The notes under the pieces are model-generated. The model was not told the origin of the DNA and ran no database searches. It saw only the letters and a list, made by a program, of their open reading frames with translations. Of a stretch of DNA of 64,000 nt, positions 1-64,000 are shown in pieces. This DNA is from Coriobacteriia bacterium. GTDB taxonomy: Bacteria; Actinomycetota; Coriobacteriia; Anaerosomatales; Anaerosomataceae. The stretch's first letter is position 1. Each line of letters begins with the position of its first letter. The DNA is taken from positions 244,254 through 308,253 of the forward strand of contig JAUSBK010000001.1 of NCBI GenBank assembly GCA_030652115.1. The letters run 5' to 3'. The position numbers and the translations under genes were made by a program.

Positions 1-292
1 AGCCGGGTAGGAAGTCGACCTGCGCCACTCCGTGCGACGTGAGCAGGTTGGCGAGATCGACTGCGCCCGCCGTGTTCACCGGGGCGCCGCGGAAGGAGAA
101 GCCCTCCCGGGCCACCACGAGCGGGAGCGTGGGCTGGGCCTCGAGGACGCCGGCAAGGGCATCGGTGGCGGTCTGCATCGCCTGTGTGGGGATGGGGCTC
201 GAGGGCGGATAGAGCCGCAGCGTCTTGGCTGCCGTTGTCAGCGACCGGATGACCGCCTCGACGGCTCGCATCTCCACGCTCAGTTCTGGCAC
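1..292 (-). CDS. N-terminal part of a protein sharing a domain with the HEAT and HD proteins at 6-10 kb (partial)
   Basis: The reading frame starts at a GTG (290-292), with a G-rich stretch about nine bases upstream, and stays open to the window edge, giving 97 residues. The sequence reads VPELSVEMRAVEAVIRS and continues with LRLYPPSSPIP, then a segment ending in GVAQVDFLPG. The same pattern (R-LYP-x-x-S/H-P, then V-x-E-G, then a V-x-F-x-G end) begins the two proteins at 6149 and 8302. This is therefore probably a third member of that family. Nothing can be said about its C-terminal domain. It diverges from the CNNM gene at 403. Confidence 0.6.
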   Translation of the reverse strand, partial: MPELSVEMRAVEAVIRSLTTAAKTLRLYPPSSPIPTQAMQTATDALAGVLEAQPTLPLVVAREGFSFRGAPVNTAGAVDLANLLTSHGVAQVDFLPG

Positions 293-389
293 GCGCGATA
301 CCCCCGGATCGGCTCGGTCACCGCTGCAATCGTACTGTAGTGCATACGGGTGCGCGTAGGCGCACCCGGTCGGGTCCAACGATTCCTGC

Positions 390-395
390 TACCCT
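390..395 (+). promoter_or_regulatory. Possible leaderless-type -10 box (TACCCT)
   Basis: TACCCT lies exactly seven bases before the ATG at 403, the spacing expected when transcription starts at the start codon. No Shine-Dalgarno sequence precedes that ATG. Leaderless transcripts are common in Actinomycetota, so this is a plausible inference from spacing alone. Confidence 0.35.
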
Positions 396-402
396 TATCG
401 TC

Positions 403-1710
403 ATGGAGGGCATGTTGGGTGAGATTCTTCTTGTGATCGTCCTCATCGCGATCAACGGCTACTTTGCGGCTGCCGAGATCGCGCTCGTCAGCGCGCGCCG
501 GGCGGCCCTCAAGATGGATGCCGACGAAGGCTCGCAGAGCGCGCGTTCCGCCCTCAAGCTCACCGAGGACCCGTCGCGGCTGTTGGCGGCCATCCAGGTG
601 GGCATCACTCTCGTCGGCTTCGGTGCCTCGGCTACGGCTGCGGTCACACTCGCCGAGCCCGTAGCGCAGTGGTTCGCCGGACTCGGTGTGCCGTGGATCC
701 GGTCGGTGGCCTCGGGCCTCGGCGTCTTCTTCGTGACGCTCGTGATCTCGTACCTGACGCTCGTCTTCGGCGAGCTGGCGCCCAAGCGGCTCGGTCTGCA
801 GCGCGCCGAAAGCGTGGCGAAGTCGGTCGCCGGTCCGGTGACGGTGCTGCAGAAGATCACCGCGCCGCTCATCTGGGTGCTCTCGCACTCCACGGACGCC
901 GCCGCCCGGTTGCTCGGCGTAACGCCGGGCTCGGTGCGACCAGGGGTGACCGAGGAGGAGATCAAGCTCCTCGTGACCGAGCAGGGCACGCTGCTTCCCG
1001 ATGAGAAGCGCATGATCCACGAGATCTTCGAGCTGGGCGACATGGTCGCCAAGGAGATCATGGTGCCCCGCGTGGACGCGCTGATGCTTGAAGACACGGC
1101 GACGGTGGGCGAGGCCATCGAGGCCTTTCGCACGTCGGGGTACTCACGTCTTCCGGTCTTCCATGAGGACGCGGACACCGTGATAGGCATCGCGATGCTC
1201 AAGGACCTCGTGGGGCCCGCGTCACGGGGCGGCTTTGAAGACCCGGTGGCCGACTACGTTCGACCCGCCGTGTTCGTGCCCGAGACGAAGCCCATACTCG
1301 TGATGCTCAAGGACATGCAGAGCGCGCACAACCACCTGGCCGTCGTGGTCGACGAGTACGGCGGGACTGCGGGCCTGGTCACCATCGAGGACATCGTCGA
1401 GGAGATCATCGGCGAGGTGGCCGACGAATTCGACCGCGAGCGCAAGTACATCACCGTCCTCGGGCCGGACGAGTGGATGGTCGACGGCCTGCTCTCAGTC
1501 CATGAGGCGAATGAGACGCTCGGCTGGGACCTGCCGCTGTCCGACGAGTACGAGACCGTCGCGGGGTGGCTGCTGGTCGAACTCGGTCACATACCTGCCG
1601 GCGGCGAGGAAGTGCGCCACCACGACCTCGTCGTTGGCGTCGACGCTGTTCGGCGTAGACGTATCGCGCGAATCCGGGTATCAAGGACTTCGGTGCCCGA
1701 CGAATCGTGA
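403..1710 (+). CDS. CNNM/CorC-type (hemolysin-family, UPF0053) membrane protein with CBS pair
   Basis: A 435-residue protein with a DUF21/CNNM membrane region (about residues 1-190, beginning EGMLGEILLVIVLIAINGYF with the family's FAAAEIALVSARRAAL element). It continues with two CBS domains (about 200-330; MVPRVDALML and VVVDEYGGTAGLVTIEDIVEE) and a C-terminal CorC_HlyC transporter-associated domain (about 345-425). Family members handle Mg2+/Co2+ efflux or act in ion homeostasis at the cytoplasmic membrane. I chose ATG 403 over upstream in-frame codons because the encoded sequence before it is arginine-rich and not family-like, and a -10 box sits seven bases before it. Function in metal export is inferred from the family. 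Confidence 0.88.
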   Translation: MEGMLGEILLVIVLIAINGYFAAAEIALVSARRAALKMDADEGSQSARSALKLTEDPSRLLAAIQVGITLVGFGASATAAVTLAEPVAQWFAGLGVPWIRSVASGLGVFFVTLVISYLTLVFGELAPKRLGLQRAESVAKSVAGPVTVLQKITAPLIWVLSHSTDAAARLLGVTPGSVRPGVTEEEIKLLVTEQGTLLPDEKRMIHEIFELGDMVAKEIMVPRVDALMLEDTATVGEAIEAFRTSGYSRLPVFHEDADTVIGIAMLKDLVGPASRGGFEDPVADYVRPAVFVPETKPILVMLKDMQSAHNHLAVVVDEYGGTAGLVTIEDIVEEIIGEVADEFDRERKYITVLGPDEWMVDGLLSVHEANETLGWDLPLSDEYETVAGWLLVELGHIPAGGEEVRHHDLVVGVDAVRRRRIARIRVSRTSVPDES

Positions 1711-1767
1711 GCGGGGAGCCACGATGCGGGACTGCACGAATACCCTTATTGAGAGCGAGTGATACCT

Positions 1768-2976
1768 ATGTCCGACGAGAACACCCCTCTGCCCGACAGC
1801 AGCGTTCCGGTCGAGCCGGAGCCGACTCCGGTGCCGGCTCCAACGCCGGTGGCGCACGTGGCGGTGACTGCCGCCGAGAAGCCGGGTAGGACGCGTTCGG
1901 GCGCGGTCTGGTGGGGAGTCATCCTCATCGTGGGCGGCCTGGCGCTGCTGGCGAGCCAGCTCGTGCCCCAGTTCCAGCTCTGGCGGTTCTGGCCGCTCAT
2001 CATCATCGCGTTCGGCATCAGGGCGATGTTCGGCACCTCCGGCACGCCCTGGTCGGTCAAGGCGCTCACCGAGGGTCTGTCCACCGTGGCAGTGGGCCTC
2101 ATCTTCCTCGGCCAGATGCTCGGCTACCTGGCGTGGGACGTGTGGCTCAACATCTTGCGGCTGTGGCCGCTGCTGCTCGTGGCGCTCGGTCTCGAGATCG
2201 CGGGCAAGGGCCTCAAGAGCGAGTGGGTCCGCGCGCTTGGCAACGTGGTCGTGATCGGCGGTCTCGCCTACGGCGCACTCGTGATGACCTCCACCGGCGG
2301 CGGCTGGCCCGTTGTATTCATGCCGATGGGTGAGTCCGAGCCGTTCGAGTTCTCCGCCGAGGCGGAGTCGGGCGTGGAGGATGGCACGGCGCGCATCGAG
2401 GGCGGCGTGGGCGAACTCACGGTCTCTGCGGGCACGGCGCTTGCCACTGCCGAGGGCCGCTCGCCGTTCGATCCTGAGTTCGACGTGATGAGTGGATCGC
2501 GGTCGGCGGACGTGAGGATCGGCCTCGGCTCGCACAGCTGGGGTCCAGCCAATAGCAACACCGGACTCGACGTTACGCTCTCCGAGGACGTTGTCTGGGA
2601 CCTCGAAGTCTCAGCCGGAGTAACCGAGTACGACCTCGATCTGAGCGAACTCGTCCTGAGCGCGCTCGCGCTCGACGCCGGGGTATCGGACGGCACGGTC
2701 ACACTCGGCGAATCCGACGCGGGGGATGCGGACGAGGCCATTCCCGTCGAGATCGAGTCCGGCGTGTCTGCCTTGCGCATCCGCGTGCCCGAGGGCGACA
2801 GCGTGCGGGTCACGGTGCAGGAGGGACTGACGGGCGTTGACATGCGGGGTGACTGGGACCGAATAGAAGACGAAGATCCGAAGGTCTACGAGAGCGATCG
2901 CTTCGACGATGGCGGCGCGTACTGGGACATCGAGATCCAGGCCGGCATCGGCGGCATCACCGTCGAGTACTACTAG
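1768..2976 (+). CDS. LiaF-like membrane protein (DUF5668-type TM region plus toast-rack-like C-terminus)
   Basis: A 402-residue protein. A Pro/Thr-rich cytoplasmic N-terminus (about 1-45) precedes four short hydrophobic helices (about 47-185; GVILIVGGLALLASQ, FWPLIIIAFGIRAMF, LWPLLLVALGLEIAG, VVVIGGLAYGALV) typical of LiaI/LiaF-type membrane regions. A roughly 210-residue acidic, beta-rich extracytoplasmic domain follows, with short repeated strands, consistent with a toast-rack (DUF4097/LiaF C-terminal) fold. Such proteins sense or restrain cell-envelope stress signalling. The start is ATG 1768, behind GAGAGCGAG; a GTG nine bases upstream is in frame. It is followed 12 bp later by a PspC-domain gene, supporting an envelope-stress pair. 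The exact role is unknown. Confidence 0.7.
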   Translation: MSDENTPLPDSSVPVEPEPTPVPAPTPVAHVAVTAAEKPGRTRSGAVWWGVILIVGGLALLASQLVPQFQLWRFWPLIIIAFGIRAMFGTSGTPWSVKALTEGLSTVAVGLIFLGQMLGYLAWDVWLNILRLWPLLLVALGLEIAGKGLKSEWVRALGNVVVIGGLAYGALVMTSTGGGWPVVFMPMGESEPFEFSAEAESGVEDGTARIEGGVGELTVSAGTALATAEGRSPFDPEFDVMSGSRSADVRIGLGSHSWGPANSNTGLDVTLSEDVVWDLEVSAGVTEYDLDLSELVLSALALDAGVSDGTVTLGESDAGDADEAIPVEIESGVSALRIRVPEGDSVRVTVQEGLTGVDMRGDWDRIEDEDPKVYESDRFDDGGAYWDIEIQAGIGGITVEYY

Positions 2977-2988
2977 GAGGTAGCGGAC

Positions 2989-3624
2989 GTGACTGACCAG
3001 AATCATCCCGCAGGCAATGGCGACCAGGACTCCACCGGGTGGGTCATCCTCGGGGGCGTGCTCATCGCAGCCGGGCTCTTCCTCGGCGCTCGCACGCTCG
3101 GCATCCTGCCGTGGCCGTTCGTCGAGTTCTGGGGTCTCGCTGTGAAGGCGCGCTACGGGATCGGCATTGTGGTCGTCGGAATCCTGCTCATCGTCTGGGC
3201 CCAGTCGGGTCACCGCTTCACGGCCCCGGTTCGCGGCACCAAGCTCTATCGTTCGCGCGAGGGCAAGTGGCTTGCCGGTGTGCTCGGCGGGCTCGCCGAG
3301 TACTTCCAGGTCGACGTGACGTGGCTGCGACTCGCATTCATCGCACTCGTGGTGCTCTTCGACATGGGTGCCCTCGTGGCTGCCTACATCATCATGGCGA
3401 TCGTGGTTCCCCAGGAGCCCGAGGTGCCACAGGGCGTCGTGACGGCCGCACCCGCGCCCGTAGTCGCGCCAGCGCCTCAGCCGCCGTTCGAGCCCGCTCC
3501 ACCTGTGGCAGACAACGCGGCTCCCGCGGCCCCGGAGCAGTTCGCGGCTCCCGCTCCGCCGGTGGAGGCTCCTGCCGGTGAAGATGCGGGGCCCGACCAC
3601 CCAGCAGGCATCACGCACGCATGA
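2989..3624 (+). CDS. PspC-domain membrane protein
   Basis: A 211-residue protein with a GTG start preceded by a strong AGGAGGT six bases away. Two N-terminal helices (about 18-65) are followed by a PspC domain (about 78-140) with the typical KLYRSREGKWLAGVLGGLAEY element, a second hydrophobic helix and IMAIVVPQEPE. The last 65 residues are Pro/Ala-rich and probably disordered. PspC proteins sit in the inner membrane and respond to envelope damage. The tight spacing to the preceding LiaF-like gene and the 4-bp overlap with the next gene suggest co-transcription. Confidence 0.8.
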   Translation: MTDQNHPAGNGDQDSTGWVILGGVLIAAGLFLGARTLGILPWPFVEFWGLAVKARYGIGIVVVGILLIVWAQSGHRFTAPVRGTKLYRSREGKWLAGVLGGLAEYFQVDVTWLRLAFIALVVLFDMGALVAAYIIMAIVVPQEPEVPQGVVTAAPAPVVAPAPQPPFEPAPPVADNAAPAAPEQFAAPAPPVEAPAGEDAGPDHPAGITHA

Positions 3625-4559
3625 CGACACCCGGGTCGAGTGCTTCCGGCACTCCGGCACCCGCCACGGCGCCGGGTGATGTCGTCGACGCGCACGTCCA
3701 CCTGTTCTCGGTTCCGCTCTTCCGGGAACTCATCGAGCGCGAGCCGAAGGTACCCGCACGCTGGCGCAAGGCGCTTGAAGACGGGAAGTGGGGACGGCGC
3801 AACGAGACCCTGCCGGATCTCGACGCGCGAGAGATGGCCGAGTGGTACGGTGCGCGTCTTGACGACGCGGGCATCGCCAAGGCGGTCGTGGTCTCGGTGT
3901 GGCCCGACTCGCAGTACACGCGCGACTTCATCGCAGCTTCGGCCGGCAAGGTCTCGGCGCTCTGCAACATCGATCCGCGCTCGCCTGACGCGCCCGCGCT
4001 GCTCGAGCGCGAGATGGCGGCCGGCTTCAAGGGCGTGAAGCTCTACCCGGTGAACCGGTGCTTCCACCTGTCGGACCCCGCGTGCCGACCGTTCTTCGAG
4101 AAGGCAGCCGAGCTTGGCGCCTCGATCATCATCCACTACGGGGTGACGGTCGATCCCTCCGGAGACCTGCGGTATGCGGACCCGACCGATCTCTCGCCGG
4201 TGGCGCGCGACTACCCGGACATGCCGTTCGTGATCGCTCACTTCGGGGCGGGCTACCTGCACGAGGCGCTGCGCCTGGGCTACCAGTGCAAGAACGTGTG
4301 CCTCGACAGCTCGGGCACGAACAACTGGATGGACTACGACCCGCACGGATACACGCTCGCGCAGGTGTTCGATCGCGCGCTCACCGCCTTCGGGCCCGAA
4401 CGGGTGCTCTTCGGCACCGACTCGGGCACGACGGCCCCGTACCGGAAGTGGATCGCGTTCCAGCAGCGTCGCACGCTCGAGGAGCTGGGGCTCTCGGATC
4501 ACGATCGCGACCTCGTCCTGCGCGCCAATGCCGTGCGCATCTTCCGCCTGGACGAGTAG
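3621..4559 (+). CDS. Amidohydrolase-family (amidohydrolase 2) metal-dependent hydrolase
   Basis: A 312-residue TIM-barrel protein. It has the metal-binding DAHVHLF strand-1 motif near residue 24, GFKGVKLYPV mid-protein, IIIHYGVT, FVIAHFGAGY and a C-terminal LFGTDSG strand-8 aspartate. This set matches the amidohydrolase 2 group (decarboxylases and lactone hydrolases related to ACMSD). The substrate cannot be deduced. The start ATG overlaps the preceding stop by four bases (ATGA), and the methyltransferase gene follows nine bases later. Confidence 0.8.
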   Translation: MTTPGSSASGTPAPATAPGDVVDAHVHLFSVPLFRELIEREPKVPARWRKALEDGKWGRRNETLPDLDAREMAEWYGARLDDAGIAKAVVVSVWPDSQYTRDFIAASAGKVSALCNIDPRSPDAPALLEREMAAGFKGVKLYPVNRCFHLSDPACRPFFEKAAELGASIIIHYGVTVDPSGDLRYADPTDLSPVARDYPDMPFVIAHFGAGYLHEALRLGYQCKNVCLDSSGTNNWMDYDPHGYTLAQVFDRALTAFGPERVLFGTDSGTTAPYRKWIAFQQRRTLEELGLSDHDRDLVLRANAVRIFRLDE

Positions 4560-4568
4560 GGGCGAGGC

Positions 4569-5396
4569 ATGAGCTGGGGCAAGCACAACGAGGAACGCGA
4601 GTACGACGAGCTCGTGAACTGGGAGGCCCGGCTCGCACGCGAGGGGCCGTTCTTCCAGCGGCTGTTCGCCGAGCATGAGGTGCACTCGGTGGCCGATGTG
4701 GGCGCCGGCACCGCGCGCCACTCGATCCTGTATCGCTCGTGGGGACTCGACGTGTGGGCGATCGACCCAAGCGCCGACATGCTCGAGCTCGCGCGCGAGA
4801 ACGTGGCGCGGCTCGGCAGCGACGTGCCTGTGGTCGAAGGCGGTTTCGGCGACGTGGCCCGCATCGTGGGACGGCCGGTCGATGCCGTCACGTGCACGGG
4901 CAACGCGCTTCCGCACGTGCGCTCGCTCGAGGGGCTTCGCGAAGCGCTCGCCGATATTGCGGCTGCGCTGCGCCCCGGCGGCGTGCTCGTGCTGCACTAC
5001 CTCAATCACGACCGGTTCATCGCACAGCGCATCCGCACGATGTCGCCGGTCTTCCGCGAGACGCCGGCAGGCGACAAGTTCTTCCTGCGCCTGCTCGGCT
5101 ACACGCCAACGGGCGACGGCATCCTCTTCGACTTCGTCACGCTCGTGCGCGACGCGAGCGTGCGCGAGACACCGCATACGATCGAGAGCTGGCCCAAGAC
5201 GCTCGAGGACGATCCGAGCGGCGGCTGGAGTCTGCGCTCGCGGCGCTCGCTCCACTTCGCGCTGCCGGTCGCGCTCATCACCGCCGAGTTGGAGCGCGCG
5301 GGCTTCGGCGGCGTGCGGATCCTCGGCGACCACGAGGGGCGTGAGGCCGACCTCGAGAACGACGAGAGCCTCATCGTCGTGGCGTTTCGCGGCTAG
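4569..5396 (+). CDS. Class I SAM-dependent methyltransferase
   Basis: A 275-residue protein with motif I VADVGAGTARHS near residue 41, acidic motif II (VWAIDPSADMLELAREN), and a motif IV region DAVTCTGNALPHV followed by LRPGGVLVLHYLNHD. These are hallmarks of a Rossmann-fold small-molecule methyltransferase. The C-terminal part carries a beta-rich segment and ends LENDESLIVVAFRG. The substrate is not recognisable. It lies just downstream of the amidohydrolase and ends 12 bp before the convergent maf gene, with no obvious terminator between them. Confidence 0.82.
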   Translation: MSWGKHNEEREYDELVNWEARLAREGPFFQRLFAEHEVHSVADVGAGTARHSILYRSWGLDVWAIDPSADMLELARENVARLGSDVPVVEGGFGDVARIVGRPVDAVTCTGNALPHVRSLEGLREALADIAAALRPGGVLVLHYLNHDRFIAQRIRTMSPVFRETPAGDKFFLRLLGYTPTGDGILFDFVTLVRDASVRETPHTIESWPKTLEDDPSGGWSLRSRRSLHFALPVALITAELERAGFGGVRILGDHEGREADLENDESLIVVAFRG

Positions 5397-5408
5397 AGCA
5401 GCGGCAGC

Positions 5409-6074
5409 CTAGGTCCCGGGCGCGCACACCTTCGGCCCGAGCAGGCAGTGCCTGCCGAGTGCTGCGTCGCACGCGATCACCGGGACGGTGAGACCCGGCG
5501 GCACGATGCCGGCCCGGCCGGACGCCAACTCGGCGTACACGTGACACAGCGGCATGCCTGCGACGTTGTTGAAGCACTGGTCGTCAGCCACGCTCGCCAG
5601 GTGATGCTCGATGTTGTAGGCGCCGGCACATCCCAGGACCTCGTCGCCGCCGAGCCAGGCGTCGACCGTCTCGGCAGGAAGCGACCGCATCGCGACCGGC
5701 GTCACGACCGCGAACGTGTCCGGCGTCGTGGTGCCTGCCGGGAGAATCGCCACACCGGTGACGACGTCGTGCGTGCCGCCCGACAGCTCGGCGAGCATCC
5801 GGCGGGCGTCGTCGCGATCGCGCGGCTTGCCGAGCACGCGGCCCCCGTGCACCACGATCGTGTCGAAGGCGAGCACCGTTTCGGCTGCTCCGTCGGCCTG
5901 CACCGCGGTCGCCTTCTCCGCGGCCAGTGCGCACGCAAGGTCGGCGGAGTCGAGCGGGGGGGTGAGGTCCTCGGCGGTGTCGGCTGCCGCGAGTCGAACC
6001 GGCACGCCGAGCCAACTCACGAGCCGTCGGCGGCGCGGAGACGCGGATGCCAGCACGAGGGAGGGGGTATCCAT
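5409..6074 (-). CDS. maf: Maf-like nucleoside triphosphate pyrophosphatase
   Basis: A 221-residue protein starting MDTPSLVLASASPRRRRL, which carries the Maf signature SxSPRR. Later motifs are FDTIVVHGGRVLGKP and GGTHDVVTGVAI, which hold catalytic Asp, Lys and Glu residues of this house-cleaning pyrophosphatase family (hydrolysis of dTTP/UTP or modified nucleotides). The region that is usually KAGAYGIQG reads GCAGAYNIEHH, and the C-terminal tail contains several cysteines, so this is a divergent member. The start at 6074 aligns with the family start; the frame is open further upstream, but that part is not family-like. Confidence 0.85.
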   Translation of the reverse strand: MDTPSLVLASASPRRRRLVSWLGVPVRLAAADTAEDLTPPLDSADLACALAAEKATAVQADGAAETVLAFDTIVVHGGRVLGKPRDRDDARRMLAELSGGTHDVVTGVAILPAGTTTPDTFAVVTPVAMRSLPAETVDAWLGGDEVLGCAGAYNIEHHLASVADDQCFNNVAGMPLCHVYAELASGRAGIVPPGLTVPVIACDAALGRHCLLGPKVCAPGT

Positions 6075-6148
6075 GCGGGCGATGATAGCATCGTGCTCGG
6101 GTAGGCTGCATAATCGAGGGCGACGAACACCCACCCGGGAGTGACGCG

Positions 6149-8302
6149 ATGCGGGACATGGCACGGGAACCGGAGCACGCACCCGAAGCGGTCGAACGCT
6201 TCGTGAAGCAGCTCCTGGTCGCTCACCGCGCCTGTCGGCTGTACCCGGCCAGCAGCGAGATTCCCATGTCCAGCGCCGGCGAATGCCTGGGCATTCTGCG
6301 CGGACTGCTCCGCGAGCAACCCGAGCTCCGCTTCCAGGTGACGAAGGAAGGGCTGCTCTACAACGCGCTGCCCGTCCTGCCGGGACTGAAGTCATTCGAG
6401 TCGTTCGCGCGTGAGTTCTACCATCGGAACATCGCCGAGGTGCGCTTTCACTCGGGCGTCACGCCGCGGGAGATCGTCGACTTCCTGCGCGCGCTTCAGG
6501 AGGCTCCGGATGCCATAACGGTCGCCGGTGGCTTCGAACAACGGCTGTGGGACCTCCAGGTCGACGGGATCACGGCTCGCATGGTCTCCACAAAGATCGT
6601 CGATGCCGAGCTCGAGGACGAATCGCAGGCTCCCGTGCCCGGTGAGGACTGGCCGCCCACGCGCGAGCGCATCGACGAGCTCGTTGACGCCGCGTACGGG
6701 GCACGGCCCCGCGATCAGCGGATGCTCGTGCGCTTCGTGCAGAACCCGAAGCTGGTCTCCCGCTATCTGAGCGAGCTTGCCTCCGAGGGCCGGGGCGGCC
6801 GGCCGCTCGTGAACCTCATCGCCGGCAAAGTCGTCTCGCTCGCGCACGCGGCGATGGCCGAACTCTCCGAGGACCAGCCCGAGCTCTTCCGTTCGATCGC
6901 CGAGAGTCTGCTGTCGCTCGATCCCGACGTGCGCCGCAACGTGCTTGTTGAGCGGCTCCTGCCGGAATCCCGTCTGGACGAGGGCGCGGCGGCGGTGATC
7001 CGCCAGTTCGAGCTCGGCGAGCTGTGCAAGGCGCTGGTCGAAGGCCTCGGCCCCGACCCGGTCTCCCGGGATGGGCTCGCCCGCGCGATCCGGAACCTCG
7101 CCGTGATCAGCCTGAGCCCGCGCGAGACGGTCATCGAGGCTATGGCCTCGGCGATGCGCGAATCCGGTATGGACGAGGACGCGGTGAGCGGCGTGCTGCA
7201 GGGTGCCGCGCCGACGCAGATCAAGGTCCGCAGCACGGATGCGCGCGGCGAGGGCATCGAGAGCATCCTTCGCCTGGTGGACCTCGCTCCGATCGCGCCC
7301 GAGGCGATGGACAGCGGCGTGGCGGGCCTGCGTGCCGAGGTCGCCGACGGCGTCACCGACGGCGACATCCTCGTGAGCATCATCACGCTCGTGACCATCG
7401 AGCGGCGGGCAGAGATGTTCGCCTCGCTCATGAGCGTCGTCGAAGATGGGCTCGGCCTGCTGCTGGAATGGGGCGAGTACGGCGACGCCGTGATCGCGGC
7501 GACCGCGCTTTCCGCGCTCCGAACCGACGACACGCTCGACCCCGCACAACAGGACAGGGCCCGGCAGGCGCTTGCGGACATGGCCTCGCCGCGCTACATG
7601 CGCGATGTGGCAACTGCGGTCCGCGTCCACCCTGCCGGTACACCGGAGCACGACGAATGCCGTCGGCTCATCGCAATCCTCGGCGACGTCGCCATCGCGC
7701 CGCTGCTCGAAGTGCTCGCCGACGAGCCCGACATGGCGGCGCGCAAAGCGCTCGTCGACATGATCTCGGCGATGGCGCCACGCCACATCGCCGATCTCGG
7801 CGGCCGAATCTCCGACTCCCGCTGGTACTTCGTCCGCAACGTGGTCGGGATCCTCGGCTCCACGCGCGATCCGGCCGCGCTCCAGCACCTCAACCGAACG
7901 CTGCGACACAGCGACGCTCGCGTGCGCCGCGAGACGATCCGCGCGGTCGCGTCGATCCGGGACGTGCTCGCCGAGCAGATGCTGGCGGCCGCCCTCACCG
8001 ACGACGACCCGCAGAACGTCGGGCTCGCGGCTCGCTACCTCGGCAACCTGGGCTCGAAGCTTGCAGTCCCCGCGCTGGGGGCCGTCGCTCGCGGCGAGGG
8101 CAAGGGCAACCGTGACCCCGCGACGCGCATCGAGGCGATCGAGGCGCTCGGCAGGCTTGCGACTCCTGAAGCCGAAGCGGCCGTCCTCGACGTGGGGCAC
8201 TCGCGCGCCATCCTGCGCAGCGGGCGTATCCGTGAGATCCAGGCCGCTGCAGAGGGTGCGCTGGCGAACATCAGGCGCGCCCGTCGTGAAGGGGGTGCGT
8301 GA
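6149..8302 (+). CDS. HEAT-repeat protein with shared N-terminal domain
   Basis: A 717-residue protein. Residues about 10-125 form the domain shared with the proteins at 1-292 and 8302 (CRLYPASSEIP, then VTKEGLLYN, then VRFHSGVTPREIVDFL). A helical middle region follows. From about residue 480 to the end there are HEAT/PBS-lyase-like helical repeats (for example SDARVRRETIRAVASI, AARYLGNLGSKLAVPAL, TRIEAIEALGRLATPEA). HEAT arrays are scaffolds for protein binding. No catalytic motif is visible. Its stop overlaps the start of the HD-domain gene, so the two are probably translated together and act in one pathway. Confidence 0.72.
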   Translation: MRDMAREPEHAPEAVERFVKQLLVAHRACRLYPASSEIPMSSAGECLGILRGLLREQPELRFQVTKEGLLYNALPVLPGLKSFESFAREFYHRNIAEVRFHSGVTPREIVDFLRALQEAPDAITVAGGFEQRLWDLQVDGITARMVSTKIVDAELEDESQAPVPGEDWPPTRERIDELVDAAYGARPRDQRMLVRFVQNPKLVSRYLSELASEGRGGRPLVNLIAGKVVSLAHAAMAELSEDQPELFRSIAESLLSLDPDVRRNVLVERLLPESRLDEGAAAVIRQFELGELCKALVEGLGPDPVSRDGLARAIRNLAVISLSPRETVIEAMASAMRESGMDEDAVSGVLQGAAPTQIKVRSTDARGEGIESILRLVDLAPIAPEAMDSGVAGLRAEVADGVTDGDILVSIITLVTIERRAEMFASLMSVVEDGLGLLLEWGEYGDAVIAATALSALRTDDTLDPAQQDRARQALADMASPRYMRDVATAVRVHPAGTPEHDECRRLIAILGDVAIAPLLEVLADEPDMAARKALVDMISAMAPRHIADLGGRISDSRWYFVRNVVGILGSTRDPAALQHLNRTLRHSDARVRRETIRAVASIRDVLAEQMLAAALTDDDPQNVGLAARYLGNLGSKLAVPALGAVARGEGKGNRDPATRIEAIEALGRLATPEAEAAVLDVGHSRAILRSGRIREIQAAAEGALANIRRARREGGA

Positions 8303-9834
8303 TGGCCGATGACGATCGCCTGATCGTGCCAGAGCCGCCCCGCGAGGAGGCGAGGGCGCCCCAGAGCGACCTGGATGCCGCGGCCGGCGTGACCCCGTCG
8401 GGCGTCGAGAAGATCCGCGCCGAGGTCACGGATGCGGCTTCCGGGGTGCGCACCTTCTCGGCTAGGCAGACGCAGCGCGCACGCGACCTGCTCGCGAGGA
8501 TGTACGGACTGCGGCGTGCCCACCGGCTGTACCCCCTCGAGCATCCCGCCGTCGCCGAGGCCGCGCGCGAACTGTTCGAGGTCATCTCGGCCTATCACGG
8601 CGAGGGAGTCGACGTGCCGCTCACCTTCTTCGAGGAGGAGGTCCTGCTCGGCGAGCAGGTGCTGGCCGAGGACAGCGTCCTGTTCGACCAGCTGATCCGC
8701 GACATGACCGCCATCGGCGCCGGCAGTGTGACGTTCTTGCGCGGGCTGGGCATCGACGAGGTCGTGCGCTTCGCGGGCGTCATCGGCAAGCGCTACGACG
8801 AGGTGGCCGAGCTGCCCGAAGGCCTTGCGACGCTGCTCCAAGCATCGCCGCTCCCGAATATCGTCATCAGCGCCGTGAACGTCGTGCGCGACGATGTGAC
8901 GATCGTCGACGAGGACTCGGAACAGGCCGCGAAGTTCGCGTACACGAGCGCCCTCGACCTGCTCCGTGAGCTCGAGCGTCTCATCCGCGTGAACCAGTCG
9001 TTCAGCGCCGGTCACGTGAAGGGTGCCGTCCGAAGCCTCGTGGACAACGTGCTCCGCAACCGCTACGCGATGCTCGAGCTCTCCGGGTTGAAGAGCTTCG
9101 ACGAGTACACCTTCTACCACTCGATCAACGTGGCGATCCTGTCGCTGGCGCTCGGCAGCACGCTCACCCGCGACTACCGGTTCCTGTCCTCACTCGGCGT
9201 GGGCGCCCTGCTGCACGACATCGGCAAGATGTCCGTGCCGATCGAGACGCTGAACAAGACGACACCGCTTACGAGCGAGGAGTGGGCCGAGCTGCGCGAG
9301 CATCCGGTGCGGGGCGCCGAGATCGCCACCCTCACCAACGGCGTCGACCGCGCCTCGACGGTGTGCATCCTCGAGCACCACATGCGGTACGACCTCGCGG
9401 GCTATCCGGCACGCAGCTTCGAGCACATGCAACACGTGACGAGCCGGATCGTTTCGGTCGCGGACGCGTACGACGCGATGACCTCGCAGCGCCCCTACAG
9501 CGCGCCTCGCATGCAAGACGAGGCGATGGGCATCATCGTCAAGAACGCCGGGACCGCGCTCGATCCCACCCTCGTGCGGCTGTTCGTGGACACCCTCGGC
9601 TACTTCCCGCCGCGCTCCGTGGTGCTCCTCAGCACCGGCGAGACGGCGATCGTGGTGAGTCCGAGCCCGTCCGAGCCCGCCAAGCCGGTGGTTCGGATCA
9701 TCGCCGACAGCGAGGGGCGGATCACCGGGGCTCACGACCTCGATCTCAGCGACGCCTCTGAGGCGGGAGGACGCACGGTCGTGCGTTGCCTGGATCCCAC
9801 CGGCATGAACGTCGACGTCGCCGACTTCCTGTGA
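8302..9834 (+). CDS. HD-GYP-type phosphohydrolase with shared N-terminal domain
   Basis: A 510-residue protein. The N-terminal region (about 50-180) repeats the shared domain (RRAHRLYPLEHPAV, then FFEEEVLLGEQVL, then VTFLRGLGIDEVVRF). The C-terminal half is an HD domain with FYHSINVAILSLAL, GALLHDIGKM, EHPVRGAE, ILEHHMRYDLAGYP and VADAYDAMTS. The last two correspond to the HHExxDGxGYP and DxYDAMT motifs of cyclic-di-GMP phosphodiesterases, although HHMRYDLAGYP departs from consensus. A role in c-di-GMP turnover is likely but not certain. The ATG overlaps the previous stop (TGATG). A GGDEF protein lies far downstream at 59 kb. Confidence 0.8.
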   Translation: MADDDRLIVPEPPREEARAPQSDLDAAAGVTPSGVEKIRAEVTDAASGVRTFSARQTQRARDLLARMYGLRRAHRLYPLEHPAVAEAARELFEVISAYHGEGVDVPLTFFEEEVLLGEQVLAEDSVLFDQLIRDMTAIGAGSVTFLRGLGIDEVVRFAGVIGKRYDEVAELPEGLATLLQASPLPNIVISAVNVVRDDVTIVDEDSEQAAKFAYTSALDLLRELERLIRVNQSFSAGHVKGAVRSLVDNVLRNRYAMLELSGLKSFDEYTFYHSINVAILSLALGSTLTRDYRFLSSLGVGALLHDIGKMSVPIETLNKTTPLTSEEWAELREHPVRGAEIATLTNGVDRASTVCILEHHMRYDLAGYPARSFEHMQHVTSRIVSVADAYDAMTSQRPYSAPRMQDEAMGIIVKNAGTALDPTLVRLFVDTLGYFPPRSVVLLSTGETAIVVSPSPSEPAKPVVRIIADSEGRITGAHDLDLSDASEAGGRTVVRCLDPTGMNVDVADFL

Positions 9835-9900
9835 TCCGCGCCATAACGCGCGGGCGTGGGTAGGTACACCTTCGACGCACCACCCTCAGCAGGAGGCCCC

Positions 9901-12624
9901 ATGAACGAGAACCGTGCCCGCGTCCGCCCGACCACCGTCATCGCGATCGGCATCGCTGTGCTGCTCATGGCATCGGGATTCATCGCCGAGTTCTACACCG
10001 ATGTGCTGTGGTACCAGGAACTCGGCCAGGCGGGCGTGTTCTGGCGCACGTTCGGCTGGGAGTGGGCGAGCGGCGCAGTGGCAGCCGTGCTCTTCTTCGC
10101 GTTGCTGTATGTGAATCTGCGGATCGCCCGCTCGATGACGCCGACCACGGTCTTCCGGATCGACGGCGGTCCGTCGGCCCAGCTCGAGGAGGCACTGCAG
10201 CGTCTCCGGGAGTGGATCGGGAGTGTGGGCGGCACGGCCGTGCTCGTCGTGAGCGCTGTGGCCGCTCTGATATCCGGCGCGGCGATAGCCCAGGAGTGGC
10301 AGACGATCGCGCTCGCGTTCACGGGCGGTTCCTTCGGCGCGACCGACGCGCAGTTCGGCCGGGACCTCGGCTTCTACTTCTTCACGCTTCCGGCGCTGCG
10401 CATGGCCGAGCAGTGGCTGTTCGGTACGCTCATCTTCACGTTGCTCGCCACGGCGGTCGTCCACACGCTCAACGGTTCGATACGTCCGTGGGACCGCTGG
10501 CGCGGGTTCGATCCGCACGTGAAGGCGCACCTCTCGGTCATCGGCGGGCTGATCGTCGTGACGCAGGCGTTCGGCTACTGGCTCGACATCTTCGAGCTCA
10601 ACTACTCGCCGCGTGGACAGGTGGTAGGGGCCTCGTACACCGATGTGCACGCCCAACTGCCGGCGTACACGATCCTGATCGTCATCGCGCTGCTGTGCGG
10701 TATCGCGCTCATCGTGAACATCCGCTTCCGGGGTTGGAAGCTGCCCGCCATCGCCCTCGGCACATGGGTGGCAGCCGCCGTGCTCGTGGGCGCCGTGTAT
10801 CCGGCACTCGTGCAGCAGTTCCGCGTCTCCCCGAACGAGGTGGAGGCCGAATCGCCCTACATCGAGCGCAACATCGCCGCCACGCGGGCCGGCTACGGCC
10901 TCGACGAGATCGACGTACGCGCATTTCCTGCCGAGGAGAGCCTGCTCGCCTCGGATCTCGCCGCCAACGACCGGACTATCCAGAACGTGCGGTTGTGGGA
11001 TCCGGCCATCGTGGTCCAGACGTACCGCCAGTTGCAGGGGATCCGCCCGTACTACGACTTCACCGACGTGGACATCGACCGCTACACGATCGACGGCGTC
11101 CGGCAGCAGGTCCTCGTCTCAGCGCGTGAGCTCGACGTCACGCGGCTCGCGGATCAGGCGCAGACCTGGGTCAACCAGCATCTCGTGTACACGCACGGCT
11201 ACGGCCTCGTGGTGAGCCCCGTGAACGAGGCAAGCGGCCAGGGCTATCCGCGGTTCATCGTGAAGGACATCCCGCCCACCTCGGACACCGACCTCACGAT
11301 CGAGCAGCCGGCACTGTACTTCGGCGAGGACACGACCAACTACGTGATCGCCGATACGGACCTGGCCGAGTTCGATTATCCGGTCGGTGACTCCAACGCG
11401 GAGACGACCTACACGGGCAGCGGGGGCGTGGAGATCGGCAGCGCACTGCGGCGCACAGCGTTCGCGCTCCGGTTCTCGGCGCCGCAGATCCTGTTCAGCA
11501 GCTACATCCGCTCGGACAGCAAAGTGCTGTACCGGCGTAGTATCGACGAGCGCGTCGAGGCGCTGGCGCCGTGGCTGTACACCGACTCGGACCCGTACCC
11601 TGTGATCGCAGACGGCCGCGTGGTGTGGGTGATCGACGGCTACACGGTCTCGGACCGGTATCCGTACTCGGAGCGCTACAGCGCCATCAATTACATCCGG
11701 AACTCGGTCAAGGTCACCGTCGACGCCTACGACGGAACCACGACCTTCTACGCCTTCGACCCCGACGACCCGCTCCTCGCCGCGTGGAGCGAGGTCTTCC
11801 CCGGGCTGCTCACGAGCGCAGATGAGATGCCTGCCGAGATCGCGGCCCACCTCCGCTACCCGTCCGACCTGTTCATGATGCAGGCCGAGGTGTACAAGAC
11901 CTACCACATGCTCGACCCCAAGGTCTTCTACAACAAGGAGGATCAGTGGGCGCTGCCGGGTGAGGGTACCGAGGGCACCGGCGCGGCGATGGAGCCCTTC
12001 TACGTGCTCATGGAGCTTCCCGAGGAGTCGGTCGAGGACTTCATGCTCATGATTCCGTTCACACCGCGCACGAAGGCGAACATGATCGGCTGGATGGCGG
12101 CCAAGTCGGACCCCGACAGCTACGGCGAGCGTGTCGTGTACACCTTCCCCAAGCAGCGTCTGGTGCTCGGCCCCGAGCAAGTCGAGGCGCGTGTGAACCA
12201 GGATCCGCTCATCTCCCAGCAACTCACGCTCTGGAGTCAGCGGGGAAGCAGCGTGATCTTTGGGAACCTGCTCGTGATCCCGATGAACGAATCGATCGTC
12301 TACATCCAACCGCTGTACCTTCAGTCCGAGCAGACCTCCATGCCGCAACTCACGCGGGTGATCGTGGCCTTCGGTGATGAGGTGGCGATGGAACCCGACC
12401 TGCCGGCGGCACTCCTCGCTGTGTTCGGCGCTGTCTCCGAGACCCCGATCGACGGTGCTGCTGCGGCCGATGTGGAGACCGCCAAGGACCTCTACGACAA
12501 GGCAGTCGAGGCGCAGCGCAGCGGTGACTGGGAGGCGTACGGCCGTTACATCGACGAGCTCGGCGAGGTCCTGGGAGAGCTCGCGGGGACGGCTGAGACC
12601 GACGCCGGGACGCCCGCACCGTAG
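9901..12624 (+). CDS. UPF0182-family large membrane protein
   Basis: A 907-residue protein. Seven or so N-terminal membrane helices (about 1-310) include the conserved FYTDVLWYQELGQAGVFW segment of UPF0182. A long extracytoplasmic region follows, with family elements such as VSPNEVEAESPYIERNI, RLWDP, PRFIVKDIPP, YPVIADGRVVWVIDGYT and KVFYNKEDQW. The acidic C-terminus is low-complexity. UPF0182 is widespread in Actinobacteria and Cyanobacteria and its function is unknown. AGGAGG sits four bases before ATG 9901, which decides the start. Confidence 0.93.
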   Translation: MNENRARVRPTTVIAIGIAVLLMASGFIAEFYTDVLWYQELGQAGVFWRTFGWEWASGAVAAVLFFALLYVNLRIARSMTPTTVFRIDGGPSAQLEEALQRLREWIGSVGGTAVLVVSAVAALISGAAIAQEWQTIALAFTGGSFGATDAQFGRDLGFYFFTLPALRMAEQWLFGTLIFTLLATAVVHTLNGSIRPWDRWRGFDPHVKAHLSVIGGLIVVTQAFGYWLDIFELNYSPRGQVVGASYTDVHAQLPAYTILIVIALLCGIALIVNIRFRGWKLPAIALGTWVAAAVLVGAVYPALVQQFRVSPNEVEAESPYIERNIAATRAGYGLDEIDVRAFPAEESLLASDLAANDRTIQNVRLWDPAIVVQTYRQLQGIRPYYDFTDVDIDRYTIDGVRQQVLVSARELDVTRLADQAQTWVNQHLVYTHGYGLVVSPVNEASGQGYPRFIVKDIPPTSDTDLTIEQPALYFGEDTTNYVIADTDLAEFDYPVGDSNAETTYTGSGGVEIGSALRRTAFALRFSAPQILFSSYIRSDSKVLYRRSIDERVEALAPWLYTDSDPYPVIADGRVVWVIDGYTVSDRYPYSERYSAINYIRNSVKVTVDAYDGTTTFYAFDPDDPLLAAWSEVFPGLLTSADEMPAEIAAHLRYPSDLFMMQAEVYKTYHMLDPKVFYNKEDQWALPGEGTEGTGAAMEPFYVLMELPEESVEDFMLMIPFTPRTKANMIGWMAAKSDPDSYGERVVYTFPKQRLVLGPEQVEARVNQDPLISQQLTLWSQRGSSVIFGNLLVIPMNESIVYIQPLYLQSEQTSMPQLTRVIVAFGDEVAMEPDLPAALLAVFGAVSETPIDGAAAADVETAKDLYDKAVEAQRSGDWEAYGRYIDELGEVLGELAGTAETDAGTPAP

Positions 12625-12668
12625 GCGCCGGCGACTGTCTGAGGTTTCCATGTCCGCCCGAAATGTGC

Positions 12669-12985
12669 TAAGGTTCGCTCTCGTTGGCTGGAAAGAGGAG
12701 TCTTGCGCGGCGTGTGCGGGCTGGCCGAAGGGCTGCCACACGGGACCGGCGACGCGCAGCTCACCGGCACGAGACGAAGCGGTCGACCGCGCTAAGACGT
12801 GCGGCGCCCGGTAAGGATCACGGTCCACACCACGAACAGCACAAGCGCGTGCTTGAGTGGCTCAAGGCGGTCTCATCGAGATCCCGATGGCCAGAGCGCG
12901 GCGACATGCTTCCTTCCCCACCCCCCTCACTGTGTCGTCGTATGCCCTGCGACCGCCTGTCCTGTAACCGTACATGGAGGACAGT
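12669..12985 (+). promoter_or_regulatory. Long untranslated leader of the RlpA-like gene, with promoter and predicted hairpins
   Basis: The 361 bases between genes (12625-12985) hold no convincing coding sequence. A -10-like TAAGGT at 12669-12674, preceded by the same GTGC bases as the T-box promoter at 14835, would start a transcript near 12681, leaving a leader of about 300 nt. Visible foldings include an outer GTGTG/CACAC stem at about 12709-12738 and the self-complementary GCGGTCGACCGC near 12780. I could not match it to the ydaO (c-di-AMP), cobalamin, GEMM or other motif sets I know. It is a candidate structured regulator of a cell-wall gene; class unknown. Confidence 0.35.
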
Positions 12986-13609
12986 GTGAAGGTAGAGAGT
13001 ACCCTTGGTTCCGGTTCGCGGACGGCGCTGACCGTCCTCACAGGCATCGTTGTGGTAATCGCGATGCTGGCCGGAGCCGGCTTCGTCCCGGTATCCGAAG
13101 CGCTGGCAACGGTCCATGCGCCCGGTAGAACCGGAGAGGATTCATCGGAGGCGCTGACGCTGCCTCTCGCCGATGGGCAGAAATCCGCTGACAGCATCCG
13201 ACAGCCGTCGGACCTGGGTGTCGTGGACGCTCAACTGGCCGGCACCCGTACCCCCACGACCGTGAGGCGCGTTACGCGCACGGCCGCCGCACCGACAGGC
13301 TCGGCCCCGGCCGCAGCGCCGGTCAGCGGTGACGGTTGGAGGAGCGCGAAGGTGTCCTGGTACGGCCCCGGCTTCATCGGCAACACCATGGCAGGTGGCG
13401 GCACGCTCGAGTGGGGCAGCATGGTCGTGGCCCACAAGAGCCTTCCGTTCGGCACGATGATCGAGTTCGAGTACAACGGCCGCACGTGCGTCGCCGTGGT
13501 CCAGGACCGCGGCCCCTACGCGGGCGGCAGGACGTTCGACCTCGGGCCGGGAACGGCAGCAGCGCTCGGCTTCTCGGGCGTAGGCACCGTGCAGTACCGC
13601 ATCCTCTAG
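12986..13609 (+). CDS. RlpA-like double-psi beta-barrel secreted protein
   Basis: A 207-residue protein. An N-terminal hydrophobic helix (about 12-35) serves as signal or anchor, followed by a Thr/Ala/Pro-rich linker. The C-terminal domain (about 120-207) reads KVSWYGPGF, then FGTMIEFEYNGRTCVAVVQDRGPYAGGR and ends FDLGPGTAAALGF. This is the RlpA/3D-type double-psi barrel with its paired Asp residues, found in peptidoglycan-acting lytic transglycosylases and resuscitation factors. I prefer GTG 12986 because GGAGG lies five bases upstream; the ATG at 12974 would place that ribosome site inside the gene. Activity on peptidoglycan is inferred. Confidence 0.82.
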   Translation: MKVESTLGSGSRTALTVLTGIVVVIAMLAGAGFVPVSEALATVHAPGRTGEDSSEALTLPLADGQKSADSIRQPSDLGVVDAQLAGTRTPTTVRRVTRTAAAPTGSAPAAAPVSGDGWRSAKVSWYGPGFIGNTMAGGGTLEWGSMVVAHKSLPFGTMIEFEYNGRTCVAVVQDRGPYAGGRTFDLGPGTAAALGFSGVGTVQYRIL

Positions 13610-13633
13610 ACGAAGCAGCTCCACGTTCACCGT

Positions 13634-13670
13634 GCGGCGCCTCGCGGGAGTACCCGGGGCGCCGCTTCTC
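13634..13670 (+). terminator. Rho-independent terminator after the RlpA-like gene
   Basis: GCGGCGCC pairs with GGCGCCGC around an inner CGGG/CCCG stem and an AGTA loop; the hairpin is followed by TTCTCGTCT. It lies about 25 bases after the stop at 13609. Confidence 0.6.
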
Positions 13671-13742
13671 GTCTCGGGGGGCGCACGTCGCGCGCTTTGG
13701 GGTATCTTCGACTGTGGCATGCATGCGATCGAGGAGGACGCT

Positions 13743-14090
13743 ATGGCCGAGACCGGTCAGGAGCCCCAAGGGCCCGGAACGGGCATCGAAGGCATCATCG
13801 ACGCGGTGGCCGATCTGCTCCAAACGGCGGTCGACTGGCTGCGTCAGGAAGCCGCTGCGGTGGTGCGGGAGAAAGTCGTTCTGCCCATCCAGCGTCTCGG
13901 GCTCACGCTGGCATCGGCGGCCGCGGCGGCTGCGTTGTTGGTGTTGGGCCTTGCCTTCCTCGCGGTCGCAGCCTTCCTGGTGCTCGCCGAGTGGGTCGGC
14001 TACCCCGGGGCGCTCGCCATCATCGGCGGGTTGTACGTGCTCGTCTCCGTCGTGTTCCTCGTGATCAAAGTGAGGTCGATGCAGAAGTGA
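13743..14090 (+). CDS. Small membrane protein, phage-holin-superfamily-like (DUF1469-like)
   Basis: A 115-residue protein with a strong GAGGAGG six bases before ATG 13743. The N-terminal half is an amphipathic helix (GIIDAVADLLQTAVDWLRQE). The C-terminal half has two hydrophobic helices (LTLASAAAAAALLVLGLAFL and ALAIIGGLYVLVSVVFLVI) ending in a basic tail. Such two-helix proteins are annotated as putative phage-holin/Actinobacterial holin-X-like proteins and accompany YtxH or DUF3618 genes in Actinobacteria. No phage genes are near. It overlaps the next small membrane gene by four bases. Confidence 0.6.
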   Translation: MAETGQEPQGPGTGIEGIIDAVADLLQTAVDWLRQEAAAVVREKVVLPIQRLGLTLASAAAAAALLVLGLAFLAVAAFLVLAEWVGYPGALAIIGGLYVLVSVVFLVIKVRSMQK

Positions 14091-14284
14091 CCGAAACCCT
14101 CGCCACCACCCCCGCCATCACGGTCGACGATCTCAAGCACAAGGCGATCCACATCAAGGACATGACCGAGGCGGAGGTCCGTCTCGTCGCCGACGAGCGA
14201 ATGACCCAGATGGTGGTCATCGGCGTGGTCGCCGTGCTGGCGGCCGTGTCGCTCGCATACTACCTGGGGGCACGCCGCCGCTAG
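14087..14284 (+). CDS. Small single-pass membrane protein
   Basis: A 65-residue protein starting at a GTG that overlaps the previous stop (GTGA). The first 40 residues are charged (VDDLKHKAIHIKDMTEAEVR), then one helix (MVVIGVVAVLAAVSLAYYLG) and a basic end GARRR. The translational coupling and similar topology suggest it works with the preceding protein, perhaps as a subunit at the membrane. No family is recognised. Confidence 0.6.
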   Translation: MTETLATTPAITVDDLKHKAIHIKDMTEAEVRLVADERMTQMVVIGVVAVLAAVSLAYYLGARRR

Positions 14285-14314
14285 GCGGCATCGGACGGAC
14301 GTTCGGGAGGCTGC

Positions 14315-14788
14315 ATGCGCGTGCACAGTGTCACCGTGTGTCCCGACCGGGTCGACGTCATCGTGCGTGTCGACGCCCCGGAGGTGCTTCGGACTTCACA
14401 GTCGGCGGCCGTGGCCGAGCGAGCGCTCCGCATGCTGCCGGGTCTGGCCGACCATCGGTGTCACAACGATGACGACCTGACGTTCGCCGACGAGCTCGCC
14501 GACACCGAGGTACCGCACCTGTTCGAGCACGTGGTGCTCGAGCTCATGGCCGAGGCCGGCTCGCCCCGGAGTCTCAAAGGCGAGACCGAGTGGGACTTCA
14601 AGCGCGACGGGCGCGGGGTCTTCCGCGTGTCGCTCGAGTACGACGACGACCTCGTCTGTCTCGGGGCGATCAAGAGCGCGGGCACCCTCATGACGTACGT
14701 GCTCGAGGGCGGCGACCCGCCTGATGTACAGGCCGAGACCGGGCGTCTGGCCGGGCTCCGTGGATGGCCAGCCGGCGCTGCCTCGTGA
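14315..14788 (+). CDS. Stand-alone protein resembling the N-terminal domain of cyanophycin synthetase
   Basis: A 157-residue protein. The core HLFEHVVLELMAEAG followed by GVFRVSLEYDDDLVCLGAIKSA closely resembles the segment in cyanophycin synthetases that precedes the ATP-grasp domain (HLxEHxALELQ and then VxxEYxxE). The ATP-grasp and Mur-ligase domains are absent and the frame ends cleanly. It may be an accessory domain acting in trans or a relic. It sits just upstream of a T-box-controlled operon that itself contains an ATP-grasp ligase (Ddl). The match is by eye and function is unknown. Confidence 0.5.
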   Translation: MRVHSVTVCPDRVDVIVRVDAPEVLRTSQSAAVAERALRMLPGLADHRCHNDDDLTFADELADTEVPHLFEHVVLELMAEAGSPRSLKGETEWDFKRDGRGVFRVSLEYDDDLVCLGAIKSAGTLMTYVLEGGDPPDVQAETGRLAGLRGWPAGAAS

Positions 14789-14810
14789 CCCTGCCGTCGG
14801 CTGCAGCGCG

Positions 14811-14840
14811 TTGACCGGCTGCGAACGGCGGTGCTAAGGT
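14811..14840 (+). promoter_or_regulatory. Promoter of the T-box operon
   Basis: TTGACC (14811-14816) and TAAGGT (14835-14840) are separated by 18 bases. The transcript would begin near 14847, just before the first leader hairpin. Confidence 0.55.
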
Positions 14841-14846
14841 TGCCTG

Positions 14847-15076
14847 CAACCCCGCCAGCGGCGGGGGCCACAGCGCAGTGGACGTGAGGGAAGAGGGCAT
14901 CATCGGCCCGGCCACCCCTCCTCTAGGTCCTCCGCCAGTCCCGCTCCTGCGAGCGGGGGGAAGCGGACGGCATCGGGCCGTTACCCCGGACACGAGGTCC
15001 GGCGAGCGCACTCGAGCGTCGGACGAAGACAGGTGGTACCGCGACGACCCTCGCCCTGTCGGCAGGGTCGTTCTCT
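14847..15076 (+). ncRNA. T-box leader with intrinsic terminator
   Basis: The leader ends with the diagnostic T-box bulge TGGTACCGCG (15034-15043), immediately followed by a terminator: CGACCCT (15045-15051) pairs with AGGGTCG (15064-15070), then TTCTCT. Uncharged tRNA pairing of its NCCA end with TGGT would favour the antiterminator and switch on the downstream aminotransferase and ddl. TGGT implies a tRNA with discriminator base A, which argues against Asp, Asn, Trp and His. Upstream hairpins are visible, including a GGAC-GAGGG/CCCTC-GTCC stem at about 14880-14930 and a CCGGAC/GTCCGG stem near 14990. No canonical AGTA loop-E motif is seen, so the stem I looks reduced and I cannot assign the specifier codon with confidence. 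Confidence 0.85.
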
Positions 15077-15114
15077 GTTGTCCGGGAGCGTGACCAAGCG
15101 CCAGAGGAGCAGCG

Positions 15115-16389
15115 ATGGGTACCGCACGAGTGGTGTTCGACCGATGGAGCGGCCGCTACAGCAAACGCATGGCGGACGTGCGCTCGAGCGCCGTTCGCGA
15201 CCTGTTCGCAGCAGCCACCCGCCCCGACATGATCTCCTTCTCGGGCGGCATGCCCGAGATCCGCCGCGTTCCCATCGACTCGGTCATCGCCGCCACCACG
15301 GCCGCGCTGCGCCACTCGGGCACCGAGGCGCTGCAGTACGGCTCCTCGGAGGGCCGGGTACAGATCCGAGACGTCGTGGTGGGCCTCATGGGCGAGGTGG
15401 GCGTGCGCGTGAAGCACGACGACCTCGTCATCACGGCGGGCGCGCAGCAGGCACTCGACTTGCTTGCGAAGATCTTCATCGACCCGGGCGACACGATCAT
15501 CACCGAAGGTCCCACGTACCTCGGCGCGCTGCAGGCGTTTTCGGCATACCAGCCAAACATCGTGTGCATCCCAATGGATGCCGAGGGCATGCGCACCGAC
15601 CTGCTCGCCGCTGAGCTCGAGCGCCTCGGACCGCGCGGCGCCAAGTTCATCTACACGATCCCGAACTTCCAGAATCCGGCGGGCGTCACGCTCGCTCCTT
15701 CGCGCCGGCGCGAACTGCTCGACCTTGCGCGCCAGTACGACATCCCGGTGATCGAGGACGATCCGTACGGGCGGCTCCGGTTCGAGGGCGGACACGCGCT
15801 GCCGCTGCGCGCGCTTGACGACGACATCATCTACCTCGGCACGTTCTCGAAGATCTTCGCGCCGGGACTGCGTCTCGGCTGGGTCATCGCGCCGAGGCCG
15901 ATCCTCGCGAAGTTCCTGCTCGCCAAGCAGGCGGCCGACCTCTGCGGCAGCGCGTTCACGCAGACCTGCGCGGAGCGCTACTTTGCCGACACACGCTGGC
16001 GCAAGGTGCTGCAGGACCTCACGCACGCGTACACAGAGCGCCGCGACGCGATGATCGCCTCGCTCGAAGAGCACTTCCCGGCCGAGGCGAAGTGGACGGT
16101 CCCCGAGGGCGGCTTCTTCGTGTGGGTCGAGATGCCGTCGTTCCTCGATCTCAAGTCCGTGCTCGCCGAGGCGGTCGAGCGCGGCGTCACGTACGTGCCG
16201 GGCGACGCCTTCTTCCCCGACGGGCGCGGGCGCAACTGCATGCGCCTCGCGTTTTGCTACGTGGAGCCCGAGAGGATACGCGAGGGCATCGCGCGCCTCG
16301 CCGAGGTGCTGGAAGACCGTTTGGAACTCTACCGTGCGTTCGCGGCGGCAGGCGTGCTGCCGACGGCCGCTGTCGATGAGAGGGGCTGA
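15115..16389 (+). CDS. PLP-dependent aminotransferase (class I, Aro8/LysN-like)
   Basis: A 424-residue fold-type I enzyme. Features include MISFSGGMPEI near the N-terminus, QYGSSEGRVQIRDVV, ITAGAQQALDLLAKIF, YTIPNFQNPAGVTL (the N-x-P substrate/PLP element), VIEDDPYGRLRF, and the PLP-lysine motif GTFSKIFAPGLRLGW near residue 245. C-terminal GGFFVWVEMP is also conserved. Relatives act on 2-aminoadipate, aromatic, branched-chain or alanine substrates. It is the first gene after the T-box and lies five bases before ddl, so its amino acid product or substrate is presumably the T-box ligand. GAGGAGC precedes the ATG. Confidence 0.88.
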   Translation: MGTARVVFDRWSGRYSKRMADVRSSAVRDLFAAATRPDMISFSGGMPEIRRVPIDSVIAATTAALRHSGTEALQYGSSEGRVQIRDVVVGLMGEVGVRVKHDDLVITAGAQQALDLLAKIFIDPGDTIITEGPTYLGALQAFSAYQPNIVCIPMDAEGMRTDLLAAELERLGPRGAKFIYTIPNFQNPAGVTLAPSRRRELLDLARQYDIPVIEDDPYGRLRFEGGHALPLRALDDDIIYLGTFSKIFAPGLRLGWVIAPRPILAKFLLAKQAADLCGSAFTQTCAERYFADTRWRKVLQDLTHAYTERRDAMIASLEEHFPAEAKWTVPEGGFFVWVEMPSFLDLKSVLAEAVERGVTYVPGDAFFPDGRGRNCMRLAFCYVEPERIREGIARLAEVLEDRLELYRAFAAAGVLPTAAVDERG

Positions 16390-16393
16390 GGGC

Positions 16394-17344
16394 ATGAAGG
16401 AGAAGATCGCGGTGCTCATGGGCGGGCAGTCGCTCGAGCGTGAGGTCTCGCTCGTGAGCGGACAGCGCGTGTGCGACGCGCTCGAGGCCGAGGGCTACAA
16501 GGTTCTTGCTCTCGACGTGACGCCGGAACTCGTGACCACGCTCCGCAGCGAGAAGCCGGACGCTGTCTACATCGCGCTCCACGGCAAGTACGGCGAGGAC
16601 GGCACGGTGCAGGAGCTGCTCGAGTTTCTCGGCATCCCGTACACCGGCCCGGGTGTCGTAGCCTCCACGCTCGCCTGGGACAAGTCGCTCAGCAAGCGGC
16701 TGTTCCGGATCGAGGGCGTGCCCACGCCGGCGTGGGTGGCGTTCACCGCCGACGCCTTCAAGCAGATGGGCGCTGCCACGGCGCTCGACCTCGTGCCGGA
16801 CGCCGTGGGGGGCTTCCCGGTCGTCGTGAAGCCGTCGAAGCAGGGTTCCGCACTCGGCCTCACGAAGGTCGAGACTGCCGAGGCGCTGCCCGAGGCGCTG
16901 CTCACCGCACTCTCCTTCGGCGACACGGCGATTGTGGAGAAGTGGATCGACGGGCGCGAGCTCGCCGTCTCCGTGCTCGACGGGCCGGACGCTCCGCGCG
17001 TGCTGCCTCCGGTCGAAATGGTGCCGGTCTCGGGACTGTTCGACTTCTCGGCGATGTACACGCCGGGCGAGACCGAGTACTACGTGCCCGCACGGCTCTC
17101 CGAGACCGAGATGGCCGAGGTCGTGGCGCTCGCCGCCCGGGTGCACCAGCTGCTCGGGTGCCGGCATGTGAGCCGCGTGGACATGGTACTCGGTGCCGAC
17201 GGTGTCCCCTACGTTCTCGAAGCGAACACGTCACCGGGCATGACCGAGATGTCGCTTCTGCCCATGGCAGCGGCGGCCGTCGGCATCGACTTCCAGGAGT
17301 TGGTAGGACTTCTGGTACGCTCTGTACGACACGAAGGCGCGTGA
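16394..17344 (+). CDS. ddl: D-alanine--D-alanine ligase
   Basis: A 316-residue ATP-grasp ligase. It contains KIAVLMGGQSLEREVSLVSG at the start, VYIALHGKYGEDGTVQ, GIPYTGPGV, KPSKQGSALGLTKV for ATP binding, and the C-terminal metal-binding element PYVLEANTSPGMTEMSL. These are the standard Ddl motifs. The enzyme joins two D-alanines for peptidoglycan precursor synthesis in the cytosol. The gene is four bases after the aminotransferase stop and thus under the T-box, an unusual regulatory setting for ddl. The in-frame region upstream of ATG 16394 belongs to the aminotransferase gene in another frame. Confidence 0.93.
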   Translation: MKEKIAVLMGGQSLEREVSLVSGQRVCDALEAEGYKVLALDVTPELVTTLRSEKPDAVYIALHGKYGEDGTVQELLEFLGIPYTGPGVVASTLAWDKSLSKRLFRIEGVPTPAWVAFTADAFKQMGAATALDLVPDAVGGFPVVVKPSKQGSALGLTKVETAEALPEALLTALSFGDTAIVEKWIDGRELAVSVLDGPDAPRVLPPVEMVPVSGLFDFSAMYTPGETEYYVPARLSETEMAEVVALAARVHQLLGCRHVSRVDMVLGADGVPYVLEANTSPGMTEMSLLPMAAAAVGIDFQELVGLLVRSVRHEGA

Positions 17345-17411
17345 TGGGTACATACACCAATGCCGTCAGGCGCCCGTAATGTAACCGCACGATCCCGGAG
17401 GTGGCTTCATC

Positions 17412-17876
17412 ATGTATGACTATCGCAGGGGAGAGAGCATCCTTGGCGCGTTCCTTCTCGGTGGAATCGTAGGTGCCGCACTCGGTCTGCTGTTCTCACC
17501 GCGGTCCGGACGCGATAACCGCGAGTTCGTCGCAGCCAAGGCCCAGGAGTACTGGGGTGAGGGCAAGGAGTTCTACGAGACGTCTCGAGCCAAGGTCGTT
17601 GACGAGACCGAGGAGATCCGCGCCAAGATCGACGCGGCGCGCGATCGGCTGAAGGACCAGGTCGACTCCGTCTCACAGCAGGCCAAGGAGAAGGTTCACG
17701 AGATCGCACCGCAGGCGAAGGACGCCGTCGCCAAGGCCGGCACGTCGGTGAAGACCGGCGTCGAAACGGTCGAGGGCAAGGCACAGGGTGTGCTCGACAA
17801 GCTGGCCGAGAAGACCGCTCCGGGAGTGGAACCAATCGCCGATCTGGCGGCTCCCGAGGCGCCTTTCGCCGAGTAA
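17412..17876 (+). CDS. YtxH-domain protein
   Basis: A 154-residue protein preceded by GGAGGTGG. The N-terminal helix (ILGAFLLGGIVGAALGLLFSPRSG) is the YtxH signature: a glycine-rich membrane segment followed by PxSG. The remainder is a long charged helical region with DARDRL/KDQVDSVSQQAKEK-type heptads and Lys/Ala-rich segments resembling LEA or apolipoprotein-like repeats. YtxH proteins are stress-associated membrane-anchored proteins of unclear function. It is separated from ddl by 67 bases. Confidence 0.8.
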   Translation: MYDYRRGESILGAFLLGGIVGAALGLLFSPRSGRDNREFVAAKAQEYWGEGKEFYETSRAKVVDETEEIRAKIDAARDRLKDQVDSVSQQAKEKVHEIAPQAKDAVAKAGTSVKTGVETVEGKAQGVLDKLAEKTAPGVEPIADLAAPEAPFAE

Positions 17877-17896
17877 CGCGCTGCTCGCGCTATCAT

Positions 17897-17932
17897 GAGG
17901 GGCCGGTCGCTCCGCGCGACCGGTCCCTTTCG
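17897..17932 (+). terminator. Terminator after the YtxH gene
   Basis: GGGGCCGGTCGC pairs with GCGACCGGTCCC across a short loop, followed by TTTCGGTCTT. Confidence 0.65.
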
Positions 17933-17960
17933 GTCTTCAGACCACGGGAGATGAGCCGGC

Positions 17961-18653
17961 TTGCCGCGTATGACGTCCTACAACGGCCGAAGTGTCCTGG
18001 GGAGCGATGGGCGTGCTCTGGGGCGCGTGAACGCGGTCCTGTTCCACGCGTCCGAACCGCGCGTGGTCGGCGTTCAGATCGATCCGGGCGTCCTACTCGG
18101 CGTTATCGACCGGAAGCCCTCCTTCGCGCTGCTCACCGAGCTCGCGCTCAGCGAGGACCGCATGTCATTCCAGCTGTCCGACACCCGACTGCCGAAAGAC
18201 GGCGCCGGCGAACGCGCTCTCGGCTTCAGCTGGGACGACTCGGTCATCTGGCTACGGATGCCGGTACGCTCCGAGGACGGCGGGGAGGTCGGCACCGTGC
18301 ACGACGTGACGTTCGACGCCGAGACGGGCGTGGTCACGCTGCTTCGCATCTCGGGCGGCGCTGTGGGCGATGTCGCCGTCGGCAGGCTCGAGGTGCCCGG
18401 TGAGCTCGTGCGCGGTTTCGACGGCGAGGCCGTGGTGGTGCTCCCCGGCTACGCCGACATCACGGCGGAGGGTGGTGCGGCCAAGGTCGTCGCCTCGGGT
18501 GTCGCCGTGGTGAAGTCGCGGGGAGGCCAGGTGGCCGAAGGAGCGCTTGAGGTCGGTGTCGCGGCCTCCCGGGCGCTCGGTCGCTCGATCAAGGGCGGGG
18601 CCATCCGCAAGGCGATAGACAAAGCGAAGTCGCTCATGGACGAGGACGGGTAG
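17961..18653 (+). CDS. PRC-barrel-domain protein
   Basis: A 230-residue protein with two PRC-barrel-like beta modules (about 5-85, starting YNGRSVLGSDGRALGRVNAV, and about 95-160, with MPVRSEDGGEVGTVHDVTFD). A helical alanine-rich C-terminus ends KAIDKAKSLMDEDG. PRC barrels bind proteins or RNA and occur in RimM, photosynthetic reaction centres and, in this window, at the N-terminus of the MgtE-like protein. TTG 17961 is favoured by GGGAG ten bases upstream; ATG 17970 is the alternative. The GNAT gene follows six bases later. Confidence 0.65.
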   Translation: MPRMTSYNGRSVLGSDGRALGRVNAVLFHASEPRVVGVQIDPGVLLGVIDRKPSFALLTELALSEDRMSFQLSDTRLPKDGAGERALGFSWDDSVIWLRMPVRSEDGGEVGTVHDVTFDAETGVVTLLRISGGAVGDVAVGRLEVPGELVRGFDGEAVVVLPGYADITAEGGAAKVVASGVAVVKSRGGQVAEGALEVGVAASRALGRSIKGGAIRKAIDKAKSLMDEDG

Positions 18654-18659
18654 GCGGCC

Positions 18660-19304
18660 ATGGCGCGTCGTCTCATAGGGTTGAGCATCGCCGACAGGGA
18701 CCACCTGCCTGCGCAGTGCTCCGACTGTGTGTTCTGGGAGTCCGCTGAGGTGCTGCCGCGCGAGTGCGGGTCGGCGTGCGACGCCCGAATCGCCGCCGAC
18801 TGGGTGCGCACGGTAGCCGCCGAGTGGGGTGAGTGCGGCCGAGTAGCCGTCGAGGACGGGGCGTTCCTCGGCTTCATCAAGTACGCGCCTCCCGGCTATC
18901 TGCCGCAGGCGTGGAACATGCCGTCCGGCCCGCCGCTCGAGGGTGCACCGCTGATCGCCTGCATGCACCTGGCGCCCGAGGCGCGGCGCCACGGCCTCGG
19001 CGGCGTGCTGCTGCGGGCTGCGTTGCGCGACCTGGCGGGTCGGGGAGAGCGGACGGTCCAGACGTATGCGCTTGCGCGCCGCACGGACTACGAGAACGCG
19101 CCGATGGTGGGTGTCGAGTTCCTGCTGCGCAACGGCTTCACGGTCGTGAGGCCGCATCCGGAGGTGCCGCTGCTCAAGCTCGATCTCAAGTCGCTTGTCT
19201 CGTGGTCGGATAACCTCGAGGCGGTTCTCGAATCGCTGCGCATCCCCGTGCGGGTGCCCAAACGGGCCCCTGCCACGATCGCATCCGGCGGGCGACGCCC
19301 GTGA
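18660..19304 (+). CDS. GNAT-family N-acetyltransferase with cysteine-containing N-terminus
   Basis: A 214-residue protein. The N-terminal 45 residues carry CSDCVFWE and CGSACDAR, a possible metal site. The GNAT core follows (VAVEDGAFLGFIKYAPP, then MHLAPEARRHGLGGVLLRAAL, the acetyl-CoA-binding R/Q-x-x-G-x-G/A-type loop). The C-terminus resembles other family members with VEFLLRNGFTVVRPHPEVPL. Acetylation target unknown. It overlaps the YbaK gene by four bases (GTGA), implying coupled translation. Confidence 0.78.
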   Translation: MARRLIGLSIADRDHLPAQCSDCVFWESAEVLPRECGSACDARIAADWVRTVAAEWGECGRVAVEDGAFLGFIKYAPPGYLPQAWNMPSGPPLEGAPLIACMHLAPEARRHGLGGVLLRAALRDLAGRGERTVQTYALARRTDYENAPMVGVEFLLRNGFTVVRPHPEVPLLKLDLKSLVSWSDNLEAVLESLRIPVRVPKRAPATIASGGRRP

Positions 19305-19795
19305 CCGACGAGTCCGCGGCGCCATCCGGTCGTGCATCGGCCGAACGAGTGCGCCGCTTTCTGGACGCGCACGGTCTTGCGGATGGCGTGCGGACCTTCG
19401 ATGTCTCGACGAAGACCGCGCAGGCCGCCGCCGAGGCGGTCGGCTGTGAGCTCGGGCAGATCGCCAAGTCGCTCGTCTTCACCGCCGACGGGACTCCCGT
19501 GCTGGCAGTGGTTGCAGGAGACCGACGCGGAGACGCAGTCGCGATAGGCGCGGTGACCGGTGCGACGAAGGTCAGGCTGGCCGACCCTGGCACGGTCCTT
19601 GCGGCCACAGGGTATACTGTCGGTTCCGTCTCGCCGTTCGATCTGCCCGCGGCGCTGACGGTGTTGATAGACGAGTCGCTGGGCCGCTACGACACGGTCC
19701 TGCCGGCCGCCGGGACCGCGAACTCCGTGGTCCCCGTGCCGTTCGATCGGCTTGTCGGACTCACGGGCGGACGAGTGGTATCCATCGGCCGATAG
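19301..19795 (+). CDS. YbaK/EbsC-type aminoacyl-tRNA deacylase
   Basis: A 164-residue protein with the YbaK fold. STKTAQAAAEAVGCELGQIAKSLVF contains the conserved active-site lysine, LAVVAGDRRGD and VTGATKVRLADP follow, and the glycine loop is TVGSVSPFD near residue 108. Family members remove mischarged amino acids from tRNA-Pro or tRNA-Cys in trans. Substrate assignment is not possible from sequence alone. It starts with GTG inside the preceding gene's stop. Confidence 0.85.
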   Translation: MTDESAAPSGRASAERVRRFLDAHGLADGVRTFDVSTKTAQAAAEAVGCELGQIAKSLVFTADGTPVLAVVAGDRRGDAVAIGAVTGATKVRLADPGTVLAATGYTVGSVSPFDLPAALTVLIDESLGRYDTVLPAAGTANSVVPVPFDRLVGLTGGRVVSIGR

Positions 19796-19802
19796 TGGGG
19801 TT

Positions 19803-20927
19803 ATGAGCATCAGGAGACGCATAGCGCGCGGGGCGCGCGTTGTTCTGGTGGTCCTTCTGCTGGGCATCGTCGTCCCCTACACGCACCAGGGCTACGCGGC
19901 GATCGCTGTAACGGTTAACGGCGAGTCGGTCTCGCTTGCACGCGGCGCCACGGTCGAGGACGCCATCGAAAGCTGCGACGGGCTGCGCAACGGGCGAGTC
20001 TGGTCGGTCGCAAGCCATCGTGTGCTCTCCGAGTCGGTGTGCCGCCCCGGCCACGCACAGCTGAACGGCGCCTCGGTGCCACTCTCGGCCGCGGTCCGCA
20101 ACGGCGATCGCATCGAGACCGTCCCCGGCGAGGATGTCGTCGAACCTGTGGTCGAGGAGTTCGTCGAGGTCGAGGTCCCCGCACGCACGATCGGCGCGGG
20201 CTCGGTGCCGAAGGTCGCAGTGGCGGGAACCCCGACCGTGCTCCTGGTGACCAAGGGCGCCGTCTCCGGTGAGACTGTGACGACCGAGACGGTCTCGGTC
20301 GGCGTCCCTGCGGTGGTTCGCATGGTTCCCGAGCCTGGCGCCAACGTGGTCGCACTCACCTTCGACGACGGGCCGTGGCCGGGACAGACCGAGCAGGTGC
20401 TCGCGATCCTGCAGGAGCGCAATGTGCCCGCGACGTTCTTCATGCTCGGCATGCGCGTGGAGCGTGCCCCGGATCTTGCGCGGTCGGTCGTGAACGCAGG
20501 CCATCTCGTGGGTAACCACACGTACTGGCACGTCGACCTCAGCGGGGTGCAGCCCGACGTGGCTCAGTGGGAGATCGAGGCCACCAGCCAGCTCATTCTG
20601 GAGACCACCGGTGTGCGCCCGGCGTGGATCCGCGCGCCCGGCGGCAGGCTTGGCGGGCCGGCCCAGGCGTACATCGCGCAGACGGGGATGCGTCATGCCC
20701 TGTGGACGGTCGACCCGCAGGACTGGAACGAGGGCAAGACGCCCGAGGACCTCGCGTGGAGCGTCATCTCCTCGGCACACCCCGGAGCGGTCATCGTGTT
20801 GCATGACGGCGGCGGCAACCAGGCGACGACCATCGCCGCGCTCCCGCTGATCATCGATGGACTGCGCTACTACGGCTACGAGTTCGTGACCCTCGACGAG
20901 CTTCCGACGGTCAGGTCTGACTGGTAG
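19803..20927 (+). CDS. Secreted polysaccharide deacetylase with DUF348-like and G5 domains
   Basis: A 374-residue protein. A signal peptide/anchor is at about 1-35 (ARVVLVVLLLGIVVPYTHQGYA). A DUF348-like ubiquitin-type module follows (about 36-105), then a G5-like stretch (about 115-180, with VPARTIGAGSVPKVAVAGT). The NodB domain (about 180-370) has VVALTFDDGPWPGQT, LVGNHTYWHVDLS, WIRAPGG and VIVLHDGGG. The TFDD, H-x-x-x-H and His motifs of the metal-dependent de-N-acetylase are present, so it probably deacetylates peptidoglycan or a surface glycan. Its 3' end overlaps the convergent gene by 17 bases. Confidence 0.88.
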   Translation: MSIRRRIARGARVVLVVLLLGIVVPYTHQGYAAIAVTVNGESVSLARGATVEDAIESCDGLRNGRVWSVASHRVLSESVCRPGHAQLNGASVPLSAAVRNGDRIETVPGEDVVEPVVEEFVEVEVPARTIGAGSVPKVAVAGTPTVLLVTKGAVSGETVTTETVSVGVPAVVRMVPEPGANVVALTFDDGPWPGQTEQVLAILQERNVPATFFMLGMRVERAPDLARSVVNAGHLVGNHTYWHVDLSGVQPDVAQWEIEATSQLILETTGVRPAWIRAPGGRLGGPAQAYIAQTGMRHALWTVDPQDWNEGKTPEDLAWSVISSAHPGAVIVLHDGGGNQATTIAALPLIIDGLRYYGYEFVTLDELPTVRSDW

Positions 20928-21519
20928 CGCACCTCACGGTTCGGGTGGGGGTCACCAGGATGTCGACCGGACGGTCGCGGTCTTCGTGGGGGACCTCATC
21001 GAAGACCTGCTCGTCGTAGGCGATGCCGATCGTCGGCGGTGCGCCATCGGGGCCGGCGAACAGCGTGTCGTAGTAGCCTCCTCCAAAGCCGAGCCGGTTC
21101 CCCTCGAGGTCGAACGCGACGCCCGGGACCACGATCACCGAGAGATCGGTAAGCACGGCACCGGGAGTGCCGTCGACAGGCTGCAGCAGGCCATACGGTC
21201 CTTCGGCGAGCACATCGTGGCTGTCGACCCAGTGGATGGTGAGGTCACGACCGCCCGCGACGCGTGGATACGCGATCCGCTTTCCGAGGTCGCGCAGTGC
21301 GTCCTCGAGCACGCTTGGGTCGGCCTCTTCGGGAGAGGCGCCGTACAGCATGACCGAGGCGGCGTCGGCGATTTCGGGCAGCTGAAGTGCGCGCTCGGCG
21401 ATCGCATACGCGTGGGCCACACGCATCTCGGGCAACACGGTTCGCCGCGCCGCCCGCGCCCGCAGTCGGACGACGGTCTTGGCGCGGTCGAGTTCCTCGT
21501 GGCTGGAAGCGAATACCAT
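20911..21519 (-). CDS. 5-formyltetrahydrofolate cyclo-ligase
   Basis: A 202-residue protein. The N-terminal basic helix (RAKTVVRLRARAARRTV) binds phosphate. The signature VVPGVAFDLEGNRLGFGGGYYDTLFA contains the ATP-binding G-x-GGGYYD loop. The enzyme converts 5-formyl-THF to 5,10-methenyl-THF in one-carbon metabolism. It is the last gene of the minus-strand unit that begins with the M-box, 20 bases after the Nramp gene, so it may be co-transcribed. It is an ATP/Mg2+-dependent enzyme but otherwise has no obvious link to metal transport. Confidence 0.9.
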   Translation of the reverse strand: MVFASSHEELDRAKTVVRLRARAARRTVLPEMRVAHAYAIAERALQLPEIADAASVMLYGASPEEADPSVLEDALRDLGKRIAYPRVAGGRDLTIHWVDSHDVLAEGPYGLLQPVDGTPGAVLTDLSVIVVPGVAFDLEGNRLGFGGGYYDTLFAGPDGAPPTIGIAYDEQVFDEVPHEDRDRPVDILVTPTRTVRCATSQT

Positions 21520-21539
21520 ACGCTCAGCATACCCCGCCG

Positions 21540-22790
21540 TCAGCCGATGCCAACGAGTGTCATAACCAGAAGTGCCCCGGTGAGGGTGATAACGACGGCG
21601 ATGGTGGTCCAGGAGAGCACGTTGTTGAGACGCCCGTTGACGTGTCTGCCCATGATCGTCCGGTCGTTGATGATGATCATCATGAACACCAGCAGGAACG
21701 GAAGCAGCACGCCGTTGATCACCTGAGAGACCAGCATGATGGCGATGAGGTCGAGTCCCGGGATGAGGATCACCGCGGCGGCCGCGACGATGACGAAGGT
21801 GTAGAGGGAGTTGAACAGCGGCGCCTCGGCCCAGCTTCGGTCGAGGCCGGACTCCCAGCCGAACGCTTCGCAGATCGCGTAGGACGAGGTGAGCGGCAGC
21901 ACCGCCGCGGCGAGCACCGAGGCGGACAACAGGCCGATGGAGAACAGCAACTCGGCGTAGGGGCCGGCGAGTGGCGCGAGCGCCCGGGCCGCATCCTCGG
22001 CGCCGGTGATCTGGATCCCCGCGGGGTGCAGGACGGTCGCGGTGGTGATGATGATGAAGCAGGCGATCAGGTTGGCTGCGAGCGCGCCCACCATCACGTC
22101 CCAGCGTGCAAGCGACCACTCCTTCACGGTGGTGCCCTTGTCCACGATGTTGCTCTGAAGCAGGAACTGCATCCACGGTGCGATGGTCGTACCGGTCAGG
22201 CCGATGGCGAGCGCGATGAACGCGCGGTCGGGGATTACCGTGGGGACCACGAACGAACGCCCGACCTCGAGCCAGTCCGGTCCGGCGAGGAACGCCGCAA
22301 CGACGTACGCGATGAAGATCGACGACAGCGCGAGCAGCACGTTCTGGACCCGCCGATAGCTCCCGCGCACCACAAGCAGCCACACGACGAGCGCCGCCAC
22401 CGGCACCGAGACGAAGCGCGGCACGCCGAAGATCTCCATGGCCGCGGCGATTCCCGCGAACTCGGCCACGGTGGTGGCCGCTGTGCTCGCGAGCAGCATG
22501 AGCATCGCGCCGAAGGTCAGCCGAACGCCGAAGCGCTCGCGGATGAGTGCGGCGAAGCCCTTGCCGGTGACGGCTCCCATCCGCCCCGCCATCTCCTGCA
22601 CGATCATGAAGCTCGGCGTCATGGCGAGCATCATCCACAGCATCGCGTAGCCGTACTTCGCGCCGGCGACCGAGTACGTGGAGATGCCACCGGCGTCGTT
22701 GCCCGCCGACGCGGCGATGATCCCCGGGCCGATGACGGCCAGGAGCGCGAAGAACGGCAGCCGCCGCTTCTTGTCGGTCGTGGAACTCAC
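21540..22790 (-). CDS. Nramp-family transporter, probable Mg2+ type (NRMT-like)
   Basis: A 416-residue polytopic protein of about 11 helices. Helix 1 reads GPGIIAASAGNDAGGIST; relative to the canonical D-P-G-N this is D-A-G-G, keeping the Asp and losing the Asn. Helix 6 reads GTTIAPWMQFLLQS where Mn/Fe transporters have IMPHN, so the metal-coordinating Met is Ala. Loss of that Met accompanies loss of transition-metal selectivity in the family, and NRMT proteins described from the coriobacterium Eggerthella lenta carry Mg2+. The gene starts at a GTG three bases after the MgtE-like stop, downstream of an M-box, which supports Mg2+ as substrate. Transport specificity is inference. Confidence 0.85.
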   Translation of the reverse strand: MSSTTDKKRRLPFFALLAVIGPGIIAASAGNDAGGISTYSVAGAKYGYAMLWMMLAMTPSFMIVQEMAGRMGAVTGKGFAALIRERFGVRLTFGAMLMLLASTAATTVAEFAGIAAAMEIFGVPRFVSVPVAALVVWLLVVRGSYRRVQNVLLALSSIFIAYVVAAFLAGPDWLEVGRSFVVPTVIPDRAFIALAIGLTGTTIAPWMQFLLQSNIVDKGTTVKEWSLARWDVMVGALAANLIACFIIITTATVLHPAGIQITGAEDAARALAPLAGPYAELLFSIGLLSASVLAAAVLPLTSSYAICEAFGWESGLDRSWAEAPLFNSLYTFVIVAAAAVILIPGLDLIAIMLVSQVINGVLLPFLLVFMMIIINDRTIMGRHVNGRLNNVLSWTTIAVVITLTGALLVMTLVGIG

Positions 22791-22793
22791 GCG

Positions 22794-24671
22794 TTAGCCC
22801 TGAGGCATAAGGTCAGCCGAGACCCACAGGACGCCGGCCAGATAGGCTGCGGCCATGTAGATCGCTGCGGCGGCAATCATGGCCGTCACGGCGAGCGCTG
22901 TTCCCGAAACGCGCTTCCCCTCATCGCTGCGCTTGAGTGCGAGGTGGCCCAGTATCGTGCCTACCAGCACGGATAGCAGCATCGCGGAGAACGTGGCCAC
23001 TCCGAAGGGCATCGCGAAAAGGGCTGCTCCGCCATACCCGAGCCAGATGAACGCATAGGCAAGGGCGGCAGCGACCAGGCCCGTCACCACGCCGATGGAT
23101 GACTCGCGCAGCAGGCGGCGAGCCAGGGATGGACGACTCTCCGAATCGGCACCCTCGATCAACTCAGCGAGGCTTCGCGACGAGATCTCCTCGATCGTGC
23201 GCAACAACACCGGCATCAGCACGAGCGCCCACGGCACGAATCGGACCAGTGCGGTGGTCACCGCCGTGTCCATCGTCTCGGCGAGCCCGGGCCGGACGGT
23301 GTAGTACACGGCGAGGTACAGGAGCAACGCGCCGGTCCATACGAACACCCACGCGGCGCGTCGCACCAGCCACCACCACGTGTTCGCCAGCCCGCCGCGC
23401 TCGCGCGTGGAGCCGGTAGCGATCGCCAGATCCTCGGCGGACTCCTCCTCCATGACATCGAGGGCGTCGTCGACGGTCACGATGCCGAGCAGCTTGCCGG
23501 TCTCGTCCACCACCGGGAGCGCGAGCAGGTCGTACTTGCTCATCGTGTCGGCCACGTCTTCCTGGTCGTCGTCGGGACCGACCATGATGACCTCGCGCTC
23601 CACCAGCCCGGCCACCGGAGTCGTGGGCTCAGACATCACGAGGTCGCGCAGCGAGATCACGCCCTCGAGGCGCCGGTTCTCGTCCACCACGTAGATGTAG
23701 TAGATGCTCTCGTGCTCGGCCGCGCCGGTGCGCAGGTAGTCGATCACCTGCTGGACGGTCATCTCGTCGTTTACGGTGGTGACCTCGGGCGTCATGATGC
23801 CGCCCGCTGTCTTCTCGCGGTAGCCGAGGAGCGAGCGGATGGCGCTCGCCTCCTGCACGCCCATCAGGCGCAGCAGCGCCTCGGCCTTGTCGTACGGCAG
23901 GTCGCCGATGATGTCGGCCGCGTCGTCGGGGTCCATCTCTTCGAGGATGTCGGACGCCCGCTGATCGCCGAGGTCGTCGATGAGGTCTGCCTGGAACTCG
24001 TCCTCGAGCTCGGCGACCGTGAGTGCGGCCTGCACGTTGTCGAGGTGCTCGAACACCCGCGCGCGCTGCGTGGGGCCGAGTTGCTCGAGCACGTCGGCCA
24101 CGTCGGCGGGGTGCAGCTCGTGCAGCCGCTTGTGGGTGACGGAGAGCCGCACGTGGCTGAGGTCGCGGTCGAGCAGGTCCATGTAGTTCCACGCGATGAG
24201 GCTCTCGGGAAGCTCGCGGCCGACGAGTCTGGCCAGTCCCGCCGCCGCATGCTCGACCACCGGATGCAACCCGCGCAGAATGCCGCGGATGCCCACCTCG
24301 GCGCCGAGTAGCCGGAGCTGGCCCTTGCTCTCGGAGAGCTTGAGGTCGTTCACGCGCACGACCTTCATGCCCTGGGTGTCGACGATCTGCTTGTTGAGCA
24401 GGTCGCGCGCGAGCAGCACCTCGTCGGGCTGCAGGTAGCTGAAGCGCAGCGCGGGGCGCTCGGCCGAGAGCTCGACGTGCTCGTCGGTGAGCGCGGCCAC
24501 GTACTTGCGCCATGACAACATGAACGGTGTCTTGGTGGGGCCGAGGAAGGCGAGTGAGGTGACGCGCGGGAACACTTCGCCGGTGGCGATCGCGATGTCG
24601 CTGATCTCGCCGATGACCTCGCCGGCAGCATCCACCACCGGCTTGCCCAGCATCTGGGTCAGGTAGAACAT
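22794..24671 (-). CDS. MgtE-like protein: PRC-barrel, MgtE N domain, two CBS, degenerate membrane domain
   Basis: A 625-residue protein. PRC-barrel-like modules occupy about 1-130 (MLGKPVVDAAGEVIGEISD). The MgtE N superhelix spans about 170-280 (LHPADVADVLEQLGPTQRARV, MDPDDAADIIGDLPYDKAEALL) and two CBS domains about 285-405. Five hydrophobic segments fill about 430-620. The membrane part aligns in layout with MgtE but lacks the GGNxG segment and the pore aspartate: where MgtE has SGP..TTL.D, this has SGTALAVTAM. It may thus sense Mg2+ and regulate the adjacent Nramp rather than conduct ions. It is the first gene behind the M-box. Confidence 0.85.
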   Translation of the reverse strand: MFYLTQMLGKPVVDAAGEVIGEISDIAIATGEVFPRVTSLAFLGPTKTPFMLSWRKYVAALTDEHVELSAERPALRFSYLQPDEVLLARDLLNKQIVDTQGMKVVRVNDLKLSESKGQLRLLGAEVGIRGILRGLHPVVEHAAAGLARLVGRELPESLIAWNYMDLLDRDLSHVRLSVTHKRLHELHPADVADVLEQLGPTQRARVFEHLDNVQAALTVAELEDEFQADLIDDLGDQRASDILEEMDPDDAADIIGDLPYDKAEALLRLMGVQEASAIRSLLGYREKTAGGIMTPEVTTVNDEMTVQQVIDYLRTGAAEHESIYYIYVVDENRRLEGVISLRDLVMSEPTTPVAGLVEREVIMVGPDDDQEDVADTMSKYDLLALPVVDETGKLLGIVTVDDALDVMEEESAEDLAIATGSTRERGGLANTWWWLVRRAAWVFVWTGALLLYLAVYYTVRPGLAETMDTAVTTALVRFVPWALVLMPVLLRTIEEISSRSLAELIEGADSESRPSLARRLLRESSIGVVTGLVAAALAYAFIWLGYGGAALFAMPFGVATFSAMLLSVLVGTILGHLALKRSDEGKRVSGTALAVTAMIAAAAIYMAAAYLAGVLWVSADLMPQG

Positions 24672-24816
24672 ATGGCTCCTTCCCTCCCGGCGGCTATCGC
24701 CGGCAGGTCGATCGTGACGGGGGTCCCGGACCCCGACGCGATCGTCAGGAGCCGGGACCTAGGGACTTGATGGAGTCACCAGGGTCCGTTTCTCTCGGCA
24801 ACAGTGCAGACGACGA

Positions 24817-24849
24817 AAAGAGGCCCCTCATCTGTGAGACGGGGACCTC
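24817..24849 (-). terminator. Riboswitch-controlled terminator in the mgtE-like leader
   Basis: On the minus strand GAGG(T)CCCC pairs with GGGGCCTC across an 11-12 base loop and is followed by TTTT. It lies between the M-box aptamer and the gene, the expected place for an expression platform that stops transcription when Mg2+ is plentiful. Confidence 0.75.
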
Positions 24850-24898
24850 GCTGCGGCGTGCACCGCGTACGACGCGGCATCAGGCTCGCCGCACCGCT

Positions 24899-25099
24899 GC
24901 TCCGTCCCTCGTCTGCGGATTTGGCACTGTCCGACGTAGGGCACACGAGAATCTCGTGCGGCGAGGTTCCGCCTTTGCAGTCCCAGCCACGTTAGCCTTC
25001 CCCTTAAGCCGGGGAGGGCTGTTATACCCATTGGCGTCTCTCGACATTTCCGGGCAGTGGCCTGTGTTCGAACAGGAGCCGCACCGTAACAGATGGAGC
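24899..25099 (-). promoter_or_regulatory. M-box (ykoK) magnesium riboswitch
   Basis: Read on the minus strand, the leader contains GTTACGGTGCGGCTCCTG, CACTGCCCGGAAATGTCGA, GACGCCAATGGGTATAACAG and ACAGTGCCAAATCCGCAGACGA in that order. These match the M-box core blocks of the B. subtilis mgtE leader (GUUAGGUGAGGCUCCU, GCUGCCCAAAAAUGUCGA, GACGCCAAUGGGUCAACAG, ACAGUGCUAAAGCUCUACGA). The outer helix is formed by GCTCCATCTG and CAGA...GGAGC. Mg2+ binding to this aptamer normally favours termination. Of the 621 bases between the HAD gene and the mgtE-like gene, this leader accounts for most; the remainder (24672-24816) is untranslated leader ending in GGGAAGGAG before the start codon. Confidence 0.92.
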
Positions 25100-25141
25100 G
25101 CTCTTGTCGCTGTCAATGCGTCGAGCCGCGACGCACCTGCG

Positions 25142-25170
25142 ATTGTAGGCCTGAGCAGCGGAAACGGCAA
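25142..25170 (-). promoter_or_regulatory. Promoter of the M-box operon
   Basis: On the minus strand TTGCCG and TACAAT are separated by 17 bases. The predicted start falls about 35 bases before the M-box outer helix. Confidence 0.65.
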
Positions 25171-25292
25171 GAGTGTGAAGCGCATCACGTGCCTGCAGGA
25201 ATCGGGCGCAGCGAGAGGCGACTCTGCCGCTTACGGCCGCTGCGGGGCGAGGCGGCAGGGCCTGCGGCCATTCCCTCGGCTTCGGCCGCCGT

Positions 25293-26192
25293 CTAGCCGC
25301 CGAGCGCCTCCAGCCACGCCTGCCCGAACTCCGCCCAGCCCTCGGTCCGCTCGCGCTCGGTGCGCCACACATTGTCGCGCGGGGTGCTCGCCAGGCCACT
25401 CACCACGCCGTTACTGCCGAACGCGTTTGCCACCAGCGCCATCACGCCCACAGCGTCGGCCATCTGAAGGTCGGTGGCCGAGTCGCCGATCGCGGCGGCC
25501 TGGTCGCGCGTGAGGCCCCGCCATGCAAGATCCAGGTCGATCGCCCGGGTCTTCGAAACGCCCCGCGGTACCACATGATACGCGTGGGGCGGCATGTCGC
25601 GGCAGGTGAGCGTTCCGTAGCTGCGCAGCATGCCGTTATCCACCAGGTCGAGCGGGAGCGGGAGCGTGTCGAGGACTGCCTGGCCCTCGGCAACATCCAG
25701 ACAGCCCCTGAGGAGCAGCGAGACCTCTCGGTCCATCTGCCACGGTGCGTAGTGTTCGATGCGGCCGGGGAGGGCCTCCATGAGCGTCTCGGCGGCACGG
25801 ACCCCGTTGATCGCCTGAAAGGGCGTCATGCCTTCGGCGAGCGCATCCTGGGCCCAGGTGCCGTGGTCGACGCGCTCCTCGAAGTCCAGCCCCGCGCCGT
25901 GCACGATGATCCCGCCGGCCTCCGCGATGTAGCCGTCCCAGCCGAGGAGCTGCGTGAGCTCACGCAGCTGCAGCCGACCACGGCCGGAGATCGGCACGAC
26001 CGACAGGCCCGCATGTGCGAGCGCGACGATCGCCTCGGCTACCACGAGCGACGGACGCGCCTCCGCGTCGGCGAGCACGCTACCGCCCTTGGCTACGAGC
26101 GTGCCGTCGAGGTCGGTATAGAGCACGCGCACGCCCGCGAGCGCTTCGAGAGCGCGCGGGTCAGTGGCGAGGAGCGGCGTGTCGGTCGACAT
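25293..26192 (-). CDS. HAD-superfamily (type IIB, Cof-like) phosphatase
   Basis: A 299-residue protein. Motif I is VLYTDLDGTLV (DxDGT), motif II VVPISGR, motif III a lysine in the RGVSKTRAIDLDL segment, and motif IV AIGDSATDLQMADAVG. The cap between about residues 85 and 200 is of type C2. Related enzymes dephosphorylate sugar or mannosyl-3-phosphoglycerate substrates. The start at 26192 is set by homology and a GGAAGGGAA ribosome site; upstream in-frame codons add an unlikely peptide. Substrate unknown. It is transcribed alone, divergent from the DUF2177 gene. Confidence 0.8.
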   Translation of the reverse strand: MSTDTPLLATDPRALEALAGVRVLYTDLDGTLVAKGGSVLADAEARPSLVVAEAIVALAHAGLSVVPISGRGRLQLRELTQLLGWDGYIAEAGGIIVHGAGLDFEERVDHGTWAQDALAEGMTPFQAINGVRAAETLMEALPGRIEHYAPWQMDREVSLLLRGCLDVAEGQAVLDTLPLPLDLVDNGMLRSYGTLTCRDMPPHAYHVVPRGVSKTRAIDLDLAWRGLTRDQAAAIGDSATDLQMADAVGVMALVANAFGSNGVVSGLASTPRDNVWRTERERTEGWAEFGQAWLEALGG

Positions 26193-26293
26193 GCGGGCGT
26201 TCCCTTCCCGAAGGTGCGTCCATTGTAGGTCATGCCGCTCCCGGTAGGTGCCCGGGGGAATACACACACCAACACTCCCCGAAAGGAGCAACG

Positions 26294-26707
26294 ATGTCGT
26301 TCACGAAGCTGGCGGGGCCGTATGCGATCTGCGCGGTGGTGTTCTTCGCGGTGGACCTGGTCTGGCTTTCGATCGCCACCAAGCGCATCTACCAGCCGTA
26401 TCTCGGCTCCCTGCTTTCGAGCGAACCGAAACTGGGTGTCGCGGCGGTCTTCTACCTGCTGTACGTGATCGGCGTCGTCGCGCTCGCGGTGGTGCCCGGA
26501 CTTCGCGAGGGTGCGGTGCTCGGCGCGCTGTGGCGCGGGGCGCTGTTCGGACTGCTCGCGTACGCAACCTACGATCTCACCAACCTCGCCACGATCGAGG
26601 GTTGGGCATGGCAGGTCTCCGCGATCGACCTCGTGTGGGGAACCACCGTCACGAGCATCGTCTCCGTTGCCGGATACTATGCGGGGAAGTGGTTGGGCAT
26701 CAGCTAG
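26294..26707 (+). CDS. DUF2177-family membrane protein
   Basis: A 137-residue protein with four predicted helices (YAICAVVFFAVDLVWLSI, VAAVFYLLYVIGVVALAVV, ALWRGALFGLLAYATYDLTN, LVWGTTVTSIVSVAGYY). The helix-1 DLVWL and helix-3 YATYDLTNLAT motifs are characteristic of DUF2177. Function is unknown. AAAGGAG is six bases before the ATG and a strong terminator follows the gene, so it is probably a monocistronic unit. Confidence 0.85.
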   Translation: MSFTKLAGPYAICAVVFFAVDLVWLSIATKRIYQPYLGSLLSSEPKLGVAAVFYLLYVIGVVALAVVPGLREGAVLGALWRGALFGLLAYATYDLTNLATIEGWAWQVSAIDLVWGTTVTSIVSVAGYYAGKWLGIS

Positions 26708-26745
26708 GTCTCTGCCGAAGGTCTGACCGGCGCCCGTGGTACAAG

Positions 26746-26775
26746 GACGCCCGCTCCGGACGGAGCGGGCGTCTT
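26746..26775 (+). terminator. Terminator between DUF2177 and the small secreted peptide gene
   Basis: A perfect 12-bp stem, GACGCCCGCTCC with GGAGCGGGCGTC, closed by GGAC and followed by TT. The genes on both sides converge on it, so it could work in both directions. Confidence 0.75.
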
Positions 26776-26797
26776 GAGGTGCACGAGCAGTGCCGGG

Positions 26798-27004
26798 CTA
26801 CTCCATCGGCCAGCCTGAGAAACCGCGGTGCATGACGCCGGGGTTCATCTCGGCGTCGAACCCGCCGTGCAGCTGCGCGTGTTCCGCGTGATGCAGACCG
26901 AAGTCACGGCCCGCGCCACCCGAGCCTGGTAGTGCGAACGCCGGAGCGGCGAGTACGAGTATCATCACGATAGCCAATGCGATCACGATCATCGTCCGTG
27001 TCAT
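26798..27004 (-). CDS. Small secreted or membrane-anchored His/Met-rich peptide
   Basis: A 68-residue product with a clear signal sequence (TRTMIVIALAIVMILVLAAP, then AFALPGSGG with an A-x-A cleavage site near residue 24). The mature part of about 44 residues has six histidines and several methionines (LHHAEHAQLHGG, MNPGVMHRG). AAAGGAGGGG precedes the ATG, a strong argument that it is translated. His/Met clustering could bind copper or another metal outside the membrane, which is speculation. A hairpin (CGCCAGAGGG with CCCTCGGCG, 27019-27041) lies just upstream of the ribosome site. No family recognised. Confidence 0.6.
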   Translation of the reverse strand: MTRTMIVIALAIVMILVLAAPAFALPGSGGAGRDFGLHHAEHAQLHGGFDAEMNPGVMHRGFSGWPME

Positions 27005-27174
27005 GGCCCCTCCTTTCCTTTCGCCGAGGGCTAACCCTCTGGCGACGAAGCCTTAACAACACTTAATACCCTCAGAATTGTCGAGGCAAACCCCGGTCCC
27101 TGGGGGTCGACTGCCGTCCGCCGAGGCATCATGCCACCCGCCGACTCGTGTGCCGAAAGGCGCCATCCGGGGTC

Positions 27175-27180
27175 TATACT
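27175..27180 (+). promoter_or_regulatory. -10 box TATACT upstream of the GNAT gene
   Basis: A consensus-like TATACT 43 bases before the GTG at 27223; no good -35 is visible at the usual distance. Confidence 0.4.
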
Positions 27181-27222
27181 GGGCACGCTCGCGCTCGCGT
27201 CGTCGCCCGAGGAGGCTCTCCC

Positions 27223-27828
27223 GTGACCGATCAGTCAGGTATCCCGTTCCCGCACTATCGCTGCGGCGAGTGTGGCAAGGAACTCCCACTCACGCAGGCC
27301 AGACTTACCGTGACGTGCGACGGGCATCAGCCCGGCAGGAGCGATGTGGCCGTGGAGGTACGCGCTGCCACGCGCGCCGATCGCGGCGATATCGAGGACA
27401 TCTGCGATCAGGCGCTCGGAGAGACCGACGTGGACGTGTTCGGGCGCTCGTTCGACGTGCTGGGTCAGGAGAACCTCGTCGCCGCCTCCGAAGGCCGCTT
27501 CGCGGGTGTCGTCTCGCTTGCGGTGGATGGGGGCGACCTGGCGGTCGTGTTGCTGAGCGTATTCCCCGGTTTTCAGGGCCACGGCGTTGGCGGTGCGCTC
27601 CTCGACGCCGCAGTGAAGGTGGCGGCAGACCGCGGTCTGCCCGGCGTGAAGGCGGCGATCAGCAACGACGACGTTCCGTCGTTCTCCTTCTACCAGCGGC
27701 ACGGTTTTGTGATCGACTCGGTAGCCAAGGGGCTGCTTGCGGACCGCTATGGCTCCGCCGAGCCCGGCTTCTCAGGGATTCGCGTGCGCGACGAAATCCG
27801 CCTTCGGCGTTCGGTGTGCCCGGCCTGA
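27223..27828 (+). CDS. GNAT-family acetyltransferase with N-terminal zinc-ribbon-like segment
   Basis: A 201-residue protein. The first 35 residues contain YRCGECGKELP and VTCDGH, a C-x2-C...C-x2-H pattern suggesting one zinc site. The GNAT domain covers about 45-190, with VRAATRADRGDIEDIC, LSVFPGFQGHGVGGALLDAA (acetyl-CoA loop) and FSFYQRHGFVIDS. GAGGAGG eight bases before GTG 27223 fixes the start. Substrate unknown. It converges on the response-regulator cluster with only seven bases between stops. Confidence 0.78.
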   Translation: MTDQSGIPFPHYRCGECGKELPLTQARLTVTCDGHQPGRSDVAVEVRAATRADRGDIEDICDQALGETDVDVFGRSFDVLGQENLVAASEGRFAGVVSLAVDGGDLAVVLLSVFPGFQGHGVGGALLDAAVKVAADRGLPGVKAAISNDDVPSFSFYQRHGFVIDSVAKGLLADRYGSAEPGFSGIRVRDEIRLRRSVCPA

Positions 27829-27835
27829 CGGCGTG

Positions 27836-28240
27836 CTACTGCGCGGTCTCTCCGTCTGCACCGTCCGACGCGGCCAGCATGCGCTCGACGTGCGCGCGCA
27901 GGTCGCTCGGCGTGAACGGCTTGGTGAGGTAGTCGCTACAGCCGAGCGACGCGCCGTGCTCGAGGTCCACCTTCTGCGCGGCCGTCGTGAGCATCATGAC
28001 GGGCACTTCTGCTGTCTCGGGCCGCAGCCGCAGGAAGTGCAAGACCTCCCAGCCATCGAGCTTGGGCATGGTCACGTCGAGCAGAATGAGATCGGGCGTG
28101 CGATCGAGGGCGAGTTCGAGCGCTTGCTCGCCGTCCACCGCCTCGATGAGCTCGTGTCCGAGCGAGCGTAGCGCCGCCTTCACGAGCATGCGGATCTGCT
28201 GGTTGTCGTCAGCGGTGAGTATGAGCCGTTCGGCTGCCAC
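27836..28240 (-). CDS. REC-only response regulator (third of three)
   Basis: A 134-residue single receiver domain. The acidic pair is in LILTADDNQQ, the phosphoacceptor Asp is in LILLDVTMPKLDGWEV, then VMMLTTA and the conserved Lys in YLTKPFTPSDL. There is no output domain; a 15-residue tail follows. It likely shuttles phosphate or binds a partner. It is the last gene of the phosphorelay cluster, 35 bases after the preceding one. Confidence 0.88.
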   Translation of the reverse strand: MAAERLILTADDNQQIRMLVKAALRSLGHELIEAVDGEQALELALDRTPDLILLDVTMPKLDGWEVLHFLRLRPETAEVPVMMLTTAAQKVDLEHGASLGCSDYLTKPFTPSDLRAHVERMLAASDGADGETAQ

Positions 28241-28275
28241 ATCTGCCCCCTGGAAGTGACGGTCGGATGGTCTCT

Positions 28276-28731
28276 CTAGTCGCGATCGCGGTGCATGATC
28301 TCGACGATCTTGTTGAGCTTGGCTTCGCGGCTCCTGCGCTCGCGCTCGTGCTCGGCACGCCGTGCCGGATCCAGCATCGCCGAGATGTGATCGGCCACTT
28401 CCGAAGGCTTGAACGGCTTGGGCAGGTAGTCGCTGAATGGGTCAGCGGCGATCTCCCGGTGCTGCTCCTCGAACGTGCCCGCCGCCGAGAGGAAGAGTAT
28501 CGGAAGCTCCTTGGTCGCAGGGTTCTGGCGGAGCTTGTCGTGTACCTGATGGCCGGTCATTCCCGGCATCATCACATCGAGGACTACAAGATCCGGCTTC
28601 TCGGCAGCAACCATGCCCATCGCCTGGAGCCCGTCTTCGGCCTCGAGGACTTCGAACCCACGGCCCGTTAGGGCCACGTTCAGCAGTCTCCGAATCGACG
28701 ATTCATCATCGACAACGAGGATCCTCTTCAT
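28276..28731 (-). CDS. REC-only response regulator (second of three)
   Basis: A 151-residue receiver domain: RILVVDDESSIRRLL, LVVLDVMMPGMTGHQV with the phosphoacceptor Asp, LFLSAAG, YLPKPFKPSEVADH. A charged 25-residue C-terminal helix (EHERERRSREAKLNKIVEIM) follows and could mediate dimerisation or docking. No DNA-binding domain is present. It is 18 bases downstream of the first REC gene. Confidence 0.88.
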   Translation of the reverse strand: MKRILVVDDESSIRRLLNVALTGRGFEVLEAEDGLQAMGMVAAEKPDLVVLDVMMPGMTGHQVHDKLRQNPATKELPILFLSAAGTFEEQHREIAADPFSDYLPKPFKPSEVADHISAMLDPARRAEHERERRSREAKLNKIVEIMHRDRD

Positions 28732-28749
28732 GCGCAGACGTCCCTTCCG

Positions 28750-29115
28750 CTAGGTGCCGAGGATCTCCCCGACCCGCTGACACAAGTCCTTCGGCGTGAA
28801 TGGCTTGCAGATGTACTCGCAGGCCCCCCCGGCCAGCCCCTCTTCGACCTCGGTGCGCTGGCTCTTTGCGGAGAGCATGATCACCGGTATGTGTTCCGTC
28901 GCCGGATCGGCCTTCAGTTTATTGAGAACCTCGTACCCTGTCATCACCGGCATCATCACGTCGAGCAAGATCAGGTCCGGGGTCTCGGCGCACGCCAAGT
29001 CGTATGCTTCGCCGCCGTCCGTGGCCTGTAGGACTTCATACCCCCTGTTCGCGAGGGTGAACGACACCAGCTTCCTGATGTGCGGTTCGTCATCTGCGAT
29101 GAGGATCCGGGTCAC
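28750..29115 (-). CDS. REC-only response regulator (first of three)
   Basis: A 121-residue CheY-like protein: RILIADDEPHIRKLV, LILLDVMMPVMTGYEV, VIMLSAKSQ, YICKPFTPKDL. It overlaps the 3' end of the hybrid kinase gene by four bases, so it is translationally coupled and the most likely direct partner. No output domain. Confidence 0.9.
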   Translation of the reverse strand: MTRILIADDEPHIRKLVSFTLANRGYEVLQATDGGEAYDLACAETPDLILLDVMMPVMTGYEVLNKLKADPATEHIPVIMLSAKSQRTEVEEGLAGGACEYICKPFTPKDLCQRVGEILGT

Positions 29116-31271
29116 CGTGCCTCATCCTCCGTCATGACCGACTCCACACGCGTGACGAACTCCTCGACATCGAACGGCTTGCTCACGCGCTCCGTTGCCA
29201 GTCCGAGCACGTCGGATCGTTCGCGATCGATCGGGTAGGCGGACATGATGACCACGGGAATGTCCATGGTCTCCTCGCTTGTCTTGAGCTCCTCGAGGAC
29301 CGCGTAGCCGTCCATGACCGGCATCCGCAGATCGAGCAGGATGGCGTCCGGCTTGGCGCGCTTGACGGCGGCCATCGCCTCGCGTCCGTCGTAGGCGCCC
29401 ATCACCGTGTAACCGCGCTGCTTGAGTGTGTGACAGAGCAGGTCGACGATCTGCTTGTCATCGTCCACCACCAGGACCACGGGTGCAGCGATCGAACCCA
29501 CGAGGCCGTCGATCACGCCGATCAGCCGGTCCTTGTCGATCGGCTTCTCGAGATAGCCGGCCGCGCCGCACCGTTCGCTCTTGCCCTCATCGCAGATGAT
29601 CGACAGCACCACGACAGGGATGTCCCGAGTGGCGGCATCTCCCTTGAGCTTCTTGAGCAGCTGGAACCCGGCGCCCTCGTCGAGCATCACGTCGAGCGTG
29701 ATCACCCGCGGCTCGAGCTCTACCGCGTACTCCCACGCTTCGCCGGCCGTGAACGCCTTGACCACCTCGTAGCCGCGGCGCGACAGATAGGTGGCGATAA
29801 GATTCGCCACGTCTTCGGAGTTGTCGACCACCAGTACCCGACCGCCGGGGGAGCCGAGCGGGCCTTCGAGCGCAGGGGTCCGCACATGCTTGTCCGAAGC
29901 GAGCGGCAACTCGAACCAGAACGTGGAGCCCTCTCCCTCGGCGCTCTTCACACCCACGCGTCCGCCGAGGAGTTCGATGATGCTCTTGCAGATGGACAGA
30001 CCCAGGCCGGTGCCGCCGATCTCGCGCGTGAGCGAGGAGTCGACGCGGTAGAACTTGGTGAAGAGCTTGCCCTGGTCCTCCGCTGCAATGCCGATGCCCT
30101 GGTCGGTGATGCTCACTCGCACCATCTTGTCCTCCACCGAGGCACGTACGTGCACGTCGCCGCCTTCGGGTGAGTACTTGATGGCGTTGCTGATGAAGTT
30201 GATGAGCACCTGGCCCACGCGATCGGGGTCTCCCGCAGCGAGTGGGAGGTCCTCCGGGACGTCGGCGTGGATCGTACGTCCCAGCTGGTCGAGCACGGCC
30301 CTGAACGTGTTGACGGCGCCGGCTACACGCTCGGCCACATCGAGGGGCTGCACCTTGAGCACGATGCGGCCGCTCTCGATGCGGGAGATATCCAGCATGT
30401 CGTTGATGAGGTCCACGAGCCGGTCGGAGTTCTCCTTGACGATGCCGAGGAACTCCTGCTGGATCTCGTTCACCTCGCCGGCCTCGCCGTCGAGGATGAG
30501 ATCGATGTAGCCCTTGATCGACGTCAGCGGCGTGCGCAACTCGTGGCTTACGGTGGAGACGAACTCGTTCTTCATCTGCGTCGCCTCGCGCTCGGCGGTG
30601 ACGTCGCGGATGTTGGTTATGGTTCCGAGGTAGCTGCCATCGTCATCGAGCACCGGGTCAACCCGCACGTCCACGATGCGGTGCTCCGGCTCCTCCATGC
30701 GGACCTCGCGCAGCTGGGTGCCGGTCTCGCGCACCGTGCCCTCGGGATCCGCGGCCAGACGGAAGACCTTCCACGTGTCCGTGATAAGGCCCACCAGGGC
30801 CTCCGCGCCGATGCCAAGGATGCGTTCCGCAGCCGGGTTCACGAAGGTGATGCGGTCCTCGGCGTCGAAGACCACGATTCCGTCGCTCGTGCTCGTGAGG
30901 ATGGCTTCCGAACGCCGTCGCACGGCGGTGATCTCGGTGTTGTCCCTGATGGTGACGACCGCGCCCCACGCGATGCCGTCCACATAGGGGGTCACCGTGA
31001 ACGTGTAGTCGTTCCCGTTGAGCTCGCACTTGGAGACGACCGCGCTCTGCTTGTCGAGCGCCTCACGGAGCGCGGCATTGAGCCCACAGACGCCCAGACC
31101 GTCAATCGGGATGCCGACACACTCGTTCCGTACGACGCCGAGCATGGCCGAGGCGGCCTCGTTGATCATGCGGACCGTGCGATCGGGCGACACGGCGATC
31201 ATGCCTTCGCTCGTGCCGGCCAACAGCGCCCTGATGTGCGAGTAGCTGCGCCGTTCGTTGCTGTCGGGCAC
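29112..31271 (-). CDS. Hybrid sensor histidine kinase: PAS-PAS-HisKA-HATPase-REC-REC
   Basis: A 719-residue soluble kinase with no membrane helices. Two PAS domains span about 10-245 (GMIAVSPDRTVRMINEAAS, GIVVFDAEDRITFVNPAAE). HisKA has its His in VSTVSHELRTPLTSIKGY (about 250). The HATPase includes NFISNAIKYSPEGG, DQGIGIAAED and GGTGLGLSICK. Two C-terminal receiver domains follow (TLDVMLDEGAGF, which lacks the usual MP after the Asp, and LLDLRMPVMDGY). GTG 31271 is chosen because GGAGGTGG precedes it; an ATG 24 bases upstream is in frame. It heads a four-gene operon with three REC-only proteins. Confidence 0.9.
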   Translation of the reverse strand: MPDSNERRSYSHIRALLAGTSEGMIAVSPDRTVRMINEAASAMLGVVRNECVGIPIDGLGVCGLNAALREALDKQSAVVSKCELNGNDYTFTVTPYVDGIAWGAVVTIRDNTEITAVRRRSEAILTSTSDGIVVFDAEDRITFVNPAAERILGIGAEALVGLITDTWKVFRLAADPEGTVRETGTQLREVRMEEPEHRIVDVRVDPVLDDDGSYLGTITNIRDVTAEREATQMKNEFVSTVSHELRTPLTSIKGYIDLILDGEAGEVNEIQQEFLGIVKENSDRLVDLINDMLDISRIESGRIVLKVQPLDVAERVAGAVNTFRAVLDQLGRTIHADVPEDLPLAAGDPDRVGQVLINFISNAIKYSPEGGDVHVRASVEDKMVRVSITDQGIGIAAEDQGKLFTKFYRVDSSLTREIGGTGLGLSICKSIIELLGGRVGVKSAEGEGSTFWFELPLASDKHVRTPALEGPLGSPGGRVLVVDNSEDVANLIATYLSRRGYEVVKAFTAGEAWEYAVELEPRVITLDVMLDEGAGFQLLKKLKGDAATRDIPVVVLSIICDEGKSERCGAAGYLEKPIDKDRLIGVIDGLVGSIAAPVVLVVDDDKQIVDLLCHTLKQRGYTVMGAYDGREAMAAVKRAKPDAILLDLRMPVMDGYAVLEELKTSEETMDIPVVIMSAYPIDRERSDVLGLATERVSKPFDVEEFVTRVESVMTEDEAR

Positions 31272-31438
31272 CGAACACCACCTCCGTATGGGCATACCTC
31301 CACACCGGACTATTCGGGTTAGTCACCCTGAATCCTGCCTGTGCCGAGCACGAGCGGCCGCTGATAAGGCTTGCGTCTCTCGCGGTCCTGCGAACGGGCA
31401 GAGCGCGCCTGTCTCCAGGCACGCTCTGGCGGTGTGTA

Positions 31439-31514
31439 TGGTGCCCCCTGCTGGAATCGAACCAGCGACACCAGGTTTAGGAAACCTGTGCTCTATCCCC
31501 TGAGCTAAGAGGGC
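31439..31514 (-). tRNA. tRNA-Arg (anticodon CCT)
   Basis: On the minus strand the 76-nt sequence begins GCCCTCTTAGCTCAG and ends AGGGGGCACCA. The acceptor stem GCCCTCT pairs with AGGGGGC, and the anticodon stem CAGGT/ACCTG encloses loop TTCCTAA, giving anticodon CCT (codon AGG). The TTCGATTCC T-loop is intact. The CCA end is encoded. A TACCAT -10-like box lies about 20 bases upstream. Confidence 0.95.
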
Positions 31515-31699
31515 GGGTCGACGCCCGCTAATGGTACCCGACTCGGCACGGCGGCTCCACCTCGGCGTGCGTGCCCGCATGCGCGGGTATGAACCCGGCA
31601 AGCACGATACGAGGAGGCGGCACGACGGCGTGAGTGCCGCTGTACGGGCGGGGCTGACATGCCGATAAACTCGGATAGGGACCGACAACGGAGGTGCAC

Positions 31700-31930
31700 A
31701 TGAACCGCTATGACCTCGACTGCCGTGGGCAGAAGTGCCCGATGCCTCTCGTGAACCTGCAGAAGCGCATGAAGGAGATCGAGCCGGGCGACGAGGTGGA
31801 CTTCGTGGCCGACGACTCGAGCTGCGTCCAGGACGTTCCGGCCTGGTGTGGCGTCACGGGTCACGAACTCGTCTCGATCGAGAAGAAAGACGGTCTCATC
31901 ACTGCGCTGCTGAAGCGCGGTCCACACTAG
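31700..31930 (+). CDS. TusA/SirA-family sulfur carrier protein
   Basis: A 76-residue protein with the family CPxP motif (DCRGQKCPMPLVNLQKRM), whose first cysteine carries persulfide sulfur. DFVADDSSCVQDVPAWCGVTGHEL supplies two further cysteines typical of the longer TusA-like group. It probably relays sulfur for tRNA thiolation, molybdopterin or sulfur-oxidation pathways; no partner genes are adjacent. GGAGG lies four to nine bases before ATG 31700, which is preferred over the GTG six bases upstream. Confidence 0.88.
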   Translation: MNRYDLDCRGQKCPMPLVNLQKRMKEIEPGDEVDFVADDSSCVQDVPAWCGVTGHELVSIEKKDGLITALLKRGPH

Positions 31931-32053
31931 ATTCACACTCCAGACCTACGCGCGAGGGTGCGTCTCGGGCATCGAGCACGTACAATGCACCGTGCCGGAC
32001 GTTGATGTCCGCGCTCGCGAGTCACGGAGAATCCCCTGCGCTCTCTGCGGACA

Positions 32054-33295
32054 TTGGCTACGTTCCTCGTGGTGGTGCTTGTCGCCACCGCGGTGACGCT
32101 TGCCGGCCTCAGTTGGTGGCCGCTCGTGCTCCCGCAGCACGCGATGGCCACGCCCGACGTGGTCACCTGGCCGGAGGCCTCGGCAGAACGCACGGTGCCA
32201 AGGCCTCCCGACCCGGTCGAGCGCTTCACGATCGTAGCGGTCGGCGACCTGATGGCGCACCTCCCGCAGGTCTCGGCGGCCAAGACTACATCGGGCTACG
32301 ACTTCACACCGTGTTTCGCCCCCGTGGCCTCCCGCGTGTCGGCAGCCGACCTGGCGATCGGCAACTTCGAGACCGTGATGGCCGGCAGCGGCGCCGGGTA
32401 CACCGGGTATCCAGCCTTCAACACGCCTGACGAGTACGCGCAGGCGGCCGTGGGCGCGGGCTTCGACGTGCTCACGAACGCGAACAACCACGTACTCGAT
32501 CGAGGGACGAACGGACTCACCCGCACGCTCGACGTCCTCGATGGGCTCGGTGTACTCCATACCGGTGCGGCGCGGACCGCCGAAGAGGCCGACCGCGTCC
32601 TCGTCGCCGATGTGCGCGGCGTGAAGGTCGCTGTCATCGCCTACACCTACGGGATGAACGGCGCCTCCGCACCCGCAGGCAAGTCGTGGATGGTGAACGT
32701 CATCAGCGAGCAGAAGATGGTCGCCGACGTGAAGGAGGCGCGCGCGCTGGGCGCCGACCTCGTGGTCGTGAGCATCCACAACGGGACCGAGTACCAGCGC
32801 CAGCCCTCGGCAGCGCAGGAGAAGCTCGAGCAGGCGATGGTGGACGCCGGCGCCGACGTGGTGCTCGGCAGCCATCCGCACGTGATCCAACCGATGAAGA
32901 CGGTGGAAGCGACTCGTGCCGATGGCACGCCGCGGACGGCGTTCATCATCCACTCCCTCGGCAACTTCGTGTCGAGCCAGCGCCCCCGGTACCGCGACAC
33001 CGGGCTGATACTGCAGTTCGAGTTCGAGAAGAACCTCAAGACCGGCGTGACCACGCTGCTTGGGGTCTCCTACGTGCCGGTGTGGGTGGACGAGACCGAC
33101 GCCACCGGCGCAGAGACCCGCGTGCTCCCCATCGGCGACGTGCTGGCCGATCCGGCGTACGCGGGCGTGAGCGCAGCCGAGCGGACGAAGATGCAGCAGG
33201 CATGGGACGACACCACTACGCACCTCGGGAGCATCGAGACCACGCTTGCCGATACCGCGGCGGTGCCGTTCTACCGCACGGCGGCTACGCGGTAG
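32054..33295 (+). CDS. CapA-family (poly-gamma-glutamate synthesis type) metallophosphatase-like protein
   Basis: About 413 residues. A signal/anchor helix (ATFLVVVLVATAVTLAGLSW) is followed by a CapA domain: VAVGDLMAH, ADLAIGNFETVM, VLTNANNHVLDRG, VVSIHNGTEY, VLGSHPHVIQPM and FIIHSLGNFVSSQ. These are the metal-binding motifs of the CapA/calcineurin-like fold. Such proteins work in capsule or cell-surface polymer metabolism outside the membrane. The true start is uncertain: TTG 32054 has no ribosome site, while an in-frame CTG at 32036 lies six bases after GGAGA. A TACAAT -10-like box is at 31981. Confidence 0.85.
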   Translation: MATFLVVVLVATAVTLAGLSWWPLVLPQHAMATPDVVTWPEASAERTVPRPPDPVERFTIVAVGDLMAHLPQVSAAKTTSGYDFTPCFAPVASRVSAADLAIGNFETVMAGSGAGYTGYPAFNTPDEYAQAAVGAGFDVLTNANNHVLDRGTNGLTRTLDVLDGLGVLHTGAARTAEEADRVLVADVRGVKVAVIAYTYGMNGASAPAGKSWMVNVISEQKMVADVKEARALGADLVVVSIHNGTEYQRQPSAAQEKLEQAMVDAGADVVLGSHPHVIQPMKTVEATRADGTPRTAFIIHSLGNFVSSQRPRYRDTGLILQFEFEKNLKTGVTTLLGVSYVPVWVDETDATGAETRVLPIGDVLADPAYAGVSAAERTKMQQAWDDTTTHLGSIETTLADTAAVPFYRTAATR

Positions 33296-33301
33296 GCGCC
33301 C

Positions 33302-34132
33302 CTAGCGCTCGCCGCCGCGATCGGGCTCGGGACCGAAGCGGTATCCGCGGTCGAGTGCGGCAATAGCGCCCATCTCCTCGGCGGTGAGCGAGAAGTCGAA
33401 CACGTCGGCGTTCTCGGCCACACGCCCGGCATGCACGGACTTGGGGATGGTCACGACCTCGAGCTGGAGCAGCCAGCGGATTGCCACCTGGGCCGGGGTC
33501 TTGTCATGCGCCGCGCCGATCGCGACGAGCTCTGGCACCTCGGCCACGCGGCCCTTCATGAGCGGCGCCCACGCCTCCACGACGATGTCGTGCGCCTGGC
33601 AGTACGCGCGCAGCGCTGGTTGCTGCAGCCAGGGGTGGGACTCGTACTGGTCGACCATCGGCGGCACGTCGGCCACCGCGAGCAGGGCTTCGAGGTGGTG
33701 CTCGAGGTGGTTGCAGACGCCGATCGCGCGCACCGCGCCCTCGGCGTACAGGCGCTCGAGCGCGCGCCAGGTCTCGGGCGTCTGCGGGCGTGGCCAGTGC
33801 ACGAGGTAGAGATCGAGGTAGCTCGTGCCGAGGAGCTTCAGGCTGCGCTCGTACGCCGTGAGCGTCTCGTCATAGCCCTGCTCGTCGTTCCACATCTTGC
33901 TCGCGAGGAAGATCTCGTCACGCGGCACGCCGCTTGCGGCGATCGCAGACCCGATGCCCGCTTCGTTACCGTAAAGCGACGCGGTGTCGATGCTGCGGTA
34001 GCCGAGTGCGAGCGCGGCCGCTACCGAGCGCTCCACGTCCCCGCCCTCGGCGGACTTGTACGTGCCGAGGCCGAGGCGGGGCATCTCGACCCCGTTCGCG
34101 AGACGGACCGTGGCTGTCATGTTCTCGAGCAT
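33302..34132 (-). CDS. Aldo/keto reductase
   Basis: A 276-residue TIM-barrel oxidoreductase. Catalytic residues are visible as DTASLYGNE (Asp and Tyr), FLASKMWND (Lys) and LYLVHWPRP (His). Signature elements RAIGVCNH, QYESHPWLQQ and the NADPH-binding VVTIPKSVHAGRVAEN follow. It resembles the 2,5-diketo-gluconate reductase group. The start ATG 34132 has AGGAGGTG four bases upstream. It is divergent from the phosphoribosyltransferase gene across 44 bases. Its 3' end comes six bases from the capA stop. Confidence 0.92.
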   Translation of the reverse strand: MLENMTATVRLANGVEMPRLGLGTYKSAEGGDVERSVAAALALGYRSIDTASLYGNEAGIGSAIAASGVPRDEIFLASKMWNDEQGYDETLTAYERSLKLLGTSYLDLYLVHWPRPQTPETWRALERLYAEGAVRAIGVCNHLEHHLEALLAVADVPPMVDQYESHPWLQQPALRAYCQAHDIVVEAWAPLMKGRVAEVPELVAIGAAHDKTPAQVAIRWLLQLEVVTIPKSVHAGRVAENADVFDFSLTAEEMGAIAALDRGYRFGPEPDRGGER

Positions 34133-34176
34133 CAGGCACCTCCTATGGGCATGATACCTGTGTGGAGGTGAGCTTG

Positions 34177-34833
34177 ATGTTCGACGATCGCGTCTCGGCG
34201 GGCCGACACCTGGCAACGGCCCTCGGGGGAAGCGTCCATCCGGACTCGCTTGTCCTTGGCGTGCCGAGGGGAGGCGTGGTGGTTGCCGCCGAGGTGGCGC
34301 GGGTGCACTCGCTCGAGCTCGACGTCGTCGTGGTGCGCAAGATCGGCGCGCCGGGGAACCCCGAGTACGCGGTGGGCGCCGTGGACGAGGACGGACGAAT
34401 CATCGGGGGGCACGACCCGTTGGTGGAGCGCGACTACCTCGAGCGGGCGGCCGAGGCCGGCCGGACCGAGATCGTCCGGCGCCTTGCGGCGTATCGCGGC
34501 AGCAGACCGGCGCCGCGGATCGCCGATCGCGAGGTGATCATCATCGATGACGGCATCGCCACCGGGCTTACGCTCGAGGCCGCGCTCGAGTCGCTCCGCC
34601 GCAGAGGCGCCCATCGGATCACGGTGGCAACGCCCGTGGCTGCCCCCGAAGCGGCCAATCGCATCACCGGTATCGCCGACGAACTCGTGGTGCTCGAGCT
34701 GCCGCACGGTTTCTCGGCGGTGGGCCAGTTCTATCGCGACTTCGGCCAGACGAGCGATGCCGAAGTGGTGGCCCTGCTTGAGGAAGCGTGGTCCCGGCGT
34801 GAAGCGAGCCCGCCGGAGGGCGGGCCCGCGTGA
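34177..34833 (+). CDS. Phosphoribosyltransferase-family protein
   Basis: A 218-residue protein. It contains LVLGVPRGGVVVAAEVA, VVRKIGAPGNPEYAVGAV and the PRPP-binding VIIIDDGIATGLTLEAAL, then ITVATPVAAPEAA. This is the stand-alone type I PRTase group often annotated as predicted phosphoribosyltransferase and sometimes fused to dienelactone hydrolase. A late YRDFGQTSDAEVVALL motif also fits. Substrate unknown. GGAGGTG six bases before ATG 34177 fixes the start. Confidence 0.88.
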   Translation: MFDDRVSAGRHLATALGGSVHPDSLVLGVPRGGVVVAAEVARVHSLELDVVVVRKIGAPGNPEYAVGAVDEDGRIIGGHDPLVERDYLERAAEAGRTEIVRRLAAYRGSRPAPRIADREVIIIDDGIATGLTLEAALESLRRRGAHRITVATPVAAPEAANRITGIADELVVLELPHGFSAVGQFYRDFGQTSDAEVVALLEEAWSRREASPPEGGPA

Positions 34834-34857
34834 GTGCTGTTCGATCGCAGGCGAGCG

Positions 34858-36693
34858 CTACGGCACCTTGCCGACCTCAAGCTCCACCTGGTCGCCGCGC
34901 TTGGCCGACGCACCGGCGATCGGGAACTGGTTGATGACGAAGCCGTCCTCGGGCGCATCCACGTAGACCACCTTGGGCACGAGTCCCGCGGCGGTGATGA
35001 TCGAGCGCGCCTCGGCCTCGGGCTTGTCACGCACCTCGGGCACGATGATCACTTCGGGACCCTTGGAGACCGCGATCGTGACGGTGCTCCCTGCCTCCAG
35101 CACGACGTTGGGGCTGGGGTCCTGCATCATCACGGTGCCTTTGGCTATGGTGTCGCTGAACTCCTCGACCACCGACACCGCGAGCCCCACGGCCTCGAGG
35201 GTGGCCTTGGCTTGCGCCTGCGCCTGACCCACGACGTTGGGGACCTTCACTTGCTCGATGCCGGCCGACACGAACAGGATCACGCGCGTGCCCTTGGGCA
35301 CCGGCGTGCCCGCGGCGGGCTCGGTGCGGATCACGAGGCCCTTGGCGATGGTGGCGCTGTTCTCGTCGGTGGTCTTGTCGTACTCGAGATCGCCGGTGGA
35401 GCGGAGCGCCTCGATGGCAGTCGCCTCGGGCATGTTGGTGAGGTCGGGCACGGTCACCTGCGCGATGCCCATGCTCACGACGATGTTGACGGCCGCGCCC
35501 TCCTCGACCTCGGCCCCGGCCTCGGGGTCCTGCGAGATGATCAGGCCGAGTTCCACCGTGTCGCTGTTCTCGGTGGTGATCTCGCCGAGCGCGAGCCCCC
35601 CGGCTTCGAGTGTCGTCTTCGCCTGCTCCTCGGTGAGGCCGGAGAGCGTGGGCACGATCACGCCGCCGCCGCCGCCCAAGAGCGCATAGGCGATGCCCAG
35701 ACCGACGAGCAGCAGCACCGCTGCTAGACCGACCCAGAGCCACGGGTTCGTGCGCCGTTGCGGTACGGGACGGATCTGGGGGGCCACGGTCGGCCGCGTG
35801 CTTGCGGACTGCTCGATCGGCGGCAGCACGCTCGTGTGGTCGGCAGCGGCTGCTCCGCCGTACGCCCCGCCCACCGCCGCCTGACCGGTTGCGACGCGCC
35901 TGAGATCGTCGCGCATCTCGGCGGCCGAGGAGTACCGGTCCGCGGGATTCTTCCGCATCGACCGCAGGATGACCGCCTCGAGTGCCGGAGGGATCGATCC
36001 GCGGATCTGCCGCGGCGCGATCGGCTCCTCGTTCACCTGCGCGAGCGCGGTGGCTACGGGTGTCTCGTGGTCGAACGGCAGCTTGCCGGTCACGAGTTCA
36101 TAGAGCGTCACGCCGAGCGAATAGAGGTCCGAGGCAGGAGTGAGGGGCTTGCCCTGCGCCTGCTCGGGGCTGATGTACTGGGCGGTGCCGAGCACCGAGT
36201 TGGTCTGCGTCATGGTGGTGTTGCCGGCGCGCGCGATGCCGAAGTCCATGACCTTGATCTGGCCATCCGGGGTGAGCACGATGTTGTGCGGCTTGATGTC
36301 GCGGTGGATCACGTCGTAGCCGTGCGCCACCGAAAGCGCCGCGCACACCTGCTGCGCGTACTCGGCAGCTTTGTGCGGGTCGAGCGGGCCGCGCATGACG
36401 AGCGACTTGAGGTCGGTGCCGTTCACGTACTCCATGACGATGTAGTACGTCTCGTCCTCACGACCCCAGTCGTACATGTTGACGATGTTGGGATGCGAGA
36501 GGTTGGCCGCCGCCTGTGCCTCCTGGCGGAACCGCGCGACGAAGTTGGGCTCCGACGCGTAGCGCGGGTGCAGCACCTTAACGGCCACGGTCCGGCCGAG
36601 GACGTCGTCCACGGCCTTGTAGACGTCGGCCATGCCGCCCGAGCCGATCTTCTCGGTGACGCGGTACCTGCGTCCGAATACCAGATCTTCCAC
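34858..36693 (-). CDS. pknB: PASTA-domain serine/threonine protein kinase
   Basis: A 611-residue membrane kinase. The kinase domain spans about 10-275 with IGSGGMADVYKA, AVKVL, VIHRDIKPHNIV, VMDFGIARA and ISPEQ. A juxtamembrane linker and one helix (WLWVGLAAVLLLVGLGIAYALL, about 325-347) lead to four PASTA domains (about 355-610, starting VIVPTLSGL, VTVPDLTNM, VKVPNVVGQ and IIVPEVRDK). PASTA domains bind peptidoglycan fragments or lipid II, and the kinase controls wall growth and division. GTG 36693 is chosen because the domain begins close to it; the frame is open upstream to 36744. It is the last gene of the cluster. Confidence 0.95.
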   Translation of the reverse strand: MEDLVFGRRYRVTEKIGSGGMADVYKAVDDVLGRTVAVKVLHPRYASEPNFVARFRQEAQAAANLSHPNIVNMYDWGREDETYYIVMEYVNGTDLKSLVMRGPLDPHKAAEYAQQVCAALSVAHGYDVIHRDIKPHNIVLTPDGQIKVMDFGIARAGNTTMTQTNSVLGTAQYISPEQAQGKPLTPASDLYSLGVTLYELVTGKLPFDHETPVATALAQVNEEPIAPRQIRGSIPPALEAVILRSMRKNPADRYSSAAEMRDDLRRVATGQAAVGGAYGGAAAADHTSVLPPIEQSASTRPTVAPQIRPVPQRRTNPWLWVGLAAVLLLVGLGIAYALLGGGGGVIVPTLSGLTEEQAKTTLEAGGLALGEITTENSDTVELGLIISQDPEAGAEVEEGAAVNIVVSMGIAQVTVPDLTNMPEATAIEALRSTGDLEYDKTTDENSATIAKGLVIRTEPAAGTPVPKGTRVILFVSAGIEQVKVPNVVGQAQAQAKATLEAVGLAVSVVEEFSDTIAKGTVMMQDPSPNVVLEAGSTVTIAVSKGPEVIIVPEVRDKPEAEARSIITAAGLVPKVVYVDAPEDGFVINQFPIAGASAKRGDQVELEVGKVP

Positions 36694-36792
36694 GTCCGCC
36701 CTGCCCTCTCTCACCTGCAACGACACGCTCGCGCGCTGAACCATTCTATCCCATGGCCGCCGGAGGCGTGCGCCCCCAACGGCTCGCGCTGC

Positions 36793-39534
36793 CTACTGGG
36801 TGACCTGCAGCGCTGTCTCGAGCACCGGCCTGACCGCCGGTGCGGCCACCTGCCCGCCCACGCCCGCGTTCTCGAGCACGATCGCGATGGCCACGCGCGG
36901 CTCCTCTGCAGGTGCGAACGCGATGAACCAGGCGTGCGTCTCGACCGACTTGCCCGCCTCGGCGGTGCCGGTCTTGCCCGCGACCGTCACGCCGCTGATC
37001 TTCGCCCGCGTTCCCGAGCCACTCTCGACCACGCTCACCATGATGTCGGTCACTCGCGCAGCGGTCGCGGCATCGAGCGCGGTCCTCCACGTGCGCGGCG
37101 TGGTCGAGCTGAGGACCTCGCCCGCGCGATCCGTGACGGCGCTGATGACGTACGGCCGCATCACGTCTCCGTCGTTGGCGATGCCCGACGCCACGAGCGC
37201 CATCTGGAGTGCGGTCACCTGCGGGCCGGGCGGGCTGTCATGCTCGCCCACCGGCTGCCCCACACCTGCCCATGCCGTCTCCCACGTGGTCATCTCGGTC
37301 GGGTCGGGCATCAGCGAGGTGACACTCGGCAGGTCGAACGGCACCGGGCCGTTGATGCCGAACGCTTCGCTGCCCTCTACCAGTCGCTCGGCGCCGACGT
37401 CCACCGCAAGCTGTGCAAAGACCGTGTTCACCGAACTTGCGGTGGCCTTCCTGAGATCGATCGCACCGTACGAGCTGCCGCCGTAGTTGGTGACGGGCGC
37501 TCCGCCAATCTCGATGCTCGCCGGCCCTGTGTAGGTCGTGTCTTCGGTCGCCACCCCGCTCTCGAGCGCGGTGGCGAGCGTCACGACCTTGTAGGTCGAG
37601 CCGGGCGGGTAGAGGCTCATCGCCGCACGGTTGAGGAGCGCCGCGTTGGTGCTGTCCGAGGTGAGCGCCGTCCACTGGTCGTCCACGGTGCCCGGCGCGT
37701 ATGCGGGGCTCGAGGCCATCGCGAGCACCGCGCCGGTGCGCGGGTCGAGTACCACGATCGCCCCGGTGCGGCCCGCGAGCGCGGCCTCGGCTACCTGCTG
37801 GATGCGCGAGTCTATCGTGAGCCGGACGTCGTTGCCGGGCACCGGGGTGCCAGCGGCGGCTTCGATCATGTCGGCGAACGACGCGAAGTTGCTCTTGCCC
37901 GAAAGCGCCTCGTTGCCGGCGGCCTCGACGCCGGCACGCCCGTAGCGAGTGGAGTAGTAGCCGAGCACGTGTGCCGCGAGCGATCCCTGCGGGTACTGCC
38001 GAACGTAGACGCTGCCGCTCTTCACCGACTCGGCGAGCACCACGCCGTCGGCCGAGATGATGGCGCCGCGCTCCTGGCGCATCTCGGCAGCCAGCCCCCG
38101 CGTGTTGGCGGGGTTGGCGGTGAGCGAGTCGGCCGCAATCGCCTGGACGTACGTGAGGTTGGCGGTGAGCGCGACCATCAGCGCGACCATGAGCCACGCC
38201 ACCCCCGTGAGCCGTCTCGTGAGCGCGATGCGCCCGAGCAGCCCGGTGCCGCCGCTCACCACGATCTCGGTCTCGCTGCCGGTGCCGGTGTCGCCGGCGC
38301 GCATGAGCAGGCCGAGCAGGATGAAGTTCGAGAGTATCGAGCTGCCGCCGTAGCTCACGAACGGGAGCGTGATGCCGGTAAGCGGGATGAGCCGCGTGAC
38401 GCCGCCGATGATCACGAACGCCTGCAGGCCGAAGGTGGCGACAAGCCCGGTTGCCGCGAGGGCCGCGACATCCGAGCGCGCCCGCGTCGCGGTGGCGAGG
38501 CCCCGCAGGCAGAAGGCGAGGTAGGCGATGATGAGCGCCGCTCCACCGAGCAGACCGAGCTCCTCGGCGATGGCGGTGAAGATGAAGTCGGTCTCGACGA
38601 ACGGGATGCGCCCGGGCAGCCCGTGCCCGATGCCCACGCCGAGCACGCGTCCGGCGGCGAGCGCGAACAGCGACTGCGCGAGTTGATACCCGCGCCCCGC
38701 CACGTCGGCGAACGGGTCGAGCCAGATGGAGATGCGCTGCTGCACGTGATCGAACGCGAGGTACGCGCCCGCGGCGCCCACAGCGAACAGTCCCATACCC
38801 ACCGCGATGTAGCCCGGACGGCCGGTCGCCGCATAGAGCATCACGAGGAACACACCGAAGAACAGCAGGCTCGAGCCGAGGTCCTTCTCGGCCACGAGCA
38901 CGATGAGGCTCACCGCCCACATGGCGAGCAGCGGCCCGAGATGCTTCGCGGGCGGCAGCCACATGCCGAGGGTGCGCTTCGTGCTCACCGAGAGCACCTC
39001 GCGTTTCTCGGCGAGGTACGCGGCGAGGAAGAGCACGATGAGGACCTTGGCGATCTCGGCTGGCTGGAAGGAGAACCCGGCGAAGCGAAGCCACAGCTTG
39101 GCGCCGTTGACTTCCACGCCCACCAGGGCCGGCAGGACCAGCAGCACGATGCCGGCGAGTGCGATGGTGTACTTGAAGCGCGCGAGGCGCTCTAGCGAGG
39201 GCACGAGCACGAGTACCGCTGCGAGCGCGGCCACGCCGGCAAGCACCCAGAGCACCTGGCTCGCGGCGAGCTCGGCATCCAGGCGCGTGATGGTGGCGAG
39301 CCCGACACCGGTGAGCAGGAAGGCGATCGGCAGCAGGGACGGGTCGGCGCCGCGCGCGAGGTAGCGCGCGGCTGCGTGGGCGCCCAGGAAGCAGACGAGG
39401 AGCCCGACGGGGACAGTGATGGTGCTCCAGGTGAGCGTGGAGCCTTGCGCGCCGTGGACGAGCACGAAGAAGAGCACCACCACGGGAGCGGCGGCGAGCA
39501 GCAGGAGGAGCTCGGTGTCACGTCGGCTGCGCAT
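36793..39534 (-). CDS. SEDS (FtsW/RodA) glycosyltransferase fused to class B penicillin-binding protein
   Basis: One continuous 913-residue frame. Residues about 1-440 are a SEDS polymerase of ten helices (FSFQPAEIAKVLIVLFLAAY, VAEKDLGSSLLFFGVFL, GHGLPGRIPFVETDFIF, LTGITLPFVSYGGSSI). About 455-913 is a PbpA-like transpeptidase: a membrane helix, RGAIISADGVVLAES, HVLGYYSTRYG, the SxxK site YPPGSTYKVV, SxN in ASSVNTVFA, and KTGTAEAGK. In most actinobacteria these are two adjacent genes (rodA or ftsW, and pbpA). The fusion would fix the polymerase and crosslinker at 1:1. It lies between PP2C and pknB. Confidence 0.93.
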   Translation of the reverse strand: MRSRRDTELLLLLAAAPVVVLFFVLVHGAQGSTLTWSTITVPVGLLVCFLGAHAAARYLARGADPSLLPIAFLLTGVGLATITRLDAELAASQVLWVLAGVAALAAVLVLVPSLERLARFKYTIALAGIVLLVLPALVGVEVNGAKLWLRFAGFSFQPAEIAKVLIVLFLAAYLAEKREVLSVSTKRTLGMWLPPAKHLGPLLAMWAVSLIVLVAEKDLGSSLLFFGVFLVMLYAATGRPGYIAVGMGLFAVGAAGAYLAFDHVQQRISIWLDPFADVAGRGYQLAQSLFALAAGRVLGVGIGHGLPGRIPFVETDFIFTAIAEELGLLGGAALIIAYLAFCLRGLATATRARSDVAALAATGLVATFGLQAFVIIGGVTRLIPLTGITLPFVSYGGSSILSNFILLGLLMRAGDTGTGSETEIVVSGGTGLLGRIALTRRLTGVAWLMVALMVALTANLTYVQAIAADSLTANPANTRGLAAEMRQERGAIISADGVVLAESVKSGSVYVRQYPQGSLAAHVLGYYSTRYGRAGVEAAGNEALSGKSNFASFADMIEAAAGTPVPGNDVRLTIDSRIQQVAEAALAGRTGAIVVLDPRTGAVLAMASSPAYAPGTVDDQWTALTSDSTNAALLNRAAMSLYPPGSTYKVVTLATALESGVATEDTTYTGPASIEIGGAPVTNYGGSSYGAIDLRKATASSVNTVFAQLAVDVGAERLVEGSEAFGINGPVPFDLPSVTSLMPDPTEMTTWETAWAGVGQPVGEHDSPPGPQVTALQMALVASGIANDGDVMRPYVISAVTDRAGEVLSSTTPRTWRTALDAATAARVTDIMVSVVESGSGTRAKISGVTVAGKTGTAEAGKSVETHAWFIAFAPAEEPRVAIAIVLENAGVGGQVAAPAVRPVLETALQVTQ

Positions 39535-39542
39535 GGGCGGCC

Positions 39543-40628
39543 TCAGGGTGCGGGGGTGGGCGTGGACTCCGCCGCGACCCGCGCCCGGTACCCGTCGAGC
39601 AGCGCCCGGGCCGAATCGAGCCCGTCGACCCGTATCCCCTCGGTAAGGCGGTTGGCGGTGATGGCGTCGAGGGAGGAGACCGGAAGCGTGGTCTCTTCCG
39701 AGAGCCAGCTCAGCTTGATGCCTGCGAGGCTTCCCGGCACGCCTTCGTAGACCGTCACCACGCCGTTCTCCGAGATGAGGTACGCCTGCGAGCGCGCGTA
39801 GGAGTCGGCGGCCCATGCGGCGGTGGCGACGACCGCGACCACTGCGAGCAGCCACAGGGCGCGCAGACCCCAGCGCGGTCCGCCCGGCTGCCGCGTCGGC
39901 TGGCCGTGCGTCGGTCGGCCGATGTCGACGACCACCGCGGTGACGTTGTCGTGCCCGCCCGCGGCGAGCGCTCGGTCGACAAGCGCGTCCACGGCGTCTT
40001 TCGGCGTGGGCTCCGAGGCAAGCACCCGGGCGATGTCGTCGTCGGTGACCATACTGGTCAGCCCGTCGGTGGCGAGCAGCAGGCGGTCTCCTTCGGCGGC
40101 CTGCACGTCGTACGAGTCGGCGAGCATGTTGGGGTCGCTTCCGAGTGCGCGCGTGATCACACTGCGGTTCGGGTGATGACGCGACTCCTCGGCGGTGAGC
40201 TGCCCCGAACGCACGAGGTCGGCCACCATCGAGTGGTCCTGCGTGACCTGCTCGAGCGTGCCGAGGTGCAGCAGGTACGCGCGACTGTCGCCGACGTGTG
40301 CGAGCGCGATGCGCGTGCCCTCGATCATCGCGGCGGTGAGCGTCGTGCCCATGCCGCTGCGCCCGCGGCCGATCTCGGCGGCCTGGATCACCGCGGCGTT
40401 CGCGCGACGGACCGCGCGTCCGAGCGCCTTGGAGTCCGCGGTCCTGGGGGCGTTCTCGAGCAGCTCGTCGATCGCGATCGAGCTTGCGATCTCGCCCGCC
40501 TGATGCCCGCCGAGGCCGTCGGCAACCGCAAAGAGCGGGGGCGCCACCAGGAAGGCGTCCTCGTTGTCGGTGCGGACGAGCCCGACGTGGCTGTCGCCCG
40601 CGAATCCCTCGGCATGCCGCGCGTTCAC
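39543..40628 (-). CDS. pstP: PP2C-type Ser/Thr phosphatase (PstP-like)
   Basis: A 361-residue protein. The PP2C domain covers about 1-240: GLVRTDNEDAFLV, FAVADGLGGHQAGEIAS, GMGTTLTAAMIEG, AHVGDSRAYLL, LLLATDGLTSMVTDDD and GGHDNVTAVVVD, all with metal-binding Asp residues. A membrane helix (LRALWLLAVVAVVATAAWAA) and a roughly 85-residue extracytoplasmic tail follow. It dephosphorylates kinase targets and FHA partners. The GTG start overlaps the FHA gene stop by four bases, and the fusion gene follows eight bases downstream. Confidence 0.94.
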   Translation of the reverse strand: MNARHAEGFAGDSHVGLVRTDNEDAFLVAPPLFAVADGLGGHQAGEIASSIAIDELLENAPRTADSKALGRAVRRANAAVIQAAEIGRGRSGMGTTLTAAMIEGTRIALAHVGDSRAYLLHLGTLEQVTQDHSMVADLVRSGQLTAEESRHHPNRSVITRALGSDPNMLADSYDVQAAEGDRLLLATDGLTSMVTDDDIARVLASEPTPKDAVDALVDRALAAGGHDNVTAVVVDIGRPTHGQPTRQPGGPRWGLRALWLLAVVAVVATAAWAADSYARSQAYLISENGVVTVYEGVPGSLAGIKLSWLSEETTLPVSSLDAITANRLTEGIRVDGLDSARALLDGYRARVAAESTPTPAP

Positions 40629-41041
40629 AGACGCACCACCTCGAGACGGTTCTGGCCGAGCTCGATCACGTCGCCCGCCGCGAGCGGCAGCGGGCGCGTG
40701 GCGGGCTGGCCGTTGACGAGCGTGCCGTTGGTCGAGCCGAGGTCCTCGAGCACGTGACCGTCATCGGAAGGCACGATCTTGGCGTGGGTCGAGGAGACGA
40801 AGTCGTCCGCGATCACGAGGTCCGCGTCGGGCGAGCGCCCGATGATCACGGGGCCTGCAAGGGGGATCGAGATGCCGGTGATCTCCTTCGGCCCGCGCAC
40901 CACCCGTACTGCGAGGCCCTTGCGAACGTTCTTGGCCTTGCCGCCCACCATCCCGATGCCGGTCTTCACCGCGGCGAACAGGAACAGGTACAGCAGCGCT
41001 ATCAGCACGATGCGTCCGAAGAGGAGTGCGACGTCGACCAT
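40625..41041 (-). CDS. fhaB: FhaB-like FHA-domain protein
   Basis: A 138-residue protein with an N-terminal membrane helix (LFGRIVLIALLYLFLFAAV) and a C-terminal FHA domain (about 50-135) containing GPVIIGRSPDADLVI, FVSSTHAKI and DLGSTNGTLVNG. The FHA arginine, serine, histidine and asparagine that contact phosphothreonine are present. In mycobacteria the corresponding protein links kinases to PBP and division proteins. It overlaps the PP2C gene by four bases and follows fhaA by four. Confidence 0.93.
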   Translation of the reverse strand: MVDVALLFGRIVLIALLYLFLFAAVKTGIGMVGGKAKNVRKGLAVRVVRGPKEITGISIPLAGPVIIGRSPDADLVIADDFVSSTHAKIVPSDDGHVLEDLGSTNGTLVNGQPATRPLPLAAGDVIELGQNRLEVVRL

Positions 41042-41045
41042 GGCC

Positions 41046-41759
41046 TCAGCCCTTCGGCGCGTGATACACCAGGCGGGTCAGGCCGATCTCGACCACGTCG
41101 CCGTCAACGAGGCGCACGCGTTCGATCGGGCGGCCATTCACGCGCGTCCCGTTCGTGGAGCCGAGGTCGGTGATCGCCCAGCCGTCGTCGAGCCGGATGA
41201 ATGCGGCGTGGCGACGTGAGACGTTCGCGTCGTGGAGCTGGACCTGACATTCGGCGAGCCTGCCCACCGTCACCTCGTCGCCGCCGAGCGCCACGTCGTG
41301 GTCGATGTCGCCGACGGTGACGGTTGCCAGGTCGCTTGCGCCTGAGGGTGCGTCGGGCAGGCGCACCGCCGGGCCCTCGTCGTGCTCGTCGACCTCGGCA
41401 AGCGCTGCGCTCACGCGAAACCGCCCGAGCTTGAGGTCGTCGTGGACGAGGAAGCCGACCTGCGGGCGTATGGGCAACAGGTAACCCTGCTCCCGCGCGT
41501 GATCGACGAGGTAGGTGGCAAGCTCGCCCGCGAGCACCGGCTTGAACGTGCCGAGCGCCTCGCTGTCCTCCGGCGAGAGGGCGACAGTGAACGAGGTCGG
41601 AGCGTAGACGGTTCCCACGCCGAGAACGCGTCCGTCGTCTGCGGCGCGGGTGAGCGCACGCGCGATCTCGACGGGCTGCACGGGCGAGCGGAACGCGCCC
41701 GCGAACAGGCCCTCGATACCGGATGCGATGCGATCTTCAAAGTCGGAGAGGATGCCCAT
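41046..41759 (-). CDS. fhaA: FhaA-like protein (DUF3662 plus FHA)
   Basis: A 237-residue protein. The N-terminal DUF3662 domain (about 1-115) begins MGILSDFEDRIASGIEGLF and contains PVEIARALTRAADDG. A flexible linker precedes the FHA domain (about 155-235) with VTVGRLAECQVQL, NVSRRHAAFIRLDD and DLGSTNGTRVNG. In mycobacteria FhaA binds the phosphorylated pseudokinase MviN and regulates lipid II flipping; that partner is not in the window. It is the first gene of the cluster. Confidence 0.93.
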   Translation of the reverse strand: MGILSDFEDRIASGIEGLFAGAFRSPVQPVEIARALTRAADDGRVLGVGTVYAPTSFTVALSPEDSEALGTFKPVLAGELATYLVDHAREQGYLLPIRPQVGFLVHDDLKLGRFRVSAALAEVDEHDEGPAVRLPDAPSGASDLATVTVGDIDHDVALGGDEVTVGRLAECQVQLHDANVSRRHAAFIRLDDGWAITDLGSTNGTRVNGRPIERVRLVDGDVVEIGLTRLVYHAPKG

Positions 41760-41877
41760 GTGCCTGCGCAAACGTCGGCGACGTGCCAGCGGACACTCAA
41801 TGATAGCAGGGGGCGCACCGTGGCGGCTCAGGCGTCAGCGTGCCGTTGCGTGCCACACGAGCGCGAGAGGCCTGCCG

Positions 41878-43593
41878 CTACTCCTCCTCGGGCCGCGTGG
41901 GCGCGCCGAGTGCGACGACCACGAGCGCAAGCCCGACGCCGAGTGTGAGGTCGAGCGCGAAGCCCTCGGGGCCGAAGGAGCGGCTGAGCCAGCTCCACGC
42001 AACGTACCCGCCGAGGAGCGCGGCGCCGCCTGCGAGCACCCCGGCGAACGCGCCCGCGCGGGTAGCGCGTCGGCAGCCCAGCGAGGTGAGCGCGCCGGCG
42101 AGCATCCACGCGAGGACCATGATGCCCGTTCCGGGGGTGAGCAGGCGCGAGACGGGGTCGGCCGCCACCGGCGCCAGTTGCAGCGGGTCGCTCAGGAAGT
42201 GCCAGCACACGGAGAGTAGCGGCGGCCACGCACCGGACACGACTGCCGCGGCAGCCACGGCGAGTGCCGTGACGCCGGAGGTCAGCGCGGCCACCAGCGG
42301 CGGGTACGCGAAGCCCAGCAGCAGCGGCGCGACCGGCGCGGCATGGACTACCCCGAGCGCCGGTCCGATGACCGGCGCGAACGCGTCGGTCCGGCCCGCG
42401 CGCCCGCGCGCTGCCCAGAAGGCGGCGAGGACGAGGCCGATCACGAGGCCCGGCAGCCAGCCGAGTGCGATCGCCGCACCCGCCGCAAAGAGCCCGAACC
42501 CGAGCGCGGCACCGAGCCCCGGCGCGAGTGCCGCCGCAAGCGCGACAACGACGGCGCCGGCGACACGGGCGGGCCGGTCGAGCCCGAAGCCCTCGATGGC
42601 GGAGTATGCAAGCCATGCGGACGCAATCGCGGCTATCGCGCGCCTGAAGGTGCCCGCATACGGCGCGAGCCGGTCCCAGAGCCCGAGGGGCGCTTCTCCG
42701 GCCTCCTCGTCTGACTCGTCGGTCCCGAGCAGCCCGTCGACCACTTCCGACAGCGACTCGCGACCGGCCTCGGGGCTGCCGAGGTGGGGCAGCAGCGCCC
42801 CGGCGAACGCGGTCGCGCTCTCGTATCGATCGAACGGGTCGGCGGCGAGCCCGGCCACCAGCACGTCGTCGATCGCCCGGGGGAGGTCGGGCTCGAACTC
42901 GGAGGGCGCGGGGAGGTCGGCCACGTCGATCTTGAACAGCGATCCCTCGGCGGTCTCCGCATCGAACGGGTTGGCGTTCGTGAGCACCTCGAAGGCGAGT
43001 GTCGCAAGCGCCCACCCATCGGTGCGTTCGTCGAGCGCCTGCCGACGTAGCTGCTCCGGTGGCATGTAGCCGATGGTGCCTGCCGCGCCGGTCGCGCGGC
43101 CGGTGATGTCGGTGAGGGCCGAGACGCCAAAGTCCGCCACTTTCACGTGGCCGTCGCGGGTGACGATCACGTTGGCAGGCTTGAGATCGAGGTGCAGCAC
43201 GCCGTTGGCGTGCGCGAACGCGAGCGCGGCCGACACGCCGGCGACGATCGCCGCCGCCTCGTCGAGCGTGAACGGTTCGTCGGTAGCGTCGAGGATCTCG
43301 GCAAGCGAGGCGCCGTCGAGGTGCTCCATGACGATGAACGCCTCGTCGGCGTCCGTGTCCCACTCGTGCACGGTGACGATGTTCGGGTGGTTGAGCATCG
43401 CGGCGGTGCGTGCCTCGGCAAGGCCGGTGCGCGCGAGCGGGCGTCCGGCAGCGTCGAGAGGACGTGGCAACCGCTTGATCGCCACGCGACGCGCCATCTT
43501 GGTGTCGAATGCGAGGACGACCGAGCCGTGCCCTCCCGCGCCGAGATCGGCGAGGGGCCGATACCGATCGAGGATGAGCGGCGCCTCTACCAC
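41878..43593 (-). CDS. Second serine/threonine kinase with polytopic membrane C-terminus
   Basis: A 571-residue protein. The kinase domain (about 1-265) has LGAGGHGSVVLA, VAIKRL, VLHLDLKPANVIV (HLD rather than HRD), VADFGVSAL and MPPEQ. The second half is about eight hydrophobic helices in an Ala/Gly-rich region (for example IGPALGVVHAAPVAPLLLGF). No PASTA or other extracellular sensor domain is present. The arginine-less catalytic loop suggests independence from activation-loop phosphorylation. It starts one base after the FKBP stop, so is co-transcribed, and lies 118 bases upstream of fhaA. Confidence 0.85.
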   Translation of the reverse strand: MVEAPLILDRYRPLADLGAGGHGSVVLAFDTKMARRVAIKRLPRPLDAAGRPLARTGLAEARTAAMLNHPNIVTVHEWDTDADEAFIVMEHLDGASLAEILDATDEPFTLDEAAAIVAGVSAALAFAHANGVLHLDLKPANVIVTRDGHVKVADFGVSALTDITGRATGAAGTIGYMPPEQLRRQALDERTDGWALATLAFEVLTNANPFDAETAEGSLFKIDVADLPAPSEFEPDLPRAIDDVLVAGLAADPFDRYESATAFAGALLPHLGSPEAGRESLSEVVDGLLGTDESDEEAGEAPLGLWDRLAPYAGTFRRAIAAIASAWLAYSAIEGFGLDRPARVAGAVVVALAAALAPGLGAALGFGLFAAGAAIALGWLPGLVIGLVLAAFWAARGRAGRTDAFAPVIGPALGVVHAAPVAPLLLGFAYPPLVAALTSGVTALAVAAAAVVSGAWPPLLSVCWHFLSDPLQLAPVAADPVSRLLTPGTGIMVLAWMLAGALTSLGCRRATRAGAFAGVLAGGAALLGGYVAWSWLSRSFGPEGFALDLTLGVGLALVVVALGAPTRPEEE

Positions 43594-43594
43594 G

Positions 43595-44023
43595 CTATCG
43601 GCCGACGATCTCCACGAGGCTGAGCTCGAACGTGAGGTCCTGGCCCGAGAGCGGATGGTTGAAGTCGAGGACGACATGGCCGTCGAGGACCTCGGCAATG
43701 GTCGCCGCCATCTGCTGCCCATCGGGGCTCTGCACCCCGATGACCATGCCCACTTCGGGTTCCATGTCCGCGAAGATATCCATCGGCACGTTCTGGACCG
43801 CCTCCGGATGGCGCTCGCCGTAGGCTTCATCCGAAGGGATGGTGACCGTTGCCGACTCGCCCACGGCAAGTCCCGCCACCGCGGCCTCGAAGCCGGGGAT
43901 CACGGACTCCTCACCGAGCGTGAACGTGAGCGGGTCGCTCCCTGCGCTGCTGTCGAACTCCGATCCGTCGGACAGCGTGCCCCGATAGTGCACGCGAACG
44001 GTCTCGCCGGTTTGTGGATTCAC
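43595..44023 (-). CDS. FKBP-type peptidyl-prolyl isomerase (SlyD-like)
   Basis: A 142-residue protein: VRVHYRGTLSDGSEFDSS, LTFTLGEESVIPGFEAAVAGL, VTIPSDEAYGERHPEAV, then an inserted-flap segment and VVLDFNHPLSGQDLTFELSL. This is the SlyD/FkpA-type arrangement with the chaperone flap inserted into the FKBP fold. SlyD's C-terminal His-rich metal tail is missing. It assists folding of client proteins in the cytosol. GTG start at 44023. Its stop is one base from the second kinase start. Confidence 0.92.
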   Translation of the reverse strand: MNPQTGETVRVHYRGTLSDGSEFDSSAGSDPLTFTLGEESVIPGFEAAVAGLAVGESATVTIPSDEAYGERHPEAVQNVPMDIFADMEPEVGMVIGVQSPDGQQMAATIAEVLDGHVVLDFNHPLSGQDLTFELSLVEIVGR

Positions 44024-44111
44024 GGTGCGGCTCTCCTGTCTGAACGGTGCGTTTCAGCCCACACTCTACCGCACGCGGAGCCCCTGCGGGGCGACGCGGC
44101 ACGAGCGGCAC

Positions 44112-44630
44112 TCAGCGCTCGACGAGCGACATCGCCTCGGCCACATAAGCGGCAGCTTCGGCCCGGAGCGCTTCGCGGACTTCCTCCGGTTCGAGCGGTC
44201 CTTCGGCCGGTAGCGCGACGTAGGTGTGGAACGAACGCCAGTACGCCGGATCGCCGTGGATCGCGGGGTCCCAGACGCCCTCGAGGTCGATCTGCCACGC
44301 CTGGCGCAGCGCCGAGTAGCAGTCGAGTGCGGAGGTCACTGCGTGGTCGACCCGGTTGTCGGCGGGATTGCGGACTGCCAGTGCACGGTGCGTTGCCAGC
44401 GCCGTGCGCAGCGATGCGCTGAACTCCGCGTAGTCCGCATCGTCCTCCAGGGTCGCATCGATCTCGGCCACCGCCACGGTCATCCGGCGCGCGTTAGTTC
44501 CCGGCTTGGCGATCCCGAGCTCTACCGAGTAGGCCGCCAGGAGCACCACCGAGACGAGGACGACTGCGAAGATCCCGAGGTACACGGGCACCGTCGCGGC
44601 CTTCCTGCCTGTCTTGGCCGAGCGTGTCAC
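44112..44630 (-). CDS. Membrane-anchored protein of unknown function
   Basis: A 172-residue protein with a basic N-terminus (TRSAKTGRKAATV), one membrane helix (PVYLGIFAVVLVSVVLLAAYSV) and a roughly 130-residue helical extracytoplasmic region. The latter includes AEIDATLEDDADYAEFSASLRTAL in separate helices, two conserved-looking tryptophans and an acidic C-terminus. GTG start at 44630. It is divergent from the gene at 44706. No family is recognised; a role as a small sensor or wall-associated protein is only a guess. Confidence 0.55.
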   Translation of the reverse strand: MTRSAKTGRKAATVPVYLGIFAVVLVSVVLLAAYSVELGIAKPGTNARRMTVAVAEIDATLEDDADYAEFSASLRTALATHRALAVRNPADNRVDHAVTSALDCYSALRQAWQIDLEGVWDPAIHGDPAYWRSFHTYVALPAEGPLEPEEVREALRAEAAAYVAEAMSLVER

Positions 44631-44705
44631 CTACAGGCCCCTTCGCCGATTCCTGCTGGTAGTATACGAAAGGCGCACGTGTACACGCAGGAATCGGAGG
44701 ACGGC

Positions 44706-45242
44706 ATGGGGCTGGGGCAGGCACCGCACGCGGCTGACGCGCCGGTCGCGGTTCCCGCGAAGTCGCGTCGGGCGCCCTGGGCATTCGTGGCCGTGGTGGC
44801 CGCTGTGTGCCTCGGCGCAGGCATGCTGTTCGGCTACTCGTTGGCGCAATCCGATGTGCGCGACGCGCGCGCCGAGGCGACGGCGGCGCGCGAGAGCCTC
44901 GACCTGCTCGCAGAGGCGCATGAGACGTTGCACGAGCGCAACTGGATCCTGTACGAGGAGGCCACGGCCGCGCAGGCTGAGGCTGCCGCGCAGTCGCCCG
45001 ATCTGCCGCCGGGCACCTACGGCGACGGGGTGTACGGCGTGGGAACCGACATCGCGCCCGGTACCTATCGCGGTGAGGTCACCGGCGAGTGGGGCTACTG
45101 GGCGCGCCTTTCCAACACGTCGGGCATGATCTCCGGCATCCTCGCGAATGCGGTCGTGCGCGGCGCGTTCGAGATTACCGTCCTGCCGAGCGACACCGCA
45201 GTCGAGCTGCGCGGCGTGACGCTCACGGCCGGGGGGGACTGA
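44706..45242 (+). CDS. Membrane-anchored protein with coiled coil and C-terminal beta domain
   Basis: A 178-residue protein. A membrane helix (FVAVVAAVCLGAGMLFGYSL) is followed by a short coiled coil (about 50-92, RAEATAARESLDLLAEAHE) and a beta domain of about 80 residues. The last starts YGDGVYGVGTDIAPGTYRG, a motif seen in many secreted actinobacterial proteins, and ends AVELRGVTLTAGG. GGAGG precedes the ATG and a TAGTAT -10-like box is near 44657. The 3' end overlaps the convergent glycosyltransferase gene by 20 bases. Function unknown. Confidence 0.65.
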   Translation: MGLGQAPHAADAPVAVPAKSRRAPWAFVAVVAAVCLGAGMLFGYSLAQSDVRDARAEATAARESLDLLAEAHETLHERNWILYEEATAAQAEAAAQSPDLPPGTYGDGVYGVGTDIAPGTYRGEVTGEWGYWARLSNTSGMISGILANAVVRGAFEITVLPSDTAVELRGVTLTAGGD

Positions 45243-46521
45243 CCACCCGCACGAGCTTGCGCGCCGCCCGCCGCGCGATTCGCAGAGGGAGCCGAAGGGC
45301 GGCCGCACCCCGCATCGCTCTGAGCTTTCGGGCGCGCTTGACGTGCTCGGCACCCGCGAGGTCGTAGGTCCGCGCGAACTCCTCGAGCTGCTTGAACGCA
45401 CCGCCCTCGAGGTGCGCGGCGCGGCGTGCGTCCATGTCCGCCGCAGCCTGGCGGCCGATACTGGCCCGGAGTTCGGGGTCTCCGGCGAGCCGGGCCATCC
45501 ACTCGGCAGCGTGATCCACGCTCGGCTCGGCCCAACGCGCGCCGCCGCCGGTCTGCGCATCCTGGTAGTCGTGGTGGAGCGCCTCCACCGGTATCAGCTC
45601 GAAGTCCACCAGCGCTGCGTTCTCGGCCGTAGCGAAATCCATGCTGCCGGAGTATGCGGTGGAGATGACCGGCTTGCCGAGCGACATCGCCTCCATGAGC
45701 ACCAGCCCGAGGCCCTCGGCACGATGGAGCGAGACGAAGACGTCGCTCGAGGCGTACAGGCACAGTGCGTCGCGGTAGGTGAGCTGCTCCTCGATGAGCG
45801 TGACGCGCGGGTCGGTTGCGGCGATGGCGTCAAGTTCGTCCACGAGTGACGCGTACGCCGGGTCCACGCGCGCGTTGCTGAGCTTCACGAGGAGCCGCAC
45901 GCGGTCGCCGCCACCGGCAGGAAACGCCTGCTGGAACGCCCGGATCCCGGCCCACGGGTTCTTCCGGCGCATGTCACTCGTCACGTCGAACGCCGAGAAG
46001 AAGACGGTCTCGTCGTCGGCAAGGCCCCACCGCGCGCGATCCGGCGCGATGTCATCGGGCAGGTAGACGGCAGTGTAGACGCGCATGAGCGGTAGGTCGG
46101 GAAGCGCCGTGCGCACCGTTTCGGCGACGAACTCGCTCGATGCCAGCACCACGTCCATCATCTCGAAGCCTTCGCGCCACGCCGGGGGCAGAACGTCGAG
46201 TTCCCAGGCGGGCAGCATCACGTTGATGCGCTTCTCGAAGGGGACCGTGAGCCACGTGCGCTGCACGAGGTTCCAGAGCGTGGGAGGATTGAAGCCGAAG
46301 AGGTTGATCGCGTAGGGCTGGCTTCGGTTGGATGCGATGTAGAGGTCCTCGTACGTACGGTCGTGGCCGCTTCGGCTGTCGCCGGTCTCGAAGTTGCGCA
46401 CGGCCACCCGGTGTCCGCCTGCCAGCAGCACGCGAATCGTGCTGCGCAGCACGACGGCCTCGCCGAAGTTGCCGGATGCGCAGCCCATCACGTTGAAGCC
46501 GAATGGGGGTTTGGACGGCAC
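45223..46521 (-). CDS. Family-4-type glycosyltransferase
   Basis: A 432-residue GT-B protein. The C-terminal donor-binding half has VFFSAFDVTSDMRRKNPW, LTYRDALCLYASSDVFVSLHRAEGLGL and LVLMEAMSLGKPVISTAYSGS. The last two are the E-x7-E region of GT4 enzymes. The N-terminal half contains INLFGFNPPT and INVMLPAWELDVLPPAW. GTG 46521 is preferred because GGAGGT precedes it by five bases; the frame continues upstream through the tRNA-Leu gene, which is not coding. The acceptor is unknown, probably a surface glycan. Confidence 0.82.
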   Translation of the reverse strand: MPSKPPFGFNVMGCASGNFGEAVVLRSTIRVLLAGGHRVAVRNFETGDSRSGHDRTYEDLYIASNRSQPYAINLFGFNPPTLWNLVQRTWLTVPFEKRINVMLPAWELDVLPPAWREGFEMMDVVLASSEFVAETVRTALPDLPLMRVYTAVYLPDDIAPDRARWGLADDETVFFSAFDVTSDMRRKNPWAGIRAFQQAFPAGGGDRVRLLVKLSNARVDPAYASLVDELDAIAATDPRVTLIEEQLTYRDALCLYASSDVFVSLHRAEGLGLVLMEAMSLGKPVISTAYSGSMDFATAENAALVDFELIPVEALHHDYQDAQTGGGARWAEPSVDHAAEWMARLAGDPELRASIGRQAAADMDARRAAHLEGGAFKQLEEFARTYDLAGAEHVKRARKLRAMRGAAALRLPLRIARRAARKLVRVVSPPRP

Positions 46522-46683
46522 GCGGACCTCCAGGTCGCGGGAGCGGCTGACGCCGCTACTCGAATCGGTATCGTAGCACCCCATCCGTACCGCCCGCGAC
46601 AGAGCGTCGCTGCTGCTCACGGCACGTGCGCCACCATCTTCCCCCTGCTTGTGCGGCTGTGGTAATCTTCTCAGGCACCACAC

Positions 46684-46769
46684 GCGGGTGTGGCGGAATG
46701 GCAGACGCGCATGGTTCAGGTCCATGTGGGGGCAACCCCGTGAAGGTTCAACTCCTTTCACCCGCACCA
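46684..46769 (+). tRNA. tRNA-Leu (anticodon CAG)
   Basis: An 86-nt class II tRNA starting GCGGGTGTGGCGGAATGG and ending CACCCGCACCA. The acceptor stem GCGGGTG pairs with CACCCGC. The anticodon stem CATGG/CCATG encloses TTCAGGT, giving CAG (codon CTG). The variable arm GTGGGGGCAACCCCGTG is intact and CCA is encoded. Bases 46713-46738 recur exactly at 47388-47413. Confidence 0.96.
46713..46738 (+). repeat. Left copy of 26-bp direct repeat, inside tRNA-Leu
   Basis: The 26 bases covering the anticodon loop, 3' anticodon stem and most of the variable arm are identical to 47388-47413. Anticodon-arm sequences are common attachment cores for tyrosine integrases, so this may be attL of a tiny or decayed element. 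Confidence 0.7.
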
Positions 46770-46779
46770 CACGAATGAG

Positions 46780-46820
46780 CAGGGGCTTCGCCAAGACACT
46801 GGTGAAGCCCCTGTTGTTGT
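46780..46820 (+). terminator. Terminator after tRNA-Leu
   Basis: CAGGGGCTTC (46780-46789) pairs perfectly with GAAGCCCCTG (46804-46813), followed by TTGTTGT. Confidence 0.8.
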
Positions 46821-46894
46821 CTCAGGCATCTGAATGCTCGATACCAACTGGTTCGTCAAACGAGTGCGGCCATTGGAGATAGCGTCGTAGTCGC

Positions 46895-47305
46895 CTAGGG
46901 GCTCGGTTCGCCCGTTGGCTCACGGGCGTCCAGCACGCGCATGGTCGCCTCCAGCAGTATTGCCGCCGCTTCGCGCTGTGCAGCGAGGAGCAGGTCCGCC
47001 GCGTTCAACTGCATCTCGCGCAAGATGGCTGCCACCTCGTCGTAGGCTGCGAGTAGTGCTGCCTTCTGCTCATCGGGCAGCCCCTCCACGGCGTTCAGTT
47101 GCTTCCTATGGAGCGTCTCGGCGGCTCGCTTCTGAGACGCCTCGAGAATGTCCGCCGCCTTGTCCTGAGACACTTTCAGGATTGCCGCAGCCTTCATCTG
47201 AGAGGCCATCAGCAACGCCGTTTCTTGCTGCAACTCGACGGTCAAGCGCAGCAGTTCTTTCTCGCTCGATTGCTCGGAGCTTTCTTGAATGTCCGTCTCG
47301 TCCAT
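46895..47305 (-). CDS. Small hendecad-repeat coiled-coil protein inside the tRNA-flanked islet
   Basis: A 136-residue protein. After an acidic start (MDETDIQESSEQSSEKE) almost the whole chain is helical with an 11-residue repeat: AAAILKVSQDK, AADILEASQKR, AAETLHRKQLN, later AADLLLAAQRE and AAAILLEATMR. The pattern A-A-x-I/L-L-x-x-x-Q-x-x repeats with Ala and Leu on one face, the signature of a right-handed coiled coil. No membrane segment or enzyme motif is present. GGGGG lies eight bases before ATG 47305. The surrounding DNA is visibly less GC-rich than its neighbours, hinting at foreign origin. Function unknown. Confidence 0.65.
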   Translation of the reverse strand: MDETDIQESSEQSSEKELLRLTVELQQETALLMASQMKAAAILKVSQDKAADILEASQKRAAETLHRKQLNAVEGLPDEQKAALLAAYDEVAAILREMQLNAADLLLAAQREAAAILLEATMRVLDAREPTGEPSP

Positions 47306-47387
47306 GCTGTTGCCCCCAATGCCTCGGCTTACGCCTTGCGACCAATCTAGTGCTTGACGCGTGGGGTGGCAATTCTGATTGGAATGA

Positions 47388-47413
47388 GGTTCAGGTCCAT
47401 GTGGGGGCAACCC
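47388..47413 (+). repeat. Right copy of 26-bp direct repeat (partial tRNA-Leu sequence)
   Basis: Exact duplicate of tRNA-Leu bases 46713-46738. The bases after it (AGCGGTACACT) do not continue as tRNA, so a complete displaced 3' half is not present. It lies 53 bases upstream of the SPFH gene start. Confidence 0.7.
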
Positions 47414-47466
47414 AGCGGTACACTCATTACCAACATCCATCAGGGGTAGTCGAGATCGGGGGGAAT

Positions 47467-49701
47467 GTGGACGCCATCATAGGTGTGCTCGGCGTGCTTG
47501 GAGCCGTGATCGTCCTTGCCATCGTCGGCATAGCGATCCTGTGGTTTCTCTTGGGCGTGCGGGTTATCCGCTCGGACCGCGTCGGCATCCTCGAGAAGTG
47601 GTGGTCGCCGAGGGGGTCCCTCAAGGACAACATCATCGCGCTCAAGGGCGAAGCCGGTTACCAGCCCGGCGTTCTGCGCGGCGGTATCCACTTCCGGACC
47701 CCGCTCATGTACCGGGTGCACGTGATGCCGCTCATCACGATCCCGCAGGGCAAGATCGGCTACGTCTTCGCCCGTGACGGTCAGCCGCTCGAGCCGCAGC
47801 AGACCCTGGCGCATCTGGTGAGCTGCAATTACTTCCAGGACGTCCAGGCGTTCTTCGCCAACGGCGGGCAGCGTGGTCCGCAGCGCGCGATCCTCCGCGA
47901 GGGCACCTACGCGTTCAACCTCGCGCAGTTCGTGATCATCACCGAGAGCCGAACCTTCTTCCTGCCGATGGGCAGCCGCGAAGAGGAGTCCACGATCATC
48001 TCGATGGCGCAGTACCTGCAGGCGCTCAAGGGCTTCGACCCGGTCGTCATCCGCGGTGCGGACGACCGCACCGGCATCGTGACGATCCACGATGGTCCGT
48101 CGCTGCCGGGGGGCGACATCATCGCTCCGACCGTGGGAGACGTCGCAACAGACCCGAACTACCACAACAGCTTCCAGAACCCCGAGAAGTTTCTCGCCGC
48201 GGGCGGCTACCGTGGCCGTCAGTACCAGGTACTGACCGAGGGCACGTACTTCATCAACCGTCTGTTCGGTACCGTCGAGGTCATCCCCAAGATTACCGTG
48301 CCGGTCGGTTTTGCCGGCGTGGTCGTGAGCTACATCGGTCCGCGCGGCGCGGACACGTCCGGCGAGGAGTACCGACACGGTGAGCTCGTGGCACCGGGCA
48401 GCCGCGGCGTGTGGAACGAAGCCCTGCTCCCGGGCAAGTACGCGTTCAACACCTACGCGGGCTCCATCGTGATGGTTCCGACCACCAACATCATCCTCAA
48501 GTGGGTGCGCGGCGAGTCCGGCGAGCACCACTACGACGAGAACCTCGCCGAAGTGAACCTCATCACCAAGGACGCGTTCGAGCCGCTGCTGCCGCTCTCC
48601 GTGGTCGTGCACATCGACTACCGGAAGGCTCCGCTGGTCATCCAGCGATTCGGCGATATCAAGATGCTCGTGAACCAGACCCTCGACCCGATGGTCTCGG
48701 CGTACTTCAAGAACGTGGGCCAGACCAAGACGATCATCGAACTCATCCAGCAGCGTTCTGAGATCCAGAAGACCTCATCGGTCGAGATGCAGGAGAAGTT
48801 CGGTCACTACAACCTCCAGCTCGAAGAGGTCCTCATCGGCACGCCGCACTCCCCAGCCGGCGACGATCGCATCGAGACGATCCTGATGCAGCTCCGCGAC
48901 CGGCAGGTGGCGTTCGAGAAGCTCGAGACGTTCGAGAAGCAGCGCATCGCTGCCGACAAGGAACGCGAGCTCAAAGAGGCCCAGGCAACGGCCGAGCAGC
49001 AGACCACGCTCACGCAGTCGCAGATCAACATCCAGGTGCAGGAGAATCAGGCACGTGCCGACCTGCAGCGCGCGGTGCAGGACGCCGAGCGCGTGCGCAC
49101 GCTCGCCAAGGCCGACGCAGACAGGGTCAAGACGCTTGCCGACGGTGACGCCGAGAAGATCAAGCTCATGGCGAACGCGGACGCCAAGAAGGTCGAGATG
49201 ATGGCCGAGGCGGACGCTACCCGCGTGAAGAAGATCGGCGAGGCCGACGCTCTTCGCGTCAAGCTCATCGCGCAGGCCGACGCCGAGAAGGAAGCCAAGG
49301 TCGGTGTCGGCAAGGCCATCGCCATCGACGAGCAAGTCCGCGCCTACGGCGGCCCGCAGCTCCAGCTCATGCAAGACGTGATGACCAAGCTCGCGACGGC
49401 CATCGAGTCCTCCAAGGTGCCGATCGTCCCCAGCACCGTCGTCAACATGGGCGGCGAGGGCGGCGAGGGGGCCGGCGCGAACCTGAACGCCTTCGGCCTG
49501 CTGATGGGTCTCATGGCCACCGACAAGCTCGGCGAGTTCACCGCGGCGGCCGAGCGGCCGATCGATCCCTCGCAGCTGCAGATGGTCGCCGAGATCAAGA
49601 AGCAGATGCGCGACCAGGCGGTTGCCGAGGCCAAGCCGGCTGTGAAGCCGGCGGCGAAGGCGCCTGAGCCTCCGGCCGCGCCACCCAGCGCGGAGGTGTA
49701 G
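47467..49701 (+). CDS. SPFH/band-7 (flotillin-like) membrane protein
   Basis: A 744-residue protein. An N-terminal membrane helix (VLGAVIVLAIVGIAILWFLLG) is followed by a beta-rich SPFH region (about 30-470) with RVGILEKWWSPRG, GYQPGVLRGGIHF and LLPLSVVVHIDYRKAP. A long charged helix (about 480-630) contains 11-residue repeats such as GDAEKIKLMAN, ADAKKVEMMAE, ADATRVKKIGE and ADALRVKLIAQ. A Pro/Ala-rich tail ends the protein. Such proteins oligomerise into membrane microdomain scaffolds. GTG 47467 is chosen because GGGGGG lies just upstream and the helix begins there. Confidence 0.85.
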   Translation: MDAIIGVLGVLGAVIVLAIVGIAILWFLLGVRVIRSDRVGILEKWWSPRGSLKDNIIALKGEAGYQPGVLRGGIHFRTPLMYRVHVMPLITIPQGKIGYVFARDGQPLEPQQTLAHLVSCNYFQDVQAFFANGGQRGPQRAILREGTYAFNLAQFVIITESRTFFLPMGSREEESTIISMAQYLQALKGFDPVVIRGADDRTGIVTIHDGPSLPGGDIIAPTVGDVATDPNYHNSFQNPEKFLAAGGYRGRQYQVLTEGTYFINRLFGTVEVIPKITVPVGFAGVVVSYIGPRGADTSGEEYRHGELVAPGSRGVWNEALLPGKYAFNTYAGSIVMVPTTNIILKWVRGESGEHHYDENLAEVNLITKDAFEPLLPLSVVVHIDYRKAPLVIQRFGDIKMLVNQTLDPMVSAYFKNVGQTKTIIELIQQRSEIQKTSSVEMQEKFGHYNLQLEEVLIGTPHSPAGDDRIETILMQLRDRQVAFEKLETFEKQRIAADKERELKEAQATAEQQTTLTQSQINIQVQENQARADLQRAVQDAERVRTLAKADADRVKTLADGDAEKIKLMANADAKKVEMMAEADATRVKKIGEADALRVKLIAQADAEKEAKVGVGKAIAIDEQVRAYGGPQLQLMQDVMTKLATAIESSKVPIVPSTVVNMGGEGGEGAGANLNAFGLLMGLMATDKLGEFTAAAERPIDPSQLQMVAEIKKQMRDQAVAEAKPAVKPAAKAPEPPAAPPSAEV

Positions 49702-49726
49702 AAGACCACCCGCACGAATCGTACGA

Positions 49727-49753
49727 GAGGCCCCGCTTCCGGCGGGGCCTCTT
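49727..49753 (+). terminator. Terminator after the SPFH gene
   Basis: GAGGCCCCGC pairs with GCGGGGCCTC over a TTCCG-type loop, followed by TTCGCG. Confidence 0.7.
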
Positions 49754-49822
49754 CGCGTCCGGTCGTTGTGTTCGCGTTGCGGGGGGCACACAATGGCATG
49801 TGCGGGCGAAAGGAGCTCCACT

Positions 49823-50362
49823 GTGATTCGCCGGGTACTTCTCGCAACACTCGTTCTCGCAATCGCCGTGACGGCCTTCGGCTGCGACGGTGTCGCTGAC
49901 GACACGACCGCGACCGACGATGCGGTCGACACAGGCGCACCAAATGCGGCGGACGGCGCGGTGGATGCCTCGGCGCTGCTCATGCCCGCCGACGTTGAAG
50001 CGATCTCCGGGCTCACCGGTTTGGAAGTCGTGCCGTACGATCCGGCTGTCGGCGCCGGCGGGGACGTGAACATCGCGACCGCCGACGGACAGCTGGTGAC
50101 GATGCTCGTCGTCGAGGGTCCCGAGACCTGGGATGCATGGCTCACGGACGGCTACACCGTGGCCGAATCGGTCACACCACCGGTGGGCGATGAGTCGTTC
50201 ATCGGCCCCAACCCGGACACCTCGTCGACCGTCTATATCTTCGGCTTTCGAAAGGGCGACATCGCTGTCGTGCTGGACACGTATTTCGACACGAACGGCG
50301 AGACGGTCCTGAGCGTCGAGCAGCTGCGGCAGCTGGCCGAGATCGTCGAGGGTAGGCTCTAG
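49823..50362 (+). CDS. Secreted lipoprotein of unknown function
   Basis: A 179-residue protein. The signal peptide VIRRVLLATLVLAIAVTAFGC ends in a lipobox-like AFGC, so the mature protein is probably lipid-anchored at that cysteine. A Thr/Asp/Ala-rich linker (about 22-50) precedes a globular domain (about 55-179) with MPADVEAISGLTGLEVVPYD and STVYIFGFRKGDIAVVLD. This layout resembles small DUF3558-like lipoproteins, without a firm match. AAAGGAG is seven bases before GTG 49823. No operon partner. Confidence 0.7.
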   Translation: MIRRVLLATLVLAIAVTAFGCDGVADDTTATDDAVDTGAPNAADGAVDASALLMPADVEAISGLTGLEVVPYDPAVGAGGDVNIATADGQLVTMLVVEGPETWDAWLTDGYTVAESVTPPVGDESFIGPNPDTSSTVYIFGFRKGDIAVVLDTYFDTNGETVLSVEQLRQLAEIVEGRL

Positions 50363-50421
50363 CCTCATCCGTTGCCTGCCTGTAACCGCCTCGGGCAGGG
50401 AAAGCGGCCTTCGCGTCGTAC

Positions 50422-50434
50422 ACTCCCAAAGGGA
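50422..50434 (+). repeat. Short inverted repeat ACTCCCAAAGGGA at a -10-like box (copy 1)
   Basis: TACACTCCCAAAGGGA upstream of the radical SAM gene; the same 13 bases recur at 53047. TCCC and GGGA form the arms around AAA, overlapping the likely transcription start. Confidence 0.35.
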
Positions 50435-50471
50435 CGACCTGTCCCCATGATCCGGTTAGGACGTGCTATTC

Positions 50472-51869
50472 ATGCTCTCCGAACGCATCGTCACTGGTGC
50501 GCTGCGCATACTCAATCGAAGCTACCTCGGCCAGCAGCCCGCTGATGTGACACAGCTTCCGGCTCCGTCGCCCGGCAAGCAGTACACCCTGTATCTGCAC
50601 GTGCCGTTCTGCGAGCGCCTGTGCCCGTACTGTTCGTTCAACCGGTTCCTGTACGGCGAAGACCGGGCACGCACGTACTTCAAGTCGCTGCGTACCGAGC
50701 TCGAGCGCTCGGCCGACCTCGGCTACAACTTCGCGACGCTCTATATCGGCGGAGGCACGCCGACCATTCTGATCGACGAGCTGTGTGAGACGATCGACCT
50801 CGCGCGGCGGTTGTTCCCGTCGATCCGTGAGGTTTCCGCCGAGACGAGCCCCAACCACATCACCGAGGCGACAATCGAGGCGCTCAAGGACCGCGTGGAC
50901 CGCTTCAGCGTTGGCGTGCAGAGCTTCGACGACACCCTGCTCAACCAGATGGCGCGTTACGACAAGTACGGCTGCGGCGAAAAGGTGTTCGAGCGCGTGC
51001 AGTTCGCAGCCGGCAAGTTCCACTCGCTCAACGTGGACATGATCTTCAACTTCCCGAGCCAGAGCCGTGCGATCCTCGAGCGCGACATCGAGATGGTCAA
51101 GGCCACCGGCGCGAACCAGACCACCTTCTACCCGCTCATGGCCTCGCCGAAGAACCGCCGCGAACTCGCGCGCACCATCGGGTCCATCGATTTCACGCGT
51201 GAGACCGAGTATTACCGCATCGTGTGCGAGGGATTGGCGCCGGAGTTCGAGCCAGCGTCGGCGTGGACGTTCTCTAAGGACAAGGGCGGCATGATCGACG
51301 AGTACATCGTCGACTACGACGAGTACGTGGGTCTTGGCTCGGGCGCGCTGTCTTTCCTGGGCGGTCGCATCTACAACAACACGTTCTCGCTCTCGGACTA
51401 CTCCACCCGCATCGATGAGGGTCGGACTCCGATCGCCAACATGGGCCGAACGTACAGCCGCAAGGCCCGGATGCGCTATCGGTTCGTGACCGATTTCTTC
51501 GGCCTCCGGCTCGACAAAGAGCGCTTTCAGCGCGATTTCGGCATGCCGGTGGAGCGGGGCCTGTGGGCCGAGCTTGCGTTCATGCGGATGGCGGGAGGGA
51601 TCGCCACTGACACGCCCACCGAGATCACCCTCACGCCGGTCGGCCGCTACCTGCTGCTCGTGATGATGCGCGAGACGCTCGCCGCATCGAACGATCATCG
51701 TGATCACGCGCGCGAGCTGCTGCCTGCCGAGGAGAAGCTCCTCTTGAACGACGATGCTGAGATGTCGTGCCAGGCCACGGCGGAGGAGTTCGAGGTCTCG
51801 CTTGAGGGATACAGCCTTCCGATAGACGCTCCCGAGGCTCCGATGGAGGAGTGCCGCGCCGTCTGCTAG
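50472..51869 (+). CDS. Coproporphyrinogen III oxidase-like radical SAM protein (HemN/HemW family)
   Basis: A 465-residue protein. The cluster motif is LHVPFCERLCPYCSFNRF (C-x3-C-x2-C) near residue 45, followed by the SAM-binding TLYIGGGTPTIL, VSAETSPNHIT, RFSVGVQSFDDTLL and VDMIFNFPSQS. The C-terminal HemN-like region includes YVGLGSGALSFLGG. Members act in anaerobic haem synthesis, haem insertion or as methyltransferase-like enzymes. The family residues for coproporphyrinogen oxidation cannot be confirmed by eye. ATG 50472 has AGGAC at a suitable distance; the GTG at 50463 is too close to it. Confidence 0.82.
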   Translation: MLSERIVTGALRILNRSYLGQQPADVTQLPAPSPGKQYTLYLHVPFCERLCPYCSFNRFLYGEDRARTYFKSLRTELERSADLGYNFATLYIGGGTPTILIDELCETIDLARRLFPSIREVSAETSPNHITEATIEALKDRVDRFSVGVQSFDDTLLNQMARYDKYGCGEKVFERVQFAAGKFHSLNVDMIFNFPSQSRAILERDIEMVKATGANQTTFYPLMASPKNRRELARTIGSIDFTRETEYYRIVCEGLAPEFEPASAWTFSKDKGGMIDEYIVDYDEYVGLGSGALSFLGGRIYNNTFSLSDYSTRIDEGRTPIANMGRTYSRKARMRYRFVTDFFGLRLDKERFQRDFGMPVERGLWAELAFMRMAGGIATDTPTEITLTPVGRYLLLVMMRETLAASNDHRDHARELLPAEEKLLLNDDAEMSCQATAEEFEVSLEGYSLPIDAPEAPMEECRAVC

Positions 51870-51944
51870 CGTGGGTTCGGGGGAATCCTCACAAGTAGAC
51901 GTAACATCGCGCGGATCCGACCACGTGATCGAGGGGCGGACGGC

Positions 51945-52157
51945 ATGAGCGAGTTCTCGCCCATACGCGGCAAGTGCCTGTACTGGCGCGAGCAGCCGCA
52001 CTACGACGACCAGTACGACCCGCACGTGAAGCAGGGCCAGCACCGGGTCGTGTGCACGTGCTTCGTCGAGGGCGACACATGGACGTACACCGAAGACGAG
52101 GTCCCGTCGGACTGCCCCCAGAAGATGCACTGCCGGTACTACATCCACTTCGGCTGA
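51945..52157 (+). CDS. Small cysteine-containing protein
   Basis: A 70-residue protein: RGKCLYWREQPHYDDQYD, VVCTCFVEGDTWTYTEDEVPSDC and MHCRYYIHFG. Five cysteines and several aromatics suggest a small metal-binding or disulfide-stabilised fold. GAGGGGCGG precedes the ATG and a hairpin follows the stop, both arguing it is real. No family recognised. Confidence 0.55.
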   Translation: MSEFSPIRGKCLYWREQPHYDDQYDPHVKQGQHRVVCTCFVEGDTWTYTEDEVPSDCPQKMHCRYYIHFG

Positions 52158-52167
52158 GTAACAAGAA

Positions 52168-52196
52168 GCGGCCCCCCTCGTGAGAGGAAGGGCCGC
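52168..52196 (+). terminator. Hairpin after the small cysteine protein gene
   Basis: GCGGCCC and GGGCCGC form the outer stem around CCCTC/GAGG. There is no T-run afterwards, so efficiency is uncertain. Confidence 0.45.
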
Positions 52197-52260
52197 CTCC
52201 GGAAGCCGGCTCGATCGAATGCTTTGCAGGTCCGACTTGTACGAGCCAGCGGTTCCGCAA

Positions 52261-52419
52261 TCAGTAGCGCACTGAGCACCCGATACCGTGTACGACCCGG
52301 ATCTGGTAGCCCGCCCCGTTGCAGGCGTGGCACTTGCGCCAGTCCTTGGAGCCGGAAACCGCCGCAGACTCCACGACCTTGTTGCCCTTGCAGATCGGGC
52401 ACGTTTCTCTCTTGACCAT
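52261..52419 (-). CDS. Small DnaJ-like zinc-knuckle protein
   Basis: A 52-residue protein with two C-x2-C-x-G-type knuckles, TCPICKGNKVVE and KCHACNGAGYQ, as in the central domain of DnaJ, plus a fifth cysteine near the end. It probably binds one zinc ion. GAGGAGGT lies seven bases before ATG 52419, which decides the start over upstream in-frame codons. Such mini-proteins may act as chaperone adaptors; here that is inference. It stands alone. Confidence 0.7.
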   Translation of the reverse strand: MVKRETCPICKGNKVVESAAVSGSKDWRKCHACNGAGYQIRVVHGIGCSVRY

Positions 52420-52629
52420 CGCGGGCACCTCCTCAGCAGCTTGTTCGGCCATGTTAAGCAACGTTCAGGCCAACTCCACAGTGGGCCAGCAGTGGCTTGT
52501 TCATTTCGGACGAGCGGGCAAAGCGCGTTGCCGTGGGTGATATCGGTCCCCGTGTGACGGCGCGGCAACGAATCAGGGGCAGCACGGCAGCGGAGGGTTG
52601 TTGCATAACGGTATGCGTACGATAGTCAG

Positions 52630-53004
52630 GTGGAATGCATACGAGCAATGCACGGCAAGAGGATGACCGAGATGGGTGCACTGAGATCGGAACGGCACAT
52701 TCGCCAGGCGGCCGAGGCGCTGGCGCCTCGCATGGAGCGCGCCGAGGCGGCGATCGAGCCGCACGTGAACCGGGCCGTCGTCCTCATCGGCATCGCCTAC
52801 CCGTTTGCGATGACACCGCAGCTGTACAACGTCTGGGCGCTGCACCGCACGGCCGGATTCTCGGGTATCACCTACGGAATCGGCCTGGCGATGGCCATCA
52901 CGTGGACGGCATACGGCCTGATCCACCGCGAGAAGGCGATCTGGATGCTCAACACCATCTGGGTCGGCGTGCACGGTGCGATGATTGCGGGGCTGCTCCG
53001 CTAG
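52630..53004 (+). CDS. SemiSWEET/PQ-loop family membrane protein
   Basis: About 110-124 residues depending on start. The C-terminal 80 residues form three helices: VVLIGIAYPFAMTPQLYNVW with the PQ motif, GFSGITYGIGLAMAITWTAYGL, and WMLNTIWVGVHGAMIAGLL. This matches the MtN3/SemiSWEET half-transporter family (sugar transport as a dimer). The first 35 residues are charged and helical. GTG 52630 follows a TACGAT -10-like box by six bases (leaderless option); ATG 52672 has AGAGG nine bases upstream and is the alternative. Confidence 0.75.
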   Translation: MECIRAMHGKRMTEMGALRSERHIRQAAEALAPRMERAEAAIEPHVNRAVVLIGIAYPFAMTPQLYNVWALHRTAGFSGITYGIGLAMAITWTAYGLIHREKAIWMLNTIWVGVHGAMIAGLLR

Positions 53005-53046
53005 GCGCTGCTTCAGCTACGTGCTCGCATGTGGCCCAAGGGGCAT

Positions 53047-53059
53047 ACTCCCAAAGGGA
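53047..53059 (+). repeat. Short inverted repeat ACTCCCAAAGGGA at a -10-like box (copy 2)
   Basis: CATACTCCCAAAGGGA, identical over 13 bases to 50422-50434, upstream of the membrane protein gene at 53083. Confidence 0.35.
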
Positions 53060-53082
53060 GATGTCGCAGGGAGGGGGTTCGC

Positions 53083-53904
53083 ATGAGTTCACGGCGTTCG
53101 GGACGCAGATCGACACGACCGGAGGACCGGGCCGGGCACACGCCCGAGGAGCAGGCGGCCTTCGAGGAGCGCATCGATGCGCTCGAAGGCTATGGGGAGC
53201 TGGTTGACGATGCCCGGCAGACCGAGCGTGCCGACGAGCGCGCCGAATTGCAGGAGGCTTCGAGCCGTGGCACGTCCGCCTCGGAACTGAGCGCGATCAA
53301 GGCGCGTCACCGGAACCCGTGGGCTATGGGACTCCTACTGCTTGCGCTGGCGCTGGCGTGTGCGATCACGGTCGCGGTCACGGCGTTCTACGAGCGCGGC
53401 ACCGATCTGACGGCCGGTCTTGCGGGCGGCGACTCCGACGCCATCGAGGATATCGCGCCTCCCGAGCCGGCGGAAACGCCGCATGAGGTGCTGCCGCCGC
53501 AGGTCTTCACCTACGCATGCGCCGACTGCGGCGACACCAAGGTCGTCCAGGTTCCGCTCGACCTGAACAAGGACGCCCGGTACCAGTTCGCCTACGAGGC
53601 GGGTGGTTCGCGCATCGCGATCTTCACTGTCGTGGACGGCGCCGAGTACGACACAATGGTCGAGGCCCTTGAGGCGGAGTATGCCCGTGCGCTGAGCGAG
53701 GGCCTGGAGGTCGAAGCACCGCGGTACTTGGACGACGTCGGCGAAGGCGGGATGGTGTACGAGTCCACCGCGATATTCCGCAACCGCGGTGACTGCGGGA
53801 CGCTCTGGGCCAACACCCTGCAGGATGCCGGGGGTGACGAGTTCGTCACCATCACGCCCGAGGAGCTGGAGCGACTGGCGCGCATCGCCGCGCCTCGGAT
53901 GTGA
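53083..53904 (+). CDS. Membrane-anchored protein of unknown function
   Basis: A 273-residue protein. The first 85 residues are strongly charged and probably disordered or helical (RPEDRAGHTPEEQAAFEERI). One membrane helix follows (MGLLLLALALACAITVAVTAF, about 82-104). The outside domain (about 140-273) has YACADCGDTKVVQ with a C-x2-C, then VVDGAEYDTMVEALEAEY and a further cysteine in NRGDCGTLW. GGGAGGGGG precedes ATG 53083. Function unknown. It converges with sufB/D across a strong hairpin. Confidence 0.6.
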   Translation: MSSRRSGRRSTRPEDRAGHTPEEQAAFEERIDALEGYGELVDDARQTERADERAELQEASSRGTSASELSAIKARHRNPWAMGLLLLALALACAITVAVTAFYERGTDLTAGLAGGDSDAIEDIAPPEPAETPHEVLPPQVFTYACADCGDTKVVQVPLDLNKDARYQFAYEAGGSRIAIFTVVDGAEYDTMVEALEAEYARALSEGLEVEAPRYLDDVGEGGMVYESTAIFRNRGDCGTLWANTLQDAGGDEFVTITPEELERLARIAAPRM

Positions 53905-53929
53905 CGCGCGGCACCGAGCGCCTGAAACA

Positions 53930-53960
53930 CGTGGGGGCGCCCGGCGGGGCGCCCCCACGC
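53930..53960 (+). terminator. Bidirectional hairpin between convergent genes
   Basis: GTGGGGGCGCC pairs with GGCGCCCCCAC (CGGCG loop region). It separates the membrane protein gene from sufB/D and could terminate both transcripts, although neither side has a long T-run. Confidence 0.55.
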
Positions 53961-53975
53961 CAAATGCGAGTGAGT

Positions 53976-55247
53976 CTACATCGCTTCCTTGCTCGTCTCC
54001 TCGATAGCCTTGTCGATCTGCTTGCGCAGCACGTCCGGCAGACCCGGGATGTCGATGTTCACGAACCCGCGGGTGATCATCGAGACAGCTTCGTCCTTCG
54101 GCAGGCCGCGCGTCATGAGGTAGTAGATCTCCTCGGCGGCGATCGGTGAGATCGCGGCCTCGTGACTGAGCTCCGCGCCGGGTGCGCCCTCGCTCGCGAG
54201 GTCCGGGATGGCCCACTGCGTGGAGTTCGGCGACTGGACGATGCCGCGGCAGTCGAGGTGCGCCTTGCAGTCGTCCGTGCGGCCGATGAGGCGGCCGCGA
54301 GAGTACACGACCGACTGGTCCATTGAGACCGTGCGCGCTACCGCCTCGCTGCGCGAACCCTCGCCGATGAGCTGGGTCTCGCTGCCCAGGTCGATGATCG
54401 AGTCCTTGAGGCCATAGACGATCGAGTTGAAGACAGCGGTGGAGTTCTTGCCCTCGAGCTTCGCCACCGGGAAGGCCTGGATCGACTTCACCGGGGTGAG
54501 CAGCACGTAGTTGTTGATGTAGATGCCGTCGTCGTCGACGATGATGCCGGTGCGGGGCCGCACGCTGAAGTCCGCGGCCCAGTTGTGCACCATCGTGAAG
54601 GTGAGCTTGGCGCCCTTGCCCACGTAGAACTCGGAGATGCCGGCGTGCAGGCCCTCCTTCACGTCCACGTGCACGTTGCACCCGGTGATGACGTTCGCCT
54701 CGGCGCCGTCCTCCACGATTATGACGTTGTGCACGTTCTGGCTGACGTTGCTCTCGGACACGAAGAGGCACGCCTGGATCGGCTTCTCCACCTTGCGGCC
54801 GGCCTTCACGCGGATGAAGTAGCCCTCGGTCTGGTGAAGCGCCACGAGTGCGGTGTACTTGTCCTTGTCGGGCATGACCGCGCGCCACCAGTACTTCTCG
54901 AGCATCTCCTCGGGCCACAGCTTGAGGGCCTCCTCGGTGCTCGTGATCTCGATGGCGTCATCGAATGCCTTCTGGACGCGCTCGTAGATGGGGGTGCGGT
55001 CCATCTGAAAGTAGCTGGCGGAGCGGTCGGACTCGTCGGCCATGAAGCCCGAGTGGATGACGGTCTCCTTGACCTGCTTCTGCAGCGACTCGAGCGAGTC
55101 GATCTTCTGCTGCTCCGAGACGGTCTTGAAGCGTGTGATGTCCACGTCGGGGCCGAGTGCGGCCGGCTTGTCGATAGCCGACTCCGCCGTGAGACGGATC
55201 TCCTCGAGGCGCGCTGTCGCGCTGGGGCTTAGCTGAAGCTCTGGCAT
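53976..55247 (-). CDS. SufB/SufD-family Fe-S cluster assembly scaffold
   Basis: A 423-residue protein. The core beta-helix region (about 150-370) includes NVHNVIIVEDGAEANVITG, FTMVHNWAADFSVRPR, YINNYVLLTPVKSIQ, HLDCRGIVQSPNSTQW and ELSHEAAISPIAAEEIYYL. The last contains the conserved histidine/glutamate of SufB/D. It forms the scaffold on which SufC works. The start overlaps the sufC 3' end by 19 bases. No sufS, sufU, sufE or second sufB/D gene is adjacent, so SufB and SufD roles may be combined in one homodimeric protein. Confidence 0.9.
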   Translation of the reverse strand: MPELQLSPSATARLEEIRLTAESAIDKPAALGPDVDITRFKTVSEQQKIDSLESLQKQVKETVIHSGFMADESDRSASYFQMDRTPIYERVQKAFDDAIEITSTEEALKLWPEEMLEKYWWRAVMPDKDKYTALVALHQTEGYFIRVKAGRKVEKPIQACLFVSESNVSQNVHNVIIVEDGAEANVITGCNVHVDVKEGLHAGISEFYVGKGAKLTFTMVHNWAADFSVRPRTGIIVDDDGIYINNYVLLTPVKSIQAFPVAKLEGKNSTAVFNSIVYGLKDSIIDLGSETQLIGEGSRSEAVARTVSMDQSVVYSRGRLIGRTDDCKAHLDCRGIVQSPNSTQWAIPDLASEGAPGAELSHEAAISPIAAEEIYYLMTRGLPKDEAVSMITRGFVNIDIPGLPDVLRKQIDKAIEETSKEAM

Positions 55248-56002
55248 AGTTTGCACTCCACACAGGCGTCGTAACCGTGGCTGGATATCTCTTCGATCAA
55301 GTCGAGCGGGTTGCCCTTGCAGGCGAGCCGGCCGCTGTAGAGGACGTGCGCCACGTCGGCGTTCACGAACTCCAGGATGTGGCCGGTATGGGTGATGATA
55401 AGGCCGGCGCGGGTGCGCTCGGATATGCGCTCCTCGCCCTTGAGCAGCGCGTTCATGGCGGCGCCGACGACCGCGATGTTGTCGAGGTCAACGCCGCTTT
55501 CGGGCTCGTCGAACAGCGCGAGCTCGGGCATCTGAGCGAGCAGCTGGGCCATCTCGGAACGCTTTGCCTCGCCGCCGGAGAAGCCCATGTTCACGTCGCG
55601 CTCGAGCATGTGGCCGAGATTGAGATCCTCGTCGAGGGCGGCGACCGTGTCGTCTGTGAGCTCCCCGCGCGCCGCTACTTCGATGAGCTGGCGCAGCTTC
55701 ACGCCGCGGACCGCTGGTGGACGCTGGAACGCGATGCCGATACCCATTCGGGCGCGTTCGTCTATCTCGAGGTCCGCAAGGTCCACGCCCTTGAAGAGGA
55801 CGCGGCCTTTGGTCACCTGGTAGCCAGGCATGCCGACGATCGTATTGAGCAAGGTCGACTTGCCGCCGCCGTTGGGGCCGAGCAGGACGTGGGTCTCGCC
55901 CTCATTGATGGTGAGATCGACGCCGCGCAAGATCTCACGGTCGCCAACGGAGACGTGCAGGTCTTCGATCTGCAGCAGGGGTACGGGCTGCTCTGAGGCC
56001 AT
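55229..56002 (-). CDS. sufC: SufC ATPase with cysteine-containing C-terminal tail
   Basis: A 257-residue ABC ATPase: Walker A LLGPNGGGKSTLLN, GIAFQRPPAVRGV (Q-loop), signature FSGGEAKRSEMAQLL, Walker B LALFDEPESGVDLDN and the switch His in LIITHTGHI. The tail reads YDACVECKLCQSF; a C-x2-C-x2-C cluster is not part of canonical SufC and could bind a metal or Fe-S cluster. It powers cluster assembly with the adjacent scaffold. Upstream lies the palindrome at 56098. Confidence 0.93.
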   Translation of the reverse strand: MASEQPVPLLQIEDLHVSVGDREILRGVDLTINEGETHVLLGPNGGGKSTLLNTIVGMPGYQVTKGRVLFKGVDLADLEIDERARMGIGIAFQRPPAVRGVKLRQLIEVAARGELTDDTVAALDEDLNLGHMLERDVNMGFSGGEAKRSEMAQLLAQMPELALFDEPESGVDLDNIAVVGAAMNALLKGEERISERTRAGLIITHTGHILEFVNADVAHVLYSGRLACKGNPLDLIEEISSHGYDACVECKLCQSFS

Positions 56003-56097
56003 CGGTCACCTCGGTTCACTGGTCGTGGGGTCTGACAGGTCATACTACCGTTTAGCGGGGATGAGATGCGGCACAACTGTAGCAGTATGCGCCCAAC

Positions 56098-56120
56098 GTT
56101 ATACCCCTAGGGGGTATAAC
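56098..56120. promoter_or_regulatory. Perfect palindrome resembling a CsoR/CstR-family operator
   Basis: GTTATACCCC, a three-base centre TAG, then GGGGTATAAC: ten-base arms with no mismatch. The TACCCC...GGGGTA core is the layout of operators bound by CsoR-family repressors (copper-sensing CsoR, persulfide-sensing CstR). It lies 96 bases before sufC on one side and 36 before mutY on the other. No CsoR-type gene is in the window. It could repress either or both genes. Confidence 0.6.
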
Positions 56121-56155
56121 CCAACCAACACCGGTCGAGCCGAGGGAGGCGAGTG

Positions 56156-57013
56156 ATGGAACGCAGGGGAGCGGACTCGCCCGCCGCCGCCGCTCTCGCG
56201 TTGTTCGGACGTCGTGTGTCGGAACACTATCGCGATCAGGGGCGCGATCTGCCCTGGCGCCGGACCAACGACCCGTACGCGGTGCTCGTCTCGGAAGTCA
56301 TGCTCCAGCAGACGCAGGTGAGCCGCGTCGTTCCCAAGTACGCAGAGTTCCTCGAGACGTTCCCCACGGTCGAGGCGCTGGCCACGGCGCCGCTCGATGA
56401 GCTGCTGCGTGTCTGGCGCGGCCTCGGCTACAACCGGCGCGCACTCAACCTCAAGCGAGCAGCCGAGGTGATCCTCGCGGAGAACGGCGGTCGTGTGCCG
56501 GACACGCTCGACGGCCTCACCGCGCTCCCCGGCATCGGTCATGCCACGGCCGCTCAGGTCCTCGCGTTCGCGTTCGATGTCGGCGTTCCGTTCATCGAGA
56601 CGAACATCCGCAGCGTCTTCCTGCACGAGTTCTTCGGCGATGCCGAGGACGTGCCGGACGCCGCGATCCTGCCGCTCGTAGAGGCGACCCTTCCTGCCGA
56701 GGGCGCGCGCGAGTGGTTCTGGGCGCTCATGGACTACGGCACGCACCTCAAGGCGACGCTGCCCAATCCCTCGCGCCGCAGCCGCCATCACGTCCAGCAG
56801 GGTCGCTTCGAGGGGTCGAACCGCCAGCTGCGCGGGCGGCTGCTCGTGGCGCTTGCCGAAGACGCCGGGAGTGCGGCCGGGTCCCACGGGCTCGCCGCCG
56901 ACGTGCTCGCCGGGATCGTCCGCTTCGACCCGGAGCGCGTTTCGGCCGCACTTGCGGCGCTTCAGTCGGAGGGCTTCGTCGTCTCCGAGGACGGCCGCTG
57001 GCGCATCGGCTGA
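56156..57013 (+). CDS. mutY: MutY-like adenine DNA glycosylase lacking the Fe-S cluster
   Basis: A 285-residue protein. It has LPWRRTNDPYAVLVSEVMLQQTQV in successive segments (the MutY/EndoIII start), WRGLGYNRRALNL and the helix-hairpin-helix LPGIGHATAAQVLAFAF. The catalytic-loop position, usually DGN or DTN, reads ETNIRSVF, so Glu replaces the expected Asp. The usual four-cysteine cluster after the MDYG motif is replaced by PNPSRRSRHHVQQG, with no cysteines. It may excise adenine from 8-oxoG mispairs with altered specificity. GGGAGGCG precedes the ATG. Confidence 0.8.
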   Translation: MERRGADSPAAAALALFGRRVSEHYRDQGRDLPWRRTNDPYAVLVSEVMLQQTQVSRVVPKYAEFLETFPTVEALATAPLDELLRVWRGLGYNRRALNLKRAAEVILAENGGRVPDTLDGLTALPGIGHATAAQVLAFAFDVGVPFIETNIRSVFLHEFFGDAEDVPDAAILPLVEATLPAEGAREWFWALMDYGTHLKATLPNPSRRSRHHVQQGRFEGSNRQLRGRLLVALAEDAGSAAGSHGLAADVLAGIVRFDPERVSAALAALQSEGFVVSEDGRWRIG

Positions 57014-58179
57014 ACGCCGGTGATGCGTGCGGCATCGCGTTCGAGGATGCGCGCTGCCTCGTCCACGGGCAGGTTGTGGCTCGCAGCGATGCGCGCTGCG
57101 TCGTCGCTTTCCACCCGGAGTGCGCGCGTCCCGTCGGGAAGATACGCGGTCTTGAACCGCGCGGTGCCGAGCGAGGTCTCGACCTCGGCCACATCGCGCT
57201 CCACGAGCCGACGAGCAGCCGGCATCAGGCGCACGCCGAGCGTACCGGTCTCGGCGATCACCCGGTCGGCGAGACGCGCTGCATCGGCCGCGGGCGCAAG
57301 GGCCGAGAGCAGCGAGGCCGCCCGCCCCTTCTTCATCACGATGGGCGTCTGCCAGACGTCGAGCGCGCCTGCTTGCCGCAGCCGCTCCGAGGCCACGGCG
57401 AGCTCCTCGGGCGTGAGGTGGTCGATGTTGGTCTCGAGCACGACAACGTCCTCGGCATCCGACGCAGGCGGCAGTGGCTCGCCGAGGAGCAGGCGGCAGA
57501 TGTTGGGAGTTCCGAAGTCGCGCGTTCCGCACCCGATGCCCACGCGGCGGAGCGTCATCGGCGGAAGGACGCCGAAGCCTGTGGCGAACGTGGCGAGCAG
57601 CGCCGCTCCGGTGGGGGTGGTGAGCTCCCCGGGTGCGGTGCCCGGCACGACGGGCATGCCGCGTAGCAGGAGCGCTGTGGCGGGCGCAGGCACCGGCAGC
57701 TCGCCGTGCTCGGTCATCACCGTGCCGCTGCCCACTGCTACCGGCGAAGCGACGAGGTCGAGCACTCCCAGGTGATAGAGCGCGAGCGACACGCCGAGGA
57801 TGTCGGCGATGGTGTCGGCTGCCCCGATCTCGTGGAAGTGGACGTCCTGGGGCTCCACACCATGCACCCGCGCCTCGGCGCCTGCGAGGATGCCGAGCGC
57901 GTGGAGCGCGCCGTCGGCCACCTGTGCGGGGAACTCGGCTGCGGCGATGAGGTCAGTCAGCTCGAGTGAGTTGCGGCGGGGCGCGGCGGGCTCCTCAACG
58001 TGGATGCCGATGCCGCTGATGTCGTGCGAGCTGCATTCGTGCGCGGACACGCGCACGGTGCCGAGGCCGAGCGTCTGGAGCGCATCGCCGAGGATCGCCG
58101 GGTCGAACCCGGCATCGACGAGCGCGCCGAGCAGCTTGTCGCCCGAGACGCCCGTGGAGCAGTCGAGGTACGCGATCAC
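56962..58179 (-). CDS. larC: LarC nickel-insertion protein of pincer cofactor synthesis
   Basis: A 405-residue protein in one frame: YLDCSTGVSGDKLLGALVDAG at the start, DVHFHEIGAADTIADILG, GELPVPAPATALLLRG, GELTTPTGAALLATFA, GCGTRDFGTPNICRLLLG, then LETNIDHLTPEELA and IVMKKGRAASLLSAL in the C-terminal half. LarC inserts nickel into the pyridinium pincer cofactor of lactate racemase and related enzymes. In Lactobacillus the two halves are joined by programmed frameshifting; here they are a single frame. Its last 52 bases overlap mutY on the other strand. Confidence 0.92.
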   Translation of the reverse strand: MIAYLDCSTGVSGDKLLGALVDAGFDPAILGDALQTLGLGTVRVSAHECSSHDISGIGIHVEEPAAPRRNSLELTDLIAAAEFPAQVADGALHALGILAGAEARVHGVEPQDVHFHEIGAADTIADILGVSLALYHLGVLDLVASPVAVGSGTVMTEHGELPVPAPATALLLRGMPVVPGTAPGELTTPTGAALLATFATGFGVLPPMTLRRVGIGCGTRDFGTPNICRLLLGEPLPPASDAEDVVVLETNIDHLTPEELAVASERLRQAGALDVWQTPIVMKKGRAASLLSALAPAADAARLADRVIAETGTLGVRLMPAARRLVERDVAEVETSLGTARFKTAYLPDGTRALRVESDDAARIAASHNLPVDEAARILERDAARITGVQPMRQRPSSETTKPSD

Positions 58180-58937
58180 CCCTCCTGCGCCACCATCTGG
58201 TTGATGCGGCTTGCCATGGCCGCCGCGCCGAAGCCGTTGTCGATATTCACGACCGCCATACCCGAGGCGCAGGCGTTGAGCATGCCGAGCAGCGCCGCAA
58301 TGCCGCCGAGGTTCGCCCCGTAGCCCACCGAGGTGGGGACAGCGATGACCGGGCAGCAGACGAGCCCGGTGATGAGCGAAGGCAGCGCGCCCTCCATGCC
58401 TGCAACCGCGATGATCGCCTTGGCGTCGCGCAGCAGCTCCTCATGGGCGAGCAGCCGGTGAACGCCCGCCACACCCACGTCGTAGAGGCGGGTCACGCGG
58501 TTGCCCATGACCTCGGCCGAGATCGCCGCCTCCTCGGCCACATGCTGGTCGGCCGTGCCGCCGGTGGCGACCACGATGTGGCCGAGCGCCGGGCGCTCGG
58601 CGCGGCGGTCCACGAGCAGGATCCGCGACTCCTCGAAGTAACGGGCGTCGGAGGCCACCTGCGCCACTTTCTGGAAGTGCGCGGCGCTTGCGCGCGTGCC
58701 GAGGAACACCTCTCCATGCTCGAGGATCTCGCGGGCGATGGAGCGCACCTGCGACGCTGACTTGCCCTCGCACAGCACCACTTCGGCAAAGCCGCACCTG
58801 AGCGCGCGATGATGGTCGATCTTCGCCTCGCCGATGTCGGCGAATGGGAGGTGCTCGAGACGCGCGAGCGCGTCATCGGCGCTCGACTCTCCACGGGCGA
58901 CCGATTCCAGCAGCTCCCTCATGGTATTCGGATCCAT
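58176..58937 (-). CDS. larB: LarB, NaAD carboxylase/hydrolase of pincer cofactor synthesis
   Basis: A 253-residue PurE-related protein. The N-terminal helical region (about 1-50) precedes the PurE-like domain with HIVVATGGTADQHVAEEAA, RLYDVGVAGVHRLLAH, AIIAVAGMEGALPSLITGL and VIAVPTSVGYGANLGGIAALLGMLN. LarB carboxylates nicotinic acid adenine dinucleotide for the cofactor. AGGAGGG is four to ten bases before ATG 58937. It overlaps larC by four bases (ATGA). larE and the racemase larA are not in the window. Confidence 0.93.
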   Translation of the reverse strand: MDPNTMRELLESVARGESSADDALARLEHLPFADIGEAKIDHHRALRCGFAEVVLCEGKSASQVRSIAREILEHGEVFLGTRASAAHFQKVAQVASDARYFEESRILLVDRRAERPALGHIVVATGGTADQHVAEEAAISAEVMGNRVTRLYDVGVAGVHRLLAHEELLRDAKAIIAVAGMEGALPSLITGLVCCPVIAVPTSVGYGANLGGIAALLGMLNACASGMAVVNIDNGFGAAAMASRINQMVAQEG

Positions 58938-59038
58938 CTGGCCCTCCTGGTCAAGCATCCGCCGAAGGCGTTCCGTACGACAATCCATCGTGAAGGTTAT
59001 ACACTGTTCAGACACGCAACAGGTGGGGGTAGTCCGGA

Positions 59039-60598
59039 GTGAACCTTCCGAAGTCCCTTGAACGGATGGATCTGGCGACGAGAGTCCTCGTGGCCGGTCG
59101 CGCGGTTGTGCTTGTGCTGATGCTCGCGTTCCACATCCCGATGGGCGCGGGCGAGTTCACGCATTCCGCGGCCCTCAGCGTGGGAGTCACGCTGTACGCA
59201 ACGTGGTCGATCATCTGGATCGTCCACTGCTTCATGAGGCCCACCAGCAACCACGTGACGATGCTCACGGTATCCGCGGTCATCGACGGAGTGGGACTCG
59301 CGCTCCTGGTCGCAGCCACGTCGCAGTATCGGGACCCCTTCTTCGCGTGGTACGTGGCCGAGGCCACCGTGTTCGGTCTCATGTTGCGGCGACGCCGGGC
59401 GTGGGTCCTCGGTGGCGTGCTGACGGCGTCGTACCTGTTCGGACACCTCTTCGGCGGCCTGCTGGCCGATCCCATCGAGGCCGTGTTCGTTCTGGTGAAC
59501 GCCGGCGCCCTGATGGGCGTGGGCGTGGCCGTGTCGCTTGCACTCCGGGGACAGGAGCAGCGGCAGGCCCAGGTCGAGTCACAGCGCTCCGAGGTCGTCA
59601 ACCTCAACGAGAGGCTCGAGCGCAGTGTGGCCGAGTTGCGCGCGGTCACGGAGATCACCGAACGCATCCACTCCACACTCGAGGTCGAGTCGGTAGGACC
59701 GGTACTCCTCGACATCCTCGAGAAGGTCATCAACATCCCGGCCGGGTCGCTTTACGTCATCGACAAGGCCAAGCAGGAGACCATCTTCTCCACGAGCAGC
59801 GTTGCCGCCGCCGCCTCCCGGTCGTACTCGGGTCTCGAGCTCGCGGGGGCGCTGCCCGTGGGCTCTCCCGACGGTGCGCTCTCCTGCATGGAACTGGTGG
59901 ACCACAATCAAACGGTCGTCGTCTTCTGTGCGGACTCGGCGGCCATAGACGGTCTGTCGTCTGACGACCGGATCGTTCTCCAGGCCGTGGCATCGGAGCT
60001 CGTCGTGGCAGTGGAGAACTCGCGGCTGTACCGGCTCACCAAGCGCCTGGCCATCACCGACGAGCTCACCGACCTGTACAACTACCGCTTTCTGCAGCAG
60101 CGTCTGGATGACGAGATGGGGCGGGCCGACCGTTACAGCAAGCGGCTGTCGCTTCTCATGCTCGACATCGACGACTTCAAGCGCATCAACGACACCTACG
60201 GTCATCTCGTGGGCGACCTCGTTCTGAGCGAGGTCGGACTCGTGCTGAAGAGCACCGTCCGCGAGGTGGACATCGTGGCCCGCTACGGCGGCGAGGAGTT
60301 CACGATCATCCTGCCCGAGACCGACGCTTCGGGCGCCTTCATCGTGGCCGAGAAGATTCGCGAGACCATCGCGATGCACCGCTTCCCGGATGCCGAGGGC
60401 GGTCACTCGATCCACCTCACGGTGAGTATCGGCCTGTCGAGCTACCCGGTGCACGCCGCCGACAAGGAGTCGCTGCTCCGCTCGGCCGACGACGCTGTCT
60501 ACCACGCCAAGGAGACCGGCAAGGACCGCGTGCGCGCGCCTCGGCTGCGCCTGCGGAGGATGCCAGCTGCAGACCCGCTCGAGGAGGCCGCCGAATGA
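59039..60598 (+). CDS. Membrane GAF-GGDEF diguanylate cyclase
   Basis: A 519-residue protein. Six hydrophobic segments span about 15-170 (AGRAVVLVLMLAFHIPMGAG, LLVAATSQYRDPFFAWYVAE). A coiled-coil linker leads to a GAF domain (about 200-335) and a GGDEF domain (about 350-505) containing DELTDLYNYRFLQQRL, LMLDIDDFKRINDTYGH, the active site RYGGEEF and SIGLSSYPVHAADKESLL. It makes c-di-GMP in response to an unknown input and is a plausible counterpart of the HD-GYP-type protein at 8.3 kb. GTG 59039 follows GGTGGGGG; its 3' end overlaps pheA by four bases. Confidence 0.9.
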   Translation: MNLPKSLERMDLATRVLVAGRAVVLVLMLAFHIPMGAGEFTHSAALSVGVTLYATWSIIWIVHCFMRPTSNHVTMLTVSAVIDGVGLALLVAATSQYRDPFFAWYVAEATVFGLMLRRRRAWVLGGVLTASYLFGHLFGGLLADPIEAVFVLVNAGALMGVGVAVSLALRGQEQRQAQVESQRSEVVNLNERLERSVAELRAVTEITERIHSTLEVESVGPVLLDILEKVINIPAGSLYVIDKAKQETIFSTSSVAAAASRSYSGLELAGALPVGSPDGALSCMELVDHNQTVVVFCADSAAIDGLSSDDRIVLQAVASELVVAVENSRLYRLTKRLAITDELTDLYNYRFLQQRLDDEMGRADRYSKRLSLLMLDIDDFKRINDTYGHLVGDLVLSEVGLVLKSTVREVDIVARYGGEEFTIILPETDASGAFIVAEKIRETIAMHRFPDAEGGHSIHLTVSIGLSSYPVHAADKESLLRSADDAVYHAKETGKDRVRAPRLRLRRMPAADPLEEAAE

Positions 60599-61416
60599 CG
60601 ACCGTCGCATTCCTCGGACCAGCAGGTACGTTCAGCGAGATGGCGGCGCTCTCCCTCGGCCTGGCCGACGTGGCGCCGCTGCCATGCGTGACCATCGGTG
60701 AGGTCTTCGAGGCCGTGGAGCGCGGCAAGGCCGATGTGGGCGTGGTGCCGATCGAGAACTCGATCGAGGGCTCGGTCGTGGCCACGCTCGACGCGCTCGT
60801 CTTCGACTCGTCGCTCGAGATCCAGCAAGAACTCGTGCTCGACATCCGCTTCGCCCTCGTGGCGGCACCCGGCACGAAGCTCGCCGACGTCACCTCGGTG
60901 GTCGCCCACCCGCAGGCGGGCGGGCAGTGCCGCCGATGGCTGGAGCGGAACCTCCCCGGGCGTCCGGTCTCCGCTGCGAACAGCAACGCTGAGGCGGTGC
61001 AGACCGCGGCCGGCACGCCGGGCGTCGCCGCGCTAGGGCCGGCACTCGCCGCGGAGATCTACGGCGCCGAGGTGCTTGAAGAGGGCGTGCAGGACTACGC
61101 CGGCAACCAGACCCGTTTCGTGGTGCTCGGCCGGGGCCTACAGCCGCGCACCGGTCACGACAAGACGTCGCTCGCGCTGTTCATGAAGCAGGACAAGCCG
61201 GGCGCGCTGCTGATGATCCTGTCCGAGTTCGCCTACGGCGACATCAACCTCACGAAGATCCAGAGCCGGCCCACCAAGCGCCAGCTCGGCGACTACATGT
61301 TCTTCGTGGACCTCGAGGGACACGTGGATGACCCGCACGTGCGCCTCGCCCTCGACTGCCTGCGCCTGAAGCTGCGCGAAGTGAAGGTCCTCGGCAGCTA
61401 CCCCGTCGCGCAGTAG
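60595..61416 (+). CDS. pheA: Prephenate dehydratase
   Basis: A 273-residue protein. The dehydratase domain (about 1-180) has VAFLGPAGTFSEMAAL, GVVPIENSIEGSV, VVAHPQAGGQCRRWL and the catalytic-region NQTRFVVLGRG. The ACT domain (about 190-268) has TSLALFMKQDKPGALLMIL and the ESRP-type site IQSRPTKR, which binds phenylalanine for feedback control. It converts prephenate to phenylpyruvate. The ATG overlaps the preceding stop, and a PHP-domain gene follows four bases later. Confidence 0.95.
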   Translation: MTTVAFLGPAGTFSEMAALSLGLADVAPLPCVTIGEVFEAVERGKADVGVVPIENSIEGSVVATLDALVFDSSLEIQQELVLDIRFALVAAPGTKLADVTSVVAHPQAGGQCRRWLERNLPGRPVSAANSNAEAVQTAAGTPGVAALGPALAAEIYGAEVLEEGVQDYAGNQTRFVVLGRGLQPRTGHDKTSLALFMKQDKPGALLMILSEFAYGDINLTKIQSRPTKRQLGDYMFFVDLEGHVDDPHVRLALDCLRLKLREVKVLGSYPVAQ

Positions 61417-61420
61417 GCCC

Positions 61421-62140
61421 ATGACGCGCTACGTCGTAGATCTCCACAACCACACACCGCTGATTCCGAGCGACTACCGTGGCGACATCACCACGACACC
61501 GCGGCAGATCGTCGAGCGCGCGCTCGAGGCGGGCATCGACGTCTGGGGCATCGCCGACCACTGGAGCCTCGCGTACGGCGCCCGTGTGGTGGCGGCGGCC
61601 GCCGAGGTGACAGCCGAGACCGGACGCACGCTTCTCGTGCTGCCCGGCGCCGAGCTGCGCATCCGGCATGAGGGCGAGGAGACGCACCTCGTCGCGCTCT
61701 TCCCGCCGGAGGATGCTGCCCGGCGCTTCGACGCGTTGCTCGCCGAGCTGGGTCTGCGGGCGCCGGTGGCGCCGCTCGACGAGCTCCCGTACTTCGCCGT
61801 CGATCGTGACCCGCGGGAGGTGGCGCGGCTGGTGACCAAGGTCGGCGGCCTCTGCCACGTGGGGCACGTGGACCGCCCCTTCGGCGAGTATCGCTTCATC
61901 GACTCCGAGCTCGTGCATCACCTGGCCGAGTGCGAGTACGTCTCTGCGATCGAGCTCATCGAGGATGCGAGCCGACGCCACTTCCGCGACGGACTCGCAA
62001 TCGCGCACATCGCTTCCTCGGATTCGCACTCGCTCGAGGAGATGGGGCGCCGGACGGCGACCCTCGAGATGTCCGAGCTGTCCTTCGAGGGCCTCGCATC
62101 TGCCCTCCGCGTGGCCAGGTCGGTTGAGTCGCCCGGATAG
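61421..62140 (+). CDS. PHP-domain phosphoesterase
   Basis: A 239-residue protein with the PHP metal motifs VVDLHNHTPLIP (strand 1), WGIADHWSLAYG, VLPGAELRIRHEGEETHLVAL, CHVGHVDRP and IASSDSHSLEEMG. PHP proteins are metal-dependent phosphoesterases; relatives include histidinol phosphatase and DNA polymerase proofreading domains. No specific substrate is evident. It is in the same transcriptional unit as pheA. Confidence 0.85.
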   Translation: MTRYVVDLHNHTPLIPSDYRGDITTTPRQIVERALEAGIDVWGIADHWSLAYGARVVAAAAEVTAETGRTLLVLPGAELRIRHEGEETHLVALFPPEDAARRFDALLAELGLRAPVAPLDELPYFAVDRDPREVARLVTKVGGLCHVGHVDRPFGEYRFIDSELVHHLAECEYVSAIELIEDASRRHFRDGLAIAHIASSDSHSLEEMGRRTATLEMSELSFEGLASALRVARSVESPG

Positions 62141-62277
62141 TTGACGCCGCGCCGCTCGCGGGAACACACTCCCTGTATGGGATGACCGTACCTGGGGAAC
62201 GGTCGTGAGCAGCCGGCGGCGGCGCGAGGTTCATCCCTGCTCCGCGGTCGCTGCACCGCGGCGTATAGGGGGCAAAC

Positions 62278-63945
62278 ATGTCACGGAACCGGTTGCGCGG
62301 ACTCGCTGCAACGGTGTCGGCAATCATCCTTCTCTCAGGACTGGTGATCGTCCCAGGGGTGTCGGCGACAGAACCCTACTCGATCGAGCAGAAAGTCACC
62401 GAGGCCGGTACCTCGCACTACGGCATCAGTACGGCGGTGTCGGGAACGACAGCCATCGTGGGCTCGTACTGGGCGCCGCAGGCGGCGTACGTGTACGTCC
62501 GGTCCGGCGACACCTGGACAAAGCAGCAGACCATCACGCACACCGAGGGGTCGGCGTCGGACATGTTCGGGTTTGCGGTGGACATCGACGGCGACACCCT
62601 CGTCATCGGCGCCCCTCAGCACGAGCACAGCGCGCTTCTCTCAGCGGGAGCCGCGTACGTGTACGTGCGTTCCGGCTCTACGTGGTCGCTCCAGCAGAAG
62701 CTGGTCGCCACCGACGCGGGAACCTATGACTTTTTCGGCCACTCGGTGTCACTCCAAGGCGACACGGTCGTGATCGGTGCGGCTGCGGCCGAAACGACCG
62801 AGGGTGACAACAGAGGGGCTGCGTACGTCTTCACCCGCTCCGGCTCGACGTGGACGCAGACGCAGAAGCTCACCGCCGCCGGAACGACCGCCCCGGGGCT
62901 CGCGGATGACAGCTTCGGTCACTCGGTGGCGCTTTCCGGTGACCGGATCGCGGTCGGGGCACCGTATGCCGACCCGAATGGGGAGGCCTTCGCTGGACGC
63001 GTCTACACGTATGCGCGCTCGGGCGGAACGTGGTCGTTTGACGAGCACATCCAGGCTGCGACGCCCGTGACGTATCACTACGTAGGGCGGGATATCGCGC
63101 TCGACGGTGCGACACTCCTGGTTGGTGCGTTTGGCGGTCCAGGAGCGGCGAACATGTATGTGGACACTGCCTCTGGTTGGACGCTCCAGCAGACGCTGCT
63201 CCAACCGGATTACACACCGGGAAGCTACTTCGGTTACACCGTGGACCTCTACGGCGATACGGCAGTGATCGACGCTCAGTACGCGGACGGCGGTTCGGTT
63301 CAGGATGCCGGCGCCGTGTACGTATTCACCCGGAGCGGGTCGACCTGGACGTACCTCAAGACGCTCTACGCTGCCGACGGAGCGCTCTCTGACAGGCTCG
63401 GCGCATGCGCCGTCGGTCCCGGTGTGGTGACGGCCGGCGCTGAGTGGGGGGCCTCGGCCACCGGCAAGGCGTACTTCTTCAGCACTCCCACGCCGCCCGT
63501 GACGCTCGCCCCCGTCTACCGCTTCTACAACTTCACCAACAACACGCACTTCTTCACCTCGTCGCTCGACGAGGCGAACTCGGTCATCCTGAACTACCCG
63601 AAGGTTTTCCGCTACGAGGGCATCTGCTATTACACCAACCCCGCTAACAACACGCAGCCCCTCTACCGCTTCTACAACCGTGTGAGCGCGAGCCACTTCT
63701 ATACTGCGTCGCTCGACGAGGCGAACCACATCCTGGCCACCTGGCCGCACATCTTCACCCTTGACGGCCAGACCTACGCCGTGAACCCGGCGCCGGTCCC
63801 CAACAGCGTTCCGGTCTACCGGTTCTTCAACCTCACAAACGGCAGCCACTTCTACACGTCAAGCGCGGAAGAGGCCGACATGGTGATCGCCACCTGGCCA
63901 ACGATCTACAGCTACGAGGGCCCGGCGTTCTGGATCGGGCAGTAA
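62278..63945 (+). CDS. Large secreted protein: FG-GAP-like repeats plus DUF5648
   Basis: A 555-residue protein. The signal peptide is at about 1-31 (LRGLAATVSAIILLSGLVIV, ending SATEP). Six or so FG-GAP/integrin-like repeats of about 55 residues follow (about 35-400), recognisable by FGFAVDIDGDTLVIGAPQ, FGHSVSLQGDTVVIGAA, FGHSVALSGDRIAVGAPY and AYVYVRSGSTW. About 410-555 carries three DUF5648-like units, YRFYNFTNNTHFFTSSLDEAN, YRFYNRVSASHFYTASLDEAN and YRFFNLTNGSHFYTSSAEEAD. Both are surface-associated modules, probably for adhesion or binding. The 137-base upstream region folds into hairpins (GACCGT/ACGGTC and CCGCGGT/ACCGCGG). Confidence 0.88.
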   Translation: MSRNRLRGLAATVSAIILLSGLVIVPGVSATEPYSIEQKVTEAGTSHYGISTAVSGTTAIVGSYWAPQAAYVYVRSGDTWTKQQTITHTEGSASDMFGFAVDIDGDTLVIGAPQHEHSALLSAGAAYVYVRSGSTWSLQQKLVATDAGTYDFFGHSVSLQGDTVVIGAAAAETTEGDNRGAAYVFTRSGSTWTQTQKLTAAGTTAPGLADDSFGHSVALSGDRIAVGAPYADPNGEAFAGRVYTYARSGGTWSFDEHIQAATPVTYHYVGRDIALDGATLLVGAFGGPGAANMYVDTASGWTLQQTLLQPDYTPGSYFGYTVDLYGDTAVIDAQYADGGSVQDAGAVYVFTRSGSTWTYLKTLYAADGALSDRLGACAVGPGVVTAGAEWGASATGKAYFFSTPTPPVTLAPVYRFYNFTNNTHFFTSSLDEANSVILNYPKVFRYEGICYYTNPANNTQPLYRFYNRVSASHFYTASLDEANHILATWPHIFTLDGQTYAVNPAPVPNSVPVYRFFNLTNGSHFYTSSAEEADMVIATWPTIYSYEGPAFWIGQ

Positions 63946-63982
63946 GGGGACGGGCGCACAGCCTGCGCGAGAGGAGCCGACG

Positions 63983-64000
63983 ATGAAGAGGCGCTGGACA
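63983..64000 (+). CDS. Start of a further gene, cut by the window edge
   Basis: GAGGAG followed seven bases later by ATG AAG AGG CGC TGG ACA gives MKRRWT, a basic start typical of a signal peptide. Only six codons are visible. Confidence 0.35.

Follow-up and report, generated by a model that had tools for sequence, protein, structure and literature searches.

A T-box leader with a short Stem I and a probable alanine specifier precedes an aminotransferase gene and ddl in Coriobacteriia

Results and Discussion

A T-box leader with its own promoter upstream of an aminotransferase gene and ddl

The stretch of Coriobacteriia DNA analysed here (64,000 nucleotides, referred to as the window) carries at positions 14878-15080 of the forward strand a T-box leader of the transcription-attenuating type, which has its own promoter and lies upstream of a gene for a PLP-dependent aminotransferase (AT) and ddl. 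Judged from the structure, the specifier register, the promoter, the terminator and the operon layout, all established by comparison of related sequences, this leader very probably governs the transcription of both genes in response to tRNA-Ala. An earlier note on this DNA had described a T-box over an aminotransferase-ddl pair with a reduced Stem I and no AGTA motif, and this description holds: bulge, terminator, AT and, four bases on, ddl are all in place, the leader is conserved, Stem I has a side-bulge form without an elbow module, and a motif check found no AGTA in the window leader. All leader features described below are on the forward strand.

The promoter (14811-14840) consists of a -35 box TTGACC (14811-14816), an 18-nt spacer and a -10 box TAAGGT (14835-14840). 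It was not called by a stricter promoter-consensus scan of the window, and the pattern TTGACC-N17/18-TANNNT was found by a pattern scan 5' of 55 of 56 related leaders. Position 14811, the start given in the earlier note, falls on the -35 box and the RNA starts downstream of it.

The reduced Stem I (14878-14930) is about 51 nt long in the window leader, and 97-100% of its cells are paired in the alignment, including those of the GAGGG/CCCUC helix (14886-14890/14916-14920). Compensatory changes were seen both in the basal helix (14880-14883/14927-14930) and in the apical helix (14895-14898/14906-14909, 4 bp in the window leader), which closes a loop at 14899-14905, and the sequence AAGA at 14891-14894 is kept in all 56 leaders. 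The predicted alanine specifier, GCC at 14911-14913, lies on the 3' side of Stem I, in a bulge that separates its two upper helices, and is followed by a purine, A14914. Stem II (14931-14967) has a lower helix (14931-14935/14963-14967) and an upper helix (14941-14946/14951-14956) with covariation, the first pair of the lower helix being CG in 43 and UA in 13 of the leaders. Its internal loop is CCAG / GGAAG, without AGUA, in the window leader and of the CCAG-type / GGAAG-type in 56/56. The Stem IIA/B pseudoknot (14968-14992) with the F-box CCGUUA (14978-14983) and a IIA helix CGG/CCG comes next, followed by Stem III (14997-15024), which is flanked by the purines GAG and GAAG and shows compensatory changes in 7/7 modelled pairs. 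AGTA was present in only 2 of the 56 leaders (L094 and L112), by eye outside the S-turn positions.

The antiterminator (15028-15060) is formed by helix A1, GACAGG (15028-15033) with CCUGUC (15055-15060), and helix A2, GCG (15041-15043) with CGC (15052-15054), and the variants GACAGG/CCUGUC, GAUAGG/CCUAUC and GAUUGG/CCAAUC occur in A1. The T-box bulge UGGUACC (15034-15040) could be read directly from the sequence, within GGTGGTACCGCG. Mutually exclusive with the antiterminator is an intrinsic terminator (15044-15080), partly detected by a terminator scan, with the arms ACGACCCT (15044-15051) and AGGGTCGT (15064-15071) followed by TCTCTGTTG, a T-poor tail in the window. A hairpin with a T-rich tail was present in 54/56 leaders, the two misses being L109 (contig end) and L028 (tail below the T count). 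A single-sequence fold of the whole leader mixed its domains and was rejected, and a pairing of Stem I with the antiterminator proposed by RNAalifold, both being conserved GC-rich parts, was set aside.

The leader is conserved and covaries across 56 genomes

The Rfam T-box model RF00230 gave no match in the window, neither at gathering nor at E 10, nothing at the AT leader when the whole genome was scanned, and no match to any of the family's 26 AT leaders (27 family genomes, E 1e-4). The T-box motif alone is weak evidence above chance, with 15 copies of the exact sequence GGTGGNACCGCG in the 2.38 Mb genome, 5 of which coincide with the window leader or with RF00230 matches. A copy of GGTGGTACCGCG at C8:95256 (L042) had no recognisable leader around it and was discarded.

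Of the 27 family genomes, 26 yielded the AT protein, and each of these loci has the leader, counting L022, which was missed by a stricter pattern. These 26 leaders served to build a covariance model (R1), with which 396 genomes of the class were searched. Strong matches, all of at least 96 bits, were obtained in the 26 family genomes and in 30 other genomes of the order, and the remaining matches reached at most 32 bits. Ten of the weak matches were examined and comprised six ordinary Met-type T-boxes, two pheS T-boxes, L125 and L129. L125 is the 3' half of the leader only, situated before AT, and is possibly a contig artefact. In L129 (G074:C55, 27700-27753) an internal deletion fuses Stem I to the terminator in front of AT and ddl, and this may be a copy that in nature is permanently off or rewired, or else the deletion may stem from misassembly.

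The hand-drawn structure was examined for covariation in the 56 strong matches. With an alignment fitted to the covariance model, 98.1% of the pair cells were standard pairs and changes on both sides of a pair occurred in 213 cells, whereas shuffles gave 52.8 and slid structures 6-39; a separate alignment (A2), not fitted to the model, had 98.5% paired and 54 both-side changes compared to 16.5. For the pseudoknot helix IIB the longest helix had a mean of 5.15 bp in the 55 leaders covered (one of the 56 was not matched by the pattern), compared to 4.34 bp when partners were swapped (sd 0.08, max 4.62). Given that the leader is conserved, with covariation, across 56 genomes, it is more than a chance motif, and comparative analysis confirms it as a genuine conserved element. 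A pattern scan of GTDB contigs returned 43 leader loci, with AT next in 41 and the contig ending before AT in the other two. These loci were labelled Coriobacteriia, Coriobacteriales/Coriobacteriaceae, Actinobacteria and Actinomycetes/Actinomycetota, with one Anaerosomatales, one Slackia and one Aeromicrobium; they overlap with the 56 leaders (many are from the same genomes) and were not counted as independent.

The aminotransferase-ddl pair

AT (15115-16389, +) encodes a class I/II PLP aminotransferase of LysN / multiple-substrate aminotransferase-like type (Pfam Aminotran_1_2 above cut-off) and ddl (16394-17344, +) encodes a D-alanine--D-alanine ligase (NCBIfam PRK01372, 340 bits with a cut-off of 243; Pfam Dala_Dala_lig_N/C). 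The ATG of ddl at 16394 comes four bases after the AT stop codon (16387-16389). Wherever the contig continues, the leader is upstream of the same AT in all 56 genomes: AT is present at 55/56 loci (L109 ends before AT) and ddl at 50/56. At four of the six loci without ddl the contig breaks off (L031, L108, L109 and L118), and at the two uncut loci, L097 and L115, leader and AT are followed by 832 and 2724 nt, respectively, with no ddl match. In another family of the class, 13 close relatives of AT (56-61% identical) were examined; all 13 are followed by ddl and show no T-box motif upstream, the upstream region of one of them (L189) being largely masked. This indicates that the pairing of AT with ddl is independent of the T-box. 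A stand-alone protein resembling the N-terminal domain of cyanophycin synthetase (PF18921) is encoded at 14315-14788 of the window, adjoining AT-ddl, and a gene of this kind was found 5' of AT at 11/13 of the loci without a T-box and at 32/56 of the T-box loci, many of which are cut short upstream.

The sequence context suggests that AT probably makes or handles L-alanine. The same genome has a separate ilvE and an alr, and its best match to alanine dehydrogenase scores better as PntA; given these genes, sensing of tRNA-Ala over AT and ddl would be sensible if AT supplies L-alanine. An aminotransferase of broad or other specificity that belongs to an alanine regulon only by way of ddl is the strongest alternative, though we consider it unlikely. 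The nearest solved relatives of AT, which differ in substrate range, include LysN, PH0207, kynurenine aminotransferases and multiple-substrate aminotransferases, and AT reached no NCBIfam equivalog cut-off among the families shown, both of which favour another substrate. Against it, one of these nearest relatives is an alanine-glyoxylate transaminase, an alanine T-box directly precedes AT in two bacterial classes (see below), and the leader stays with AT at the two loci that lack an adjacent ddl.

These two loci, on the other hand, favour a leader that in practice controls AT only, with ddl transcribed from a promoter of its own and the link to the cell wall incidental, as do the existence of the pair without a T-box in another family and the distances above 900 nt that separate AT from ddl at 7/30 loci of the second class. 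We find such an arrangement improbable in the order of the window, where all 50 measurable AT-ddl pairs are no more than 85 nt apart (spacing -55 to +85, median -1, stop and start mostly overlapping; the value of -55, in L116, stems from a partial ddl match). A separate promoter or terminator isolating ddl had been named in the earlier note as an observation that would speak against joint control; a consensus scan of the window reported neither a terminator nor a promoter-like site between the leader and ddl. The note's proposal that ddl is coupled to tRNA charging is supported in that a T-box heads the AT-ddl pair, and has to be limited in that AT and ddl are also linked where the T-box is absent.

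The specifier is placed at an invariant GCC

Covariance modelling had been suggested in the earlier note as the way to the specifier. RF00230 was blank, as described above, and GCC was arrived at by R1 together with a register rule derived from the ordinary T-boxes of the family, according to which the specifier is the triplet directly 5' of a purine and CC (XYZ-R-CC). The rule was tested on 34 loci (5 from the same genome and 29 from the family), where a T-box was found in 31, the pattern in 28 and a single match in 27. All 27 single-match T-boxes conformed, with TGG at trpE (11/11), ATC at ileS (4/4), CTC/CTG at ilvD (8/8) and ATG in the remaining 4/4, and in 23/27 the amino acid was backed by NCBIfam gene calls, the control genes being named from one NCBIfam-scanned member per protein cluster. 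The four controls that read ATG precede a TIGR03287-like gene, which scores below the TIGR03287 cut-off and presumably has a role in methionine metabolism. Among the exceptions, L239 had two candidates, L005, L242 and L262 had none, and L004, L238 and L247 were not parsed.

Class I T-boxes with a Met codon (ATG) before a TIGR03287-like protein and then a ferredoxin-like ORF (named by eye) were seen at L001, L124, L126-L128, L130 and L131, an arrangement that is recurrent in the order and might mark a methionine-pathway gene.

In the AT leader the rule places the specifier exactly at GCC 14911-14913. This triplet is invariant in 56/56 leaders, with a purine before it and A (55 leaders) or G (one leader) after it, and it stays constant while the apical loop varies. 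We infer that the ligand of the window T-box is tRNA-Ala, because GCC is invariant, stands in the register of the controls and is also read in a second class. The genome has tRNA-Ala genes with the anticodons GGC, UGC and CGC, all three with A73, in line with the earlier note, which had listed alanine among the amino acids that fit a discriminator A. Its statement that TGGT demands this base went too far: the trpE T-box of the same genome (L002, C7:65557-65827) has TGGT and the discriminator of tRNA-Trp is G73, with TGGC in the relatives L240 and L241. Discriminator matching was for this reason set aside, and it was not relied on for excluding Gly, Ser and His registers. Nor does GCC point to an amino acid unrelated to the two enzymes, as the note had allowed for; of all amino acids, alanine stands closest to ddl.

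An ordinary alanine T-box upstream of AT and ddl in a second class

In G692, a genome from another class of the phylum, an R1 match of 35 bits turned out to be an ordinary T-box with a long Stem I and AGTA, located before the same kind of AT. AT was found in 34/36 genomes of this second class. Among the 30 AT loci examined (those returned by the search), ddl was downstream on the same strand in 30/30, within 304 nt in 23, and a T-box was present at 20/30, 16 of which read GCC by the register rule. Alanine T-boxes over AT-ddl thus occur outside the order of the window as well. Of the four T-boxes without GCC by the rule, L276 and L281 have no GAA motif (L276 reads GCC-G-CCC by eye and L281 is without that segment), L285 has no specifier segment and L286, a decayed-looking copy, reads ACC. 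At these four loci, and likewise at L280 and L287, the T-box before AT-ddl has varied, decayed or been deleted, which suggests that the switch is frequently lost in the second class.

The short form of the window and the long class I form (RF00230; L269 and others in the second class) share the F-box pseudoknot, Stem III, the T-box bulge, the antiterminator/terminator switch, GCC in the same register and the same genes, whereas the distal Stem I arm and the AGUA S-turn are absent from the window form. GGGAAGAGGGC of the short form is the counterpart of GGGAAGAGTA in the long form. From this likeness the short form may be derived from the long alanine T-box by trimming, the direction of change being our interpretation.

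The comparison with the second class also bears on other readings of the specifier. Invariance of GCC would by itself be compatible with a proline specifier, CCA, one base to the right; CCA is kept in 55/56 leaders, L117 reads CCG, also a Pro codon, and tRNA-Pro(UGG) has A73. A proline T-box is nevertheless very improbable, as CCA is out of register with the 27/27 single-match controls and with the 16 second-class T-boxes, where GCC is followed by A or G, violates the preference for a 3'-C in specifiers (PMC7583486), and has no link through proline to AT-ddl. Our initial idea of an isoleucine T-box with an AUH specifier in the apical loop, like that of class III ileS T-boxes (part of PMC10482949 places their specifier there), had in its favour AUC, AUU or AUA in the apical arm of the window leader (loop reading AUC) and of 40/56 leaders and the A73 of tRNA-Ile, and was ruled out to the point of being scarcely credible by the apical loops across the order, variable in length, without an Ile codon in 16/56 leaders and reading AUG in L010, and by an ordinary ileS T-box reading ATC (L003) and a separate ilvE in the same genome and GCC upstream of the same AT in the second class.

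Relation to described T-box classes

With GCC as the predicted specifier, the leader has the hallmarks of the T-box family: a UGGNACC bulge in an antiterminator that excludes a terminator, an alanine specifier that fits the genes, and a tRNA-Ala(GGC) whose A73 complements UGGN. Four T-box classes are described in PMC10482949. The long Stem I with an AGUA specifier-loop S-turn and a distal IDTM that characterizes class I was not found, and AGTA is absent in 54/56 leaders. The outline of class IV, an intermediate Stem I without IDTM and with the specifier in a side bulge between two helices (PMC10482949, in part), was found, and we call the leader class IV-like and not a class IV member. Compared by description and not by alignment, the class IV ileS type of Actinomyces odontolyticus and the present leader have in common the intermediate Stem I without the elbow-binding IDTM, Stem II and IIA/B; they differ in that the specifier here is GCC (Ala) and not Ile, the genes are AT and ddl and not ileS, expression would be controlled by a terminator and not by a sequestered start site, and no AGUA is present at the Stem I and Stem II S-turns (PMC10482949, in part). 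Control of translation initiation is what class IV 'mostly' uses, and the hairpin and T-rich tail in 54/56 leaders depart from it; because PMC10482949 says 'mostly', we regard this trait as a difference and not as an exclusion. The Stem II S-turn (AGUA/GAA) of classes III and IV, as defined in PMC4695836, was found in 0/56 leaders. Loss of this S-turn has a precedent, since one alaS Stem II without a loop E motif is reported there (PMC4695836, in part).

What appears new here is a short-Stem-I T-box variant with an unusual, sensible target, and no priority is claimed. The alaS T-boxes of Bacillus and Clostridium have a long Stem I, unlike the window leader. They share with it tRNA-Ala, UGGU and transcription attenuation, and differ in having a GCU specifier and controlling alaS (PMC4695836). 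Searches of the open-licence PMC literature, a scope outside which some of the main T-box reviews and papers fall, showed neither a T-box upstream of ddl nor an aminotransferase under an alanine T-box. No ddl T-box was mentioned in the passages on ddl and alanine of PMC2494555, PMC7778990 and PMC3766115, or in those on alanine of PMC1262725.

Proposed regulation by tRNA-Ala

We infer tRNA binding, switching and an effect on peptidoglycan, along with the substrate of AT, from the features described above. RNA polymerase would start at the promoter at 14811-14840 and the anticodon of tRNA-Ala(GGC) would pair with GCC 14911-14913 in the short Stem I. The ACCA end of uncharged tRNA-Ala would then pair with UGGU (15034-15037) and hold the antiterminator, so that AT and ddl are transcribed, whereas with charged tRNA-Ala the terminator (15044-15071) would form. 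A shortage of alanine is thus expected to give more AT and more Ddl, and the bacterium probably ties the supply of cell-wall precursors to its alanine status.

A broader reading, for and against which we see about equal reason, is that the leader represents a T-box class with an architecture of its own. It would sense tRNA-Ala with a Stem I of about 51 nt, lacking AGUA S-turns in both Stem I and Stem II as well as any contact with the tRNA elbow; it would have been trimmed from the ordinary alanine T-box of the same operon and would set both alanine-linked transamination and D-Ala-D-Ala synthesis, such that tRNA charging would gate peptidoglycan precursors. If true, a core peptidoglycan enzyme would be under direct control by tRNA charging, and the leader would be a naturally occurring minimal T-box able to do without motifs considered central to the recognition of tRNA. 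Its long counterpart upstream of AT and ddl in the second class makes a natural pair with it for structural comparison, and the alanine specifier provides a lead on the role of AT, an aminotransferase with no other assignment. More transcriptional T-boxes with a short Stem I may be hidden, given that RF00230 misses the window form.

Another riboswitch was seen elsewhere in the window, on the reverse strand at 24898-25100, where an M-box magnesium riboswitch (RF00380, 125.9 bits) is located 5' of an MgtE-like ORF (24671-22794). An NRAMP-like transporter ORF (22790-21540) starts three bases after the MgtE-like ORF, both genes being named by eye.

Follow-up and report, generated by a model that had tools for sequence, protein, structure and literature searches.

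A predicted pore-dead MgtE relative encoded with an NRMT-type transporter as a candidate Mg2+-sensing gate in a Coriobacteriia bacterium

The 625-aa protein encoded directly upstream of an NRMT-type Nramp transporter in a Coriobacteriia bacterium is probably, though by no means certainly, a subunit derived from the MgtE channel which has lost its pore and gates the transporter by feedback. The basis of this proposal was observed and consists of the gene order, the match to a Mg2+ riboswitch, the residues of the Mg2+ sensor, the loss of the pore, the genome-wide pairing of both genes and the exchange of partner with Mg2+ ATPases. That this protein (hereafter, the regulator) dimerises, that it contacts the NRMT physically and that its effect is inhibitory is what we infer.

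Organization of the locus

The window, the whole stretch of DNA that was analysed, comprises 64,000 nt of the Coriobacteriia bacterium assembly GCA_030652115.1 (contig JAUSBK010000001.1, positions 244,254–308,253 of the forward strand). On its minus strand, the ORF of the regulator (22794–24671, 625 aa) and that of the NRMT (21540–22790, 416 aa) are read in the same frame and separated by 3 bases. Upstream of them, at 24898–25100 of the same strand, the M-box (ykoK) Mg2+ riboswitch aptamer was matched over its full length (1–169) by Rfam model RF00380 with 125.9 bits, exceeding the gathering score of 44 bits and preceding a Mg2+ gene, as is expected of a member of this family. A pattern scan also located an intrinsic-terminator-like hairpin followed by UUUU at about 24815–24850 of the minus strand (fold −22.3 kcal/mol, z −3.3), which is likely the expression platform of the M-box. 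The order on the minus strand is therefore M-box, terminator-like hairpin, regulator gene and NRMT gene. Both the spacing of the two genes and their M-box leader had been read from the letters alone and were confirmed, the leader lying just outside the 21540–24671 range of the pair.

The M-box was considered as a general feature of such loci and rejected as such, being present in only some of those tested: 10 loci of the window's class, all belonging to that half of it in which the window falls, and one further locus (L082). It was not found in the tested loci of Coriobacteriales, Eggerthellaceae, Chloroflexota or Cryosericota. Directly downstream of the pair, the region 20911–21530 (minus strand) resembles a 5-formyltetrahydrofolate cyclo-ligase gene, as judged from its sequence and synteny. 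No intact MgtE was found elsewhere in the window's genome, in which one CorA is present.

The NRMT transporter

The 416-aa product of 21540–22790 matched the Nramp family (PF01566, 312.5 bits), and its best solved relative was EleNRMT of Eggerthella lenta (7qia, E 9e-144; PMC8806188), with which it shares 58% identity, the fold (Foldseek TMt 0.96) and the DxxG-TxxA metal site. DxxG lies on TM1 (D32-A-G-G, with D32 and G35) and TxxA on TM6 (T-T-I-A); Met is absent at the metal site and a Trp follows Ala-Pro. These are the changes of a Mg2+-type Nramp protein that the sequence-only reading had recognised, and DxxG was conserved in 129 of the 131 linked NRMT homologues. By sequence, the partner of the regulator is accordingly classed as a bona fide NRMT. 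EleNRMT has been characterised in proteoliposomes as a transporter that is not proton-coupled (PMC8806188), and by analogy the window NRMT would transport Mg2+ without proton coupling. EleNRMT was studied alone; in its Eggerthellaceae relatives in our survey, the partner carries just one TM helix, at the C-terminus. At two loci with pore-dead regulators (L195 and L197) the metal-binding Asp of DxxG is replaced by Gly in the NRMT, and from this substitution the ability of these two proteins to transport seems doubtful.

Domains and Mg2+ sensor of the regulator

According to the ORF list, profile matches, alignments and a structural model, the regulator (22794–24671, minus strand) is composed of PRC-barrels, an MgtE_N domain, a CBS pair, a plug helix and a degenerate 5-TM MgtE domain. 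The PRC-barrel region covers about residues 1–175 (24147–24671), was matched by PF05239 in two stretches and is beta-rich in the model. It is followed by MgtE_N (residues 186–286; 23814–24116; PF03448, 95.3 bits), in which D249 and D253 are aligned with D91 and D95 of Thermus thermophilus MgtE, and by the CBS pair (about residues 289–409; 23445–23805; PF00571, 82.8 bits), in which D381, D402, D405 and E371 are aligned with D226, D247, D250 and E216. The plug helix occupies about residues 410–430 (23382–23444), its E410, E413 and D414 corresponding in the alignment to E255, E258 and D259, and it is conserved in 34/34 members of the TM-bearing family. The whole protein barely passed the NCBI mgtE model TIGR00400 (score 234.3, cut-off 232.75).

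All seven acids of the cytosolic Mg2+ sites (D91, D95, D226, D247, D250, E258 and D259) are kept in the window regulator, and a Leu stands at the position of E59 in the pairwise alignment; mutation of the cytosolic Mg2+-site residues abolishes the Mg2+-dependent closure of MgtE (PMC5882242). Among the 34 TM-bearing relatives, the equivalents of D91, D247, E216, E258 and D259 were found in all, that of D250 was D or E in all and that of D95 was D or E in 31, and the position of D226, Asp in the window regulator, was Asn in 21. Judged from these residues, the Mg2+ sensor of the window regulator is intact. The plug-helix acids E258 and D259 were missing or changed in nearly all the relatives without the 5-TM domain and, as a consequence, sensor, plug and membrane domain appear to travel together. 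The mean column entropy of the soluble domains was 0.8–1.1 bits in the paired relatives, the PRC domains being the most conserved part of the regulator (0.79). The N domain, CBS pair, cytosolic Mg2+ sites, plug helix and 5-TM topology are thus common to the regulator and the T. thermophilus MgtE channel (2zy9; TIGR00400). The regulator differs from this channel in lacking GGN and the pore Asp432, in carrying two additional PRC-barrels and in being paired with an NRMT. The sensing architecture with PRC-barrels described from the bare sequence is borne out by the Pfam matches and the conserved Mg2+-site residues.

Loss of the pore

The membrane domain (about residues 440–620; 22812–23355, minus strand) was recognised by alignments, hhalign and the AlphaFold2 model, in which it forms five TM helices. 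Its Pfam score of 19.8 bits is below the cut-off of 27.6, and it was aligned end to end with the membrane domain of MgtE by hhalign (probability 97.6, E 4.5e-12; control against the NRMT 0.2). The pore Asp432 of T. thermophilus MgtE (2yvx) was aligned with Met598, and GGN with I493-E494-E495 in a family alignment that combined 57 different relatives paired with an NRMT and 21 stand-alone MgtEs. None of the 57 paired relatives has retained GGN or the pore Asp, whereas the stand-alone MgtEs had the pore Asp in 21/21 and the N of GGN in 20/21. In addition, both elements were absent in 14/14 relatives from a second actinobacterial class. The loss of GGN and the Met at the pore Asp, both claimed in the sequence-only reading, were hence found again by alignment, and intact pore residues, which would have spoken against it, appeared in none of the 57 homologues. 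On this evidence from alignment, we regard the pore of the regulator as dead.

Conservation is inverted with respect to MgtE, as in the paired relatives the soluble domains are conserved and the membrane domain is variable: its column entropy was 2.3 in these proteins versus 1.5 in true MgtE, and columns invariant across true MgtE membrane domains vary in them. In many paired relatives the site of the old filter is taken by the same new motif, R-x-A-[EQH]-[DE], and therefore the membrane domain does not seem to be simply decaying.

Co-occurrence of the regulator and the NRMT

The 149 genomes of the window's class were surveyed and counted by hand, an NRMT orthologue being defined by more than 45% identity. 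The regulator was present in 123 and the NRMT in 116; both were present in 115, the regulator alone in eight, the NRMT alone in one, which is a fragmented assembly, and neither in 25. The association had a Fisher p of 2e-20, a value which ignores kinship since the counts are not phylogenetically independent. With both genes in 115 of the 149 genomes, the pair is not due to chance. True MgtE was found in 3 of the 116 NRMT genomes versus 16 of the other 33. In a second class (that of genome G330), all 27 genomes with an unfused regulator had an NRMT, and in 18 of them, as we read the contig numbers in the result tables, the two genes were on different contigs. Orthologues of the two genes that never co-occur would have contradicted the sequence-only reading; instead, 115 of the 123 genomes with the regulator have the NRMT, and the pairing holds even when the genes are unlinked.

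The eight genomes with the regulator alone were five of family f20, two with an ATPase-linked form and an incomplete one. The five f20 genomes, with a regulator and without any NRMT, count against the gating reading, and so does a distant PRC/MgtE_N/CBS protein of Actinomycetes with no NRMT nearby. At the f20 loci (L146, L147, L148 and L151) the regulator is followed by a 5-formyltetrahydrofolate cyclo-ligase-like gene, such as is also located 3' of the window pair, and the NRMT gene that would lie between them is missing; the orphan regulator has a diverged membrane part and has lost the ATP-site Arg. At two loci of Actinomycetes (L089 and L112), the gene of a TM-less PRC/MgtE_N/CBS protein is followed directly by that of a DUF1003 membrane protein (PF06210, 114–121 bits), which may be one more partner of the module.

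In several genomes, a long open frame hinted at a fusion of regulator and NRMT; this idea was discarded, each frame having a stop between the genes. A frameshift or true split in one homologue recalls C. acetobutylicum, for which a split homologue has been reported.

Graded loss of the membrane part and exchange of partner

The relatives form a graded series from the pore-bearing MgtE, through the pore-dead 5-TM form and a single-TM tail anchor, to proteins without any TM. The membrane part of the Eggerthellaceae regulators is one C-terminal TM helix in 17/17, and therefore no MgtE-type channel is possible there. In two separate lineages the membrane part was lost and the partner changed. In two proteins from separate assemblies, one of Geothermincola (L056, 1317 aa) and another (L049), 65% identical over their length, the module is N-terminal to a Mg2+ P-type ATPase within one polypeptide (TIGR01524, 1099 and 983 bits). 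A third fused copy, which shares 88% identity with L056 across the 566 residues used in the search, belongs to a genome (G418) which also has an ordinary unfused regulator and an NRMT. At two other loci (L059 and L061) a TM-less module is encoded directly downstream of the Mg2+ ATPase gene, in L059 after 24 bases (ATPase TIGR01524, 1151 bits). No NRMT was found in the genomes of L056, L049, L059 and L061. In the tree, the fused form of L056 groups with Coriobacteriia and not with its own class, which suggests horizontal transfer. This MgtA/MgtB-type ATPase, the fused or adjacent partner in these four cases, is outside the window locus and shows only the movement of the module between importers.

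Discussion

According to the mechanism that we propose, at low cytosolic Mg2+ transcription would proceed past the M-box leader and both proteins would be made. The NRMT would admit Mg2+ passively, as its relative EleNRMT is not proton-coupled. At millimolar cytosolic Mg2+, the ion would bind the retained N, CBS and plug sites of the dimeric sensor and close it as in MgtE, and this closure would be relayed to the NRMT by the plug helix together with the pore-less bundle of membrane helices, slowing or locking the transporter. Such a gate would be needed because an uncoupled NRMT gives unregulated Mg2+ entry (PMC8806188). AlphaFold2 was run on an in-frame read-through of the pair (pTM 0.52) and of a TM-less pair (0.54); both halves were well folded and no confident interface was predicted. 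As no interface was resolved, the contact between regulator and NRMT is one that we infer. The idea of an MgtE relative turned sensor and gate for an Nramp protein, which the sequence-only reading contained, thus stands as regards the kept sensor and the lost pore, and AlphaFold2 resolved no complex to go with it.

Shin et al. 2014 (PMC4072509) already describe M-box operons of an 'MgtE fragment' and nrmT, state that most nrmT genes are accompanied by a homologue of the MgtE cytoplasmic part and propose cytoplasmic feedback regulation, so that a pair of this kind, believed undescribed when the sequence was first read, is not new. The window shares with those operons the co-transcription of an MgtE cytoplasmic homologue with an adjacent nrmT (3-base spacing) under an M-box. 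However, the protein described there is small and homologous to the N-terminal cytoplasmic domain only, whereas in that of the window PRC-barrels and an intact plug helix are combined with a full-length, pore-dead, degenerate 5-TM domain. In that paper, Mg2+ rescue was no better when the NrmT of A. capsulatum was co-expressed with its partner, which counts against gating, although an improvement is not to be expected from a negative regulator anyway; the partner in that test is described as homologous to the cytoplasmic domain, and the NrmT behaves as a Mn2+ transporter. The consulted parts of Shin et al. 2014 contain no exchange of partner with Mg2+ ATPases, nor was a description of the ATPase fusion or of a PRC-containing MgtE regulator found among open-access papers. 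Relative to the open-access literature, the membrane domain with its dead pore, the stepwise loss of the anchor, the pairing of unlinked genes and the switch of partner to Mg2+ ATPases appear to be new. The mechanism guessed from the sequence was, all in all, a good one and partly supported, though not new.

Other explanations of the locus were considered. The regulator could still conduct or transport ions, its pore being altered, and the operon would then encode two independent Mg2+ importers. Its 5-TM fold is homologous to that of MgtE, the TIGR00400 cut-off is just passed, and the motif at the old filter does not resemble simple decay. However, the disappearance of GGN and the pore Asp from 57/57 and 14/14 relatives, the variation of columns invariant in true MgtE and the sister lineages which have the same partner and one TM helix or none render this very unlikely. 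The regulator could also serve the stability or supply of importers instead of their gating, as a chaperone, an assembly factor or a Mg2+ buffer. A chaperone role was also offered by Shin et al. 2014 (PMC4072509), and the strongest conservation, that of the soluble PRC domains, agrees with such a function. This function would not account for the retention of the residues acting in the Mg2+-dependent closure of MgtE, nor for plug-helix acids that are present with the membrane domain (34/34) and mostly absent without it, and we consider it unlikely.

Mere co-regulation, in which the regulator would sense Mg2+ for another target, for instance through its PRC-barrels, seems decidedly unlikely: the near-perfect co-occurrence despite missing linkage and the one-polypeptide fusion to a Mg2+ ATPase in genomes without NRMT are against it, even if the genes are unlinked in most G330-class genomes, f20 retains the regulator without NRMT and AlphaFold2 predicted no interface. 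Finally, the two-part uptake system of the sequence-only reading, if taken as obligate, would mean that the NRMT conducts solely with its MgtE-derived partner. Such a requirement would suit the tight operon and the co-occurrence, but it is extremely improbable, as the NrmT of C. acetobutylicum complements without a partner, according to Shin et al. 2014 (PMC4072509), and EleNRMT was characterised in proteoliposomes, no partner of this kind being described (PMC8806188).

Beyond feedback gating of the NRMT by the window regulator, the chances seem about even that PRC/MgtE_N/CBS is a portable Mg2+ gating module for three unrelated folds, namely the MgtE pore, the LeuT-fold NRMT and the Mg2+ P-type ATPase, and that in the NRMT form a dead channel was repurposed as a membrane-embedded allosteric subunit. 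If this holds, which we rate no higher, the module would accompany the NRMT with a pore-dead membrane domain, anchored by one helix or in soluble form, and the ATPase as a fusion or from an adjacent gene.

The paired proteins would offer the sensor and transmission path of MgtE without its pore, that is, sensing separated from conduction by natural mutation, and the fusion of module and ATPase a single-polypeptide system for a direct test of Mg2+ feedback. How Mg2+ flooding through an uncoupled importer is controlled, and what the MgtE-like partner does, is the question left by Shin et al. 2014 (PMC4072509), to which a pore-dead gating subunit may be an answer.
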